The translations under genes and the position numbers were made by a program. Below, in pieces: positions 1-39,414 of a DNA stretch of 39,414 bases; the first letter of the stretch is position 1, and each line of letters starts with the position of its first letter. The notes under the pieces were generated by a model, which saw only the letters and a list, made by a program, of their open reading frames with translations, made no database searches and was not told where the DNA came from. Source of the stretch: Clostridia bacterium (GTDB lineage Bacteria; Bacillota; Clostridia; Christensenellales; Aristaeellaceae). The DNA lies in contig JAFWSH010000018.1 in assembly GCA_017519405.1 (NCBI GenBank), positions 1 to 39,414 on the forward strand. Reading direction: 5' to 3'.

Positions 1-39
1 CCAGCGTTCGTCCTGAGCCAGGATCAAACTCTTCCGTTC
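1..39 (-). rRNA. rrs: 16S rRNA, 5' end (partial)
   Basis: The reverse complement of the first 32 bases is the universal start of bacterial 16S rRNA: the AGAGTTTGATCCTGGCTCAG primer site followed by GACGAACGCTGG. This primer begins at E. coli base 8, so the mature 5' end should lie near position 39. The gene runs off the window. A consensus promoter about 130 bases upstream, on the same strand, supports a functional rRNA operon. Confidence 0.97.
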
Positions 40-137
40 AATCCTTTAAACTCTCGGAATTACACTGTCTCTTTCCTTGCGTTTCTTCTTCCCTGTATCG
101 TTTTCAAGGTCCTTCGCCGGTCCGCTCTCGCGGTCAG
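40..137 (-). other. rRNA operon leader
   Basis: This stretch lies between the predicted transcription start (about 137) and the 16S gene, read on the minus strand. It contains CCTTGAAAACGATAC, resembling the TTGAAAAC leader/spacer element common in Bacillota rRNA operons. It is inferred to be the processed 5' leader. No reading frame in it looks coding. Confidence 0.6.
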
Positions 138-144
138 CTTGGCT

Positions 145-173
145 ATAATACAACTTCTCCCCTGCCTTGTCAA
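145..173 (-). promoter_or_regulatory. Strong sigma-A promoter of the rRNA operon
   Basis: On the minus strand TTGACA (168-173) is followed by exactly 17 bases and TATTAT (145-150), with an A-run just upstream of the -35 box that could act as an UP element. Near-consensus boxes and ideal spacing are expected for an rRNA promoter. Confidence 0.88.
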
Positions 174-325
174 GCACTTTTTTCAGGAATTTTCAGGCTT
201 TTGTCTCTGAATTACCTTATTCTTCCACGAATTTCCCATATCTTGTGGTGGGAGATCCGCCTGCGGGGCGCCGATTGTGGATTCCAACCGCCAAAAAGTT
301 TTTGATTTCCTGCATTTTCGGGCCT

Positions 326-360
326 GTTTCCGGGGAAAAGCCCCGGGAAACCGCTTTTTT
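326..360 (+). terminator. Terminator-like hairpin upstream of alr
   Basis: GTTTCC-GGGG pairs with CCCC-G-GGAAAC around an AAAAG loop with one bulged G, followed three bases later by six T. It points in the plus direction, yet no convincing plus-strand gene precedes it. It may insulate alr from stray transcription in the rRNA promoter region or end an unseen short transcript. The rest of 174-393 shows no gene. Confidence 0.5.
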
Positions 361-370
361 CCCATGAAGG

Positions 371-399
371 TTTGCAAGCCCCGGGAAGTATGCTATAAT
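371..399 (+). promoter_or_regulatory. Promoter of the alr operon
   Basis: TATAAT at 394-399 has a -35 candidate TTTGCA at 371-376 (17-base spacer), or TTGCAA one base later with a 16-base spacer. The implied start near 406 leaves a very short leader before alr at 420, with the ribosome site just inside it. Confidence 0.75.
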
Positions 400-419
400 G
401 AAGCGAAAGGTGAGTGTGC

Positions 420-1514
420 ATGGAGGCTGCAGAGAATACGAGAATCATTGACCTCTCCGCCATCCGTCAGAATGTCCGCGCCATGCGGGCTCAGGTGCCC
501 GGGGAAACCCGGCTGCTGGCGGTGGTGAAGGCGGATGCCTACGGCCACGGTGCCGTGCAGGTGGCGAAGGCGGCGCTGTCGGCGGGCGCGTCCTGGCTGG
601 CAGTGGCCCGGGTGGAGGAGGGGGCTGAACTCCGGGCAGCGGGGATCACCGCTCCCATCCTGGTGCTGGGCCTGTCCAGTGCCGCGGAGGCAGCGCCGGC
701 GGCGGAGATGGGCATCACCCTCACCGTCTGCACCCCGGACCACATCCGGCAGCTGGCCTCAGCCGGCCGGCCGGTGTCATGCCATGTCAAGCTGGACACC
801 GGCATGGGGCGCATCGGCGCCCGCACGGCGGAGGAGGTCCGGGCTGTGCTGTCCGCCGCGTCACAGACGGCAAATGTCCGGATCACCGGCGTGTTCACCC
901 ATTTCGCTGATGCCGACGGGGAGGATCCCGCCTTCACCCGGCTCCAGCTGGCGCGTTTTCAGGCGCTGTCCAGGCTCCTCCCGGAGGGGATCATCCGCCA
1001 CTGCGCCAACTCCGCCGCCATCCACCGCCTGATGCCGGAGGCGGCCTTCGACATGGTGCGGATGGGCATCAGCCTCTACGGCTATCCCCCGGTGCCGCCG
1101 GGGTGCACACTCCGCCCGGCCATGCGCTGGATCGCTCCCATTACCTATATAAAGGAAGTTTCTTCCGGGGACACCGTCAGCTACGGCAGGACCTGGACGG
1201 CCCCCGGCCCGCGCCGCATCGCCACGGTGGCCTGCGGCTACGGCGACGGCTACCACCGCCGGGCCAGCGGCCGGGCGCAGGTGCTGATCCACGGACAGTG
1301 TGCGCCTGTGGTGGGCCGCATCTGCATGGACCAGATGATGGTGGATGTCACCGGCCTGGCGGACGTGCAGCCCGGGGACACCGTCACCCTGCTGGGCGCC
1401 GACGGCGACGCCTTCCTCTCCGCGGAGGAGCTGGCCGCCTGGGCCGACACCATCTCCTATGAGGTGCTCCTGGCCGGCACAGGCCGGGTCCGCCGCATCT
1501 GGGTGAACGCGTGA
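420..1514 (+). CDS. alr: Alanine racemase
   Basis: A PLP-dependent enzyme interconverting L- and D-alanine in the cytoplasm, supplying D-alanine for peptidoglycan. The N-terminal barrel carries the PLP-lysine motif AVVKADAYGHG with Lys37. The second catalytic residue, Tyr255, is in SYGRTW, and RICMDQMMVDVT is the conserved strand of the C-terminal domain. The 364 residues match the family. I chose ATG 420 because AAAGGTGA lies 6 bases before it; an in-frame GTG at 414 would fall inside that ribosome site. The stop overlaps the next start as TGATG, so the gene is probably translationally coupled to the cyclo-ligase. It heads a plus-strand run ending at coaD or the coiled-coil gene. Confidence 0.97.
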   Translation: MEAAENTRIIDLSAIRQNVRAMRAQVPGETRLLAVVKADAYGHGAVQVAKAALSAGASWLAVARVEEGAELRAAGITAPILVLGLSSAAEAAPAAEMGITLTVCTPDHIRQLASAGRPVSCHVKLDTGMGRIGARTAEEVRAVLSAASQTANVRITGVFTHFADADGEDPAFTRLQLARFQALSRLLPEGIIRHCANSAAIHRLMPEAAFDMVRMGISLYGYPPVPPGCTLRPAMRWIAPITYIKEVSSGDTVSYGRTWTAPGPRRIATVACGYGDGYHRRASGRAQVLIHGQCAPVVGRICMDQMMVDVTGLADVQPGDTVTLLGADGDAFLSAEELAAWADTISYEVLLAGTGRVRRIWVNA

Positions 1515-2134
1515 TGCCCTCCCTCGACGAGGAGAAGCGGCTGCGGCGGGCACAGATCCGGGCGCTGCGCCCCTCCCCCGGGGTCATGGCGGAGGAGAGC
1601 CGCCGTCTCTGCGGCCATCTTCTGGCCTCTGACCTCTACCGGCATGCCGTCTCCGTCGCCGCCTACTGGCCCCTGGCCGGGGAGGCGGACGTGGGGCCCC
1701 TGCTCCGGGATGTGCTGGCCTCCGGCCGGCATCTGGCGCTGCCCCTGACGGCGCGGGACCTCAGCCTCTCCTTTCTGGAGGTAGCGGACCTGTCCTGCCT
1801 CGTCCCGGACGCCTGGGGCATACCCGCCCCGGATCCGGCGCGCTGTCCCCCGTTTCCCATGGACGGGATCTCCCTGATCCTGGTGCCGCTGCTGGCGGTG
1901 GATCAGCGGGGCTGTCGTCTGGGGAAGGGCGGCGGCTGCTATGACCGGTATTTTGCGGCCCACCCCGCGCTGCTGCAACGGGCAGCGGGCGCAGCCCTGG
2001 GATACCAGCTGGCGGACCGGCTTCCCGCCGGCGGCCACGACTGCCGCCTGCCCCGGATCGCTACCCCCGACGGCCTCATCTGCCTGAATACATCCATGGA
2101 GGCGAGTTCCATTGTCTCAGCAACCAACCGCTAA
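1514..2134 (+). CDS. 5-formyltetrahydrofolate cyclo-ligase
   Basis: The predicted enzyme converts 5-formyl-THF to 5,10-methenyl-THF with ATP, recycling a folate storage form that inhibits one-carbon enzymes. The hallmark is RLGKGGGCYDRYF at residues 135-147, matching the family RLGxGGGYYDR ATP/folate loop. The basic N-terminus (EEKRLRRAQIRALRP) is also typical, and 206 residues is normal length. The ATG shares one base with the alr stop. The last 23 bases overlap the next gene, which starts with TTG in another frame. Position between alr and rsmD/coaD fits a housekeeping operon. The role follows from the family, not from context. Confidence 0.93.
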   Translation: MPSLDEEKRLRRAQIRALRPSPGVMAEESRRLCGHLLASDLYRHAVSVAAYWPLAGEADVGPLLRDVLASGRHLALPLTARDLSLSFLEVADLSCLVPDAWGIPAPDPARCPPFPMDGISLILVPLLAVDQRGCRLGKGGGCYDRYFAAHPALLQRAAGAALGYQLADRLPAGGHDCRLPRIATPDGLICLNTSMEASSIVSATNR

Positions 2135-2918
2135 ACAAGCCCCGAAGGGGCAGCTGCGTTATCTCACCGGCTCGCCGGTGGACGGCACCACGGGCAAGTC
2201 TGTCCTGATGTTTTTCGGTTCCCTGGTGATTATGGCTTTGCTGTATCTGGTGGCGGGGGGCATGGGCGCCGCCATGGCCAACCTGCTGGGGACCTTTCTC
2301 TGCGGCGGCATGCTGCTGCTGACGGCCATGATCTTCTTCTTCACCGGCCAGTCGGGTGGCACCCAGGCGGTGAACCAGGGCGAGATCATGCAGCGCAGGC
2401 TGGACACCGGCGGCACGGTGACCCCGGAGGAGCAGGCCCGCTGTTTCCACCCGCTGAAGGGCTTCATCATTGCCCTGCTGGGCATCCTGCCCTTCCTGGT
2501 GGTCACGGTGGTTTTCGCCCTGATCACCCGGCGGCAGATGCCCACCCCCGGCGCGCTGCCCACCTGGGTCAGCGGGCTCACCTCCCGGCCGGATCTCCTG
2601 GCCCCCCTGAGCATCTACACCCAGCCCCCGGCCCTGGGCGCGGAGGACATTCTCCGGATTTTCGTGCGGATCCTCCTGCTGCCCTGGAGCGGCCTGCTGG
2701 GCATCCGGGAGGCCGACGGCTTCCTGCTGATGGAGCGCCTCAGCCCGTTGCTGGTGCTGCTCCCCGCCGTCTCCTACGGCGTGGGCTACCTCACCGGTGT
2801 TCAGACCCGTGCCCGGGTACACGCTGACATCGCCGAGGGCAAGAAAAAGCAGCAGAAGAAGGCCCGCCGGGAGCACCGGCGCAAGATGGCCGGACGCGGA
2901 CCCGAGCAGCTGAACTGA
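2112..2918 (+). CDS. Integral membrane protein of unknown function
   Basis: About 268 residues with a short polar N-terminus, then hydrophobic segments near residues 30-52 and 58-78, a polar loop (90-118), further segments near 118-140, 180-200 and 210-235, and a very basic tail rich in Lys, Arg and Gln (KKKQQKKARREHRRK). By the positive-inside rule the tail should be cytoplasmic. I recognise no family. The start is TTG 2112 because GGAGG (2098-2102) lies 9 bases before it. It overlaps the cyclo-ligase by 23 bases and is followed 2 bases later by rsmD, so it is co-transcribed with them. Confidence 0.8.
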   Translation: MSQQPTAKQAPKGQLRYLTGSPVDGTTGKSVLMFFGSLVIMALLYLVAGGMGAAMANLLGTFLCGGMLLLTAMIFFFTGQSGGTQAVNQGEIMQRRLDTGGTVTPEEQARCFHPLKGFIIALLGILPFLVVTVVFALITRRQMPTPGALPTWVSGLTSRPDLLAPLSIYTQPPALGAEDILRIFVRILLLPWSGLLGIREADGFLLMERLSPLLVLLPAVSYGVGYLTGVQTRARVHADIAEGKKKQQKKARREHRRKMAGRGPEQLN

Positions 2919-2920
2919 CG

Positions 2921-3484
2921 ATGCGGATCATCGCGGGTTCAGCCCGCTCCCGGGTCATCGACGCCCCCAAGGGCCTGGACACCCGGCCCACCCTGGACCG
3001 GGTGCGGGAGAATCTCTTCAATGTCATCAGCCGCCGGGTGCCGGGCGCCCGGGTGCTGGACCTCTTCGCCGGCAGCGGCGCCCTGGCCCTGGAGGCCATC
3101 AGCCGCGGCGCCGCGTCCGCCGTGCTGGTGGACCGGGACCGGGAGGCGCATCTGGTGGAGGAGCGCAACGTCCAGCGGCTGGGCTTCTCCGGCCAGGTCC
3201 GGCTCTTCCACTGCGACTGGGCCGCGGCGGCGAAGCGGCTGCAGGCTGAGCAGGCCCGCTTTGACCTGGTGTTCCTGGATCCGCCCTACGCCATGGGGGA
3301 CCTGACGACGGTGACAGAGGCGCTCCTGCCCCTGCTGGCGGAGGACGCCCGGGTCATCATCGAGCACCAGGCCGACAGCCCCTCCCGCTTCTATCCCGCC
3401 CTGGAGGCGGTGGACAGCCGCCGCTGGGGCTACGCCGGCGTCACCATCTGCCGCGCCCTGCCCCCTCAGGAGGAGGAAACGTAA
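2921..3484 (+). CDS. rsmD: 16S rRNA (guanine(966)-N2)-methyltransferase RsmD
   Basis: A SAM-dependent enzyme predicted to methylate G966 of 16S rRNA in the assembling 30S subunit. It opens with MRIIAGSARSR and has the RPTLDRVRENLFN segment typical of RsmD. SAM motif I is LDLFAGSGALALE (residues 46-58), and the catalytic amino-methylase motif DPPY is at 120-123. The 187 residues fit the family. Its TAA shares the final A with the ATG of coaD. The rsmD-coaD pairing is widespread in bacteria and supports both calls. Confidence 0.96.
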   Translation: MRIIAGSARSRVIDAPKGLDTRPTLDRVRENLFNVISRRVPGARVLDLFAGSGALALEAISRGAASAVLVDRDREAHLVEERNVQRLGFSGQVRLFHCDWAAAAKRLQAEQARFDLVFLDPPYAMGDLTTVTEALLPLLAEDARVIIEHQADSPSRFYPALEAVDSRRWGYAGVTICRALPPQEEET

Positions 3485-3969
3485 TGGCCGAGAGAATCTG
3501 TGTCTTTCCCGGAAGCTTTGATCCGGTGACCACCGGGCATCTGGACCTGATCTGCCGCGCCCTGTCCCAGTACGACCGGGTGATTGTGGCGGTGGGGGTC
3601 AACCCGAAGAAAACCGGCGCCTTCCCGGTGGAGGAGCGGCTGGCGCTGCTGCGGACGGCCCTCACCGGTCTGCAGCGGGTGGAGGTGGCCTCCTACGAAG
3701 GGCTGACGGTGGATTTCGCCCTGAGCCGGGGTGCCTGCGCCATGCTCCGGGGCGTCCGGACCTCCGCCGATCTGGAGGAGGAGCTCACCCTGGCCGCCCT
3801 GAACCGCCATCTGGCGCCCCGGCTGGAGACGGTGCTGCTCCCCGCGAAGCCGGAATTCCTGGCCGTCTCCTCCTCCGCCGTCCGGGAGCTGGCCGCCAAC
3901 GGCGCCTCCCTCGCCGGCTTTGTCCCCGACGCGCTGATCCCCATCGTGTCCCGGCACTTTCAACCATAA
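3484..3969 (+). CDS. coaD: Phosphopantetheine adenylyltransferase
   Basis: Catalyses the penultimate step of coenzyme A synthesis, joining 4'-phosphopantetheine and ATP to give dephospho-CoA. The nucleotidyltransferase signature FPGSFDPVTTGH is complete, with TTGH at residues 16-19. RGVRTSADLEEE and the VSSS loop (128-131) are also family-specific. The length of 161 residues is standard. A GAGGAGG ribosome site lies within the end of rsmD. Together with rsmD it forms a conserved pair; it is probably essential. Confidence 0.97.
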   Translation: MAERICVFPGSFDPVTTGHLDLICRALSQYDRVIVAVGVNPKKTGAFPVEERLALLRTALTGLQRVEVASYEGLTVDFALSRGACAMLRGVRTSADLEEELTLAALNRHLAPRLETVLLPAKPEFLAVSSSAVRELAANGASLAGFVPDALIPIVSRHFQP

Positions 3970-4011
3970 ATCCCTGTCCCGCAAAACAAGCAAGAAACGG
4001 AGGAACGAACC

Positions 4012-4695
4012 ATGGCAATTGAAGGCGGAAACGAAGTGCGGTCCTTTGTGGACCAGCTGCAGCGTCTGCAGGAGATGCTGGAGGGGGCCAAGTCCAGCTT
4101 CTTCAGCAAGGACAAGTGCACCGTGAGCCGGTCGGAGCTGGGGCAGCTGGCCTCCGCGCTGGCCGCCAGCATCCCGGATCTGCTGCCCAAGGCCAGCGCC
4201 ATTGTGGCGGATGAGGGCGGCATCATCAGCGCCGCCCAGGCCCAGGCCAAGCAGGTGGTGGACGCCGCCAACCAGGAGGCAGCCCGGATCGCCGAGCAGT
4301 CCAAGGCGGATTACGACGCCATGGTGGCCCGGATCAACCAGGCCAAGGAGCAGGCGGCCCAGATGGAGCGCGACTGTGAAGCCCGCCGTCTGGAGCTGGC
4401 CAGCCAGGCCCAGGAGCAGGCCGCCGGCATCATCGAGGACGGCAAGCGCCAGGCGCAGCAGATCCAGGCCGACGCCCAGGCCGAGGCCGACCGCCTGGTG
4501 TCGGAGGACAACATCTTCCGGCGGGCGCAGATGGCGGCCCAGGAGCTCACCGAGGCCACCAACAACGAGATGGGGCAGCTCCGGCAGCGGACCTTCACCC
4601 TGCTGGACGGCCTAATGGGCAAGGGCGAGAGCTACATCACCAGCCTTGTGCAGGAGCTGCACCAGGAGCGGGAGAACCTGAACGGCATGCGCTGA
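4012..4695 (+). CDS. Cytoplasmic coiled-coil protein of unknown function
   Basis: A 227-residue protein without signal peptide or membrane segment. Residues 3-30 form one amphipathic helix; from about 70 to 175 the sequence is an almost unbroken Ala/Gln/Glu-rich heptad region, ending in a mixed helical tail. The composition resembles the stalk of F-type ATPase subunit b and DivIVA-like scaffolds, so it may be automatically labelled an ATPase subunit, but nothing supports enzyme activity. It starts 43 bases after coaD with GGAGG upstream of the ATG, and probably ends the housekeeping operon. A structural or division-associated role is possible but only inferred. Confidence 0.8.
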   Translation: MAIEGGNEVRSFVDQLQRLQEMLEGAKSSFFSKDKCTVSRSELGQLASALAASIPDLLPKASAIVADEGGIISAAQAQAKQVVDAANQEAARIAEQSKADYDAMVARINQAKEQAAQMERDCEARRLELASQAQEQAAGIIEDGKRQAQQIQADAQAEADRLVSEDNIFRRAQMAAQELTEATNNEMGQLRQRTFTLLDGLMGKGESYITSLVQELHQERENLNGMR

Positions 4696-4849
4696 TTCGC
4701 GCCGCGGTTCTCTCCCGGGGCGGCAGCCTGCCCTCCCGGACGTGAACGCTTCCACTTGAATTGAATACACGGGCACGGGGAAAGGGGTCTTGGTTTATTG
4801 TGGACTTCTTTCCCCGCCTTTTTCGTCCCCCGGCGGCGAAAGCACGCCC

Positions 4850-4898
4850 TTGACAAGTGACCTTTCGTTCACTATAATAGGTGATCGGAAGGTCACTT
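4850..4898 (+). promoter_or_regulatory. Promoter with double palindromic operator for the TetR gene
   Basis: TTGACA (4850-4855), a 17-base spacer and TATAAT (4873-4878) form a consensus promoter. Two GTGA-N8-TCAC boxes overlie it: 4857-4872 in the spacer and 4881-4896 across the start site. The outer arms AAGTGACCTT (4855-4864) and AAGGTCACTT (4889-4898) are a perfect inverted repeat, so the array is symmetric. This is the layout of an autorepressed TetR-family gene. Confidence 0.85.
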
Positions 4899-4915
4899 TT
4901 CGTGCGGAGGTTCGG

Positions 4916-5506
4916 ATGGCAAAGGATACAAAGGAAAGAATCCTGCTGGCGGCGCTGGAGATGTTTTCCCGGAAGGGCTATGAGGGCACCAACATCCGGG
5001 AACTGGCCGCCTCCCTGGGGCTGGTGAAGTCCGGCATCTACAAGCACTATGAGAGCAAGGAGGCCATCTGGAACGCCCTGCTGGACCGGATGATCGCCTA
5101 TTACGGGGAGCACTTCGGCTCCGCCGAGCATCTGCCCCCTGTGCCGGATTCCCTGGAAGATTTCGTCTCCATGACCATGCGGATGGTGAATCTCACCGTC
5201 CGGGACGAGCAGATCGTGAAGACAAGGAAGGTGCTCACCCTGGAGCAGTACCGGGACGAGCGGGCCCGGGATCTGGCGACCAAGCACTTCCTGACCGGCC
5301 TCGCGGAGATGTTCACCCCCGTCCTCGCCGGCATGATGGAGAAGGGATTGATCCGCCGGGACGATCCCGCCATGCTGGCCTTCGCCTACACCACGCCCAT
5401 CTCCGCGCTGATCCATCTGTGCGACCGGGAGCCGGAGAAGACCGAGGAGGCCCTCAGGAGGATCGAGGCCTTCAGCCGGCACTTTATCCGGACATACGGG
5501 ATGTGA
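4916..5506 (+). CDS. TetR/AcrR-family transcriptional regulator
   Basis: A 196-residue one-component regulator. The N-terminal helix-turn-helix lies at about residues 26-45 (TNIRELAASLGLVKSGIYKHY), with the typical KERILLAALEMFSRKGYEGT helix before it. The C-terminal ligand-binding part is helical and not diagnostic. ATG 4916 is chosen because GGAGG (4906-4910) lies 5 bases upstream; an in-frame start at 4790 would precede the promoter. It probably binds the palindromes over its own promoter. No transporter follows, so the regulated target may be the HAD/GNAT genes downstream or a locus elsewhere. Confidence 0.92.
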   Translation: MAKDTKERILLAALEMFSRKGYEGTNIRELAASLGLVKSGIYKHYESKEAIWNALLDRMIAYYGEHFGSAEHLPPVPDSLEDFVSMTMRMVNLTVRDEQIVKTRKVLTLEQYRDERARDLATKHFLTGLAEMFTPVLAGMMEKGLIRRDDPAMLAFAYTTPISALIHLCDREPEKTEEALRRIEAFSRHFIRTYGM

Positions 5507-5558
5507 GCGCAGGGTATCCCGGCGGATATGATACTTGAGAAAGTGAGATCGAGCCATC

Positions 5559-6161
5559 ATGCGGATCTATGTGGATTTTGACGATTGCCTGTGCGAGACG
5601 GGAAGGGCCTTCTCCAGGCTGGCGCTGGAGATGTTCGGGAAGCATGTCCCCTATGAACAGATGCATGATTTTGAAATGGACAAGTCATTTGACCTGGACG
5701 CGGAACAATACCGGCAGTTCATGCTTCGGGGGCACGAGCCGGAGATGCTGCTGTCGTATGATGCCACGCCCGGCGCGGCGGAGACCCTCAACGAATGGAT
5801 TTCCCGCGGGCACGAGGTGTCGGTTATCACGGGCCGCCCGTCAAGTGCTTATGAGCCGTCCCGGACCTGGCTGGATGCGCATGGCCTGAAGGACGTCCGG
5901 CTGTACTGCCTGAATAAGTACGGAACGGATTCCCTGTTCGGGGGTGGCCACAGATCGCTGTCGCTGGAGGACTATTACCGGGTGAAGTTCGATTACGCAG
6001 TGGAGGATTCTCCCAAGGCGTTCCGGTTTTTCGGGCACCTGCCGGAGCTGAAGGTGCTGGTGTTTGACAGGCCCTGGAACAGGGACTGCGCCTTCCCAAA
6101 CCCAAACTACCGAAGATGCGCCGATTGGGAGAGCATCCGCAGGATCGTTGCGGGTGGGTGA
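5559..6161 (+). CDS. HAD-superfamily 5'(3')-nucleotidase-like hydrolase (NT5C/YqfW type)
   Basis: About 200 residues starting directly with HAD motif I, VDFDDCL, with the nucleophile and acid/base Asp at residues 6 and 8. Motif II is the Thr91 of VITGRP, and the C-terminal metal motif is YAVEDSPKAF (E149-D150). The layout matches the small deoxyribonucleotidase-like family of Bacillota; the substrate cannot be told from sequence. It begins 52 bases after the TetR gene with only a weak ribosome site (GAAAGTGAG). GC content is lower than in the housekeeping run, which suggests later acquisition. Confidence 0.8.
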   Translation: MRIYVDFDDCLCETGRAFSRLALEMFGKHVPYEQMHDFEMDKSFDLDAEQYRQFMLRGHEPEMLLSYDATPGAAETLNEWISRGHEVSVITGRPSSAYEPSRTWLDAHGLKDVRLYCLNKYGTDSLFGGGHRSLSLEDYYRVKFDYAVEDSPKAFRFFGHLPELKVLVFDRPWNRDCAFPNPNYRRCADWESIRRIVAGG

Positions 6162-6240
6162 GAAAGAGACGCGCAATAGGCACTTTCATTGGTCGGGATA
6201 TCGCGGAATCGGCATCCGGAAGACAGCCGGGAGAAGTGGG

Positions 6241-6720
6241 ATGGTTATTGTCAAAGCAGAGGAAAACCAGGCAGAAAGAATCACAGAAATGTCTGTCAGG
6301 GCTTTTGAGACAGATGTTCTTGTCGGCGGGGCCAAGGGCGATTGTCCGCCCGGATTTGATTCGGTGCAGTGGCATCGGCAGATGGCCCGGGAAGGGCATT
6401 TGTATCAGGCGATGTCAGACGGCACCCTGGTGGGCGCCGCCATTGTATTCCCGGATGAAGCCAAAAACAGCGTATACATTGGCAGAATATTCATTGACAG
6501 CATCCATCATCGAAAGGGTTACGGAACTCGTCTGATGGCATGCATCGAAGCGCATTTCCCATGGGCTAAAGAGTTTCATCTGGATACCCCCTGCTGGAAT
6601 CAGCGGACAAATGCCTTTTACAAAAAAATGGGCTATGGGATCGTAAAGGTGGAGGACGGGTTCGTCTTCTACCGGAAAAGCACAGAGAGTCCCGAGCCGG
6701 AAGGAATAGAAGGAGCCTGA
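6241..6720 (+). CDS. GNAT-family N-acetyltransferase
   Basis: A 159-residue GNAT protein. The acetyl-CoA loop is HHRKGYGTRLM near residues 89-99 (R91-x-G-x-G95), and the late WNQRTNAFYKKMGY is the usual GNAT Asn/Tyr region. ATG 6241 is chosen because GGGAG (6229-6233) sits 7 bases upstream; the longer in-frame extension overlaps the HAD gene and has no family resemblance. Only 25 of the first 60 bases are G or C, far below the neighbourhood, pointing to recent transfer. The acceptor substrate is unknown. Confidence 0.85.
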   Translation: MVIVKAEENQAERITEMSVRAFETDVLVGGAKGDCPPGFDSVQWHRQMAREGHLYQAMSDGTLVGAAIVFPDEAKNSVYIGRIFIDSIHHRKGYGTRLMACIEAHFPWAKEFHLDTPCWNQRTNAFYKKMGYGIVKVEDGFVFYRKSTESPEPEGIEGA

Positions 6721-6768
6721 CGGGGCGGGCGGCATGATACGGCTGAGACAGGCAGGAGGGAACCGTCC

Positions 6769-7680
6769 ATGAATCCGAAACCGGAAGTCTGCCTTTTCGG
6801 CCAGGTGCTGGGCACCCATTCGTTTCTTCTGGACGGCGGCTTCCTGCAGCCGGACGAGTATGCGGAGATCGGGGCGCAGTACTTCCTCCCCGGCGGGGAG
6901 ACGGGCACGGCGGCCACGGTGCTGGATTCCCTGGGGGTGTCCGTCCGGATGGACGGCACCTGGATCGGCACGGAGGTCACCCCTATGCTGCAGGCATTCT
7001 ACCGGGACAAGCAGGTGGACCTGTCCCCGCTGCACATCTGGGAGGACGACCCCGGCGTGATGGACTACGTGGTGATCGCCGGGCTGGCGCGCTCCCCCAT
7101 GGGCCGGTTCCAGCACCTGTTCTCCTCCGGCCGGCGGTGGTGGAGCATCCCCCGGGAGGAGGACATGGCGGGCTGCAAGGCTGCAGCCATCGACCCCTTC
7201 TTCGGCAGCGAATCGCTGCAGGCCATGGAGTTCTGCCGCCGGCAGGGCATCCCCTATGTGACCATCGACAGCCCCCACGATTCCCCCCTGCACCGGCACG
7301 CCGCGGTGAACGTGGTCTCCAGGGAGTGCACAGACCGGCACTACCCGGGCCTGGAGCCGGAGGCCGTCATGGCGCGGCTGATGGAAACAGCGGAGGGTCT
7401 GACCATCCTCACCCAAGGCGGCGGCGACATGCTCTACGGCCGAAAGGGAGAGGAAATCCGCCGGATGAAGCCCTTCCCCGTGGCAGTGAAAAGCACCCTG
7501 GGGGCGGGGGACACCTTCAAGGCCGGATGTGTGTACGGCCTGCTCCACGGCATGCCGGACGAAACGCTGGTGCGCTTCGCCGCCGCCTGCTCCGGCGTGG
7601 CCATCTCCCGCTTTCCCCTGCCGCTGCATCCGCCGAGGCTGGAGGAGGTGCAAGCCCTCCTCAGCACTGTGAAAGGATGA
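6769..7680 (+). CDS. PfkB/ribokinase-family carbohydrate kinase
   Basis: A 303-residue sugar or nucleoside kinase of the ribokinase fold. The diagnostic C-terminal motif is TLGAGDTFKAG (T243 to about 253) with catalytic Asp248 and the anion hole formed by GAGD. The middle GGETGTAATVLDSLGV fits the N-terminal substrate Gly-Gly region. The substrate cannot be assigned. The N-terminal half is divergent from named sugar kinases. GGAGGG precedes the ATG, and the downstream methyltransferase begins 7 bases after its stop, so these two are co-transcribed. Confidence 0.85.
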   Translation: MNPKPEVCLFGQVLGTHSFLLDGGFLQPDEYAEIGAQYFLPGGETGTAATVLDSLGVSVRMDGTWIGTEVTPMLQAFYRDKQVDLSPLHIWEDDPGVMDYVVIAGLARSPMGRFQHLFSSGRRWWSIPREEDMAGCKAAAIDPFFGSESLQAMEFCRRQGIPYVTIDSPHDSPLHRHAAVNVVSRECTDRHYPGLEPEAVMARLMETAEGLTILTQGGGDMLYGRKGEEIRRMKPFPVAVKSTLGAGDTFKAGCVYGLLHGMPDETLVRFAAACSGVAISRFPLPLHPPRLEEVQALLSTVKG

Positions 7681-7687
7681 TGATCCG

Positions 7688-8404
7688 ATGCAAAGAGAAG
7701 ACGCAGCCCGGGACAACCAGACCCTGATCCGCTTCTGGGATCAGGCCTTCACCCTGTCCGGGGAGCAGAAGGCGCAGATCCGGGACGGGCAGGAGGACTG
7801 GCGGGGGCTGGCCCCGTCGGAGAAGCTGTGTCAGGCGGCCCAGTCCCTGGGGCAGCGGAGAAAGGTGCTGGACTACGGCTGCGGGACCGGGTGGGCCGCC
7901 GTCATCGCGGCCAAGAGCGGCTGCCCCGATGTGACGGCCGTGGACCTGGCCCCCGCCGCCCTGGAGGCCGCAGCGCTTTACGCCGCCCGCCACAGGGCTG
8001 CCGACCGGATCCGCTTTGCGTGCGTGGACGCAGGCTGGCTGCAGCGGGTCCCCGCCGAAGCCTATGACGGGATCTTCTGCTCCAACGTGCTGGACGTGAT
8101 TCCCCCGGAGACGGCGGAGGGCATCCTCCGGGAGACGGCCCGCATCCTGCAGCCGGACGGGGTTCTGATCGTTGGCCTGAACTACTGCCTGTCCCCGGAG
8201 GCCGCCGCGGCCAAGGGGCTGGCACTGGCCGACGGCAGGCGGCTGTACGTGGAGGGCGTGCTGCGGCTGGTCTCCCGCACGGACGAGGAGTGGGCGGAGG
8301 TCTTCTCGCCCTGGTACACCGTCGAGGGGCTGGAGCACTTCGCCTGGCCGGGGGAGGCCCGGGAGACCCGGCGCCTGTTCCGGCTGCGGAAGCGGGAGGG
8401 CTGA
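7688..8404 (+). CDS. Class I SAM-dependent methyltransferase
   Basis: A 238-residue soluble methyltransferase. Motif I is VLDYGCGTGWAAVIAA (about residues 60-75), the acidic residue binding the SAM ribose is the Asp of TAVDLAPAA, and motif IV-like FCSNVLDVIP follows. The ending FRLRKREG is basic. It resembles small-molecule or ubiquinone-type methyltransferases, but the acceptor is not evident. It lies between the PfkB kinase and a RibD-like reductase with gaps of 7 and 3 bases, so the three form one cistronic group. Confidence 0.87.
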   Translation: MQREDAARDNQTLIRFWDQAFTLSGEQKAQIRDGQEDWRGLAPSEKLCQAAQSLGQRRKVLDYGCGTGWAAVIAAKSGCPDVTAVDLAPAALEAAALYAARHRAADRIRFACVDAGWLQRVPAEAYDGIFCSNVLDVIPPETAEGILRETARILQPDGVLIVGLNYCLSPEAAAAKGLALADGRRLYVEGVLRLVSRTDEEWAEVFSPWYTVEGLEHFAWPGEARETRRLFRLRKREG

Positions 8405-8407
8405 GCC

Positions 8408-9088
8408 ATGGACCGGCCTGTCACCACCCTGTTCATGCTCATGTCCGTGGACGGCAAGATCTCCACCGGCGCCGCGGAGGAGCTGGACGTGGACCGGGAC
8501 TTCCCCCGGATCGCCGGACTGCGGGAGGGCCTGCACCAGTACTATGAGATGGAGCAGGCCACGGACCTGTGGTCCTTCAACACCGGGCGCGTCCAGGCGA
8601 AGATGGGGGTCAACACCGCGGACATGCCCGCAAAGACCCCGGTGTCCTTCGTGCTGCTGGACAACCACCACCTGAACGAGCACGGCGTCCGGTATTTCTG
8701 CGCCAGGTCCAGGCAGTTTGTGCTGATCACGACGAACAAAAGCCATCCGGCCTTCGGCGTCAGCGCGGAGAATCTCCACATCATCCTTCAGGAGACGCTG
8801 TCCCTGGCGGACGCCCTCGCGATCCTGAAAGCCCGGTTCGGCTGCGGGCGGCTGACGGTGCAGTCCGGCGGCACGGTGAATGGGCTGTTCCTGCGGGAAA
8901 AGCTGCTGGACTTCGTGGACATTGTGGTGGCCCCGGTGCTGGTGGGCGGAAAGGACACCCCCACGCTGGTGGACGGGCCGTCCCTGCAATCCCGGGACGA
9001 GCTGGACCGGCTGGGCGTGCTGCAGCTGCTGGAGGCCACCCCATTGCAGCATTCCTGGTTGCGGCTGCGGTATCGGGTGATTGGCTGA
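8408..9088 (+). CDS. RibD C-terminal-domain (DHFR-like) reductase
   Basis: A 226-residue protein of the RibD C-terminal / dihydrofolate-reductase-like fold. It starts with the family SVDGKIS segment (about residues 13-19) and has QSGGTVNGLFL, equivalent to the NADPH-binding GG and the GGxxN of RibD, followed by DIVVAPVLVGG. There is no deaminase domain, so this is the free-standing reductase type, whose substrate is often not riboflavin intermediates. GGAGGG lies 6 bases before the ATG. It belongs to the kinase-methyltransferase-reductase group. Confidence 0.87.
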   Translation: MDRPVTTLFMLMSVDGKISTGAAEELDVDRDFPRIAGLREGLHQYYEMEQATDLWSFNTGRVQAKMGVNTADMPAKTPVSFVLLDNHHLNEHGVRYFCARSRQFVLITTNKSHPAFGVSAENLHIILQETLSLADALAILKARFGCGRLTVQSGGTVNGLFLREKLLDFVDIVVAPVLVGGKDTPTLVDGPSLQSRDELDRLGVLQLLEATPLQHSWLRLRYRVIG

Positions 9089-9127
9089 GCCGGCTGCCGT
9101 CCGGCGGCGGGAAAGGGAGGATGGCGG

Positions 9128-9652
9128 ATGATACTGGAGACACGGAGACTCCTGCTCCGGGAGATGACCCCGGCGGACTTTGACGCCCTGTTCCGCGTGC
9201 TGGGGGACCCGGAAACCATGTGGCACTACCCCTACACCCCCGACGGGGAGCACGTCCGGGCGTGGATCGCACGGAACATGAAGCGCTACCGGGAAAACGG
9301 CTTCGGGCTGTGGGCGGTGTGCCTGAAGGACACCGGGGAGATGATCGGGGACTGCGGGCTGACGCTGCAGCAGATCCACGGGGAGACCCTCCCGGAGATC
9401 GGCTACCACATCCGCCGGGACTGCCAGCGGAGGGGCTACGCCAGGGAGGCCGCCGGGGCTGTCCGGGACTGGGCCTTCCGGAACACGGACTATCCCGCCC
9501 TGTACTCCTACTGCAAATACACCAACGTGGCGTCCTTCCGCACGGCGGAATCCATCGGCATGCGCTTCGCCTTTGAGTACCCGGACGAGGTGAACGGCAT
9601 CACCCATGTGTCGGTGATCTCCCGGGAGGACTGGCTGAGGGGGAACACCTGA
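9128..9652 (+). CDS. GNAT-family acetyltransferase, RimJ/RimL type
   Basis: A 174-residue protein starting with the hallmark LETRRLLLREMTPADFDAL of the Acetyltransf_3 group. The acetyl-CoA loop is QRRGYAREAAGAV (Q100-x2-G103-x-A105), and NVASFRTAESIGM is the family's late NxxS segment. Members acetylate ribosomal-protein N-termini or small molecules, and which one applies here cannot be told. AGGGAGG lies 7 bases before the ATG. It is 39 bases after the reductase gene. Confidence 0.9.
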   Translation: MILETRRLLLREMTPADFDALFRVLGDPETMWHYPYTPDGEHVRAWIARNMKRYRENGFGLWAVCLKDTGEMIGDCGLTLQQIHGETLPEIGYHIRRDCQRRGYAREAAGAVRDWAFRNTDYPALYSYCKYTNVASFRTAESIGMRFAFEYPDEVNGITHVSVISREDWLRGNT

Positions 9653-9672
9653 CCGGCGGCGCGCCCGGCCCT

Positions 9673-9715
9673 CTACGCACCGTAGGTTGGCATCGCTGCG
9701 CGCCCGTGGTAGACT
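9673..9715 (+). promoter_or_regulatory. Probable promoter and palindrome before the XRE-desulfoferrodoxin gene
   Basis: TTGGCA (9687-9692), a 17-base spacer and TAGACT (9710-9715) make a moderate promoter. A short palindrome, CTACG-CAC-CGTAG (9673-9685), lies directly upstream of the -35 box and could be a regulator site or the stem of a weak terminator for the preceding gene. Confidence 0.5.
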
Positions 9716-9738
9716 GGCCCCGTAAGGAGGCGAAAGCG

Positions 9739-10350
9739 ATGGACAACTATGTGACCGGCGCTGCCATCAAAGGCTTGCGGGAAGCCAAATGCCTGACCCA
9801 GGAGGAGCTGGCGGCGCGCATCCATGTGAGCGCCAAGGCGGTGAGCAAGTGGGAGACGGGCCGGGGTTTCCCGGACATCAGCCTGCTGGAGCCGCTGGCG
9901 GAAGCCCTGGACATCTCGGTGATCGAGCTGCTGTCGGGCTGCACCATCCGCAACCGGAACAAGGCGGCCAACATGCTCCGGAGCCGTCTGTACGTCTGCC
10001 CGGCCTGCGGCAATGTGATCCAGGCCACCGGCGAGGCGGTGGTCAGCTGCTGCGGGATCACGCTGCCGCCGCAGGAAGCGGAGGAAGCGGAGGAGGAGCA
10101 TCCCATACGGGTTGAGGTGGTGGAGGACGAGTACCATGTGTCCGTGGATCACCCCATGACGAAGGCGCACTATCTCTCCTTCCTGATGGCGGTATCCGAC
10201 CAGGGCACCCAGTTCGTCAGGCTGTACCCCGAGGGGAACGCCGAGGCCAGGTTCAAGATCAGCGGCGTGAGGATCCTGTACGCCTTCTGCAACCGCCACG
10301 GCCTGTTTCAGCACAGGATCGGGCGGGAGAAAAAGGAGGTGCTGTCATGA
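9739..10350 (+). CDS. XRE-family regulator fused to a desulfoferrodoxin-like two-iron region
   Basis: A 203-residue protein. Residues 6-62 are an XRE/Cro helix-turn-helix (LTQEELAARIHVSAKAVSKWETGRG). Residues 85-105 have the desulforedoxin centre I pattern: YVCPACG (C87, C90) and SCCG (C104, C105). Residues 121-188 match superoxide reductase centre II: H121, H138 in HPMT, H144 in AHY, and CNRHG (C184, H187), so all five expected ligands are kept. The fusion suggests a DNA-binding sensor of superoxide, peroxide, oxygen or iron rather than only an enzyme; this is inference. TAAGGAGG lies 8 bases before the ATG. The end overlaps the next small gene as ATGA. Confidence 0.88.
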   Translation: MDNYVTGAAIKGLREAKCLTQEELAARIHVSAKAVSKWETGRGFPDISLLEPLAEALDISVIELLSGCTIRNRNKAANMLRSRLYVCPACGNVIQATGEAVVSCCGITLPPQEAEEAEEEHPIRVEVVEDEYHVSVDHPMTKAHYLSFLMAVSDQGTQFVRLYPEGNAEARFKISGVRILYAFCNRHGLFQHRIGREKKEVLS

Positions 10351-10532
10351 AGCAGGAGCTGATGGCGGGGATTGCGATCGGCCTGATCGGACTGTGCCTG
10401 CTGCTCATCCCCATCGGGAGGTTGTGAGCGATCACGGAGCAATGGAAATCAAAGGGAAACAGCCAGCCTTCCAGGAACTATACGATGCTGATGCGCGTAT
10501 TGGGCGCAGCGCTGATCGTATACGGTCTGTGA
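10347..10532 (+). pseudogene. DUF6199-like small membrane protein gene interrupted by in-frame TGA
   Basis: From ATG 10347, after a strong AAGGAGGT (10333-10340), the frame encodes a 26-residue hydrophobic peptide (MKQELMAGIAIGLIGLCLLL...) ending at TGA 10425-10427. The same frame continues for 34 codons to TGA 10530-10532: AITEQWKSKGNSQPSR, then a second hydrophobic segment (VLGAALIVYGL). From memory, DUF6199-type proteins of about 60 residues have helix, W-x-x-TExWKSK, PS..Y, R, helix, with Trp where the TGA stands. A TGG-to-TGA change is the simplest reading. The product may be a 26-residue single-span peptide, or full length if TGA is read through. It is coupled to the regulator gene by ATGA overlap. 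Confidence 0.7.
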
Positions 10533-10549
10533 GGAGAAAGGAAACGGGT

Positions 10550-11233
10550 ATGAAAATCCTTGTGCTGAGCGGCAGCCCCAAAGTGGAAAGCGACACCTTC
10601 CGCATGACGGAGGCCTTCCTGAGGGGCCTGAACCCCTGCGGAACGCACGACGTCCACGTCATCCACGTGCGGGAAAAGCACATCGCCCCCTGCCGGGGCT
10701 GCTTCGGCTGCTGGCAGCGGGGGGACGGGCACTGCGTGATCGGGGACGACCAGAACGGCATTCTGGACCTGTACCGCAGCGCGGACGTGATCCTCTGGAG
10801 CTTCCCCCTGTACTGCTACGGCATGCCGGCGCCCCTGAAGGCCGTGCTGGACCGGACCATCCCCCTGGTGAGGATGCGCATGGTACAGCAGCCCGACGGC
10901 ACGGTGCGCCACGAGCCCCTGGTGGATTTCTCCCGGATCCATACCCTGGTGATCTGCGGCTGCGGCTTTCCCCACTGGGAGGGGAATTTCGACAGCCTGA
11001 GGCAGATGTGCAGCGCCTGCTTCGGCCATCCGGATATGGTCTGCGTGCCGGAGACGCCGCTGATGCACGTGCCCGAGGCCGCCGTGGTGGCGGAGCCCCT
11101 GCTGCGGCGCTTTGAGGAGGCCGGGGCGGAGTACGCGCAGCGGCTCACCCTCTCCCCGGAGACCGTCGCTGCCCTGGAGCGGCCCATGATTCCCGGGGAA
11201 ATGTACATCCGGCATGTGAACGGAGACGCGTAG
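10550..11233 (+). CDS. Iron-sulfur flavoprotein / NAD(P)H-dependent FMN oxidoreductase
   Basis: A 227-residue flavodoxin-fold protein. The start MKILVLSGSPKVESDTFRM holds the FMN phosphate-binding SGSP loop. The motif C48-x2-C51-x2-C54-x7-C62 matches the compact cysteine motif of Isf-type iron-sulfur flavoproteins, which bind an Fe-S cluster next to FMN. WSFPLYCYGMPAPLKAVLDR is the flavin-side loop of the family. ATG 10550 is chosen with AAAGGAAA just upstream and because the FMN loop begins at once; an upstream in-frame start at 10394 would overlap the small membrane gene. Known relatives reduce oxygen, peroxide or quinones. Next to a desulfoferrodoxin-type regulator this fits oxidative-stress defence. 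Confidence 0.88.
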   Translation: MKILVLSGSPKVESDTFRMTEAFLRGLNPCGTHDVHVIHVREKHIAPCRGCFGCWQRGDGHCVIGDDQNGILDLYRSADVILWSFPLYCYGMPAPLKAVLDRTIPLVRMRMVQQPDGTVRHEPLVDFSRIHTLVICGCGFPHWEGNFDSLRQMCSACFGHPDMVCVPETPLMHVPEAAVVAEPLLRRFEEAGAEYAQRLTLSPETVAALERPMIPGEMYIRHVNGDA

Positions 11234-11234
11234 C

Positions 11235-11690
11235 ATGAACCTGCATTGTACGTATCTGTCCCTTCGGGAGCGCCCGGAGCTTCTGGAAACCGCTGCCATG
11301 TGGTTTCATGAGAAATGGGGCGTGCCGAAGGAAGCCTACCGGGCCTGCATGGCGGCCTATCTGAACCGGGAGACGGAATACGGCTGGTACCTTTGTCTGG
11401 CCGGAGACCGCATCCTGGGCGGGCTGGGGGTCATAGCCAACGATTTTCACGACCGGAAGGACCTGGCCCCGAACGTCTGTGCCGTCTGTACGGAGGAGGA
11501 CTTCCGGGGGCATGGCATCGCCGGGAGGCTGCTGGATCTCGTTGTGGCGGATCTGCGGGCCAAAGGAATCACACCCCTGTACCTGGTCACGGATCACACC
11601 GGCTTTTACGAGCGGTATGGCTGGGAATTCCTGTGCATGGCCCATGACGAGGACGGCGGGAATGAGACACGGGTCTATATTCATCGATGA
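11235..11690 (+). CDS. GNAT-family N-acetyltransferase
   Basis: A 151-residue GNAT protein. The CoA-binding segment is VCTEEDFRGHGIAGRLLDLVV (R91-x2-G94-x-A96), preceded by the LGGLGVIANDFHDRKDLAPNV strands and followed by YLVTDHTGFYERYGWEF. It resembles the broad GNAT class acting on small amines. It starts one base after the Isf stop, with no spacer and only weak ribosome-site signal, so coupled translation is likely. The substrate is unknown. Confidence 0.87.
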   Translation: MNLHCTYLSLRERPELLETAAMWFHEKWGVPKEAYRACMAAYLNRETEYGWYLCLAGDRILGGLGVIANDFHDRKDLAPNVCAVCTEEDFRGHGIAGRLLDLVVADLRAKGITPLYLVTDHTGFYERYGWEFLCMAHDEDGGNETRVYIHR

Positions 11691-11703
11691 GGTGCAGAAA
11701 TTT

Positions 11704-12567
11704 ATGAAGAGAATCGCTTTGTTTTTCCTGATGGTCATCCTGCTGCCCGTCCCGGTGTCCTTCGCCGAGACGCAGCCTGCGGGCGATTTGTCGGAGGGCT
11801 CCCGGCTGGTCGGCCTGCTGATCACCCGGGAGGACCTTTCCACCCACACAGATGCGTCGGGCCTTCTGCCGGCGGCCTGTGCGTGGGAGGATCCGGAGGG
11901 CGACCCCGAATACAGCTTCAGGGATGTGGACGGGCTCCGGCTCATCTGCTTCATGATGCCGGAGGGAACCGGCGGGGAAAGCCGCATGGTATCCAATGTG
12001 GACGACGTTTTTGCGGCCATCCACTTTGATGTGGACGAGGACCGGGGCACGGTCAGCATGGATGCGGAGCTCCGCTTTGCGCCCGGGCAGGAGGAGACGC
12101 TCTTCTTCTACAATCCTGTGCTGCTGTCCGCCTCGGGGCAGGTGTATGCCGTGCCGGGGGACTTCATGGCCGTCAGCGCGGGGATGAATCCGCCCGGTTC
12201 CTCCGTGGGCCAGACCATCCGGGATGAGCGGACCCACCGGGAGGACGGCAGGGAAACCACGGACACCACCACCATCACCGTCCAGATCAGCGCTGCCGGT
12301 GCGCCGGTGGAGATCCGCCTCGTGCAGTTCAGCGCGGCCCACCGGCTCCTGAAGCTGGAGGCCTTCGCCCCCGATGCCGTGCCGGAGCAGATTGAGCCGC
12401 TGGCGGAGGCGGATTACCTCCTGCTGGAGACCGTGGAGCAGCGCCCGGACGGAACCGTCTTCACCCGGCGCGAGGTCATCGGCCGGGATACGGACTGGCT
12501 GAACACAGCCTCCTGCCGGGACGACGGCATCTGCCTGAGTCATTATCACGACGTGCTCTGGCCATAA
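11704..12567 (+). CDS. Secreted protein of unknown function
   Basis: A 287-residue protein with a clear signal peptide: MKRIALFFLMVILLPVPVSFA followed by ETQPAG, with an AxA-like cleavage site at about residue 21 and no lipobox. The mature part is acidic, with beta-strand-like patches and no motif I recognise. It has a single Cys pair region (C-R-D-D-G-I-C) near the C-terminus. ATG 11704 is chosen because GAGGTG (11689-11694) lies 9 bases upstream and a signal peptide begins there; an upstream extension would overlap the GNAT gene. It begins 13 bases after that gene. Confidence 0.8.
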   Translation: MKRIALFFLMVILLPVPVSFAETQPAGDLSEGSRLVGLLITREDLSTHTDASGLLPAACAWEDPEGDPEYSFRDVDGLRLICFMMPEGTGGESRMVSNVDDVFAAIHFDVDEDRGTVSMDAELRFAPGQEETLFFYNPVLLSASGQVYAVPGDFMAVSAGMNPPGSSVGQTIRDERTHREDGRETTDTTTITVQISAAGAPVEIRLVQFSAAHRLLKLEAFAPDAVPEQIEPLAEADYLLLETVEQRPDGTVFTRREVIGRDTDWLNTASCRDDGICLSHYHDVLWP

Positions 12568-12607
12568 GCGGAGCACATTCACCACAAAAAGAAAGGGAAT
12601 GAATCAT

Positions 12608-13231
12608 ATGGAGAAAACCATCATCCGACTGGAGACCAGGGAAGACCACCGGGAAACCGAAGCCCTGATCCGGGAGTCCTTCTGGAACGTGTACCGCCCG
12701 GGCTGCAGCGAACACTACGTGATGCACGTGCTGCGGGACGACCCGGCCTTCATCCCGGAGCTGGACTTCGTAATGGAGCAGGACGGAAAGCTCATCGGGC
12801 AGAACATGTTCATGCGGACCGTCATCATCGCCGACGACGGCCGGGAGGTCCCCGTGCTCACCATGGGCCCCATCGGCATCGCGCCGGAGAAGAAGCGGCA
12901 GGGCTATGGCAGGCGGCTGCTGGACTTCTGCCTGGAGAAGGCGGCGGCCATGGGCTTCGGCGCGGTGCTGTTTGAGGGCAATATCCGGTTTTACAGCCAC
13001 TGCGGCTTTGACTACGCCCGGAAGTTCGGCATCCGCTATCACGACCTGCCGGAGGGGGCGGACGATTCCTTCTTCCTGTGCCGGGAGCTGATCCCCGGAT
13101 ATCTGAGCGGGATCACCGGCGTGTATCAGACGCCCGCGGGCTACTATGTGGATGACGCGGACGTGGAGGCCTTCGACCGGCAGTTCCCGCCCAAGGAAAA
13201 GCTGAAGCTGCCGGGGCAGCTGTTCGACTGA
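12608..13231 (+). CDS. GNAT-family N-acetyltransferase
   Basis: A 207-residue member of the YhbS-like GNAT group. The acetyl-CoA loop is KKRQGYGRRLLDFCL (K96-x2-G99-x-G101), preceded by VLTMGPIGIAPE and followed by FEGNIRFYSHCGFDYA. The C-terminal 50 residues form an extension typical of this group. AAAGGG (12592-12597) is 10 bases before ATG 12608, while the in-frame ATG at 12599 is too close to it, so I prefer 12608. The substrate is unknown. Confidence 0.87.
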   Translation: MEKTIIRLETREDHRETEALIRESFWNVYRPGCSEHYVMHVLRDDPAFIPELDFVMEQDGKLIGQNMFMRTVIIADDGREVPVLTMGPIGIAPEKKRQGYGRRLLDFCLEKAAAMGFGAVLFEGNIRFYSHCGFDYARKFGIRYHDLPEGADDSFFLCRELIPGYLSGITGVYQTPAGYYVDDADVEAFDRQFPPKEKLKLPGQLFD

Positions 13232-13293
13232 AGGGAAGGCAAAACGCCGGAGATGCGGCCCCGCGGCAGCCGCAGCGTAACCGGGAGAGATAA

Positions 13294-13806
13294 ATGGACG
13301 TAAGCTGTATTCGCCGGAAAGGTGTTGCACGGGAGTGTGGAGAAATGGTTGAACGCATTGAGAGCCCGGAGCTGAAGCGGGCCATCGCCCGAAAGGTCCT
13401 GGAGGCCCTGCGGGACTGGTTCGGCATCGATGAGAGCCGGGAGAAGTACATCGCCGAGAGCGCCGGTCAGATCTTTGTCGCCGCAAAAGAGGGCGGGGAG
13501 TACGTGGGCTTCCTCTGCCTGAAGGAGACGGGCCGGGAGACGGTGGAGCTGGCGGTGATGGGCGTGCTCCGGGAATACCACCGCAGCGGCATCGGCAGGC
13601 AGCTGTTCCAGGCAGCCAAAGCCATCGCCCGGGAGGCGGGCTACCTGTTCATGCAGGTGAAGACCGTGAAAATGGGCGTCTACGAGGACTACGACATCAC
13701 CAACCGGTTTTATCTGGCCTGCGGCTTCAGGGAGTTTGAGGTGATCCCCGAGCTGTGGGGCGAGGAAAACCCCTGCCAGATCTATGTGATGTATCTGCCG
13801 TCATGA
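13294..13806 (+). CDS. GNAT-family N-acetyltransferase
   Basis: A GNAT protein of up to 170 residues. The acetyl-CoA motif is REYHRSGIGRQLFQAAKAIA, and FYLACGFREFEV is the usual late segment. GGGAG (13283-13287) sits 6 bases before ATG 13294. However, family resemblance begins at MVERIESPELK, which corresponds to ATG 13345 with GGGAG (13331-13335) 9 bases before it, so the true product may be 153 residues. It is the fifth GNAT gene in 8 kb. The gene ends 14 bases before the next start. Confidence 0.85.
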   Translation: MDVSCIRRKGVARECGEMVERIESPELKRAIARKVLEALRDWFGIDESREKYIAESAGQIFVAAKEGGEYVGFLCLKETGRETVELAVMGVLREYHRSGIGRQLFQAAKAIAREAGYLFMQVKTVKMGVYEDYDITNRFYLACGFREFEVIPELWGEENPCQIYVMYLPS

Positions 13807-13819
13807 GGAGGTGCGCAGC

Positions 13820-14182
13820 ATGAAAAAATGGTACGATGAGGAATACGAGTTCACGGTGGAGGTCACCGGCTTCCTGCACGGGGATCACACGGAGCGCTAC
13901 TGCCGCAACGGCGAGGAGATCGGCGACCGCTACACCTGTACCTACGGCTGCCCGGTGAATCAGCAGGGCTGCGGTATCTGCTCCAAGACCATGCTGATGC
14001 TCTTCCCCCTGATGGAGGCGGTCCGCAGCGGCGGTGACCTGGAGAACGTGGGCGGCGACGGGAAATACTCCAAGACCATCGTGTGCCCGGACGGCTGCGT
14101 GATCTTCCGCCTGACGGCCCGGCCCCTGGGCAATGTCAACTTCCACAAGGGACATTTCTGGGACTATCCCGATCAGACCTGA
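13820..14182 (+). CDS. Small cysteine-rich protein, TIGR04076-like
   Basis: A 120-residue cytoplasmic protein with seven cysteines: C28, C40, C44, C51, C54, C89 and C93. The late IVCPDGCVIFRLT resembles the conserved CPDG-x-VxFRL ending of TIGR04076-type proteins, whose function is unknown. Cysteine spacing (C-x3-C, C-x2-C, C-x3-C) is compatible with a metal or Fe-S site, but this is inference. GAGGAGG lies 8 bases before ATG 13820, and an in-frame GTG at 13811 lies inside it. It closes the accessory plus-strand block and is followed by a terminator. Confidence 0.75.
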   Translation: MKKWYDEEYEFTVEVTGFLHGDHTERYCRNGEEIGDRYTCTYGCPVNQQGCGICSKTMLMLFPLMEAVRSGGDLENVGGDGKYSKTIVCPDGCVIFRLTARPLGNVNFHKGHFWDYPDQT

Positions 14183-14195
14183 CCGGCCGGGCCGG

Positions 14196-14238
14196 AAAGC
14201 CCGGATGCCCATGGGGCCATGCGCCCTGTGGGCTTTTT
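14196..14238 (+). terminator. Rho-independent terminator after the accessory block
   Basis: AAAGCCC (14196-14202) pairs with GGGCTTT (14230-14236); the loop can fold further through GCCC-ATGG-GGC. A run of five T ends the stem. It separates the accessory block from the feo promoter about 45 bases downstream. Confidence 0.6.
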
Positions 14239-14283
14239 GGCTGCCGGAGCAGCGGCACCCGTCGAAAAAACCGCAAAGAGCCC

Positions 14284-14338
14284 TTGACAAGTTAGTGTTG
14301 GGTAACTATAATGGCCTCGTTAGTCAGTATTAACTAAC
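14284..14338 (+). promoter_or_regulatory. feo operon promoter with two DtxR/IdeR-like palindromes
   Basis: TTGACA (14284-14289), a 17-base spacer and TATAAT (14307-14312) form a consensus promoter with a start near 14319. Box 1, AGTTA-N8-TAACT (14290-14307), fills the spacer. Box 2, GTTAGT-N8-ACTAAC (14319-14338), begins at the start site. These are not Fur-like (no GATAATGAT pattern); the TTAG/CTAA arms resemble DtxR-family iron or manganese boxes. Repression under iron sufficiency is inferred. Confidence 0.75.
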
Positions 14339-14376
14339 AGCCTGTGGACAGAATTCGAGTCGTCGGGAGGAATAGG

Positions 14377-14589
14377 ATGATGCCATTGAGTTACGCAAAC
14401 CCGGGGGAGGAATCCGTGATCCGCAAGATCGGCGGGAGTCCGGAGGTCAAGAAGCACCTGGAGAACCTGGGTTTCGTGGTGGGCGGCACAGCCACCGTCA
14501 TCACTTCCCTGAACGGGAATGTGATCGTGAAGGTGAAGGAATCCCGCGTGGCCATCGACGACGAGATGGCCCGCAAGATCATGATATAA
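14377..14589 (+). CDS. feoA: FeoA-family ferrous iron transport protein (first copy)
   Basis: A 70-residue SH3-like protein that works with FeoB at the cytoplasmic face of the membrane. The sequence has the FeoA pattern IRKIGGSPEVKKHLENLGFVVGG, then TVITSLNGNVIVKVKESRVAIDDEMARKIMI. ATG 14377 is chosen because GGGAGG (14365-14370) lies 6 bases upstream; an upstream in-frame GTG has no support. It is the first gene of feoA-feoA-feoB and is followed 14 bases later by the second feoA. Confidence 0.92.
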   Translation: MMPLSYANPGEESVIRKIGGSPEVKKHLENLGFVVGGTATVITSLNGNVIVKVKESRVAIDDEMARKIMI

Positions 14590-14603
14590 CAGGAGGTACG
14601 GAC

Positions 14604-14825
14604 ATGAACAATCTGCGGGAAGTGCCGGTGGGCGGCAAGGCAAAGGTGGTCAAAATCCACGGCGAGGGCGCCGTCAAACGCAGGATCATGGACATGGGCA
14701 TCACCAAGGGCGTGGAGATCTTCGTGCGGAAGGTGGCGCCCCTGGGGGACCCCATCGAGATCACCGTCCGGGGTTATGAGCTCTCCCTGCGCAAGGCGGA
14801 TGCCGAGAGCATTGAGGTGGAGTGA
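14604..14825 (+). CDS. feoA: FeoA-family ferrous iron transport protein (second copy)
   Basis: A 73-residue FeoA protein: LREVPVGGKAKVVKIHGEGAVKRRIMDMGITKGVEIFVRKVAPLGDPIEITVRGYELSLRKADAESIEVE follows the family closely, with the RRIMDMGITKG helix and the GDPIEI strand. It differs considerably from the first copy, so the two may have separate partners or roles. An AGGAGG site precedes the ATG. Tandem divergent FeoA copies before feoB are common in Clostridia. Confidence 0.94.
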   Translation: MNNLREVPVGGKAKVVKIHGEGAVKRRIMDMGITKGVEIFVRKVAPLGDPIEITVRGYELSLRKADAESIEVE

Positions 14826-14841
14826 TTTTTTCTGCCCACGG

Positions 14842-14859
14842 GTTAGTATCATCTAATAT
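14842..14859 (+). promoter_or_regulatory. Third DtxR-like box, before feoB
   Basis: TTAG-TATCAT-CTAA (14843-14856) is an inverted repeat in the short gap between the second feoA and feoB, sharing GTTAGT with box 2 at the operon promoter. TAATAT (14854-14859) overlaps it and could be a -10 element, but no good -35 is seen. It may be an internal iron-controlled promoter or a second repressor contact. Confidence 0.5.
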
Positions 14860-14884
14860 TCACTGCAAACTGGAGGAATGTACG

Positions 14885-17347
14885 ATGGATATCCGCATTG
14901 CCCTGGCCGGCAACCCCAACAGCGGCAAGACCACCCTCTTCAACGCCCTGACCGGCTCCAATCAGTTCGTGGGCAACTGGCCCGGGGTCACGGTGGAGAA
15001 GAAGGAAGGCAAGCTCCGGAAGCACGACGGGGTTACCATCACCGACCTGCCGGGCATCTACAGCCTCTCCCCCTACACCCTGGAGGAGGTGGTGGCCCGG
15101 AACTATCTGATCAACGAGCGCCCGGACGCCATCCTGAACATCATCGACGGCACCAACCTGGAGCGGAACCTGTACCTCACCACCCAGCTGGTGGAGCTGG
15201 GCATCCCGGTGGTGGTGGCCATCAACATGATGGACGTGGTGAAGAAGAACGGTGACAAGCTGAACACCGCTGATCTGGCCAAACAGCTGGGCTGCCGGGT
15301 GCTGGAGATCTCCGCCCTGAAGGGCACCGGCGTGATGGAGGCCGCCGAGGCAGCCATCGAGGCAGCCCAGGGCACCCGCACCATTCCCCAGCACACCTTC
15401 TCCGGCCCGGTGGAGCACGCCCTGGCCCACATCGAGGAGGCGGCCGTGCACAGCATGCCGGAGGAGCAGCAGCGCTGGTATGCCATCAAGGTCTTCGAGC
15501 GGGACGACAAGGTGCTGAAGCAGCTGGCCATCCCGGCGGAAACCATGGCCCACATCGAGGCTGACATCGCCGCCGCGGAGAAGGAGCTGGACGACGACGC
15601 GGAGAGCATCATCACCAACGAGCGGTATGTGTACATCGCCCAGGTGATCCGCTCCTGCTACCGCAAGCACAACGCGGGCAGCCTGTCCGTCTCGGACAAG
15701 ATCGACAAAGTGGTCACCAACCGCTGGCTGGGGCTGCCCATCTTCGCCCTGGTGATGTTCGCGGTGTACTGGATCGCCATGGTGGGTGTGGGCGCGCCCG
15801 CCACGGACTGGGCCAACGACGGCCTCTTCGGCGACGGCTTCCACCTCTTCGGCAACGGCACCGCCCAGTACGTGGCGGCGGCGGAGCGCTACGGGGACAC
15901 AGACCAGATCATCGAGGCCTTCTCGGCGGAATACGGCGTGGAGATCGACGAAGAGAACCCGGGGGATTCCCTGCAGGCCCTGCTGGCCGCGGTGCCCGAG
16001 GACGCCTCCGTGACCTACATCACCCAGGACGAGGAAACCCTGGAGACCGAGGAGCACCCCGGCACCGGCAAGGCGGAGCTGCAGGCGGCGGTGGACGAAT
16101 TCCTGAGCACCGAAGCCGGCTATAAGACGGATGTGGGCGCGCCCGACCCGGCGAATTACGGCACCTGGGTGCCCGGCATTCCGGTGCTGGTGGAGCGGGG
16201 CCTGGATGCCGTCAACGCCGCCCCCTGGCTGAAGGGGCTGATCCTGGACGGCATTGTGGCGGGCGTGGGCGCCGTGCTGGGCTTCGTGCCCCAGATGCTG
16301 GTGCTCTTCCTGCTGCTGGCCTTCCTGGAGGCCTGCGGCTACATGGCCCGGATCGCCTTCGTGCTGGACCGGATTTTCCGCAAGTTCGGCCTGTCGGGCA
16401 AGTCCTTCATCCCCATGCTCATCGGCGTGGGCTGCGGTGTGCCGGGCATCATGGCCTCCCGCACCATTGAGAATGAGCGGGACCGGCGCATGACCATCAT
16501 GACCACCACCTTCATCCCCTGCAGCGCGAAGGTGCCCTTCATCGCCATGATCGCCGGCGCTATCTTCCACAAGTCCGCCTGGGTGGCCACCAGCGCCTAC
16601 TTCATCGGTATGGCGGCCATCATCATCAGCGGCATCATCCTGAAGAAGACCAAACGCTTTGCCGGGGAGCCCGCCCCCTTCGTCATGGAGCTGCCCGCCT
16701 ACCACTGGCCAACCGTGGGCAACGTGCTCCGCTCCATGTGGGAGCGCGGCTGGAGCTTCATCAAGAAGGCCGGCACCATCATCCTGCTCTCCACCATCCT
16801 GGTGTGGTTCCTGAGCCGCTTCGGCGTGGTGGACGGTGCCTTCCGGATGCTGGAGGAGGAGGAGCTGGACCTGTCCCTGCTGGCCCGATTCGGCAGCCTC
16901 ATCGCCTGGATCTTCAAGCCCCTGGGCTTTGGCACCTGGCAGGCCACGGTGGCCTCCATCACCGGCCTCATCGCCAAGGAGAACATTGTGGGCACCATGG
17001 GCATCCTCTACGGCGGCACCGAGACCTACGCCAACCTGGCCCTGGCCTTCAACGGCATCTCCGCCTACGCCTTCCTGGTGTTCAACCTGCTGTGCGCCCC
17101 CTGCTTTGCGGCCATCGGCGCCATCCGGCGGGAGATGAACAACGCGGGCTGGACCTGGTTCGCCATCGGCTGGCAGTGCGGCTTCGCCTACGCGGTGGCC
17201 CTGATGATCTACCAGTTCGGCCTGCTCTTCACCGGCCAGGTGAACGTCATCGGCCTCATCGCGGCCCTGGCCGTGCTGGGCGCCATGGTGTACATGCTGT
17301 TCTTCAAGAAGTATCACGAGGCCACCAAACTGACCCGAAAGGTGTGA
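14885..17347 (+). CDS. feoB: Ferrous iron transporter FeoB
   Basis: An 820-residue GTP-dependent inner-membrane Fe(II) importer. The N-terminal G domain has G1 GNPNSGKT (9-16), G3 DLPG (54-57), G4 NMMD (114-117) and G5 ISALKG. A helical spacer (about 170-265) follows, then the membrane part with two gate repeats (GVGCGVPGIMASRTI and the CSAKVPFIAMIAG region). Between the first membrane span and YGTWVPGIPVLVERG there is an acidic hydrophilic insert at about residues 315-427, longer than in short FeoB proteins. ATG 14885 is chosen with GGAGG 8 bases upstream. It follows two feoA genes and precedes a FeoB-associated Cys-rich peptide, completing an iron uptake operon. Confidence 0.97.
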   Translation: MDIRIALAGNPNSGKTTLFNALTGSNQFVGNWPGVTVEKKEGKLRKHDGVTITDLPGIYSLSPYTLEEVVARNYLINERPDAILNIIDGTNLERNLYLTTQLVELGIPVVVAINMMDVVKKNGDKLNTADLAKQLGCRVLEISALKGTGVMEAAEAAIEAAQGTRTIPQHTFSGPVEHALAHIEEAAVHSMPEEQQRWYAIKVFERDDKVLKQLAIPAETMAHIEADIAAAEKELDDDAESIITNERYVYIAQVIRSCYRKHNAGSLSVSDKIDKVVTNRWLGLPIFALVMFAVYWIAMVGVGAPATDWANDGLFGDGFHLFGNGTAQYVAAAERYGDTDQIIEAFSAEYGVEIDEENPGDSLQALLAAVPEDASVTYITQDEETLETEEHPGTGKAELQAAVDEFLSTEAGYKTDVGAPDPANYGTWVPGIPVLVERGLDAVNAAPWLKGLILDGIVAGVGAVLGFVPQMLVLFLLLAFLEACGYMARIAFVLDRIFRKFGLSGKSFIPMLIGVGCGVPGIMASRTIENERDRRMTIMTTTFIPCSAKVPFIAMIAGAIFHKSAWVATSAYFIGMAAIIISGIILKKTKRFAGEPAPFVMELPAYHWPTVGNVLRSMWERGWSFIKKAGTIILLSTILVWFLSRFGVVDGAFRMLEEEELDLSLLARFGSLIAWIFKPLGFGTWQATVASITGLIAKENIVGTMGILYGGTETYANLALAFNGISAYAFLVFNLLCAPCFAAIGAIRREMNNAGWTWFAIGWQCGFAYAVALMIYQFGLLFTGQVNVIGLIAALAVLGAMVYMLFFKKYHEATKLTRKV

Positions 17348-17351
17348 TCCC

Positions 17352-17525
17352 ATGATCCAAGCCATTGTGGACAACGGGGGAACGATTCTCGTCACCCTCG
17401 CCCTGGCGGGGATTGTCGCCGCCATCCTGATCAAGCTGCACAGGGACCGGAAGCAGGGGAAGTCCTCCTGCGGATGCAACTGCAGCGCCTGTCCCATGGC
17501 CGGCTCCTGTCACAAGCAATCATAA
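17352..17525 (+). CDS. FeoB-associated Cys-rich membrane protein
   Basis: A 57-residue protein starting 4 bases after the feoB stop. Residues 10-28 are one membrane span (TILVTLALAGIVAAILIKL), followed by a basic stretch HRDRKQGK and a Cys cluster: C40-x-C42-x-C44-x2-C47, then C53. This is the FeoB_associated family, placed after feoB in many Clostridia. The cysteines may hand over or sense Fe(II); the role is inferred from family and position. AAGGTGTG before the ATG offers a weak ribosome site, so it may be translated by coupling. Confidence 0.9.
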   Translation: MIQAIVDNGGTILVTLALAGIVAAILIKLHRDRKQGKSSCGCNCSACPMAGSCHKQS

Positions 17526-17566
17526 CCGGAGGGGCGCGGGCGCTCGCCCTGCCCCCGGGTTCCTGC

Positions 17567-17601
17567 AGCCCCTGCTTTTCGGGAGAAGAGCGGGGGCTTT
17601 C
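17567..17601 (+). terminator. Terminator of the feo operon
   Basis: AGCCCCTGCTTTTC (17567-17580) pairs with GAGAAGAGCGGGGGCT (17583-17598) with small bulges; TTT follows. It ends transcription about 50 bases after the Cys-rich peptide gene. Confidence 0.65.
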
Positions 17602-17610
17602 CTGTGGAAG

Positions 17611-17646
17611 GGAAAGGAAAACCCCGCCGCATCCTCCGCGGCGGGG
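17611..17646 (-). terminator. Terminator of glpK
   Basis: CCCCGCCGC (17622-17630) and GCGGCGGGG (17638-17646) form a perfect 9-bp stem with a 7-base loop; on the minus strand it is followed by TTTT. It lies 30 bases after the glpK stop. Confidence 0.85.
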
Positions 17647-17676
17647 TAGTGTCTGTACGCTGTGTCTTTGCCTCCG

Positions 17677-19176
17677 TCAGCCCTTCCTGGCCCAGCCCAG
17701 GGCGCGCTCCACCGCCCGGTGCCAGCCCCCCAGCAGGTCGGCCCGCTTCTGCTCGGGCATCTGGGGCTCGAAGGTGAGGTCCTTCTGCCACAGGGCGGCG
17801 GTCTCCTCCGCGCTGCCGAAGACCCCCACGCCCACGCCGGCCAGCAGCGCCGCGCCCAGGGCCGTGGTCTCCAGCACCCGGGGACGGATCACCGGGATGC
17901 CCATGATGTCCGCCTGGAACTGCATCAGGAAGCCGTTGGCGCTGGCGCCGCCGTCCACCCGCAGGTTGTCGGGGCGGAAGCCGCAGTCCGACGCCATGGT
18001 GTCCAGCAGGTCCGCGCTCTGGAAGGCGATGGACTCCAGGGCTGCCCGGACAATCTCCGCCCGGCCGGTGCCCCGGGTCATGCCCACCAGCGTGCCCCGG
18101 CTGTACATGTCCCACCAGGGGGCGCCCAGGCCGGTGAAGGCCGGCACCAGGTACACGCCGCCGGTGTCCGGGACGGAGGTGGCGATGGCCTCGCTCTCCG
18201 GCGCCGTCTTGATGATCTGCAGCTGATCCCGCAGCCACTGGATGGTGGCCCCGCCCATGAAGACGCTGCCCTCCAGGGCGTAGGTGGGCTGCCCGCCCAT
18301 GCGCCAGGCCATGGTGGAGAGCAGGCCGCCCTTGCTGCGGGGGACCTGGCCGCCGGCGTTCATCAGCATGAAGCAGCCCGTGCCGTAGGTGTTCTTCACC
18401 ATGCCCTGGGTGAAGCAGGCCTGGCCGAAGAGGGAGGCGTGCTGGTCCCCCGCCATGGCCGCCACCGGCACCGGCACCCCCAGGATCTCCGGGTCCAGGG
18501 TGCCCACGATGCTGGTGGAGTCCACCACCCGGGGCAGGCAGGCCCGGGGGATGTCCAGCACGTGCAGCAACTCCTCATCCCAGTCCTGCTTCTCCAGGTT
18601 GAAGAGCATGGTGCGGCCGGCGTTGGTGGCGTCGGTGACGTGGGGATGGCCGGAGCACAGATTCCAGGCCAGGAAGGAGTCCACCGTGCCGAAGCACAGC
18701 TCCCCCCGCTCCGCCCGCTCCCGCAGCTTCAGGTTCTCCAGCAGCCAGCGGAGCTTGGTGCCGGAGAAGTAGGCGTCGGGCACCAGGCCGGTCTTGCGGA
18801 CGATGGCGTCCCGCCAGCCGGCGGAAACCAGCTTCTCCACCTCCGGCGCCGTCCGCCGGCACTGCCACACGATGGCGTTGTGGACGCACTCCCCGGTCTC
18901 CCGGTCCCACAGCAGTGTGGTCTCCCGCTGGTTGGTGATGCCGATGCCCAGAATGTTCTCCGCGTGGATCCCCGCCCGGCGCACCGCCCGCTGCAGGCTG
19001 GAGATCTGGGTGCGCAGGATCTGCTTGGGGTCGTGCTCCACCCAGCCGGGCTGGGGGAAGATCTGGGGAAACTCCTCGTTGGCCACCGACAGGATGTGGC
19101 CCTGCAGGTCAAACACCACCGCCCGGGAGCTGGTGGTCCCCTGGTCCAGGGCGATCAGCACCTTGGTTGCACTCAT
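17677..19176 (-). CDS. glpK: Glycerol kinase
   Basis: Phosphorylates glycerol to glycerol 3-phosphate with ATP, in the cytoplasm. The 499 residues cover the whole FGGY fold: [15 protein letters not shown] at the N-terminal phosphate loop, ITNQRET for substrate contact, [11 protein letters not shown] with the catalytic Asp, [13 protein letters not shown], and [17 protein letters not shown]. In many Bacillota a His in an HFYG loop before AGDQ is phosphorylated by HPr; here that stretch reads [12 protein letters not shown], so this control seems absent. AGGAGG precedes the ATG by 7 bases. No glycerol facilitator or G3P dehydrogenase is adjacent; it is monocistronic and divergent from a GH31 gene. 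Confidence 0.97.
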
Positions 19177-19265
19177 GTCCGGTCCTCCTGTTGATCAAGC
19201 TTTCTGCACAGCGGAAAAAGCCGTTCCCGTATGCGCCGCCTGCGCCGGCGGATCCATCTGGAGAG

Positions 19266-19294
19266 AGTATAGCACAGGGTCACCCCGGGCGCAA
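19266..19294 (-). promoter_or_regulatory. glpK promoter
   Basis: On the minus strand TTGCGC (19289-19294), a 17-base spacer and TATACT (19266-19271) precede glpK, leaving a leader of about 85 bases. The leader is GC-rich and can form a hairpin, but no known riboswitch is recognised. Confidence 0.7.
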
Positions 19295-19327
19295 GTTTCT
19301 TTTTCGCCCCGGCGGCGGAGAAAGCTA

Positions 19328-19356
19328 TGGCTTTTTTCCGGCGATTCCTGTATAAT
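19328..19356 (+). promoter_or_regulatory. Probable GH31 gene promoter
   Basis: TATAAT at 19351-19356 is exact; the -35 candidate TGGCTT (19328-19333, 17-base spacer) is poor. It lies about 40 bases before the GH31 start, back to back with the glpK promoter. Confidence 0.5.
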
Positions 19357-19397
19357 GCAGCCATCACAAGCCGGGCAACCGGCCGGGAGGCGTATGC

Positions 19398-21416
19398 ATG
19401 CAGTTTATCAACGATCACGGCGCGCTGGTCTGCCGCCGCCAGGGGGAAACCCTGCGCATCGAGCCCTGGGGCAAGGACGCCCTGCGGGTGCGGGCCACCA
19501 TGTACCCGGATTTCTGCGGCCAGGACTGGGCCCTCACCGAGCCTGTGGAGGCCTGTCAGGCGGAGATCGCCTTCGGGGAGGATGAGTGGCGGGAGGGGGA
19601 TGGCCGCATCGGCCGCCGGCCCTGCGCCACCATCACCAACGGCCGGATCAGCGCCAAGGTGAACCACGCCGGCGTGCTCTCCGTTTTCCGGGACGGGGTG
19701 CGGATCCTCCACGAGCAGCACCGCTATTACGACGGTCTGGCCACCCGGGAGAGCCACTGCCAGAAGAAGCTGGCCCGGGAGTGGATCCCCTATGTGGGCG
19801 GCGACTACAAGCTCACCGTGCGCTTCGAGCCCAACGACGGGGAGAAGCTCTTCGGCATGGGCACCTATCAGCACCCCTGGCTGGACGTGAAGGGTTGCGT
19901 GCTGGAGCTGGCCCAGAAGAACAGCCAGACCGCCATCCCCTTCGCCCTGTCCAGCCTGGGCTACGGCTTTCTGTGGAACAACCCGGCGGTGGGCCAGGTG
20001 ACCTTCGGCAAAAACGTCACCGAGTGGGTGGCGGCGGCCTGCAAGGACATGGACTGGTGGATCACGGTGGCGGACACCCCCAAGGAGCTGCTGGAGCACT
20101 ACACCGCCGTCACCGGGCGCGCCCCCATGATGCCGGAGGACGCCATGGGCTTCTGGCAGTGCAAGCTGCGCTACCGCACCCAGGAGGAGGTCCTCTCCGT
20201 CGCCCGGCGCTACCATGAGATGGGCATCCAGCTGGACGTGATCGTCATCGACTTCTTCCACTGGACGGTGCAGGGGGACTGGAAGTTCGACAAGACCTAC
20301 TGGCCGGACGTGAAGGCCATGGTGGACGAGCTCCACAGCATGGGCATCAAGGTGATGGTGTCCGTGTGGCCCTCGGTGGACCGGCGCAGCGAGAACTTCG
20401 CCGAGATGGCGGAGCGTGGCCTGCTGATGCGCACGGAGCGGGGCGCCATGCAGACCTACGACTTCCAGGGGGACTGCGTGCAGATCGACCCCTTCAACCC
20501 GGAGACCCGGGCCTATGTGTGGGAAAAGTGCAAGGAGCACTACGCGGACCTGGGCATCGACTACTTCTGGCTGGACAACTCCGAGCCGGATCTGACGAAG
20601 TACGACTTCGACAACTTCCGCTACTGGGCCGGGCCGGCCCTGGAGGTCTCCAACCTCTACCCCCAGTGGTACAGCCGGGCCTACTATGAGCCCATGACCG
20701 CCGCGGGCAAGCCGGTGGTGAACCTGCTGCGCTCCGGCTGGGCCGGGAGCCAGAAATACGGCAACGTGCTCTGGTCCGGGGACGTGCCCTCCACCTGGGA
20801 ATCCCTGCGGGACCAGCTGGTGGCCGGCCTGAACATGGGCTTGGCAGGCATCCCCTGGTGGAACACGGACATCGGCGGCTTCATGGAGGGAAACGTGTTC
20901 GACCCCGACTTCAAGGAGCTGCTGGTGCGCTGGTATGAGTGGGCGGTCTTCGAGCCGGTGATGCGCCTCCACGGCGACCGGGAGCCCTTCACCATCCCCG
21001 CCCTGGACGACCGGGACTGGGGTGGCGGCTATCTCCACACCGGCCAGGACAACGAGATGTGGTCCTACGGCGAGGAGGTGCAGGCCATCATGGTGAAGCA
21101 CTACGAGCTGCGCAAATCCCTCCTCCCCTACCTCAAGCAGATCTTCGCTGAGGCCCACGAGAACGGCAGCCCCCTGCTGCGGACCATGTTCTACGAGTTC
21201 CCGGAGGATCCCCGGTGCTGGGAGCTGGACGACCAGTACATGTTCGGCCCGGACTACCTGGTGGCGCCGGTGCTGGCCAGCGGCCAGCGCAGCCGGGAGG
21301 TCTACCTCCCCGCCGGCCGGTGGCAGGACATCCGCTCCGGCGAGGTGCTCTCCGGCGGCCGCACCGTCACCGCCGACGCCCCCCTGGACTCCATCCCCGT
21401 CTTCAAGCGGTGCTGA
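19398..21416 (+). CDS. Glycoside hydrolase family 31 (alpha-xylosidase/alpha-glucosidase type)
   Basis: A 672-residue enzyme without signal peptide, so it acts inside the cell on imported oligosaccharides. It has the N-terminal beta-domain, then the barrel: VIVIDFFHWTVQGDWKFDKTYWPD, the nucleophile segment FWLDNSEPD with Asp393, and the acid/base segment VLWSGDVPSTW with Asp462, then a C-terminal beta-domain (YMFGPDYLVAPV). WLDxxEPD, together with LHSMGIKVMVSVWP, recalls the alpha-xylosidase group more than the DMNEP alpha-glucosidases; substrate remains open. GGGAGG lies before ATG 19398; a second ATG at 19394 is in another frame. No sugar transporter is next to it. Confidence 0.92.
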   Translation: MQFINDHGALVCRRQGETLRIEPWGKDALRVRATMYPDFCGQDWALTEPVEACQAEIAFGEDEWREGDGRIGRRPCATITNGRISAKVNHAGVLSVFRDGVRILHEQHRYYDGLATRESHCQKKLAREWIPYVGGDYKLTVRFEPNDGEKLFGMGTYQHPWLDVKGCVLELAQKNSQTAIPFALSSLGYGFLWNNPAVGQVTFGKNVTEWVAAACKDMDWWITVADTPKELLEHYTAVTGRAPMMPEDAMGFWQCKLRYRTQEEVLSVARRYHEMGIQLDVIVIDFFHWTVQGDWKFDKTYWPDVKAMVDELHSMGIKVMVSVWPSVDRRSENFAEMAERGLLMRTERGAMQTYDFQGDCVQIDPFNPETRAYVWEKCKEHYADLGIDYFWLDNSEPDLTKYDFDNFRYWAGPALEVSNLYPQWYSRAYYEPMTAAGKPVVNLLRSGWAGSQKYGNVLWSGDVPSTWESLRDQLVAGLNMGLAGIPWWNTDIGGFMEGNVFDPDFKELLVRWYEWAVFEPVMRLHGDREPFTIPALDDRDWGGGYLHTGQDNEMWSYGEEVQAIMVKHYELRKSLLPYLKQIFAEAHENGSPLLRTMFYEFPEDPRCWELDDQYMFGPDYLVAPVLASGQRSREVYLPAGRWQDIRSGEVLSGGRTVTADAPLDSIPVFKRC

Positions 21417-21446
21417 GGCTCTTTCATCGCCCAAACGTCGTTTCCA

Positions 21447-21475
21447 CCCCTTCGCCGGATCGGCGGAGGGGTTTT
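21447..21475 (+). terminator. Terminator of the GH31 gene
   Basis: CCCCTTCGCCG (21447-21457) pairs with CGGCGGAGGGG (21461-21471) through an 11-bp stem with one G-T pair and a GAT loop, followed by TTTT. The next promoter starts only 3 bases later. Confidence 0.88.
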
Positions 21476-21477
21476 GC

Positions 21478-21523
21478 TTGACAAACCCCGTTGCTTGTGT
21501 TATATAACATGCGTTATGTAACA
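21478..21523 (+). promoter_or_regulatory. Promoter and palindromic operator of the TetR-CPBP operon
   Basis: TTGACA (21478-21483), a 17-base spacer and TATATA (21501-21506) form the promoter. Two nearly identical palindromes, GTTATATAAC (21499-21508) and GTTATGTAAC (21513-21522), lie over the -10 and start site and together make a larger inverted repeat (21498-21523). This is a likely binding site for the TetR protein encoded next. Confidence 0.82.
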
Positions 21524-21549
21524 AACCCATCACAGAAGGAGGGGATTCC

Positions 21550-22113
21550 ATGCCGCCTGCGGCAAGGATCACCCGGGAGATGATCATCCGGGCGGGGCTG
21601 GCGGTGGTCCGGGCCCAGGGGGCGGAGGGGCTGAACGTCCGCGCCGTGGCGGCGGAGCTGGGCTGCTCCACCCAGCCGGTGATGTACCACTACCGCACCA
21701 TGGAGGCCCTGCGCCAGGACGTGTACGCCGCCGCGGACGCCCTGCACACCCGGGCGCTGATGCAGCCGGGGACCGGGGACAGCCCCATGCTGGCCATCGG
21801 CCTGAACTACCTGAGCTTCGCCCGGGAGGAGCCCCGGCTCTTCCGCTTTCTCTTCCAGACGGACCAGTTCCGGGGGCAGAGCCTGGGGGACCTGCTGGCG
21901 GGACCGGCCATCGCCGGGTTCGCGGAGCCCCTGGCCCGGGAGAGCGGCCTGTCCCTCCCCCGGGCGGAGACGGTGTTCCGGGGGCTCTTCGCCGCCGTCC
22001 ACGGCCTGGCCAGCCTCCTGGCCAACAACGCCATGGCCTGGGACGAGGCCGCCTGCACCGCCCTGCTCACCACCCTCTGGGACGCCTTGATCAACCAAGC
22101 AAAGGAGACTTGA
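21550..22113 (+). CDS. TetR/AcrR-family transcriptional regulator
   Basis: A 187-residue regulator. The N-terminal helix-turn-helix is at about residues 28-48 (LNVRAVAAELGCSTQPVMYHYRTM), with ARITREMIIRAGLAVVRAQGAEG before it. The remainder is the C-terminal effector/dimer domain of the WHG type (LFRFLFQTDQF, GLFAAVHGLASLLANN). GAAGGAGGGG precedes the ATG. Its end is 4 bases from a CPBP membrane protease gene, so the pair forms an operon that is probably autoregulated through the palindromes at 21498-21523. The inducer is unknown. Confidence 0.92.
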   Translation: MPPAARITREMIIRAGLAVVRAQGAEGLNVRAVAAELGCSTQPVMYHYRTMEALRQDVYAAADALHTRALMQPGTGDSPMLAIGLNYLSFAREEPRLFRFLFQTDQFRGQSLGDLLAGPAIAGFAEPLARESGLSLPRAETVFRGLFAAVHGLASLLANNAMAWDEAACTALLTTLWDALINQAKET

Positions 22114-22117
22114 CGCC

Positions 22118-22852
22118 ATGAAGAAGCTCTACGATGAGAAGCCCCTGGTTTTCGCCCTGATCTGCATTGCCGTGTATGTGGTGGGCAGCAGCCTGATGCA
22201 GTCGCTCTCCCAGCTGGCGGGGGTGCAGTTCCTGTCGGAGGCAGCCTTCAACCTGATCCTGTCCGCGGTGCTGCTGGTTTTCCTGCTGAAGCACCGCCTG
22301 GCGGAGGAGAACGGCCTGTGCCGGTCGAAGGTCTCCCCCGGGCTGCTGCTGTTCTGGCTGCCTGCGCTGCTGGCGATGGCGCTCCCCGCCTTCCTGGGGC
22401 TGGGCCTGAACGGCATGACCCCCGCCGAGGCCGCCCTGCACAGCGTCCGGATGCTCCTGGTGGGCTTCCTGGAGGAGCTGATCTTCCGGGCCTTCCTGTT
22501 CAACGCCCTCCGGCGGGAGAACCTCCCCCGGGCCGTGGTCATCTCCGCCGTCACCTTCGGTCTGGGCCACATCGTGAACCTGCTGGGCGGCCAGGCCGGC
22601 GCGGACACCCTCCTCCAGGTCGTCTTCGCCGTCACCGTGGGCTTCATGATGGTCTTCCTCTACCTCCGCAGCGGCAGCATTCTGGCCTGCATCGTCCTCC
22701 ACGCCCTGAACAACATCCTGGCGGGCTTCGCCGACTACGCCCTCATCGGCGGGGAGGCCAACCGGCTGATCTGGCTGGCCCTGCGCCTCACCATCATGGC
22801 GGCCTACACCCTTTGGCTGTGGAAGAAGGTGCCCGCCCGCAGCGAGGCGTAA
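22118..22852 (+). CDS. CPBP-family intramembrane glutamic endopeptidase
   Basis: A 244-residue protein with about seven to eight membrane spans. The Abi/CPBP (Rce1-like) motifs are complete: FLEELIFRAFLFNAL (E119-E120, R124), FGLGHIVN (H151) and VLHALNN (H195, N199). The family includes CAAX-type proteases and proteins for self-immunity against bacteriocins. No bacteriocin gene is seen nearby, so the function is open. It is translated from GGAGA-type upstream sequence, 4 bases after the TetR stop, and ends at a strong terminator. Confidence 0.92.
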   Translation: MKKLYDEKPLVFALICIAVYVVGSSLMQSLSQLAGVQFLSEAAFNLILSAVLLVFLLKHRLAEENGLCRSKVSPGLLLFWLPALLAMALPAFLGLGLNGMTPAEAALHSVRMLLVGFLEELIFRAFLFNALRRENLPRAVVISAVTFGLGHIVNLLGGQAGADTLLQVVFAVTVGFMMVFLYLRSGSILACIVLHALNNILAGFADYALIGGEANRLIWLALRLTIMAAYTLWLWKKVPARSEA

Positions 22853-22861
22853 GCCGCGAAA

Positions 22862-22907
22862 AAAAACGCTTTCCTTTCCCGGGCTCCGGGCGGAGGAAAG
22901 CGTTTTT
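22862..22907. terminator. Bidirectional terminator between CPBP and DUF6273 genes
   Basis: AAAAACGCTTTCC (22862-22874) and GGAAAGCGTTTTT (22895-22907) form a perfect 13-bp stem, extended by an inner CCCGG/CCGGG stem. T-runs on both sides serve the converging plus and minus genes. Confidence 0.92.
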
Positions 22908-22918
22908 GTTTTGTCCCG

Positions 22919-23719
22919 TCAGAAGATGTCCGCCTTCAGGTCCAGCCAGATGGCGGGACGGACCATGCCGGAGGTTTCGTTCACCTCATAGCTGTCAAAG
23001 CCGCCAGTGGCGAAGATATAGGCGGCGCTCCCGGGATCGCTGCCCGGGGAGCGCAGCCACCACCAGCCTGCACGCCGTTCGTCGTCCGTCCGGAGGCCGT
23101 CGCTTCTCCAGGTGAGCTGCCAGCTGCTTCTCCAGGCGCCGTTTTGCAGCGCGAAGGCCGTGGGGGCGGCCTGGGCCTTTTCGCTGTTGGTGTTTCCCGG
23201 CCCGCGGTAGTACTGCGCGCCCAGGTACTGCTCAGCCTCGGCACAGCTCAGCAGGAACACCCTGTCCCGGGTATTGTCCCCGCCCTCCGTCTTCCACTCG
23301 CCGTATCCCTGCGCCGGGCCGTTGTCCACGTCGGTCATCAGGATCCCGGCCTGCTCCCTTCCGCTGAAGGCCCGGTTCAGGAACTCGCCGTTCAGCCAGG
23401 CCCGCAGGGAGCAGGCGGCCCAGGTGGTCTCCGTCTTCTCCGTGTGATACTGCCTGGTGTCCAGGCCGCGGCAGCTCAACAGCAGGGCCCTGTCCCCCTG
23501 CACGTCCAGCACCTGCCACTGGATGGGCGTGCGGTCCGTGCCCTGCGCCTGCTGGGGATAGCTGCCGAAGGTCACCACGCTGCCCACGGTCCGGAAAGCC
23601 TGTCTCCGCACCGCCGGCAGCACCAGGAACACGACGGCCAGCGCCAGCACCGCCACGGTCACCGCCGCGATCCACAGCCCGGCCCGTCTCCCCTTTCCAT
23701 GCGTCCCGCTCCCTGTCAT
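22919..23719 (-). CDS. DUF6273-domain membrane-anchored protein
   Basis: A 266-residue protein with a basic N-terminus, one membrane span at about residues 14-36 (LWIAAVTVAVLALAVVFLVL) and an extracellular DUF6273 domain. Typical family features are VTFGSYPQQAQGTDRTPIQWQVLD, LRAWLNGEFLNRAFS, DRVFLLSCAEAEQYL, and WWWLRSPG near the end with VRPAIWLDL. The fold is related to formylglycine-enzyme/C-type-lectin-like domains; function is unknown. I choose ATG at 23719 because GGGGGAG lies 5 bases before it; an in-frame ATG at 23740 precedes that site. It is the last gene of a minus-strand operon with spoU and yitT. Confidence 0.85.
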   Translation of the reverse strand: MTGSGTHGKGRRAGLWIAAVTVAVLALAVVFLVLPAVRRQAFRTVGSVVTFGSYPQQAQGTDRTPIQWQVLDVQGDRALLLSCRGLDTRQYHTEKTETTWAACSLRAWLNGEFLNRAFSGREQAGILMTDVDNGPAQGYGEWKTEGGDNTRDRVFLLSCAEAEQYLGAQYYRGPGNTNSEKAQAAPTAFALQNGAWRSSWQLTWRSDGLRTDDERRAGWWWLRSPGSDPGSAAYIFATGGFDSYEVNETSGMVRPAIWLDLKADIF

Positions 23720-23755
23720 GGCCGCTCCCCCCCTTTGCATCGTCCGGTCCGCTCT

Positions 23756-24502
23756 TCATTCCATCAGCTGATACATCATGATCCCCGCCGCCACCGCCGC
23801 ATTCAGGGACTCCGCCCGGCCCCGCATGGGCAGCCGCAGCCGCACCGTGGCCAGGGCGCGCACCGCCGGGGAGACGCCGTTGCCCTCGCTGCCGATCACC
23901 AGCACGAAGCCGTCCTTCGCCTCTTTCCAGGCGTGGAAGGGCGTCCCGTCCAGCTGGGAGGAGATCACCGGCAGGCCCTTTGCCTTCAGCTCCGTCAGCG
24001 CGCCAGGCAGATCTTCCACCACTGCCACAGGGATGTGAAAAACGCTGCCCATGGTGGCACGGAGGACCTTGGGGCTGTAGGGGTCGGCGCAGTCCGGGGA
24101 GAGCAGCACCCCGTCCAGGCCCGCCGCGTCCGCCGTGCGGATGATGGTGCCCACGTTCCCCGGGTCCTGCACCCCGTCCAGGGCCACCAGGCGCCGCCCC
24201 TCCACCGGGATCTCCCGATGGCGCATCACCGCCGCGATGCCCTGGGGGGTCCTGGTGTCACACACCGCCGCCATCACATGCTCCGGCAGCAGGTATTTCT
24301 TCACGTTTTCCGGTAGCGCTCCCTGCTCCGCCGTGTCCTCCCTCAGCAGCAGGGCCTCCGCCGGAAAGCCGGAGGATAGCGCCTCCTCCACGCTCTTGCG
24401 GCCCTCCACCAGGAAAAGGCCGTGCTCCCTCCGGGCCTTCCGGTCCTTCAGGGAGCGCCACAGCTGCACCTGGGGGTTTTTCAGGCTGGTGAGCCGTTCC
24501 AT
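23756..24502 (-). CDS. SpoU/TrmH-family RNA 2'-O-methyltransferase
   Basis: A 248-residue SPOUT methyltransferase with an N-terminal RNA-binding domain (LTSLKNPQVQLWRSLKDRKARREHGLFLVEG). The three knot motifs are present: LDGVQDPGNVGTIIRTADAAG, VIGSEGNGVS and LPMRGRAESLNAAVAAGIM. Relatives methylate ribose in 23S rRNA or tRNA; the target is not determinable here. Two ATGs (24508 and 24502) differ by two residues; the second is better spaced from GAGGG. The gene starts 9 bases after the yitT-like stop, so they are co-transcribed. Confidence 0.93.
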   Translation of the reverse strand: MERLTSLKNPQVQLWRSLKDRKARREHGLFLVEGRKSVEEALSSGFPAEALLLREDTAEQGALPENVKKYLLPEHVMAAVCDTRTPQGIAAVMRHREIPVEGRRLVALDGVQDPGNVGTIIRTADAAGLDGVLLSPDCADPYSPKVLRATMGSVFHIPVAVVEDLPGALTELKAKGLPVISSQLDGTPFHAWKEAKDGFVLVIGSEGNGVSPAVRALATVRLRLPMRGRAESLNAAVAAGIMMYQLME

Positions 24503-24511
24503 CTCCATCCC

Positions 24512-25369
24512 TCAGTTCACCCCCCGGAAGCCCTTGCCGATGATCTCGCCGGTGTTGGTGATGAGCAGGAAGGCCGTGGGGTCCTCCTGCCGGATGAAAT
24601 TCCGCAGCTGCACCGCCTGGCGCCGGTTCACCACCGTGAGCAGCACCTCCCGGCCCTCGTGGGTGTAGACGCCCTCCCCGTGGACCCGGGTGGCGCCCCG
24701 CCGGAGGGTGCCGGTAATGTAGGTCTCCAGCTTCTCCGGATGGGCGGTGATGATGTGGAAGCACTTGTTGGTGTTGATGTTCTCCAGCACCATGTCGATG
24801 AGCAGGCTCTTCATGGCCAGGCCCAGGATGGAGTACAGCCCCACCTCCATGCCGAAGGCCACGCAGGCCATGCCCGTGATCAGCAGATCGGAGGCCAGCA
24901 GCGCCTTGCCGATGTCCAGGGCGGTATGCTTCTTCAGGATCATGGCCACAATGTCCGTGCCGCCGGAGGAGGCGCCGATGTTGAACAGCACCGCCGAGCC
25001 GATGGCCGGCAGGGAGACGGCGAAGATCAGCTCCAGCATGGGCTGGCTGGTCATGGGGGCCTGCATGGGCACCACCAGCTCCAGGATGCGGATCAGCCCG
25101 GACTGCAGCAGGCTCACATAGGCCGTCTTGAAGCCGAAATCCTTCCCCAGCGCCAGATACCCCAGCACCAGCAGCAGGCCGTTCACCACCAGGCCGATGG
25201 TGCCCGGGGTGACCCCCGGCAGGTAGTGGGCCGTGATCACCGAGATGCCGCTGACGCCGCCGGTGGAGAAGTTGTTGGGGAACTTGAAAAAGTAGATACC
25301 GATCACCATGATGACGTCCCCCAGGGTCATGAGCCCCAGGTCTCTCCACCAGGCCTTGTCCAGCTTCAT
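24512..25369 (-). CDS. YitT-family membrane protein with DUF2179 domain
   Basis: A 285-residue protein. Residues 1-190 hold about five to six membrane spans, beginning with LGLMTLGDVIMVIGIYFFKFPNNFSTGGVSGISVI, the conserved N-terminal span and loop of the family. GASSGGTDIVAMILKK is the second conserved loop. The C-terminal 75 residues are the cytoplasmic DUF2179 domain (ITAHPEKLETYITGTLRRGATRVHGEGVYT). Family function is not settled; transport has been suggested. It is first in the minus-strand operon with spoU and DUF6273, behind the promoter at 25403-25431. Confidence 0.94.
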   Translation of the reverse strand: MKLDKAWWRDLGLMTLGDVIMVIGIYFFKFPNNFSTGGVSGISVITAHYLPGVTPGTIGLVVNGLLLVLGYLALGKDFGFKTAYVSLLQSGLIRILELVVPMQAPMTSQPMLELIFAVSLPAIGSAVLFNIGASSGGTDIVAMILKKHTALDIGKALLASDLLITGMACVAFGMEVGLYSILGLAMKSLLIDMVLENINTNKCFHIITAHPEKLETYITGTLRRGATRVHGEGVYTHEGREVLLTVVNRRQAVQLRNFIRQEDPTAFLLITNTGEIIGKGFRGVN

Positions 25370-25402
25370 CTCTGTCCTGCCTCCGTCCCGTACTGTGGCA
25401 CC

Positions 25403-25431
25403 AGTATACCACGCTCCCCTCCCCCGTGCAA
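25403..25431 (-). promoter_or_regulatory. Promoter of the yitT-spoU-DUF6273 operon
   Basis: On the minus strand TTGCAC (25426-25431), a 17-base spacer and TATACT (25403-25408) precede the YitT gene by about 34 bases. Confidence 0.78.
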
Positions 25432-25451
25432 CCGTCCCGGGGCATTTGCCC

Positions 25452-25480
25452 TTTGAAATACCGGCAAAACATGGTATACT
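25452..25480 (+). promoter_or_regulatory. pepF promoter
   Basis: TATACT (25475-25480) with TTTGAA (25452-25457, 17-base spacer) or TTGAAA (16-base spacer). The implied start near 25487 gives a leader of about 48 bases, which excludes an ATG at 25487 as the gene start. Confidence 0.72.
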
Positions 25481-25534
25481 CCCCCCATGGCAATATACAG
25501 TCCCGGTGAACCCGGAGAGAAAGGAAGTCACAGC

Positions 25535-27223
25535 ATGCAGAAGTTCCAGGATCTTCCCTATGTCCGCCCGGAGATGGACGTCGTCTCCCAAGCTTATGAG
25601 ACCGCCATCGCAGCCCTGGCCGGCGCCGCCTCCTACGAAGATGCCCGGGCCGCCTTTTTCGCCCTGCAGGAGCAGGAGATGCAGTTCGGCACCATGTACT
25701 CCCTGGCCTCGGTGCGCAACACCATCGACACCACCGACCCCTATTATGAGGGGGAGATCAAGTGGCTGCGGGAGAACAGCGCCCGGCTGATCCCCCTGCG
25801 GAAGCGCTACCAGGAGGCCCTGGCCGGCAGTCCCTTCCGGAAGGACTTTGAGCAGGAGTTCGGCCCACAGATGTTCCGTCTGGTGGACGCCCGGCTGCGC
25901 ACCACCGACGAGCGCATCATCCCGGACACCATCCGGGAGGGGGAGCTGTGCCAGCAGTACCAGAAGGACAGCGCCCTGGCTGTGACGGAGTTCCGGGGAG
26001 AGCAGTGCAACTTCTACGGCCTGCTCAAGCACATGGAGAGCACCGACCGGGAGGAGCGCCGGGAGGCCTTCCACGCCTGGGCCGCCCTGTATGAGCAGAT
26101 CAGCCCCCGGCTGGACGCCCAGTATGACGAGCTGGTGCACCTCCGGGACGGCATGGCCCGGACCCTGGGCTTCCCCAGCTACACGGAGCTGGCCTATCTG
26201 GAGCGCAGCCGCTTCGACTACACCCAGGAGGACGCCGCCGCCTTCCGCCGGCAGATCCGGGAGATCATCACCCCCGCCGTGGCGGAGATCCGGGAGAAAC
26301 AGCGCCGGCGCCTGGGGCTGGACCGCCTGTGCTACTATGATGAGGCGCTCCTCTTCCCCGAGGGCAACGCGGACCCGGAGGGCAGCATGGAGGAGCTGGT
26401 GGCCAAGGCCCAGGCCATGTACCGGGAGATGAGCCCGGAGACCGGCGAGTTCTTCGACTTCATGACGGAGTACCGGCTCTTTGACCTGGAAACCCGGCCC
26501 GGCAAGCGCATGGGCGGCTACATGACCCGCTTCCCGGCCTGGAAGGCGCCCTTTATCTTCAGCAACTTCAACGGCACCAGCGCGGACGTGGACGTGCTGA
26601 CCCACGAGGCCGGCCACGCTTTCCAGGGCTACCTGGCCATGCGCTCCATCCCGGTGTCGATGCTCAGCGGCTCCACCTCCGAGATCAACGAGATCCACTC
26701 CATGTCCATGGAGCACTTCGCCTACCCCTGGATGGAGAGTTTCTTCGGGGCCAACGCGGAGAAGTACAAGACCGCCCACCTCATCGGCGCCCTGGCCGTG
26801 ATCCCCTACATGGCCTGCGTGGACGAGTTCCAGCACCGGGTCTATGCCCAGCCGGACATGACCGCCCGGGAGCGCCGGCAGGTGTGGCGGGAGATTGAGA
26901 AAACCTACATGCCCTGGCGGGACTACGACGGGGTGGCCTTCCTGGAGGAGGGCGGCTTCTGGATGCAGAAGCAGCACATCTTCCTCTACCCCTTCTACTA
27001 CATCGACTACGCCCTGGCCCAGATGTGCGCCTTCCAGTATTACGGCCGCATGAAGGAGGACCGGGCCGCCGCCTGGCAGGACTACCTGACCCTGTGCCGG
27101 GCGGGGGGCACAAAAGGCTACTTCGAACTGCTGGAGACCGGCCGCCTGCTGAACCCCTTCCGGGACGGCACGGTGGAGAAGAGCGTGGGCCACGTCATCG
27201 AGGAGCTGCGCCGGCGCTACTGA
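25535..27223 (+). CDS. M3-family oligoendopeptidase (PepF type)
   Basis: A 562-residue cytoplasmic zinc peptidase that cleaves short peptides. The active site is THEAGHAFQGYLAMR, an HExxH motif with ligands H357 and H361 and catalytic E358; the third ligand is a Glu in STSEINEIHSMSMEH. The C-terminal FYYIDYALAQMCAFQYYGRM is typical of the M3 oligoendopeptidase F-like group, as is the length. ATG 25535 is chosen because AAAGGAAG (25520-25527) is 7 bases upstream and the promoter start lies at about 25487. It is monocistronic, ending at a bidirectional terminator. Confidence 0.95.
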   Translation: MQKFQDLPYVRPEMDVVSQAYETAIAALAGAASYEDARAAFFALQEQEMQFGTMYSLASVRNTIDTTDPYYEGEIKWLRENSARLIPLRKRYQEALAGSPFRKDFEQEFGPQMFRLVDARLRTTDERIIPDTIREGELCQQYQKDSALAVTEFRGEQCNFYGLLKHMESTDREERREAFHAWAALYEQISPRLDAQYDELVHLRDGMARTLGFPSYTELAYLERSRFDYTQEDAAAFRRQIREIITPAVAEIREKQRRRLGLDRLCYYDEALLFPEGNADPEGSMEELVAKAQAMYREMSPETGEFFDFMTEYRLFDLETRPGKRMGGYMTRFPAWKAPFIFSNFNGTSADVDVLTHEAGHAFQGYLAMRSIPVSMLSGSTSEINEIHSMSMEHFAYPWMESFFGANAEKYKTAHLIGALAVIPYMACVDEFQHRVYAQPDMTARERRQVWREIEKTYMPWRDYDGVAFLEEGGFWMQKQHIFLYPFYYIDYALAQMCAFQYYGRMKEDRAAAWQDYLTLCRAGGTKGYFELLETGRLLNPFRDGTVEKSVGHVIEELRRRY

Positions 27224-27234
27224 TTCCCCCGCAC

Positions 27235-27270
27235 AAAAGGACTGCCCCCTTTTCGGAGGCAGCCCTTTTT
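27235..27270. terminator. Bidirectional terminator between pepF and tldE
   Basis: AAAAGG-A-CTGCC (27235-27246) pairs with GGCAG-C-CCTTTT (27258-27269) with a single mismatch, and T or A runs flank both sides. It serves the converging genes. Confidence 0.82.
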
Positions 27271-27279
27271 CGGTGCCGT

Positions 27280-28563
27280 TTATGCGCCGGTGACGGTCAC
27301 GCCCTGCAGCCGGGTCATCGCCGGGATCAGCAGCTCGCCAAACTGCCGCTGGGCCCGGGAGGCCCGCAGGGTTTTCACAAAGTCGTTCATACTGCCGCTG
27401 ACGGAGCCGCCGCTCACCGGGACGGTCTTTTCCCCGTCGTGCCAGTAGGCCAGGCGGATCTCCCCGGCGATGTCCCCCGTCATGGGCTTCACCTGGAAGT
27501 CGGAGAACTCCGCCACCTCCAGGTACGACCCGGCCCGCAGCGTCTCCTCCCCGGCAGTGCCGCCGGTGACGCTCCAGTTCCCCGGGATGAAGCTGTCCTC
27601 CAGCCCCAGCTGCTGGGCGAACATCCGGGCGCCGTGGAAGCACACCGGCACCCCCGCCCGCAGGACCTCCATCTCCCGCACCGGGCTGCCCTCCTCGTCG
27701 AAGGGCATGTTCCGGGGAGAGTTGGGCAGGCTGGGCACCGCCCGGACGCTGATGCGGTCCCCGGCCATCTCCGCCACGGGCTGCCCGATCTCCCAGTCCG
27801 ACCAGCCCCGGACCCTGGCGGCGGCGTTCATCCGGTGGATAAACCACCCGTACAGCTCCCGGGCCGCGTCGGTGGAGAACACCACGTCCGCCCGGCCCAG
27901 GGCCGGCGTCTTCCCCGCCCGCAGCTTGTCCCGGCCGAAGCGCATGGCCTCGGCAAAGGCCTGCAGCAGGCCCTCCCGGTCACAGCCCCCGGAGCGCCAC
28001 ATGCGGTACAGCTCGATCTCCCGGTCCGTCCCGGGCTCCCGGGCATTCACCACCGCCTCCAGCATGGCGGCCGGCACCACCGCCGAGAGATCAATCCCCC
28101 GGCTGGTCAGCAGGCGGACCTCCTGCCGGCTGACAAACAGCTCCCAGGAGTTGATGTCCTCTGTGGCGGTCTCCGCCACCGCGTCCAGGGTCTCCAGAAA
28201 GCTGCGGGCCATCTGCGCCGGGTCCGTCTCCTGGGGCGGGAAGGCCGGCACCGCCCGGGGGCCGCCCAGGCTGTAGGCCGGGTTGCGCACGAAGGAGGCC
28301 GCCAGCAGCAGGTCCTCCAGCAGTTTTTTCGCCTCCGCCTCCGACGCGGTGGGGGGCACCTCCCCGGAGGCGCTGCCCAGGTACTGCCCGTCCGCCGATT
28401 TGCGGAACACCTTCACCCTGCAGGTCTCCACCCGCTTCGCCCGGTGCTGGTCCAGGGCATGGCGGATGCCGTAGAACTCCCAGCCGTCCTCCAGGGTCCG
28501 GGTGAGCTCCCAGTCATCCGCGCCGCTCGCCCGCAGCAGCGCCGTCAATTGCTCCAGTTTCAT
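27280..28563 (-). CDS. TldE/PmbA-family metalloprotease subunit
   Basis: A 427-residue protein of the TldD/PmbA fold, lacking the HExxxH zinc motif, which identifies it as the non-catalytic TldE-like partner. Family segments are SWELFVSRQEVRLLTSRGIDLS, GRADVVFSTDAARELYGWFI and the C-terminal GEIRLAYWHDG...SGSMNDFVKTL. The TldD-TldE heterodimer unfolds and cleaves small peptides; in enterobacteria it trims microcin B17. The start overlaps the tldD stop by ATGA, so both subunits are translated together. No RiPP cluster is nearby. Confidence 0.9.
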   Translation of the reverse strand: MKLEQLTALLRASGADDWELTRTLEDGWEFYGIRHALDQHRAKRVETCRVKVFRKSADGQYLGSASGEVPPTASEAEAKKLLEDLLLAASFVRNPAYSLGGPRAVPAFPPQETDPAQMARSFLETLDAVAETATEDINSWELFVSRQEVRLLTSRGIDLSAVVPAAMLEAVVNAREPGTDREIELYRMWRSGGCDREGLLQAFAEAMRFGRDKLRAGKTPALGRADVVFSTDAARELYGWFIHRMNAAARVRGWSDWEIGQPVAEMAGDRISVRAVPSLPNSPRNMPFDEEGSPVREMEVLRAGVPVCFHGARMFAQQLGLEDSFIPGNWSVTGGTAGEETLRAGSYLEVAEFSDFQVKPMTGDIAGEIRLAYWHDGEKTVPVSGGSVSGSMNDFVKTLRASRAQRQFGELLIPAMTRLQGVTVTGA

Positions 28564-29999
28564 CCCAGCATCGCCCTCGCTTTCAGACAGGGGCCGCCGT
28601 CGGCCACCTTCACCCACTCCTTGTATCCCTTGCCGCAGCCGCCGGCGCCGAAGACCTCCCGGTCCCGGCTCACCATGCTCACCGACCCCAGCAGGTCCGG
28701 CACATAGCCGGTCATCACCACCGGGGCGATGACCACGCCGGTGAGGCGCCCGTCCCGGATCTCATAGCCTTTCTCCACGATGCACTGGATGCCCCAGTGC
28801 TTGGGGTCCTCCATGCCCGAGGCGATGCCCGAGAGCAGGTAGCCGTGCTGCACCGAGGCGATCATCTCCTCCAGGGTGCTCTCCCCGCTGTCGAAGAGGG
28901 TGTTGGTCATGCGGGTGTAGACCTTGTGGGCATAGTTCTGCCGCTTGCCGTTGCCGGTGGGGGCGACCCCCAGGCGCAGGGCGCTCAGGGCATCGCAGAT
29001 GCCGGTGCGCAGGATGCCGTGGTCGATCTCCGTCACGTCCCCCGCCGGGGTGCCCTCGTCGTCGAAGGCGTAGGAGGTCACGTCCACCGCGCACAGGGCG
29101 CCCTCGTGCATGGTCACCAGGTCCGAGCCCACCCGCTTGCCGATGTAGGCCGCGCCCAGGGCCCGGTTCTTCACAAACATGTCCATCTCCACCCCGTGGC
29201 CGAAGGCCTCGTGGGCGATGAGCCCGGTCACATCCGGCATGGTGATGATGTCATACTCCCCGGGCTCCACCCGCCGGGCATCCAGCAGCTCGTCCACGCT
29301 CTTCAGCGCCCGTTGGAGCACGGGGGTCAGGTCGTCGAAAAGCTCCGGGCCGCAGCGGCCGCTGACGCTCTCATGGCTCACCTCGGTCTTCCCGTCCCGG
29401 GTCGCCGTGACAGACACGCTGCCCTCCGCGTAGACGTAGCTCTGCCGCAGGTCCCGGTGCTCCGTCTGGAACATCTTGCTGATGTGGGTGCACTGGGCGG
29501 CGGCGCCGCAGTCCAGCGTCCCCTCCCCCCGGGCCATGCCCGCGTCCGAGATGGCGCTGAGGCGGCCGATGAGGGCCTGCATATCCTCGTTCTCCGGCAG
29601 GCGGCCGGTCTCCATCTCCGCCAGGAGGGTCTCCGGCTCGTCCGGCAGCACGGGGGTCCGGCAGACGGACAGCTTCCCGCCGGCGGCCCGCAGCACCGCC
29701 AGCTGGGCGTTCAGGGTCTCCCGGATCCAGGCGGCGGTCTCCTCCGCCCTGTCCGGGTCAAAGCGGTTGAAGGCCGCCTCGCTGTACAGGCCGTCCTTGC
29801 AGACCCGCACCACATGGCCCCGCTCCGTGGTCATGGTCTCCCGGGACACGGACTTGGCCCGCCGGGAGATCCGCACCGCGAAGCCCACGGAGTCCGTGGA
29901 CAGCACGCTGACATAGTCGTATTCCTGCCGGAGCATGGCGATCAGGCTCCTGATGCCCTCCACCCGCTCCGCCAGATATGGGGAAAACGGCGCTTTCAT
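28560..29999 (-). CDS. tldD: TldD-family metalloprotease, catalytic subunit
   Basis: A 479-residue protease subunit. The zinc motif HEAFGH (H263-E264 to H268) is intact, followed by GVEMDMFVKNRALGAAYIGKRVGSDLVTMHEG and FDDEGTPAGDV, both conserved in TldD. The end (MVSRDREVFGAGGCGKGYKEWVKVADGGP) has the usual cofactor-free Cys/Gly loop. ATG 29999 is preferred over an in-frame ATG at 30005 because AGGAGG is 7 bases before the former and touches the latter. It is the first gene of tldD-tldE, behind a minus-strand promoter at 30032-30060. Confidence 0.93.
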   Translation of the reverse strand: MKAPFSPYLAERVEGIRSLIAMLRQEYDYVSVLSTDSVGFAVRISRRAKSVSRETMTTERGHVVRVCKDGLYSEAAFNRFDPDRAEETAAWIRETLNAQLAVLRAAGGKLSVCRTPVLPDEPETLLAEMETGRLPENEDMQALIGRLSAISDAGMARGEGTLDCGAAAQCTHISKMFQTEHRDLRQSYVYAEGSVSVTATRDGKTEVSHESVSGRCGPELFDDLTPVLQRALKSVDELLDARRVEPGEYDIITMPDVTGLIAHEAFGHGVEMDMFVKNRALGAAYIGKRVGSDLVTMHEGALCAVDVTSYAFDDEGTPAGDVTEIDHGILRTGICDALSALRLGVAPTGNGKRQNYAHKVYTRMTNTLFDSGESTLEEMIASVQHGYLLSGIASGMEDPKHWGIQCIVEKGYEIRDGRLTGVVIAPVVMTGYVPDLLGSVSMVSRDREVFGAGGCGKGYKEWVKVADGGPCLKARAMLG

Positions 30000-30031
30000 C
30001 AGCATCCCTCCTGTCTGGTTTTTCCTCCGCT

Positions 30032-30060
30032 ATCATACAGGAAACGGCCGCCATTTGCAA
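30032..30060 (-). promoter_or_regulatory. tldD-tldE promoter
   Basis: On the minus strand TTGCAA (30055-30060), a 17-base spacer and TATGAT (30032-30037). The 125 bases between it and the HU promoter show no gene. Confidence 0.75.
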
Positions 30061-30185
30061 CTGCGGCAGTCCCGCAGGCGATGGATTTTGGGCCGGTGAC
30101 GGCTGAAAAGCAGCGTTGTAACACAAATTTCATCTTTTTTGCGGTGCAAAACGGCTGAATTCTTTGATTTTTCTCCAAAAAAAGG

Positions 30186-30214
30186 TTGCACAACGGCACC
30201 GTATGGGCTATAAT
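30186..30214 (+). promoter_or_regulatory. HU gene promoter
   Basis: TTGCAC (30186-30191), a 17-base spacer and TATAAT (30209-30214), preceded by an A-run that could act as an UP element. This suits a highly expressed gene. Confidence 0.82.
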
Positions 30215-30273
30215 ACGGTCAGAGACGCGCCGGACACCGGCGCATCGAAGTAATAACAGAAAGGATGTAGAAC

Positions 30274-30570
30274 ATGAACAAGCAGGAACTCGTCGAGAAA
30301 GTCGCTTCCAAGGCTGAGATCACCAAGGCGGAGGCCGCGAAGGTCGTGGCTGCTACCCTGGACAGCATCAGCGAGGGCCTCGTGGCCGATGGCAAAGTGG
30401 TCCTGGTGGGCTTCGGCACCTTCGAGATCCGCACCCGCACCGCCCGCGAGGGCCGCAACCCCCGCACCGGCGACAAGATCAAGATCGCCGCGTCCAAGGT
30501 GCCCGCTTTCCGCCCCGGCAAGGCCATGAAGGAATCCGTCAACGCCAAGAAAAAGGGCAAGAAAAAGTAA
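30274..30570 (+). CDS. hup: HU-family DNA-binding protein
   Basis: A 98-residue nucleoid protein. The sequence opens with MNKQELVEKVASKAEITKAEA and carries VLVGFGTFEIRTRTAREGRNPRTG, the beta-arm core of HU/IHF, including the NPRTG arm tip with its intercalating Pro. KIKIAASKVPAFRPGKAMKESVN is the C-terminal helix region. It ends with a Lys-rich tail (KKKGKKK), slightly longer than the 90-residue standard. It acts as a homodimer bending DNA. AGAAAGGATG precedes the ATG. It is monocistronic between a consensus promoter and a perfect terminator. Confidence 0.97.
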   Translation: MNKQELVEKVASKAEITKAEAAKVVAATLDSISEGLVADGKVVLVGFGTFEIRTRTAREGRNPRTGDKIKIAASKVPAFRPGKAMKESVNAKKKGKKK

Positions 30571-30584
30571 GCCGTAAAACACAG

Positions 30585-30615
30585 GAGCGCTGTCCGCGAG
30601 GGCAGCGCTCTTTTT
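30585..30615 (+). terminator. Terminator of the HU gene
   Basis: GAGCGCTGTCC (30585-30595) pairs with GGGCAGCGCTC (30600-30610) around a GCGA tetraloop, with one G-T pair, followed by five T. The pcp gene converges from the other side. Confidence 0.92.
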
Positions 30616-30633
30616 GATCCCATCCCGTTTTTC

Positions 30634-31239
30634 TCACCGCTCCGCCCCGGCCAGAAAGGCCGCCACGCACCGCAGAGCGGCCGTCAGCCCCCGGAGGGTG
30701 ACCTCCACCGGGAGGGACGGCCCTTCCCGGCTGCTCCCCGGCAGGGCGGGCACGTGCAGAAAGCCCAGGGGCAGCTCCGGATAGCCGTGGCGCAGCCGGT
30801 AGAACAGGTCGTTGCACACATAGGTGCCGGCGCTGCAGCTCACGGCGGCGGGTGCTCCGGCCGCGGTGATGACGGCGGCCATGGCCTTCACCGGCAGGGT
30901 GGTGAAATAGGCCGCCGGCCCCCCGGGGACGATGGGAACGTCCACCGGACAGCAGCCGGCATTGTCCGGCCGGGCCGTGTCCGCCAGGTTCAGGGCCACC
31001 CGCTCCGGCGTCAGGGCGCTCCGGCCCGCCGCCTGCCCCACACAGAGCACCGCCCCGGGGTGCAGGGCGTCGATCGCCTGCCCGGCCCGGGCCGCCGCCG
31101 TCCCGAAGCACACCGGCAGCACCTCCCGGACCAGGCGGCAGCCGTCCACCGCCTCCGGCAGCCGGGACACCGCCTCCTGCGAGGCGTTGCGCGCTTCCCC
31201 GCCGAAGGGCTCAAAACAGGTGACCAGGATGGTTGCCAT
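30634..31239 (-). CDS. pcp: Pyroglutamyl-peptidase I
   Basis: A 201-residue cytoplasmic cysteine peptidase that removes N-terminal pyroglutamate. It starts MATILVTCFEPFGGEARNAS, the family N-terminus. The triad is visible: E79 in LTPERVALN, C142 in the SAGTYVCN loop, and H162 in GFLHVP, close to the family positions. GGAGGAGGGAG precedes the ATG, and a promoter lies at 31262-31290. A longer in-frame extension upstream crosses the promoter and is not used. Confidence 0.94.
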   Translation of the reverse strand: MATILVTCFEPFGGEARNASQEAVSRLPEAVDGCRLVREVLPVCFGTAAARAGQAIDALHPGAVLCVGQAAGRSALTPERVALNLADTARPDNAGCCPVDVPIVPGGPAAYFTTLPVKAMAAVITAAGAPAAVSCSAGTYVCNDLFYRLRHGYPELPLGFLHVPALPGSSREGPSLPVEVTLRGLTAALRCVAAFLAGAER

Positions 31240-31261
31240 GGCTTCTCCCTCCTCCGGGAGA

Positions 31262-31290
31262 AATGTAGCATGTCCGCCCGGTCCTGTCAA
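31262..31290 (-). promoter_or_regulatory. pcp promoter
   Basis: On the minus strand TTGACA (31285-31290), a 17-base spacer and TACATT (31262-31267), about 25 bases before the pcp ATG. Confidence 0.75.
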
Positions 31291-31358
31291 CGCGGGGAGA
31301 GGCCCGGGGACAGATATGTAAAACTCCCCCGGAAGGTATGGATTTTCCGTGACATTTT

Positions 31359-31367
31359 TGTTATCAT
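31359..31367 (+). promoter_or_regulatory. Possible extended -10 promoter of the L,D-transpeptidase gene
   Basis: TGTTATCAT (31359-31367) is an extended -10 element (TGn-TATCAT) with no good -35 box. The same nine bases occur before the AGCS symporter gene at 34337-34345. Confidence 0.4.
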
Positions 31368-31439
31368 AGCATGTGGCGGCATGTCCGGTGTTTTTCCGGT
31401 GCCCGCCCTGACGACAGATCGTCACCCGGAGGAATACAG

Positions 31440-33521
31440 ATGCTGAAACGAATCTTATCCCTGCTGCTGCTTTTGCTGCTGCTGCCGCTGCCCGCCCGGG
31501 GCAGGGCGGAGACCCCCCTGGCGCTCTCCGTGCCGGAGGACACCATCCACCCGGGCAAGGGCAACCTGCTCACCGTCACCCTGCCCGCAGACGGGCTTTT
31601 CCGGATCGTCCTGGAGAACGAAGCCGGGGAGGTGCTCAGCGTGGCGCTGGAGGAGCAGGAGGGCCGCGCCGGGGCGCAGCAGCTCTGGTGGAACGGCACC
31701 CACGAGGGGATGATGGCCCCGGCGGGGGACGCGCTGCTGTGCCTCTACGCCGGTGAGGACGCCCTGCGCCTGCCTGTGACGGTCCTGGCCCCCGATCCCT
31801 TCCTCACCTCCGTCATCCCGGACCGCGCCCTCCTCACCCCGGACCAGTCCGCGGTGCAGGTGCGCTTCGCCGCCTCGGGGGCGGGCCGGCTGGAGTGGAC
31901 TTTCTACGCCGGGGACCCGGAGAGCCCGCTGCTCTCCGGCGAGATGCCGGTGCTCTCCGGCGACTCTGAGCCCCCCCTGGCCCTGGACATCGCCTCCGCC
32001 GAGCCTGCGGACGGCAGTTATGTCCTCTCCCTGCGCCTGGTGACCGACGGGGCCGCCTCTGACCCGGTGACCCTCCCCTTCTCCGTGGTGGGCTTCCACA
32101 CGGAGGAACTGCCGCCGGAGGCTCTGGACGAGCTGCTCCCTGAGGAGAATGCCCCGGAGGACACCGAGGACACGGCGGCGGAGGAGCCGGAGCCGCCCTC
32201 CACCGAAGATGTGCCGGAGCTCCCGGCGGAGCCCGTCACGGAGATCCCGCCGGAGGCCCTGGACGAGCTGATCATCGAGGAAGTCCTGCTGGACGACGCC
32301 GACGACACCGTGGCCCCGGAGCCCGAACCGGTGGCGCTGCTGGAGGACAACGACCAGCGCCGGTATACCCCCACTCTGGGCAGCCCCTATGCCGGCACGG
32401 ACACCACGCTGAACTACTGGACCCTCCCCATGGACATCACCGACACGGCGGCAGTCTGGGAGGTGCTGATCCAGCCCATGACCGTCCTCACCACCGGCAA
32501 GAAGGACGCCGACCGCACCCAGATCACCATCCGGAGCGAGCCGGACCTGGACAGCGCCGGCGTGGGCGTGGTCACCTGCGTCAACCAGGGCGTCCACGTG
32601 CTGGAGACCCAGGGGGACTGGACAAAGATCGAGTGCTACTCCTCCTCCTTCCACGACAGCAAGGTGAAGAACTGGAACGCCCTGGTGCAGGGATGGGTGC
32701 AGAGCAAGTATCTCAAAACCACCACCCCCGACCAGCACATGGGCATGGTGGTGGACAAGCTGACCCAGCGGCTGTACATTTTCATGGACGGGGAGCTCTA
32801 CGACGTGCTGCTGGTCTCCACGGGCAAGGTGGCCTTTGAGAACAACTCCAAGGGCATCAAGACCAACAAGGCCTACAACGAGACCCGCTCCGGGGAGTTC
32901 ATCCTCACCACCACAGTGGGCGGCTTCACCAGCGACAAGCTCACCTGCGCCATGGCCATCCGTTTCAACGACGGCGACCTGCTGCACCAGGTGCCCTACA
33001 TCACCTCCAACGGCAGCTTCAAGACCACGGAATACAAGCTGGGCACCAAGGCGAGCCACGGCTGCATCCGCGTCCAGCGCAAGTCCACCCCCAAGGGCAC
33101 CAGCCACGAGTGGATCTGGAAGCGCTTCCGCAGCGGCAGCAGCGCCAAAGTGAAACTCCTCATCTGGGAGGACTGGCAGGGCAGGCAGTATCTGCCGCCG
33201 GAGAGCGACACCGTGCTGTACTACAACGCCGACGGTGGCAAGCTCTACCACACGGGGCCGACCTGCACGGCCGAGGCAGTGTATGAGTCGAACTATTACA
33301 AGAACCGCTACGACTATGACCACATCAAGTCGTTCCACACCCTGACCCCCTTCACCTACGGCGAGCTGGACACGGGCGTCTACGCCGGATTGCAGCGCTG
33401 TGACGCCTGCGCCGCGCCCCTGCGGCTTCAGGAGATCCGGGAGTTCAACCAGGCGTATCTCCCCGGCGGCGACCATGAGCCGCTCATCACGGAGGGTCGG
33501 ACCAAGCAGGGCTTCCAATAA
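31440..33521 (+). CDS. Secreted L,D-transpeptidase (YkuD) with SH3 domain and acidic linker
   Basis: A 693-residue exported cell-wall enzyme. Residues 1-26 are a signal peptide (MLKRILSLLLLLLLLPLPARGRA). A beta-rich region (about 27-215) resembling FlgD/Ig modules follows, then a Glu/Pro/Asp linker (about 221-305) holding two copies of PPEALDEL. An SH3-like module (about 345-425; ITIRSEP, GDWTKIECY, GWVQSKYL) precedes the YkuD domain (about 435-565) with active-site SHGCIRV, Cys542. The last 100 residues carry YYNADGGKLYHTGPTC and LQRCDACAAPLR, a Cys/His pattern like a metal site. GGAGG lies 7 bases before ATG 31440. It probably makes 3-3 crosslinks or anchors proteins. A CvpA gene follows after 24 bases. 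Confidence 0.92.
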   Translation: MLKRILSLLLLLLLLPLPARGRAETPLALSVPEDTIHPGKGNLLTVTLPADGLFRIVLENEAGEVLSVALEEQEGRAGAQQLWWNGTHEGMMAPAGDALLCLYAGEDALRLPVTVLAPDPFLTSVIPDRALLTPDQSAVQVRFAASGAGRLEWTFYAGDPESPLLSGEMPVLSGDSEPPLALDIASAEPADGSYVLSLRLVTDGAASDPVTLPFSVVGFHTEELPPEALDELLPEENAPEDTEDTAAEEPEPPSTEDVPELPAEPVTEIPPEALDELIIEEVLLDDADDTVAPEPEPVALLEDNDQRRYTPTLGSPYAGTDTTLNYWTLPMDITDTAAVWEVLIQPMTVLTTGKKDADRTQITIRSEPDLDSAGVGVVTCVNQGVHVLETQGDWTKIECYSSSFHDSKVKNWNALVQGWVQSKYLKTTTPDQHMGMVVDKLTQRLYIFMDGELYDVLLVSTGKVAFENNSKGIKTNKAYNETRSGEFILTTTVGGFTSDKLTCAMAIRFNDGDLLHQVPYITSNGSFKTTEYKLGTKASHGCIRVQRKSTPKGTSHEWIWKRFRSGSSAKVKLLIWEDWQGRQYLPPESDTVLYYNADGGKLYHTGPTCTAEAVYESNYYKNRYDYDHIKSFHTLTPFTYGELDTGVYAGLQRCDACAAPLRLQEIREFNQAYLPGGDHEPLITEGRTKQGFQ

Positions 33522-33545
33522 GCCCCGGAAGGAGGAAGCAGCACC

Positions 33546-34253
33546 TTGAATATCGTGGACTACTGCATCCTTGGCATCATCGGGGTCAGCCTGCTCTTCG
33601 GCCTGTACAAGGGCTTTGTGGAGTCGCTGCTGAACACCGGCGGTTCCCTGGCCGCCTTCGGCCTCTCCTTCTGGCTCTACCCGAAGTTCACCGCCTTCAT
33701 CCAGAACAATCCCCAGCTCCAGCGCACCCTGCTGAGCTATACCGACGCAGAGCGCCGGCTGGGGGATCTGGCCCTGGGCGCCCGGAAGGTGATCGAGCTG
33801 ACCTCGGACGGCATCCAGGAGGTGGTGAACCGGGCCAACCTCCCCGGCGTCATCAGCGACATCCTGCGGAGCAACCTGCAGAACCGGGTTTTCACCGGCA
33901 TCGACACGGTGGAGGAGTATGTCAGCGAGACCATCGTCACCGTGTGCGTCAACATCCTGGGCTTCATCCTGGCCTTCCTGGTGCTCTACCTGGCCATCTC
34001 CCTGGTGATCTCAGCCCTGAAAGCCGTAGTGAAGCTGCCGGTGCTCAAGCAGCTGAACGCCGCTGTGGGCGGGCTCTTCGGCATTCTCCGGGGCGTGCTC
34101 TTCGTCTTCATCCTCTTCACCCTGGTGCCCATGCTGGAGACCATCCTGCCGGTGGGCCAGGTGGTGGAGCTGATGAACCAGAGCCGGCTGGCCGGGCTGT
34201 TCAACTCCGGCGGCCTGGTCACGGCCATCATGAACGGCACCATTTTCCAATAG
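33546..34253 (+). CDS. CvpA-family membrane protein
   Basis: A 235-residue protein with four membrane spans: residues 2-20 (IVDYCILGIIGVSLLFGLYKGF), about 28-45, about 132-158 and about 172-200. The opening VDYCILGIIGVSLLFGLYKGFVE is the CvpA family signature. CvpA proteins are linked to envelope homeostasis and, in E. coli, colicin V export; their biochemical role is unclear. The start is TTG 33546 with GGAGG (33531-33535) 10 bases upstream. It probably shares the transcript of the transpeptidase, supporting a cell-envelope role, and ends at a terminator. Confidence 0.9.
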   Translation: MNIVDYCILGIIGVSLLFGLYKGFVESLLNTGGSLAAFGLSFWLYPKFTAFIQNNPQLQRTLLSYTDAERRLGDLALGARKVIELTSDGIQEVVNRANLPGVISDILRSNLQNRVFTGIDTVEEYVSETIVTVCVNILGFILAFLVLYLAISLVISALKAVVKLPVLKQLNAAVGGLFGILRGVLFVFILFTLVPMLETILPVGQVVELMNQSRLAGLFNSGGLVTAIMNGTIFQ

Positions 34254-34268
34254 ACTCTCCATTCACGG

Positions 34269-34303
34269 CAGAGCGGCGGAGGAAACCGTCCGCTCTGTTT
34301 TTT
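34269..34303 (+). terminator. Terminator after cvpA
   Basis: CAGAGCGGCGG (34269-34279) pairs with CCGTCCGCTCTG (34286-34297) with one bulge, followed by six T. Confidence 0.88.
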
Positions 34304-34336
34304 CGGTGTATTTCGCGGCACATGGCCGGAAATGTG

Positions 34337-34345
34337 TGTTATCAT
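34337..34345 (+). promoter_or_regulatory. Probable extended -10 promoter of the AGCS gene
   Basis: TGTTATCAT (34337-34345) sits 37 bases before the ATG and just after a terminator, so a promoter is required here. The -35 region (GGCACA) is poor; the TGn extension may compensate. Confidence 0.5.
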
Positions 34346-34381
34346 GGAACAACTTCATTCTCACGGAGCGGAGGAGATACC

Positions 34382-35980
34382 ATGCGGAAATGCACGTGGA
34401 TGGCGGGGATGCTTCCCCTGCTGATGGCAAAAGCGGCGCTGGCGGAGGAGCAGGCTGCCTCCGGCGGCTTCCTGGACGGCGTGGCGAAGGTCAACGATGC
34501 GGTGAACGGCGTGGTCTGGGGCGTGCCGGCCCTGGTGCTGCTGGCCTTCGTGGGCGTGCTGATGACGGTGCTGACCAAGGTCTTCCAAATCAGCCATTTC
34601 GGCCACTGGATGAAGAAGACCATCGGCGCCGTGTTCCACGACAAGCATGTGGTGGGCCACACCAAGGACAAGAGCATCTCCCAGTTCCAGTCCCTGTGCA
34701 CGGCCCTGGCGGCCACAGTGGGCACGGGCAACATCGTGGGCGTGGCCGGCGCCATCATGGTGGGCGGCCCCGGCGCGGTGTTCTGGATGTGGGTCATCGC
34801 CTTCTTCGGCATGATGACCAACTTCTCCGAGAACGTGCTGGGCATCTACTACCGGCGGAAGAACAAGGCCGGCGAGTGGTCCGGCGGCGCCATGTACTAC
34901 CTGCGGGACGGCCTGGGCAGCTTCAAGGGCTGCAAGGGCGTGGGCAAGGTGCTGGCCTGGCTGTTCTCCCTGTTCTGCCTGCTGGCCTCCTTCGGCATCG
35001 GCAACATGACGCAGGTGAACTCCATCTCCGGCAACATGGAGACGGTGTTCCACGTCCCCACCTGGGTGACGGGCCTGGTGGTCATGGTGCTGGTGGGCCT
35101 GGTGGTGGTGGGCGGCCTGAAGCGCATCGCCTCCGTCACCGAGAAGATCGTGCCCTTCATGGTGATTCTCTACATGATCGGCACCATCACCACCTTTGTG
35201 ATGCACATTGACAAGATCGGCGCGGTGTTCGGCGCCATCTTCAAGGGTGCCTTCGCCGTGCAGGCGGCCACCGGCGGCGTGGTGGGCTACGGCATCAAAC
35301 TGGCCATCGAGCAGGGCATGAAGCGGGGCGTCTTCTCCAACGAGGCCGGCCTGGGCTCCTCCGTCATGGTCCACTCCAACTCCAACGTGCGGGAGCCCGT
35401 GAAGCAGGGCATGTGGGGCATCTTCGAGGTCTTCGCGGACACCATCATCGTCTGCACCCTCACGGCCTTCGCCGTGCTCTCCTCCGGCCTGGTGAATCTG
35501 GAGACTGGCGTCACCGCCGCCACCTTCGTCAACCACGCCGGCACCGAGGTGGCCCTGAGCAAGGCCAACCTGGTCTCCGCCGTGTTCAACCAGAACTTCG
35601 GCTTCATCGGCTCCGCCTTCATCGCCGTGTCCATCATGCTCTTCGCCTTCTCCACGGTGCTGGGCTGGAGCCACTACGGCACCAAGGCCTGCGAGTATCT
35701 GCTGGGGGAGAAGAACACCATCCCCTACCGCATCCTCTTCGTGCTGTGTGTCTTCGGCGGCGCGGTGATGGGGGACAACCTGGCCTGGGACCTGGCGGAC
35801 ACCTTCAACGGCCTGATGATGATCCCCAACCTCATCGGCGTCATCGCCCTCTCCCTGCTGGTGGCGCGCATCACCAAAAACTATGTGGACCGCAACCTGC
35901 GCCACATGGACGTGGAGCCCATGCTCTCCGCCTTCCCGGATGTGCAGGCGGAGCAGATGAAGGCGCAGGACGAGGACTGA
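34382..35980 (+). CDS. Alanine/glycine:cation symporter (AGCS family)
   Basis: A 532-residue transporter for alanine or glycine with Na+ or H+, in the cell membrane. Family signatures are ALAATVGTGNIVGVAGAIMVGGPGAVFWMW and GVFSNEAGLGSSVMVHSNS, plus about eleven membrane spans. Unusually it begins with a signal-peptide-like stretch, MRKCTWMAGMLPLLMAKAALA-EEQ, before the usual start near VNDAVNGVVWGVPALVLL. ATG 34382 is chosen because GGAGG lies 8 bases upstream; a longer in-frame extension overlaps cvpA in another frame. It is monocistronic between two terminators. Confidence 0.94.
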   Translation: MRKCTWMAGMLPLLMAKAALAEEQAASGGFLDGVAKVNDAVNGVVWGVPALVLLAFVGVLMTVLTKVFQISHFGHWMKKTIGAVFHDKHVVGHTKDKSISQFQSLCTALAATVGTGNIVGVAGAIMVGGPGAVFWMWVIAFFGMMTNFSENVLGIYYRRKNKAGEWSGGAMYYLRDGLGSFKGCKGVGKVLAWLFSLFCLLASFGIGNMTQVNSISGNMETVFHVPTWVTGLVVMVLVGLVVVGGLKRIASVTEKIVPFMVILYMIGTITTFVMHIDKIGAVFGAIFKGAFAVQAATGGVVGYGIKLAIEQGMKRGVFSNEAGLGSSVMVHSNSNVREPVKQGMWGIFEVFADTIIVCTLTAFAVLSSGLVNLETGVTAATFVNHAGTEVALSKANLVSAVFNQNFGFIGSAFIAVSIMLFAFSTVLGWSHYGTKACEYLLGEKNTIPYRILFVLCVFGGAVMGDNLAWDLADTFNGLMMIPNLIGVIALSLLVARITKNYVDRNLRHMDVEPMLSAFPDVQAEQMKAQDED

Positions 35981-35999
35981 CCCGCCTTTGCGCCACAGG

Positions 36000-36051
36000 A
36001 AAAACCGCCCGGATCCATGTTCCCAGACGGGGCATGGGCCGGGCGGTTTTT
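36000..36051. terminator. Bidirectional terminator after the AGCS gene
   Basis: AAAAACCGCCCGG (36000-36012) and CCGGGCGGTTTTT (36039-36051) form a perfect 13-bp stem; an inner CCATG/CATGG pairing extends it. It also serves the converging small gene at 36083. Confidence 0.92.
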
Positions 36052-36082
36052 CGGGTCGACGGGGAGAAGCTAGGGCGCGGTG

Positions 36083-36334
36083 TCAGCCTTTCAGGCCCTG
36101 CTCCTGGCGCTCCATGTTCTCCACCACGATGTCGTAGATCTCCCCCAGGGTGTCGGCGTAGGCCAGCACCAGCCAGGGCTCGTTGGTGTGGAAGTGGATC
36201 TTGATGAGTTCGTCATCCCCGACGCACAGCAGGCAGTCGCCCTTGAAGTGTTCGGTGATGTAGGCGCCGATGACGTCCTCGTCCAGGTCATGGCCCTCAA
36301 TGAGCAGCTGCGTGTCAAATTTGAATTCCAGCAT
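36083..36334 (-). CDS. Stand-alone FakA/DAK-type C-terminal domain protein
   Basis: An 83-residue protein: FDTQLLIEGHDLDEDVIGAYITEHFKGDCLLCVGDDELIKIHFHTNEPWLVLAYADTLGEIYDIVVENMERQEQGLKG. VGDDELIKIHFHTN and the NMERQ ending match the C-terminal part of fatty-acid kinase FakA (YloV/DAK-like), VGDDxLxKVHxHTN...NMREQ, but the ATP-binding DhaL domain is missing. Free-standing versions occur in Clostridia, often named kinase by transfer from FakA; without the kinase domain this name is doubtful. A weak promoter may lie just upstream. It stands alone on the minus strand, so it is probably a real gene rather than a remnant. Confidence 0.82.
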   Translation of the reverse strand: MLEFKFDTQLLIEGHDLDEDVIGAYITEHFKGDCLLCVGDDELIKIHFHTNEPWLVLAYADTLGEIYDIVVENMERQEQGLKG

Positions 36335-36414
36335 GTCCTCTTCTCGCTTTCCTGTTCTCGTCCCCTGCGGGACAATAGAGTATTCTGTGTCCGGCGGTGA
36401 AATCCTGCCGGCGC

Positions 36415-36443
36415 TGGACTTTTTCTCCCCGCCGCTGTATACT
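36415..36443 (+). promoter_or_regulatory. Probable promoter of the esterase-NUDIX operon
   Basis: TATACT (36438-36443) with a moderate -35 TGGACT (36415-36420), spacer 17 bases. The start lies about 40 bases before the esterase ATG. Confidence 0.55.
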
Positions 36444-36490
36444 TCCGGTGGATAAGCCCGTTTCAGACAAACACAGAGAGGAGCATCCCC

Positions 36491-37573
36491 ATGAAGAAAA
36501 CCTGGCCCCTGGATACGCCCCTTTCCTTTGATCCCTACGCCGGCGAGCCCGGCCGCGACGGCGACCAGGGCTGGGAGATCCTGCCCGACGGCAAAGTGTT
36601 CGTCCGTATCCGGGCGCCCCGGGCCAGGGAGGTGGTGCTGGACCAGTTTGGCACCCTCCACCCCCTGCAGCCCGCTTCGGACCCGGAATACTGGGAGGGC
36701 ACGGTGGACCTGGGCCTGGGCTTCAAGTACTTCATCCTGAAGATCGACGGGGCGGATGTGCTGAACCCCTACCTGCCCATCGGCTACGGCTGCAGCCGGC
36801 CCATGAACTTCCTGGACATTCCGGTGCCCGGGGAGGACTGGGACGCCCCCGAGGGGGTGCCCCACGGCAGCGTGGCCCGCTGGACCTATCCCTCCTCCGT
36901 CACCGGCAAGCTGGAGGTCTGCCTGGTGTGGACCCCCGCCGGCTACGACCCCGCCCGGGCCTGCCCCGTGCTCTACCTGCAGCACGGCTACGGGGAGAAC
37001 GAGATCGGCTGGGTCTACCAGGGGCACCTGGCCCGCATCGCCGACCGGATGCTGGCCGCCGGGGAGATCCGGGAGATGATCATCGTCATGGGCAACGGCA
37101 TGGCCTCCTCCCCCGACCCCCGGAAGAGCTTCGGCCTCTTCCCCCGGATTCTGCTGGCCGATCTCATCCCCTTCATCGAAAGCCATTACCGGGTCCTCAC
37201 CGACAAGTGGCACCGGGCCATGGCGGGCCTGAGCATGGGCAGCTTCCAGACCAGCATCACCACCCTGACCCATCCGGAGCTGTTCGGCTACGCGGGCCTG
37301 TTCAGCGGCTTCCTGCGCTCCCCCTTCCCGGGCAGCAACGACCACCTGGCCCTGCTGGACGACCCGGCGGCCTTCCACAGCGCCTTCCGGGTCTTCTACC
37401 GGGCCATGGGCACGGAGGATCAGTACTTCGACAGCTTCGCCGGGGATGACGCCTTCATCGCGGAAAAGCAGGTCGCCATGATCCGCCGTACCTTCCCCGG
37501 CGGCCACGACTGGAGCGTCTGGCGCCGCTGCATCCACGATTTCCTGCCGCTGATCTTTCAGGACGCGGAATGA
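36491..37573 (+). CDS. CE1-type esterase with N-terminal E-set domain
   Basis: A 360-residue alpha/beta hydrolase without signal peptide. Residues 25-120 form an Ig-like E-set/CBM48-like module (DGKVFVRIRAPRAREVVLDQFG). The catalytic domain has VLYLQHGYGENEIGW, the nucleophile elbow GLSMG with Ser248, and the late GGHDWSVWRRCIHDFLPLIF with His339, typical of the feruloyl-esterase/EstD group. Substrates in the family are esters of hemicellulose-linked acids; the cytoplasmic location argues for imported fragments. The stop overlaps an in-frame ATG of the NUDIX gene (ATGA), so they are co-transcribed. Confidence 0.9.
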   Translation: MKKTWPLDTPLSFDPYAGEPGRDGDQGWEILPDGKVFVRIRAPRAREVVLDQFGTLHPLQPASDPEYWEGTVDLGLGFKYFILKIDGADVLNPYLPIGYGCSRPMNFLDIPVPGEDWDAPEGVPHGSVARWTYPSSVTGKLEVCLVWTPAGYDPARACPVLYLQHGYGENEIGWVYQGHLARIADRMLAAGEIREMIIVMGNGMASSPDPRKSFGLFPRILLADLIPFIESHYRVLTDKWHRAMAGLSMGSFQTSITTLTHPELFGYAGLFSGFLRSPFPGSNDHLALLDDPAAFHSAFRVFYRAMGTEDQYFDSFAGDDAFIAEKQVAMIRRTFPGGHDWSVWRRCIHDFLPLIFQDAE

Positions 37574-37611
37574 ACCCGGCTCGGACGGCCGGAGAAAGGG
37601 AGATGACGCCC

Positions 37612-38259
37612 ATGAACCCCGGAATTGATAAGGACCGCGTGGAGGCGCTGTATCAGACGCGCTTCCTGAAATTCTATGACCTGCAGTATGCGCCGGGAAA
37701 GCACTACTACCAGGTTTCCCGGCGGGAGAGCCCGGACCTGGTGGTCCGTTTGGAGGACGAGGCCTTCCGGCAGATGCTGCCGGATGCGGTGACCATCGCC
37801 GTGGTGCTGCACCTGCCAGAGCGGGAGCCGCTGCTGCTCATGTCCTACGAGTACCGCTACCCCATCGGGCAGTTTCTGCTCAGCCCCGTGGCGGGCTTGC
37901 TGGACCCGGCGGACCGGCAGCAGCCCGATCCCCTGCGCAGCGCCGCGGTGCGGGAGATCCACGAGGAGACCGGCCTCACGGTCCGGGAGAGCGACCCGGT
38001 GTACCTGCTGAACCCCTGCGTCTTCTCCTCCCCCGGCATGACCGACGAGTGCAACGCATTCCTCTGCGCCGAGATCACCCTGGACAGCACCGACAGCCTG
38101 AGCCAGGACGGCGCCGAGGGCACCGAGCTCTTCGACGGCTTTGAGCTGCTGGACCGGGCCCGGGCGAAGCAGATCTTCGACACCGGCCGGGACGAGCACG
38201 GGAACTTTTATTCCCTCTCCACGTGGGCGGTGCTGGCCGCCTTCCTGGGGCGGTTCTGA
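37612..38259 (+). CDS. NUDIX hydrolase (ADP-ribose pyrophosphatase-like)
   Basis: A 215-residue NUDIX protein. The box is G95-LLDP...R114-EIHEETG121, with REIHEETG as the metal-binding helix; the spacing before it is lengthened by DRQQPDP. The preceding SYEYRYPIGQFLLSPVAGLLD resembles the ADP-sugar pyrophosphatase branch. Three in-frame starts exist: 37570, 37603 and 37612. AAAGGGAG (37595-37602) is best placed for 37612. It lies directly after the esterase and ends before the lower-GC HNH gene. The substrate is inferred only to branch level. Confidence 0.9.
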   Translation: MNPGIDKDRVEALYQTRFLKFYDLQYAPGKHYYQVSRRESPDLVVRLEDEAFRQMLPDAVTIAVVLHLPEREPLLLMSYEYRYPIGQFLLSPVAGLLDPADRQQPDPLRSAAVREIHEETGLTVRESDPVYLLNPCVFSSPGMTDECNAFLCAEITLDSTDSLSQDGAEGTELFDGFELLDRARAKQIFDTGRDEHGNFYSLSTWAVLAAFLGRF

Positions 38260-38274
38260 TCACGACCTGTCGCC

Positions 38275-38294
38275 ATCAGCATCTGATTGCTGAT
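38275..38294 (+). promoter_or_regulatory. 20-base palindrome before the HNH gene
   Basis: ATCAGCA (38275-38281) and TGCTGAT (38288-38294) are perfect 7-base arms with a TCTGAT spacer. It lies 20 bases before the HNH start and 15 bases after the NUDIX stop. It could be an operator, a start-region hairpin, or a weak terminator lacking a T-run. Confidence 0.5.
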
Positions 38295-38314
38295 ACCAAG
38301 GGGGACGTAATCCA

Positions 38315-39253
38315 ATGAAGATCTATATCCTCAACTTCAGCAACACCCGGGATTCTGCGGATGTCATCTACTTTTTTGAACAGCACGGCGGACGAACCAA
38401 TATCGATTTCCTGGAGGAAGATTTCTCCATTGGAACCACAAACTGGTCCGTCCCCAAGAGTGCATCACCGGGAGATATTGCTGTCTTTATGTGCGCTGCC
38501 AGCGCGTATTCCAATTTCAGCGCAGCAGCATCCCACATTTCCGGCCGCATCAGTCATGGTTTGCGCAGCTTCATAGATCGGGAAAAGGCACTCTATAAAA
38601 AGTATAGCGGGCATCTTCTCGGATTTGGGTTTATCAAGTCTGATCCGGAATATGATGCAGAACTCCATTGGACAATGGATGATATCGGCTCACTCCGCCG
38701 TTTTGAGCATCCTGTGCCCCTCAGCTGCTTCCGGGATTTCATCAAAATCAACAGCAGGGGTTCAGTCACCTCCATCTCCCACGATCAGTGGGAAAGGCTG
38801 CGGCTGGTCATCAACCAGCGGAATCCGGGTTTCTTCACGGATACAATCGCACTGGATGCCGGTGCCATTCAGGCAGAGTTCGAAAAGGCGGTACAGGACG
38901 AAGCAACGAAGCCGCTCGAGCAACTGGCGGACGAAGCGGCCAGGAAAGCTTCCGTCCCTGCCCGGAGTATTGTTCAGACGAGCGTTTATCACCGTGACCC
39001 CACCATCGCAGCCTATGTCAGGGAAAGGGCGGCCGGACGCTGTCAGCTGTGCGGGGAGATGGCTCCGTTCCTCGATAAGGAAGGCCATCCTTATCTGGAA
39101 TGCCATCACATCGAATGGCTGTCCAAGGGCGGTGCCGATTCCCCCGACAATTGTGCGGCCCTGTGTCCCAATTGTCACAGGAAAATGCACGTTGTCAACA
39201 GTGAGGATGACAGACAGTTCCTGTCGTCCGTCATTGCCGGGAGTAACCGCTGA
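38315..39253 (+). CDS. HNH endonuclease with unusual N-terminal domain
   Basis: A 312-residue protein. The C-terminal 75 residues are a complete HNH nuclease with a zinc knuckle: RCQLCG (C243, C246), ECHHIEWLSKGG (H264-H265), N279, and CPNCHRKMH (C284, C287, H288, H292). The first 170 residues are not a family I can name; patches such as NWSVPKSASPGDIAVFM, LLGFGFIKS and VPLSCFRDFIKI recall EVE/PUA-like modified-base readers, so a modification-dependent (type IV) restriction enzyme is possible. AAGGGGG lies 10 bases before the ATG. The gene is visibly lower in GC (a sampled 60-base stretch is 50%) than the NUDIX gene before it, suggesting transfer. Nothing resembling a methyltransferase is beside it. 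Confidence 0.87.
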   Translation: MKIYILNFSNTRDSADVIYFFEQHGGRTNIDFLEEDFSIGTTNWSVPKSASPGDIAVFMCAASAYSNFSAAASHISGRISHGLRSFIDREKALYKKYSGHLLGFGFIKSDPEYDAELHWTMDDIGSLRRFEHPVPLSCFRDFIKINSRGSVTSISHDQWERLRLVINQRNPGFFTDTIALDAGAIQAEFEKAVQDEATKPLEQLADEAARKASVPARSIVQTSVYHRDPTIAAYVRERAAGRCQLCGEMAPFLDKEGHPYLECHHIEWLSKGGADSPDNCAALCPNCHRKMHVVNSEDDRQFLSSVIAGSNR

Positions 39254-39414
39254 CAAGGTGTAAACACTTGTCCGGAGACTAACTATTAAAAGTCAAGTCC
39301 CTGAGAGGAGGAAGTCGGAAAAAATTTCGTAATCCACCGCCGCTTTTGACAAACAGCATTCAAGTGCTGAAATTGGTTGAGCGAGGGCGATGGAGGGTAC
39401 AGCAAACAAAGCTA
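39254..39414. other. Non-coding AT-richer tail, possible edge of a mobile element
   Basis: No gene of convincing length fits. ACAAGGTGT-AA-ACACTTGT (39253-39271) is an imperfect inverted repeat with one bulge right after the HNH stop. TTGACA at 39346-39351 could be a -35 box, with only a poor -10 (GAAATT) downstream. A GAGGAGG stretch occurs near 39305-39311 without a following start codon. Composition and sequence style differ from the core genome, so an insertion or integrated element may begin here; this is inference. Confidence 0.35.

Follow-up and report, generated by a model that had tools for sequence, protein, structure and literature searches.

A helix-turn-helix protein carrying a two-iron superoxide reductase unit in a Clostridia bacterium, with a conserved palindrome in its own promoter

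SoxR and PerR, metal-based regulators of oxidative stress, have other folds than the protein described here, with a [2Fe-2S] cluster in SoxR and Fe held by His/Asp in PerR. Closer in architecture is the class HTH-Dx-SOR, named by SORGOdb in 2011 with 19 proteins, in which an N-terminal helix-turn-helix (HTH) is followed by a desulforedoxin domain and a superoxide reductase (SOR) unit with HX5H and CX2H motifs; the available text of that work describes neither an operator nor a function or mechanism for its members (PMC3116461). The names HTH-Dx-SOR, HTH-SOR and Dx-SOR were found only there in the literature searched, to which subscription journals mostly do not belong, and in the same literature no functional study of such a protein was recognised and six spellings of the operator site reported below had no occurrence. 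A parallel of another kind is BzdR, which couples a DNA-binding domain to one that was formerly an enzyme and whose loss of activity is held to be essential for the regulatory role; its effector domain is shikimate-kinase-like, binds benzoyl-CoA and is no iron redox unit (PMC3602430).

The window analyzed was a 39,414-nucleotide stretch from a Clostridia bacterium, and the fusion gene within it encodes a protein of 203 amino acids (Table 1). An earlier note on this DNA had proposed an XRE HTH joined to both iron centers of a SOR, and this was borne out by the reading frame, by Pfam matches above the curated cut-offs to HTH_3 (residues 10–64, E 1.5e-11) and Desulfoferrodox PF01880 (residues 133–191, E 7.8e-6), and by a phmmer match to the SOR of Desulfoarculus baarsii among PDB sequences (residues 81–190, E 5.4e-10). 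All nine ligand residues that it had named are present and align with the corresponding ligands in 2ji2. Structure prediction and a fold search, which it had asked for, gave a SOR fold with good confidence that matched the SOR structures 2ji2 and 1dfx, while the placement of the two domains relative to each other was unsure (pTM 0.62). The HTH shares its fold with P22 c2, likewise by fold match. P22 c2 and the lambda CI-type repressors carry other effector domains.

Table 1. Coordinates of the fusion gene, its domains and its promoter elements in the window.
Feature	Position	Strand	Remarks
Palindromic operator (putative) CTACGCACCGTAG	9673..9685		single exact site in the genome; conserved upstream in relatives
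-35 box TTGGCA	9687..9692	+	one base downstream of the operator; relatives share the TTG at this offset
-10 box TAGACT	9710..9715	+	17-nt spacer; TAnnnT at the same offset in relatives
Shine-Dalgarno-like AAGGAGG	9724-9730		ahead of the fusion gene
Fusion gene HTH-Dx-SOR	9739..10350	+	203 aa; ATG start; TGA stop included
XRE/Cro-C1 helix-turn-helix	9757..9936	+	residues 7-66
Center I (desulforedoxin-like)	9985..10065	+	residues 83-109; C87, C90, C104, C105; CX2CX13CC
Center II (superoxide reductase fold)	10099..10317	+	residues 121-193; H121, H138, H144, C184, H187

The fusion is a variant of the catalogued class, for which no described mechanism was found in the literature searched. As in that class, the HTH lies N-terminal to the Dx-SOR module and center II follows the HX5H ... 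CX2H pattern (H138-X5-H144, C184-X2-H187), whereas center I, with its four Cys present, is two residues shorter than the CX2CX15CC given for SORs (PMC3116461). The earlier remark that such annotations exist holds good, since SORGOdb had listed the class by 2011 (PMC3116461). The architecture is therefore already catalogued, and neither the operator nor the divergence of the reductase half was found in print in the literature searched. Compared with the two-iron SORs (2ji2, 1dfx), whose fold and nine metal ligands it shares, the protein differs in the fused HTH, in the score of 45.7 bits against the desulfoferrodoxin equivalog model TIGR00320 (curated cut-off 146.9), and in lacking the EKHxP loop, in place of which it reads EEHPI at residues 119–123.

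This divergence was followed in two sets of relatives, some genomes being in both: 86 fusions encoded by same-family genomes, counting the window protein but not the partial matches in G077 and G139, and the best 80 of 591 loci from a contig search. Alignment A1 took 38 of 84 intact fusions and alignment A2 took 72 of 78 non-redundant contig-search relatives. For comparison, 20 stand-alone two-iron SORs were taken from the same bacterial family (16 genomes), a choice of strong matches rather than all such matches. EKHxP stood before the first center II His in 20/20 stand-alone SORs, and its Lys (position 120 in the window protein) was kept in only 4 of 164 fusions, a set in which the window protein is counted and some genomes come from both searches. 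Some archaeal 1Fe-SORs work without this Lys, so that its loss need not abolish SOR activity, and a study cited by SORGOdb is said to treat the role of Glu and Lys in SOR catalysis. The last center II ligand was His in all 20 stand-alone SORs; among the 164 fusions, position 187 was His in 114, Asp in 48, Gln in one and Ser in one. Similarly, the fourth center I Cys (C105) was replaced by His in 29 of the 164, all of them devoid of H187 (28 Asp, 1 Ser), and the X15 spacing of center I in stand-alone SORs was X13 in 166/166 fusions, with Cys or His as the last letter.

The other ligands were held much more firmly. Among the best 80 of 591, the residues C87, C90, C104, H121, H138, H144 and C184 occurred in 80/80 relatives, and the ligand set is thus not due to chance; only C105 (His in 20) and H187 (Asp in 25, Ser in one) were not fixed. 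In the more divergent same-family set of 86, with two truncated genes, H121 was kept in 83, H138 in 85, and H144 and C184 in 84 each. Of 73 aligned members, 65 matched PF01880 at E 0.01. In a quick tree (184 rows, 177 of them different), the fusions formed one clade apart from the 20 SORs (SH-aLRT 100, branch 1.79). On the same tree the H187/D187 pattern needs 10–11 changes, of which the starred branches force 3, so the His/Asp swap at this position probably happened several times. The sequence comparisons place the reductase half of the fusions as diverged from the stand-alone enzymes. Several genomes, e.g., G135, G143, and G148, carry both a fusion and a stand-alone SOR, and no other PF01880 gene was found in the 80%-complete source genome.

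Upstream of the fusion gene lies a 13-bp palindrome, CTACGnnnCGTAG, beside the sole promoter recovered by a consensus scan of positions 9600–10600 (0.2 in shuffles). The region 9673–9715, earlier named for a gel shift, turns out to be this operator plus promoter. The exact palindrome occurs once in the 2.27-Mb, 80.3% complete genome, against 10 occurrences of the reversed control pattern. For the relatives, 165 upstream regions were merged into 158 distinct ones, and 157 of these, each no shorter than 100 nt, entered the count, a broken gene (L024) having been excluded beforehand. A site with at least eight of the 10 specified bases was present in 151/157 (3.9% in shuffles) and one with at least nine in 117/157 (0.25% in shuffles), and the remaining six reached 7 (L073, L088, and L146), 6 (L086 and L200) and 5 (L186). 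Its offset to both promoter elements was fixed among relatives, and 133 of the 151 sites began 62–75 nt ahead of the start codon, most commonly at -65/-66. Carriers among the best 80 of 591 included Oscillospiraceae and other Clostridia, Lachnospiraceae (Butyrivibrio, Roseburia) and Treponema.

By contrast with the constancy of the site, the neighbors change. No widely conserved neighbor gene was detected within at most 3 kb on each side (some loci being shorter), the widest cluster being present in 12 of 81 loci, and the cluster of the FMN reductase downstream of the window gene in 6/81. The simplest explanation is therefore that the site belongs to the fusion gene itself. A palindrome conserved among orthologs in the own promoter, as looked for in an XRE autoregulator, is found here, and comparative evidence of this kind indicates that the fusion protein very probably binds its own promoter.

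Further sites were sought with the longer pattern CTCTACGnnnCGTAGGTTG, allowing up to 3 mismatches. The source genome had the window site with 0 mismatches and 10 sites with exactly 3, and no others below 3; the totals of 6 forward and 5 reverse compare with 11 and 13 for the reversed control. Within the window, the palindrome with at most one mismatch occurred once, at 9673, and not before the feo genes. A search of 200 genomes of the family gave 71 exact sites in 58 genomes. Comparison with 46 fusion genes placed 34 of the 71 at 62–125 nt upstream of a fusion gene; for 24 of the 34 genomes with such a linked site, it was the only exact one. Three of the 37 unlinked sites precede XRE genes with another C-terminus (G080, G122, and G156), and 20 others that were inspected had mostly different promoter contexts or no fitting promoter; one of these, L115, had the same promoter-type sequence, yet no HTH gene was found there. 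In L105, L106, and L108, CTACGnnnCGTAG sites in another promoter context precede XRE proteins of 361 amino acids, and in L120 such a site, also in another context, is accompanied by a similar XRE ORF on the other strand. In the upstream regions of the 20 stand-alone SORs, which extended at most 320 nt ahead of the first Cys codon (only 69, 145, and 199 nt in three loci), no site of 9/10 was present. Ten had a best score of 7 and nine of 6, and the single 8/10 site, in L237, lay 254 nt ahead of the first Cys; the stand-alone SORs are probably outside the regulon.

The predicted third helix of the HTH spans residues 32–39, and residue 40, directly after this predicted recognition helix, covaried with operator base 12. 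Fusions with T, N or S at residue 40 had A or G at base 12 in 146 of the 147 with a site, the exception combining T with C, and those with R had T or C in 12/14 and G in the other two. Two fusions with Cys at this position comprised one with T at base 12 and one without a site, and three fusions with T likewise had no site. Two proteins with other C-termini and R at residue 40 (L092 and L203) had C at base 12, and L213, also with R, had no site. Fisher's test gave p 2.8e-15, which is no true probability since the rows are related, and common descent within the main clade confounds the link.

A second XRE family was also observed, of about 200 amino acids with a membrane-like stretch and two Cys pairs recognized by eye, which was classed TMZn; sorted by motif, its members are L089–L092, L204, L206, L209–L212, L217, L219, and L222. 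Pfam found only HTH-type domains in one of them, L089. A similar palindrome lies upstream of 12 of the 13 (not L222), in two copies in some. Because XRE proteins with unrelated C-termini share the palindrome and residue 40 tracks base 12, the HTH is probably what reads the site.

The reading favored here, as reasonably probable, is that of an autoregulatory one-component transcription factor in which an XRE HTH is coupled to a two-iron SOR unit that shifted from enzyme to sensor. A dimer would bind CTACGnnnCGTAG beside the -35 box of the own gene, for which the comparison gives strong support. Conformation would depend on the iron of the SOR unit, which would be in its reduced state in the anaerobic cell; if this iron were lost, or oxidized by superoxide, peroxide or oxygen, the loop carrying H121 would be altered, and the altered loop could then shift the pose of the HTH and change transcription of the own gene. 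With the predicted transcription start placed 7 nt past the -10 box, the operator is centered about 43 bp ahead of it, a position compatible with either repression, by covering the -35 box, or activation, and lambda CI activates from a comparable position. Repression appears slightly the likelier of the two.

The earlier proposal had been a direct sensor of superoxide, peroxide, oxygen or iron, or else a reductase tethered to DNA. Its regulator part is strongly supported by the conserved operator in the own promoter, and the sensor is favored over the tethered reductase because the EKHxP loop and one center II ligand have drifted in the fusions and not in the 20 SORs; the sequence does not tell which of the four signals applies. 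That the catalytic loop was lost while most metal ligands were kept agrees with the conversion of an enzyme into a sensor, along the lines argued for BzdR (PMC3602430). Overall, the regulator reading is well supported and a sensor is likely, against which the six of 157 upstream regions without an 8/10 site have to be counted. A wider proposition, put forward tentatively, is that a widespread class of one-component factors in anaerobes uses the SOR Fe(His)4Cys center to sense superoxide, oxygen or peroxide directly. Sensor tuning would come from the repeated His to Asp change at one iron ligand, joined in one group by Cys to His at center I, and from the site at about -43 the protein could activate or repress its own expression. 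A catalogued fusion lacking a described mechanism would in this way become a testable circuit made up of a single protein and promoter, a defined 13-bp site and ligand variants found in nature. If superoxide or oxygen sensing is true, anaerobes would have a novel type of metal-based sensor, and the protein would be a clear example of an iron enzyme that turned into a regulator.

The chief rival to the sensor is a still-working reductase that regulates its own dose, with the HTH merely adjusting the amount through the own promoter. A regulon of a single site fits both, and the own gene as the one clear target is what an enzyme controlling its own dose would show; the window protein keeps all nine ligands, no second PF01880 gene was found that could be set beside it in the 80%-complete genome, and the near invariance of the other center II ligands (H121, H138, H144, and C184 in every one of the best 80 of 591) is something an active enzyme would need too. 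Nevertheless, the EKHxP Lys persists in 4/164 fusions against 20/20 stand-alone SORs, H187 has become Asp in 48/164, and fusion and stand-alone SOR coexist in G135, G143, and G148 among others, which leaves this explanation rather unlikely.

Somewhat less likely still is a metal-level regulator, whose sites would report iron (or zinc) occupancy by an apo versus metal-bound switch and not redox state. It agrees with the conserved Cys4 and His4Cys sites, in which the Cys to His and His to Asp swaps keep metal-binding letters, and with the feoA-feoA-feoB genes in the window (14344–17347), but the palindrome at 9673, with at most one mismatch the only one in the window, is not before those genes. 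The fold matches of the HTH also include hydroxypropylphosphonate epoxidase (HppE), in which an HTH is joined to an iron enzyme domain. The HTH of HppE is not known to serve as a regulator, and the HTH here could by analogy be a structural part of an iron enzyme without DNA binding; conservation of the operator, and its agreement with residue 40, make this highly improbable. The enzyme-turned-sensor interpretation remains the one preferred over these three.

TrtA of Treponema denticola was weighed as well and set aside, being a protein of 104 amino acids with similarity only to the XRE HTH in the available text (PMC12724145). Around the fusion gene, the ferrous iron uptake genes feoA-feoA-feoB lie on the same (+) strand about 4 kb downstream. 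An ORF for a membrane peptide of 26 amino acids (10347–10427, + strand) overlaps the fusion gene stop and resembles the start of a DUF6199-like protein of about 70 amino acids encoded immediately after the fusion gene in L004, L005, and L014, the DUF6199 assignment having been tested on the L004 copy; judged by this resemblance, the ORF in the window looks like a shortened remnant.
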